DNA from: Actinomycetota bacterium
GTDB lineage: Bacteria; Actinomycetota; Humimicrobiia; Humimicrobiales; Humimicrobiaceae
Length of the DNA: 6,714 nucleotides
Reading direction: 5' to 3'
Assembly: GCA_015711775.1 (NCBI GenBank)
Contig: JACVJB010000049.1
Location: 1 to 6,714, forward strand
This document shows positions 1 through 6,714 of the stretch, in pieces. The notes beneath the pieces were generated by a model. It saw nothing but the letters and a program-made list of their open reading frames with translations. It ran no database searches and had not been told where the DNA came from. Position 1 is the stretch's first letter. Each line of letters starts with the position of its first letter. The position numbers were made by a program, and so were the translations under genes.

Positions 1-2
1 AG

Positions 3-215
3 AAATACAAGCTGGTTGTAGAGACGCAGGTAATAAAAGAAGAGCTTGAAACAAGAAAATCGGTAGAAAAAGCCAAGGGGATAATGATGAAGGAAATGGG
101 TATTTCAGAGGATGAGGCATTTAAAAAAATACAGAAATTTGCAATGAATAACCGCAAAACCATGAGGGAAGTCGCAGATGCTATTGTGCTTTCAAACGAA
201 ATGAAAACCATATGA
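3..215 (+). CDS. ANTAR-domain response regulator / transcription antiterminator, 3' end only
   Basis: The 5' part lies outside the window; 70 residues remain, read in the frame that begins at base 3 and stops with TGA at 213-215. They match the ANTAR RNA-binding fold (AmiR/NasR/EutV family): a helical lead-in with ETRKSVEKAKGIMM (fragment residues 16-29), then GISEDEAF (33-40), then FAMNNRKTMREVADAI (46-61). The conserved AKG, AM and REVA positions of the three-helix bundle are all present. In this family the domain sits C-terminal to a receiver or GAF sensor; dimerisation lets it bind a dual-hairpin RNA and prevent intrinsic termination. The sensor half cannot be seen, so the input signal is unknown. 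ANTAR proteins often control nitrogen genes, and a fitting RNA target lies about 1.3 kb downstream, ahead of a glutamate synthase operon. The family call is firm; the target assignment is inference. Confidence 0.9.
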   Translation, partial: KYKLVVETQVIKEELETRKSVEKAKGIMMKEMGISEDEAFKKIQKFAMNNRKTMREVADAIVLSNEMKTI

Positions 216-228
216 GCTTTTTACAGGT

Positions 229-257
229 TTGACTTCACTTTTTTATTTCTTTAATAT
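229..257 (+). promoter_or_regulatory. Candidate sigma-A-type promoter ahead of the aldolase gene
   Basis: TTGACT (229-234) is followed after 17 bases by TAATAT (252-257). A better -10 match, TATAAT at 255-260, overlaps it but would need a 20-base spacer. The rest of the 216-445 gap is A/T-rich. It contains only a weak AAATAT/ATATTT inverted repeat (381-386 with 400-405) before the ribosome binding site. No strong terminator for the upstream gene is visible, so read-through into the aldolase gene remains possible. In such A/T-rich DNA promoter-like matches arise by chance. Confidence 0.35.
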
Positions 258-445
258 AATTATTAATGTATATTAATAGGGATTTTTTAGTATCTTATTT
301 TGCATAAATTTATCGTAAGCAAATATTGGAAAAAATTACTATAAGAAGAAGTTAAAAATAATTATATGAATAAATTTTTTAAATATATTCGCAGCAAAAA
401 TATTTTATAACAGATATTATTACTATTTATTTCAGGAGGTTTATT

Positions 446-1453
446 ATGCCGCTTGTTCCAATGAAACAGATTCTTGACGAAGCAATGAAAAAAAACTATG
501 GGGTTGGAGCTTTTAATGTCAATAATATGGAGCAGATACAGGGGATTATGAGGGCCGCCAAAGAAACCCAGTCGCCTGTGATAGTCCAGGCAAGCCGGGG
601 CGCTTTAAAATACACAAATATGTATTATATAAAGCACATGGTTGAAGCTGCAGTAGAGGACAACCCGGAAATTCCTGTTGCGCTGCACCTTGACCATGGA
701 AACAGTCTCCAGACGTGCAAACTTGCAATTGAGCTGGGTTTTACATCTGTTATGATTGACGGCTCCTTAAAAGAGGATAGCAAAACCCCCACTTCATTTG
801 ATGAAAATGTTGAAGTTACAAAAGCTGTTGTCCAATATGCTCACAGTCTGGGTGTAACAGTGGAAGGAGAGCTCGGTACTCTTGGCGGCATTGAGGATGG
901 CGTGGGTTCCGGAAAGGTAAAGCTTACTGACCCGGACGAAGCTGCCAGGTTTATTAAAATTACCGGAGTTGATGCTCTTGCGCTTGCAATAGGCACAAGC
1001 CACGGAGCATATAAATTTAAGGTTGATCCCTCATTAGCTAAAAATATGCTGAAAATGGAAATAATAAAACAGGTAAGGGAAAAAGCGCCTGACACACCGC
1101 TTGTTATGCACGGTTCATCATCTGTTCCGAAGGAGCTTATTGATATAGTCAACAGTTACGGGGGTAATCTTCCGCATGCAGTTGGCGTTCCGATATCAGC
1201 TATACAGGAAGCTATTAAGCTTGGAATAAAGAAAATAAATGTTGACACTGACGGCAGGCTTGCAATAACGGGAGCCATTAGAAAATTCTTTGCAGAAAAT
1301 CCTGCGGAATTTGATCCAAGGTCCTATTTTGGAGCCGCAAGGCAGGCAGTGTATGAAGTAGTTAAAGGCAAGATGATAGACTTCGGGACCGCAGGCCATG
1401 CTTCTGATTATAAGCCGCTGACTCTTGATGATATGAAAAAAATATATTCATAA
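446..1453 (+). CDS. fba: Class II (metal-dependent) fructose-1,6-bisphosphate aldolase
   Basis: This 335-residue cytosolic enzyme cleaves fructose-1,6-bisphosphate to dihydroxyacetone phosphate and glyceraldehyde-3-phosphate, and runs in reverse in gluconeogenesis. Visible family signatures are GAFNVNN near the N-terminus (21-27), HLDHG (81-85) with the catalytic Asp83 and metal-ligand His84, and EGELGTLGGIED (140-151) with the acidic metal-site region. Further on are GTSHGAYK (183-190) with a metal-binding His186, MHGSSSVP (221-228) with His222, and KINVDTD (263-269), which contacts substrate phosphate. The length fits full-length class II aldolases of this longer subtype, with a C-terminal extension ending in DFGTAGHASDYKP. 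The start is set by an ideal AGGAGG at 434-439, six bases before ATG. No gene overlaps it, and a separate promoter and attenuator follow it, so it is probably its own transcription unit or the end of one. A related tagatose-bisphosphate aldolase role is less likely. Confidence 0.95.
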   Translation: MPLVPMKQILDEAMKKNYGVGAFNVNNMEQIQGIMRAAKETQSPVIVQASRGALKYTNMYYIKHMVEAAVEDNPEIPVALHLDHGNSLQTCKLAIELGFTSVMIDGSLKEDSKTPTSFDENVEVTKAVVQYAHSLGVTVEGELGTLGGIEDGVGSGKVKLTDPDEAARFIKITGVDALALAIGTSHGAYKFKVDPSLAKNMLKMEIIKQVREKAPDTPLVMHGSSSVPKELIDIVNSYGGNLPHAVGVPISAIQEAIKLGIKKINVDTDGRLAITGAIRKFFAENPAEFDPRSYFGAARQAVYEVVKGKMIDFGTAGHASDYKPLTLDDMKKIYS

Positions 1454-1478
1454 AAGCTTGGAGTAAAATAAAAAAAAT

Positions 1479-1506
1479 TTGACTTTTTTAGAAAAGCAGT
1501 TATCAT
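1479..1506 (+). promoter_or_regulatory. Candidate promoter for the glutamate synthase operon leader
   Basis: TTGACT (1479-1484) and TATCAT (1501-1506) are separated by 16 bases, close to the sigma-A consensus. Transcription would begin near 1513, giving a leader of roughly 150 bases that contains the complete two-hairpin and terminator element. The position, just upstream of that element and just downstream of the aldolase stop, makes functional sense. The assignment is by eye, in an A/T-rich background. Confidence 0.5.
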
Positions 1507-1536
1507 ACTTCTTTTAAAAATAAATTTAATATTAAT

Positions 1537-1596
1537 TGCTTTAGCATATTAATACAGGGTTGTATTTTATGCAAAGCAGAGTGGTAAAGAAGCCGC
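1537..1596 (+). promoter_or_regulatory. ANTAR-type dual-hairpin antiterminator element (P1 and P2)
   Basis: Hairpin P1 has AATAC (1551-1555) paired with GTATT (1562-1566), closing the six-base loop AGGGTT (1556-1561). Its helix continues outward through GCATA/TATGC (1544-1548 with 1568-1572) and TGCTTT/AAAGCA (1537-1542 with 1573-1578), interrupted by small bulges. Two bases later, hairpin P2 has GTGGT (1581-1585) paired with GCCGC (1592-1596), including two G-U pairs, around the six-base loop AAAGAA (1586-1591). Both loops have A at position 1 and G at position 4, the known recognition signature of ANTAR proteins such as EutV and NasR. P2 and the following terminator cannot form together, because they share bases 1586-1594. 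An ANTAR protein bound to P1-P2 should therefore allow read-through into the glutamate synthase genes. The pairing is seen directly; the function is inferred from the family. Confidence 0.8.
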
Positions 1597-1633
1597 AATT
1601 GACTGAGATGTCTTTTGGGGCTTTTTTATTTTT
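1586..1633 (+). terminator. Intrinsic terminator in the leader, mutually exclusive with hairpin P2
   Basis: AAAGAAGCC (1586-1594) pairs with GGCTTTTTT (1619-1627), with one G-U pair, and T1585 can add a pair with A1628. Within the loop a short GAC/GTC stem (1601-1603 with 1610-1612) can stack. The 3' arm runs into a T-rich tract through 1633. The 5' arm contains the whole loop and part of the 3' stem of P2, the arrangement expected for an attenuator. It lies 32 bases before the first operon start codon, so it would stop transcription before any structural gene. Confidence 0.8.
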
Positions 1634-1665
1634 GTGGCACATTTAGTGGAGTATAAATAATAAAA

Positions 1666-2799
1666 ATGAGTATGGCTTTAATTAAAAACAGGAAATCAGA
1701 TATTCCCGATTTCAGGGTTTCTTCAGGCTGTGCGGTATTTGGCATTTTAAATGAAAGCGGAACCTGTTTTGACGGCAGGATGATACTTGAGGGCATTAAA
1801 ATGATGCATGACCGCTCAAATGGGCTTGGAGGGGGATTTGCAGCTTATGGCATATATCCCCAATATAAAAATGACTGGGCTTTTCATATACTTTATGATG
1901 ACGATGCTGCGCGAAGCAGGATGGAAGACATACTTAAAAAAAGTTTTGCAATTCTATATTTTGAGGAAATCCCGACAAAAAGGTCCGCAGCCATAGATAA
2001 TCCGCCAATAATTTTCAGGTATTTTTTAAAACTTAAGGATATTTACAGCCTGTATGAAAGAAATGTTCCCGTTGACAGTTTTTCAGAGGAAGATTTCATA
2101 GTTGATTTTGTTCTTAAAATGAATGCCCGGGTCCAGGGAGCATATATTATCTCGAGCGGCAAGAACATGGGAATATTTAAAGGCGTAGGGTTTCCGGAAG
2201 ATATTGGAAATTATTTCAGGATAGATGAGTATAAGGGCTATTTATGGACCTCTCACGGCAGGTTTCCCACTAACAGCGTGGGCTGGTGGGGAGGCGCGCA
2301 TCCCTTTGGGCTTCTTAACTGGTCAGTTGTGCATAATGGCGAAATTTCATCATATGGAAGAAACCAGAGATATGTGGCAAGCCTTGGTTATGAATGCAGC
2401 CTTTCAACTGATACCGAGGCGATAACCTATCTTTTTGATCTTCTTGCAAGGAAAAAAAATATTGACCTTGAAATTATGAATATGATACTTGCAGCGCCCC
2501 TTTGGGAGCGTATTGAAAGAATGCCTGAAGATGACAGGGAGCTTGCAATGACATTAAGAATAATGTACGGAGGGGCGCTTATAAACGGCCCATTCAGTAT
2601 TATTGTCGGCCATAATGATTTTATGTATGCCTTAAACGACAGGATAAAACTGCGGCCTATGGTTGCCGCAAGGAAAAATGAGTATCTGTATGTGTCAAGC
2701 GAGGAGTCAGCAATAATAAAAGTATGCCCTAAACCTGATATTGTATGGCGACCTGAAGGCGGAATTCCTGTCATAGGCCGGATAAGGAAAAAGGATTAA
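1666..2799 (+). CDS. Glutamate synthase, glutaminase (class II amidotransferase) subunit, GltB domain 1-like
   Basis: This 377-residue protein is an Ntn-type class II glutamine amidotransferase that should hydrolyse glutamine to glutamate and ammonia for the FMN subunit encoded next. The probable catalytic nucleophile is Cys22 in SGCAVFGI. HDRSNGLGGGFAAYG (48-62) is typical of the standalone glutamate synthase domain 1. TSHGRFPTNS (195-204) carries the glutamine-binding Arg, HNGEISSYG (223-231) supplies the oxyanion Asn-Gly, and STDTE (247-251) carries the substrate-binding Asp. YVSSEESAI (342-350) closes the domain. Since Cys must be N-terminal to act, the 21 preceding residues are presumably cleaved, as GltB and PurF propeptides are. 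Upstream in-frame TAA at 1654-1656 fixes ATG 1666 as the start. The only Shine-Dalgarno candidate, GGAG at 1648-1651, sits unusually far away (14 bases). It is the first operon gene after the attenuator. PurF itself is unlikely because no phosphoribosyltransferase domain follows. Confidence 0.9.
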   Translation: MSMALIKNRKSDIPDFRVSSGCAVFGILNESGTCFDGRMILEGIKMMHDRSNGLGGGFAAYGIYPQYKNDWAFHILYDDDAARSRMEDILKKSFAILYFEEIPTKRSAAIDNPPIIFRYFLKLKDIYSLYERNVPVDSFSEEDFIVDFVLKMNARVQGAYIISSGKNMGIFKGVGFPEDIGNYFRIDEYKGYLWTSHGRFPTNSVGWWGGAHPFGLLNWSVVHNGEISSYGRNQRYVASLGYECSLSTDTEAITYLFDLLARKKNIDLEIMNMILAAPLWERIERMPEDDRELAMTLRIMYGGALINGPFSIIVGHNDFMYALNDRIKLRPMVAARKNEYLYVSSEESAIIKVCPKPDIVWRPEGGIPVIGRIRKKD

Positions 2800-2802
2800 G
2801 AT

Positions 2803-4323
2803 ATGCCGTTAAAATTGAACCAGTCGGAATTTGTTGTTGAAAGGGATTTAAATAAATGTATCTCCTGTGAGGTATGCGTAAGACAATGCTCAAATGACGT
2901 TCATGAGTTTGACGCTGATGATAAAACAGTGCTGAGCGAGTGCAGCAAATGCATTGGCTGCCACAGATGCGAATCACTTTGCCCCACTGAAGCTATTACT
3001 ATAAGAAAAAAAGAGGCGGAATTTAAAGAAAATTCTAACTGGCAGCCGGCTCATATAAAAAATATATACAGGCAGGCAGACTCGGGAGGAGTGCTTCTTA
3101 CAGGCATGGGATCAGATAAGCCACATACAGTTTACTGGGATCATATTCTTTTTAATGCGGCGCAGGTCACAAATCCTTCAATAGACCCTTTGCGAGAGCC
3201 AATGGAAATAAAAACATTTATAGGAGCAAAACCTGAAAGTCTTGAAATCGAAAAAATTGGCGATGAGTTTAAATTAAAAACAAAACTTGGGCCGCACCTT
3301 GAATTATCTACGCCAATACTTATTAGCGCAATGTCGTATGGCTCAATTAGCCTTAATGCATGCAAGTCGCTTGCATCTGCAGCAGAGGCATTTGGCACAT
3401 TTTATAATACCGGTGAGGGAGGTATGCATAAAGAGCTTGCACGCTATGCAAAAAATACAATAGTGCAGGTTGCATCCGGAAGATTCGGGGTGGACAGGCA
3501 GTATTTGAGAAGCGCTGCTGCAGTTGAGATTAAAATAGGGCAGGGAGCCAAACCCGGCATAGGAGGGCATTTGCCTGGAGAAAAAGTTACCGCAGATATT
3601 TCCGGCACACGTATGATTCCGCAGGGTTCAGATGCAATATCCCCTGCCCCGCACCATGACATATATTCCATCGAGGATCTGGCTCAGCTTATTTTTGCCA
3701 TTAAGGAAGCCACGGATTATTTAAAGCCTGTCGGCGTTAAGGTATCTGCAGTTCACAATATTGCCCCTATTGCAAGCGGCATAGTTCGGGCTGGCGCAGA
3801 TTTTGTATCCATTGACGGTTTCAGGGGCGGAACAGGGGCGGCTCCCCAGGCAATAAGGGACAATGTGGGAATTCCTATAGAGCTGGCGCTTGCAGCTGTG
3901 GATACCAGGCTGCGGGAGGAAGGAATACGCCATAAAGCGGCAATTATTGTTGCAGGAAGCATGAGATCAAGCTCTGATATTATAAAGGCAATCGCACTGG
4001 GCGCAGATGCCGTATATATTGCAACAGCAGCCCTTATAGCGCTGGGATGCCATCTTTGCCAGAAATGCTATACCGGAAAATGCAACTGGGGCATTGCAAC
4101 CCAGGACCCTTACCTTACAAAAAGGCTGAACCCTTCCATAGGGACAAGAAAGCTTTCAGGGCTTCTGCGGGCATGGTCGCTTGAAATAAAGGAAATGCTT
4201 GGAGGAGCAGGAATAAATGCCATAGAAAGTTTAAGGGGAAACAAGGAACATTTAAGGGGCATTAATTTAAGCGAAACTGAACTTTCAATACTTGGAATAA
4301 AACACGCGGGCCAGGCATGGTAA
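2803..4323 (+). CDS. Glutamate synthase, FMN/Fe-S synthase subunit with N-terminal 2[4Fe-4S] ferredoxin module (GltB domain 2-like)
   Basis: This 506-residue subunit should carry the glutamate-forming reaction: ammonia plus 2-oxoglutarate, reduced on FMN. An N-terminal bacterial-type ferredoxin module binds two [4Fe-4S] clusters: Cys19, 22, 25, 29 and Cys50, 53, 56, 60, each followed by the usual spacing. The FMN-binding barrel follows: SAMSYGSISLNA (175-186), NTGEGG (202-207), KIGQGAKPGIGGHLPG (244-259), SPAPHHDIYSIEDL (280-293), VSIDGFRGGTGAAP (335-348). Cys416, Cys422 and Cys427 reproduce the C-x5-C-x4-C spacing of the [3Fe-4S] site of GltB, followed by GIATQDP. An extra Cys419 lies inside that motif. 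AAGGA at 2791-2795, within the end of the preceding gene, is seven bases from ATG; only three bases separate stop and start, so translation is probably coupled. The layout matches archaeal-type standalone glutamate synthase proteins. Ferredoxin module and barrel are fused, unlike bacterial GltB. Confidence 0.93.
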   Translation: MPLKLNQSEFVVERDLNKCISCEVCVRQCSNDVHEFDADDKTVLSECSKCIGCHRCESLCPTEAITIRKKEAEFKENSNWQPAHIKNIYRQADSGGVLLTGMGSDKPHTVYWDHILFNAAQVTNPSIDPLREPMEIKTFIGAKPESLEIEKIGDEFKLKTKLGPHLELSTPILISAMSYGSISLNACKSLASAAEAFGTFYNTGEGGMHKELARYAKNTIVQVASGRFGVDRQYLRSAAAVEIKIGQGAKPGIGGHLPGEKVTADISGTRMIPQGSDAISPAPHHDIYSIEDLAQLIFAIKEATDYLKPVGVKVSAVHNIAPIASGIVRAGADFVSIDGFRGGTGAAPQAIRDNVGIPIELALAAVDTRLREEGIRHKAAIIVAGSMRSSSDIIKAIALGADAVYIATAALIALGCHLCQKCYTGKCNWGIATQDPYLTKRLNPSIGTRKLSGLLRAWSLEIKEMLGGAGINAIESLRGNKEHLRGINLSETELSILGIKHAGQAW

Positions 4324-4324
4324 C

Positions 4325-4354
4325 TAAAATAATGAAATACAATGAGTTATTTTA
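4325..4354 (+). repeat. A/T-only inverted repeat between the synthase and polyferredoxin genes
   Basis: TAAAATAA (4325-4332) is repeated in perfect inverse as TTATTTTA (4347-4354), with a 14-base spacer that can add one U-G pair. It begins one base after the stop codon of the synthase subunit. With no G-C pairs and an A-rich stretch after it, it is a weak hairpin and not a terminator. It might mark an mRNA processing or stability site, or be chance in A/T-rich DNA. Confidence 0.3.
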
Positions 4355-4372
4355 AAAAAGATTATTAAAAAA

Positions 4373-4379
4373 AGGCGGA
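4373..4379 (+). promoter_or_regulatory. Ribosome binding site that decides the polyferredoxin start
   Basis: AGGCGGA (4373-4379) abuts a TTG at 4380, leaving no room for that codon to be used. It stands six bases before a second in-frame TTG at 4386, which is the better start. No in-frame ATG exists near either. Confidence 0.6.
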
Positions 4380-4385
4380 TTGATA

Positions 4386-4859
4386 TTGAAAAGGATTTTT
4401 ATAGATGAGCAGTATTGCATAGGATGCAGGCTATGCGAAATATACTGCCAGGTTAAGCATTCAAAGAGCAAAAAAATACTTAAAGCTTTCAGGGAAGGTC
4501 AGCCTGATGTTATGTCAAGGGTTCTTGTTGAAGAGATTGGCAGCAATTCTTTTGCAATACAGTGCAGGCATTGCAAGGATGCCCCCTGCGTTGGCGCATG
4601 CATTTCAGGAGCAATGACAAAAAATGAAAATACAGGTGTTGTAATATGTGATGAAGAAAAATGCGTGGGGTGCTGGAGCTGCATAATGGTATGCCCGTAC
4701 GGAGTGATAAAAAGAGATTTAAAAGCCTCAAAAGTTGCTTCAAAATGCGACCTTTGCTCTGATGAGGAAGAACCTGTATGCGTAAAGAATTGCCCGAATG
4801 AAGCGCTAAAAATTATAGATACAGATAAAAACATCGGTGGAGAATATGGGGAAAAATAA
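4386..4859 (+). CDS. Four-cluster [4Fe-4S] ferredoxin-type electron-transfer subunit (HycB/DmsB-like)
   Basis: From the TTG start this is 157 residues; starting at TTG 4380 would add two. Four cysteine quartets are visible: C11-x2-C14-x2-C17-x3-C21, C60-x2-C63-x4-C68-x3-C72, C93-x2-C96-x2-C99-x3-C103 and C121-x2-C124-x7-C132-x3-C136. This is the classic pattern for four [4Fe-4S] clusters in electron-transfer subunits of hydrogenases, formate dehydrogenases and DMSO-type reductases. No signal peptide or membrane segment is visible, so it is cytosolic. Between the FMN synthase subunit and a flavoprotein, it most likely wires electrons from NAD(P)H through FAD to the ferredoxin module of the synthase. 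Such small ferredoxins recur in standalone archaeal-type glutamate synthase clusters. It overlaps the start of the next gene by 14 bases, indicating coupled translation. The substrate assignment rests on context, because the fold alone is generic. Confidence 0.88.
   Translation: MKRIFIDEQYCIGCRLCEIYCQVKHSKSKKILKAFREGQPDVMSRVLVEEIGSNSFAIQCRHCKDAPCVGACISGAMTKNENTGVVICDEEKCVGCWSCIMVCPYGVIKRDLKASKVASKCDLCSDEEEPVCVKNCPNEALKIIDTDKNIGGEYGEK
4836..4842 (+). promoter_or_regulatory. Ribosome binding site for the flavoprotein gene
   Basis: GGTGGAG (4836-4842) lies three bases before ATG 4846, slightly tight but usable. An in-frame GTG at 4837 falls inside this site, so the GTG is less likely to be the start. 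The site is inside the end of the polyferredoxin gene. Confidence 0.5.
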
Positions 4860-6204
4860 AAACATTTTTAAAACGGATTACCTTATAATAGGCAATTCTG
4901 CCGCAGGGCTTTCTGCTGCAGAAAATATAAGGAAAAATGACAAAAACAGGGCCATTTCAGTACTTACCAGGGAAAAATACAGCAACTACTCAAAGCCGCT
5001 TATACCATATTATCTTGCCGGCAGTCTTGATCCCGGCAGCCTTTATTTTAAAAAAAGAAATTTCTATACAGAAAACAGCATTGATTTAAAAACATCTGAA
5101 AATGTTGTATTTGTAAGCAGCAGCGATAATATAGTTTTAACTGAGTCTGGAAGCCAGTATTTATATAATAAGCTTCTTATTGCAAGCGGAGGCAGGCCAA
5201 TAATGCCTCAAATAAAAGTTATTGAAAAAACAGGCAAAAGTTACAGCCTTGGTGAGGCAATGAATTCTGTAAATGGAATTTTTACCCTAACAACGCTTGA
5301 TGATGCAATCAGGATAAGAAAGCATATAAATGAGTACTCAGTAAAAACCGCATCAATACTTGGAGGCGGCCTGATAGGTTTAAAAGCTGCAGAAGCGCTG
5401 CTTGAGCTGCATTTAAGTATTAATGTAATTGAGCTTTCAGATAAGCTGCTTTCAGCATCATTTGATAAAACTGCCTCAGATATATTCAGTGAAGTAATAA
5501 AAGCGTCCGGCAGCAGCATATACTGCGGCCAGACAATTGATGAAATTTATGTTGAAAATAACAGTATTACAGCTTATAAGCTTAGCAGCGGAAAAAAAAT
5601 AACTTCAAATTTACTTATAGTGGCAGTTGGAGTTTTACCCGATGTAGAGTATTTAAAAAATAGCGAAATTAAAACAGATGGCGGAATAATTACTGATTGC
5701 AGCATGAAAACGTCCGCCGGCAATATATATGCTGCAGGAGATGTTGTAAAAAGCCAAGACGTTCTTTCCGCGAGTGAAAGGAACATGGCAATATGGCCCA
5801 TTGCTGTTAAGCAGGGTGCAGTTGCAGGCGCCAACATGTCAGGAGCAAGCGCCGCATACTCTGGTGGATTTTTGATGAACTCTGTTGAAATACTTGGCAT
5901 GCCTGTAATATCGCTTGGGTTAAGCAGCATTGACAATGAAGATAGTACGCAAGACTTAAAAGTATATAAAGCATATGATATGGGCAGGAAAATATACCGG
6001 AAAATTGTTATAAGGCAAAACAGGATAATAGGGGCAATACTTATCGGCGCCATTGAAAGGGCAGGAATTTACTGCGGACTGATAAATAATAACGTTGACG
6101 TAGCTGAAATAGGACAAAACATTGTAAAGGAAGATTTCGGCTTAATTCAACTTCCGGCAGATTACAGGAAACATCTTGTGGTTGGAGAAGGAATTGAGGT
6201 ATAG
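4846..6204 (+). CDS. FAD/NAD(P)H-dependent oxidoreductase, probable electron-input subunit of glutamate synthase
   Basis: Taking ATG 4846 gives 452 residues; an upstream GTG at 4837 would add three. It belongs to the two-dinucleotide-fold pyridine nucleotide-disulfide oxidoreductase class, closest in style to the flavin part of nitrite reductase and NADH oxidase. IIGNSAAG (14-21) is the FAD-binding turn, with Ser in place of the second Gly. YSKPLIPYYLAG (48-59) follows, LIASGGRP (111-118) ends the first half, and ILGGGLIG (171-178) is the NAD(P)-binding turn. IYAAGDV (294-300) carries the FAD-ribityl Asp299. An acidic residue (Glu196, in VIEL) ends the second strand of the NAD fold, which favours NADH over NADPH. 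No redox-active disulfide motif is present, so electrons probably go from FAD directly to iron-sulfur clusters. It replaces classical GltD in this operon by position. A stand-alone NADH oxidase or a different reductase is possible but fits the context less well. Confidence 0.87.
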   Translation: MGKNKNIFKTDYLIIGNSAAGLSAAENIRKNDKNRAISVLTREKYSNYSKPLIPYYLAGSLDPGSLYFKKRNFYTENSIDLKTSENVVFVSSSDNIVLTESGSQYLYNKLLIASGGRPIMPQIKVIEKTGKSYSLGEAMNSVNGIFTLTTLDDAIRIRKHINEYSVKTASILGGGLIGLKAAEALLELHLSINVIELSDKLLSASFDKTASDIFSEVIKASGSSIYCGQTIDEIYVENNSITAYKLSSGKKITSNLLIVAVGVLPDVEYLKNSEIKTDGGIITDCSMKTSAGNIYAAGDVVKSQDVLSASERNMAIWPIAVKQGAVAGANMSGASAAYSGGFLMNSVEILGMPVISLGLSSIDNEDSTQDLKVYKAYDMGRKIYRKIVIRQNRIIGAILIGAIERAGIYCGLINNNVDVAEIGQNIVKEDFGLIQLPADYRKHLVVGEGIEV

Positions 6205-6277
6205 AAGAAAACCGCCCACCCATTTTTTATGCCGTTTGTAATTACAGGTGAAAGAAATAAAAGGAATAATTATAAAA

Positions 6278-6714
6278 ATGGAAATGCCTGAGGTCAAAAC
6301 CAAAAAAAATATGGAGTATGAAATCGATGCAAGGGACATGCATTATAGAAACCTTAATAATGCTGTTAAGCAGATAATTGAAAATGCCGGGCAAATTAAA
6401 TATGCGCAGGATTCTAAAACTGCAAATTTTCAGGCAGAAAATTCCAACTCCTGCAACGTGCAGGCAGAAACAGATGGCAGGCTTATGATATCCTTGAAGA
6501 ATGTAATCGGCCAGCGCTATATTGGCGATGGTATTAAAGGCAATGTTAAAATAAAAATACACGGCGTGCCTGGAAATGATATGGCTGCTTTTATGGATGG
6601 TCCCGAGATTGAGGTTTTTGGAAATGCCCAGGACGGGGTGGCAAATACCATGAACAGCGGAAAAATAATAGTGCATGGCAGCAGCGGGGATATCACCGGA
6701 TATTCAATGCGCGG
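6278..6714 (+). CDS. Glutamate synthase GXGXG-domain subunit (GltB domain 3-like), 5' part
   Basis: The gene runs off the right edge; 145 complete codons are visible. YEIDARDMHYRNLNNAV (14-30) is the N-terminal lead typical of standalone GXGXG glutamate synthase subunits. ISLKNVIGQRYIGDGI (71-86) starts the glycine-rich right-handed beta-helix, and VFGNAQDGVANTMNSGKIIV (113-132) with HGSSGDITGYSMR (133-145) continues the repeating turns. The same fold occurs in formylmethanofuran dehydrogenase subunit C, but the neighbours make glutamate synthase the clear choice. In classical GltB it is fused at the C-terminus and shapes the ammonia tunnel between active sites. ATG 6278 has AAGGA at 6261-6265 with a rather long 12-base spacing. 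An in-frame GTG at 6248 would add ten residues but lacks a spaced ribosome binding site. The 73-base gap from the flavoprotein contains no terminator I can see, so co-transcription is likely. Confidence 0.88.
   Translation, partial: MEMPEVKTKKNMEYEIDARDMHYRNLNNAVKQIIENAGQIKYAQDSKTANFQAENSNSCNVQAETDGRLMISLKNVIGQRYIGDGIKGNVKIKIHGVPGNDMAAFMDGPEIEVFGNAQDGVANTMNSGKIIVHGSSGDITGYSMR

Follow-up and report, generated by a model that had tools for sequence, protein, structure and literature searches.

A conserved two-hexaloop leader as a probable ANTAR attenuator of glutamate synthase genes in an uncultured Actinomycetota family

The window analyzed here is a stretch of 6,714 nucleotides that forms an entire contig of an actinomycetotal genome bin (G000; 1.44 Mb, 68% complete). 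Between a truncated ANTAR gene and the genes of a split glutamate synthase, we find an ANTAR-type leader (1537-1633, + strand) with two hexaloop hairpins and an overlapping predicted terminator. We consider it very probable that this leader is an attenuator of the glutamate synthase genes that is opened by the ANTAR protein encoded at 3-215.

The leader and its genomic setting

All features lie on the + strand, in the order ANTAR gene end, class II aldolase, leader and five split glutamate synthase genes. The ANTAR gene (3-215; PF03861, 73.9 bits) is truncated by the contig start and encodes the C-terminal 70 residues of the protein. The class II fructose-bisphosphate aldolase gene (446-1453; PF01116, 332 bits) fills the interval between it and the leader. 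Downstream are the class II glutamine amidotransferase subunit (1666-2799; PF00310, 39.5 bits), for which we coin the label gltB1, the FMN/4Fe-4S catalytic subunit with its N-terminal 4Fe-4S domain (2803-4323; PF01645, 465.6 bits, with Fer4 matches), a 4Fe-4S electron-transfer subunit (4380-4859; PF13247, 68.4 bits), a pyridine-nucleotide-disulphide oxidoreductase subunit (4837-6204; PF07992, 151.3 bits) and the GXGXG subunit, which is truncated by the contig end (6248-6712; PF01493, 56.3 bits). A promoter-like site (TTGACT-16-TATCAT, 1479-1506, + strand) matches 10 of 12 consensus letters 5' of the leader, and it is weak on its own because the window contains two such sites where shuffles predict 1.7. 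TTGACA/TATTAT-like sites, as judged by eye, also stand 5' of many orthologous leaders.

The first hairpin, P1 (1551-1566), pairs AATAC (1551-1555) with GTATT (1562-1566) around the loop AGGGTT (1556-1561), while the second, P2 (1581-1596), pairs GTGGT (1581-1585) with GCCGC (1592-1596), two of the five pairs being G-U, around the loop AAAGAA (1586-1591). Both loops have A at the first and G at the fourth position (A1 and G4), exactly as a sequence-only reading of this DNA had described them. That reading had also proposed that P2 shares the 5' arm of a terminator, and the computed fold agrees: 1583-1594 pairs with 1619-1630 in a predicted intrinsic terminator (1583-1630; 1583-1634 with its U-rich tract), and P2 and the terminator are therefore mutually exclusive. 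The minimum-energy fold of 1537-1633 (-38.4 kcal/mol, z -6.94, with none of 200 shuffles as low) contains the terminator pairing in place of P2 and sets P1 at the apex of a long stem (1537-1578), where an A-U pair tightens the P1 loop to four unpaired bases. The apex of the terminator, which we refer to as P3 (1601-1612, GAC-TGAGAT-GTC), is itself a hexaloop with G4 but with U1.

A strict descriptor of this design (two A1/G4 hexaloop hairpins with at least 5 pairs each, 3-25 nt apart, and a terminator overlapping the second) has a single match in the window, on the + strand at this leader. One hundred dinucleotide shuffles, searched on both strands, average 0.1 hexaloop pairs each, and in no case does a terminator overlap the pair. 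A simple terminator scan of the window did not list the predicted terminator at 1583-1630, presumably because its stem is interrupted. An Rfam search returned no family match to the leader at E values up to 10, with four chance-level matches elsewhere.

The arrangement resembles that of the Enterococcus faecalis eut leaders read by EutV, in which, according to the portions of PMC3369931 and PMC8934654 available to us, a pair of A1/G4 hexaloop hairpins precedes the genes and the second hairpin overlaps a terminator. The window shares with that system the dual A1/G4 hexaloops, the overlap of P2 with the terminator and the ANTAR residues that contact G4. Unlike the eut leaders, in which the linker between the hairpins spans 5-12 nt and a 14-nt linker sharply lowered induction of a eutP reporter (PMC3369931, in the part available), the window leader has a linker of 14 nt; this is mostly paired inside the long P1 stem, and the linkers of other family leaders are mostly shorter.

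Orthologous leaders and the terminator apex

Within the window's family (f1, Actinomycetota), we compared 35 genomes and find gltB1 in 23, a count from which weak matches at E above 1e-10, being other amidotransferases, were left out. The alignment comprises 22 gltB1 leaders: G002 was omitted, as its gene has 39 nt of upstream sequence, and so were duplicate copies of the same contigs from a named collection. All 22 readable leaders keep the design. The combined P1, P2 and P3 positions pair in 95.2% of cells, compared with 82.9% in shuffles, none of which (0/500) reaches the observed value, and 38-57% in slid versions. Two-sided changes are seen in 14 of the 18 pairs, including 7 of 8 in P1 and 2 of 5 in P2, where two pairs are invariant. 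Because the structure was read from the same alignment, the paired-cell count is favored by this procedure, while the two-sided changes are not. The sequence-only reading had named a lack of conservation and covariation among related leaders as grounds for refutation; the opposite is observed, in both stems, and the shuffles together with the orthologues rule out a chance origin of the hairpin pair.

P2 is 100% paired across the 22 leaders; P1 plus the terminator pairing is kept in 88.8% of cells, and the terminator pairing in 84.9-100% of cells depending on the helix. By aligned column, the P2 loop has A1 and G4 in 22/22 leaders with the remaining positions varying, and the P1 loop has A1 in 17/22 and G4 in 21/22. 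Several leaders depart from these columns. The P1 row is misaligned for L023, where P1 has 3 pairs and a loop with G1, and for L036, where P1 is placed further upstream; no clear P1 can be made out in L041, and for P2 of L038 the loop TATGGA is the better reading. In the window's genus, a change of the outer P2 pair to U-G keeps P2 paired and gives G opposite G in the terminator (alignment columns 66/79 and 79/115). A change that breaks the terminator pair and spares P2 suggests that P2 is kept for its own sake.

These patterns bear on whether the hairpin and U tract merely terminate the aldolase transcript, with the hexaloops as by-products. The terminator does lie just 3' of the aldolase gene and in the same direction, as this explanation would have it. 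However, P1 covaries even though it is outside the terminator, the outer P2 pair persists in the window's genus where the matching terminator pair breaks, and the leader is retained in four genomes (G010, G020, G027 and G029) in which a microcompartment shell-like gene beside the GAF-ANTAR gene replaces the aldolase. We therefore regard a mere aldolase terminator as most improbable.

In the computed fold of the window, holding P2 folded costs 13.2 kcal/mol, and the terminator fold is favored over P2 by 0.7 to 19.1 kcal/mol in 21/22 leaders, which are those in which a script located the P2 core. Given this difference in stability, termination is the predicted default and P2 would need help to persist. 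Since transcription yields P2 before it reaches the terminator's 3' arm, the protein would have a brief time in which to act. It could also be imagined that the ANTAR protein binds the leader but acts otherwise, by favoring termination or by being held on the leader RNA as a decoy, and an EutV-sequestering RNA, EutX, is described in the part of PMC8934654 available to us. Given that only one of P2 and the terminator can form and that the terminator is more stable in 21/22 leaders, binding that holds P2 would instead be expected to raise read-through, which makes such an action very unlikely.

As read by alignment, 19 of the 22 gltB leaders have six bases in the P3 apex loop; among these 19, G4 occurs in 16, A1 in 13 and the two together in 11. 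Other terminators of the family loci, identified by folding, number 111 and include 25 six-base loops, 5 with G4 and 2 with A1 and G4. The resulting contrast in G4 (16/19 versus 5/25, Fisher test) sets alignment against folding and treats related leaders as though they were independent. When 26 leader-derived terminators from gltB and glutamate dehydrogenase (gdh) leaders are pooled and likewise read by folding, 12 have six-base loops and 5 of these have G4, and the enrichment at P3 is therefore weaker than the Fisher test suggests. Exceptions include the window, with U1, and L021, L029 and L034, which are without G4. Inspection by eye of 15 aligned gdh leaders shows no apex loop of six bases that carries G4. 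In view of these points, we do not count P3 as an established third site for ANTAR; the six-base terminator apex may be such a site or may reflect shared inheritance.

The ANTAR protein and its distribution

The protein encoded at 3-215 is the single ANTAR match in the window's bin. The fragment is 87% identical to residues 170-238 of a GAF-ANTAR protein in G001 (L116 9084-9800, minus strand), and full-length relatives in G001, G002 and G041 have GAF and ANTAR matches only, with no receiver domain; the GAF domain of the truncated window protein is assigned from these relatives. The sequence-only reading had called for a phosphorylated ANTAR protein in its in vitro check, which is probably the wrong reagent in view of this domain composition; a one-component GAF-ANTAR protein is the likely regulator. 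The full-length relatives also differ in this respect from EutV, a receiver-ANTAR response regulator with the kinase EutW. The closest solved structure to the GAF part is the GAF domain of PtsP. GAF domains of PtsP and NifA respond to glutamine and/or 2-oxoglutarate.

Contact residues of EutV were taken from the part of PMC8934654 available to us, with the numbering shifted by two as judged from residue types. Of these, 8/11 are identical in the window's ANTAR protein. The equivalents of the G4-contacting Arg142, Lys149 and Glu160 are invariant in 17/17 genomes, as are those of Lys143, Met172 and Arg175. Lys147 is represented by K or R and Asn173 by N or D across the 17 genomes, and Tyr164, Arg168 and Arg177 are replaced in 17/17.

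An ANTAR match is found in 17 of the 35 family genomes, and its occurrence follows that of gltB1 (17/23 genomes with gltB1 versus 0/12 without; Fisher p 3e-5, ignoring relatedness). A whole-protein search recovers 16 full-length relatives plus the window fragment in the same 17 genomes, with low-scoring near neighbors set apart. A second GAF-ANTAR gene is present in one genome, at G029:C20:265-951. In 15 of the 17 genomes, the ANTAR gene is found no more than 3 kb upstream of the leader and gltB1, with which it shares contig and strand; in G002 and G013 it occupies the end of a different contig. The gene that separates it from the leader is, by sequence resemblance, aldolase-like in 11/15 cases, including the window and G001, and shell-like in 4/15 (loci L060, L064, L065 and L067), with a Pfam BMC match at 1779-2042 of L064. 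Together with the conserved and covarying hairpins, the ANTAR gene upstream and the glutamate synthase genes downstream support the original proposal of an ANTAR attenuator of a glutamate synthase operon.

The leader itself is present in 17/17 ANTAR-bearing genomes versus 9/18 of those in which no ANTAR gene was detected (Fisher p 0.001), such that 17 of the 26 leader-bearing family genomes have a detected ANTAR gene. Six of the nine leader-bearing genomes without one have gltB1, and in four of these six the contig offers no more than about 620 nt upstream of the gene. In G006 and G008, we did not find an ANTAR gene in the 2-4 kb available upstream of gltB1. These nine genomes, and the latter two in particular, would fit a genuine attenuator whose RNA is read by another factor, such as an RNA-binding protein, a leader peptide or a ligand. 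Against this, the loop positions that vary least carry the letters of known ANTAR targets, the ANTAR gene both tracks gltB1 and adjoins it, and the leader matches no known RNA family in Rfam. A reader other than the ANTAR protein is thus distinctly unlikely in our assessment.

Glutamate dehydrogenase leaders and a proposed mechanism

A model built from the 22 gltB1 leaders (R1) gives 28 matches in the 35 family genomes at E<=0.001, consisting of the 22 training leaders, 5 leaders that precede an NADP-type glutamate dehydrogenase gene and 1 leader before an unrelated gene in G014. The glutamate dehydrogenase of the window's genome, at 745.6 bits, clears the cut-off of 536. A second model (R2) from 15 aligned gdh leaders gives 18 matches at E<=0.001, all 18 before a glutamate dehydrogenase gene, of which 15 are training leaders and 3 are new (G021, G026 and G030). 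A gdh leader is thereby found in 18/35 family genomes, the window's genome among them, and the two models combined yield 40 leaders in 26/35 genomes. In the aligned gdh leaders, A1 and G4 occur in 15/15 P1 loops and 14/15 P2 loops. Several of their P2 hairpins have two stem pairs only, and the gdh pair counts exceed shuffles on 3/5 measures, the exceptions being the pair-count and pair-type measures. Several gdh leaders of the family carry AGCAAAGAAGCAT at P2, which agrees with 12/13 positions of the eut consensus AGCAANGRRGCUY. On the strength of these sequence features, the regulon likely includes glutamate dehydrogenase. The glutamate synthase target proposed at the outset stands, but as the sole target it appears too narrow, since a leader of the same design precedes gdh.

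Glutamate dehydrogenase matches occur in 28 family genomes, 10 of which have no firm leader. The gdh genes of G007 and G011 have at most 45 nt of upstream sequence, and no leader was found in the 350 nt read upstream of the eight others; among these eight genomes, only G013 has a detected ANTAR gene. The G014 leader noted above (G014:C80; L112 4744-4844, R1 59.8 bits) precedes an FlK-type thioesterase gene and is a decayed copy whose P2 forms no A1/G4 hexaloop; neither gltB1 nor an ANTAR gene was found in this genome. A weak gdh-type leader is also seen at the start of another contig of the same genome (G014:C56; L166 45-148), with no long same-direction frame directly after it, and the leader match in G005:C213 is weak. 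We find no firm targets beyond gltB and gdh among the 35 family genomes.

Outside the family, an R1 scan of 26 genomes of relatives (61 genomes in total) gave no match at E<=1 under strict filters. A leader with two hexaloops is nonetheless present in G041, from another family of the phylum; it scores R1 25.2 bits (E 0.015) when 72 kb are searched, though it is absent from the whole-genome R1 scan results. This locus (L178 6774-12580, G041:C18) contains a GAF-ANTAR gene, the leader, glutamine synthetase and an amidotransferase in this order, with other genes interspersed. A Clostridia MAG (L009) likewise has a leader (35.8 bits), followed by an ANTAR gene, a type III glutamine synthetase and a split glutamate synthase with the amidotransferase gene. 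A second, single hexaloop site lies near 1472 of this locus (766-3662), after the ANTAR gene and ahead of the glutamine synthetase, and near 836 the apex loop of the leader's terminator is AGCGAT. With a leader 5' of it and a further hexaloop site after it, the ANTAR gene of L009 may sit within its own regulon. Other loci outside the family, such as L012, L015-L018, L039 and L042-L044, gave no hexaloop pair with a U run.

Under the mechanism that we propose, the terminator would form by default and transcription would stop ahead of the glutamate synthase genes. Binding of the ANTAR protein would keep P2 folded, as modeled on EutV, and would make 1586-1594 unavailable to the terminator, such that RNA polymerase could enter the glutamate synthase genes. 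With a GAF-ANTAR fusion as the regulator in this lineage, the activating signal is probably a small molecule that acts on the GAF domain, and not phosphorylation. The resemblance to the PtsP and NifA GAF domains leads us to guess that this ligand is a metabolite of nitrogen status, for example 2-oxoglutarate or glutamine. With a similar leader before gdh in many family genomes, the protein likely coordinates both glutamate-forming routes. A more elaborate and rather doubtful possibility is that a one-component GAF-ANTAR sensor of a nitrogen metabolite steps along the nascent RNA through three ANTAR hexaloops, P1, P2 and P3, to switch on glutamate synthase and uses two-loop leaders at gdh. If this stepping were true, the uncultured family would set both glutamate routes by RNA antitermination.

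Systems of the attenuator kind favored here have been known since 2012. In the available text of PMC3369931, the glutamate synthase genes of Desulfotomaculum reducens carry predicted ANTAR sites, which are the same type of RNA element as the leader in the window; that case differs in belonging to another phylum and in that the acting ANTAR protein is not named in this text. A glutamate dehydrogenase target is likewise not found there, supplementary tables aside. The present system also resembles NasR and the nasF leader of Klebsiella, in which a sensor domain fused to ANTAR controls a nitrogen operon by antitermination (PMC3369931, in the part available), but where NasR senses nitrate/nitrite through a NIT domain, the sensor here is a GAF domain. 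What is new is a well-supported case in an uncultured actinomycetotal family, with a GAF-type regulator adjoining its likely target and gdh as a likely second target. In the literature covered by our search, partly available to us, we found no report of glutamate dehydrogenase under ANTAR control, and none of an ANTAR leader from this lineage.

As of 2012, no example of a PAS- or GAF-ANTAR protein had yet been characterized, according to the available part of PMC3369931. A GAF-ANTAR protein with likely targets therefore makes the question of the GAF ligand directly testable, and the 40 conserved leaders in 26/35 genomes offer a natural test set for the loop-base and spacing needs of ANTAR proteins. 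If the attenuator reading is right, many members of this family control two glutamate-forming enzymes with one RNA-binding sensor.
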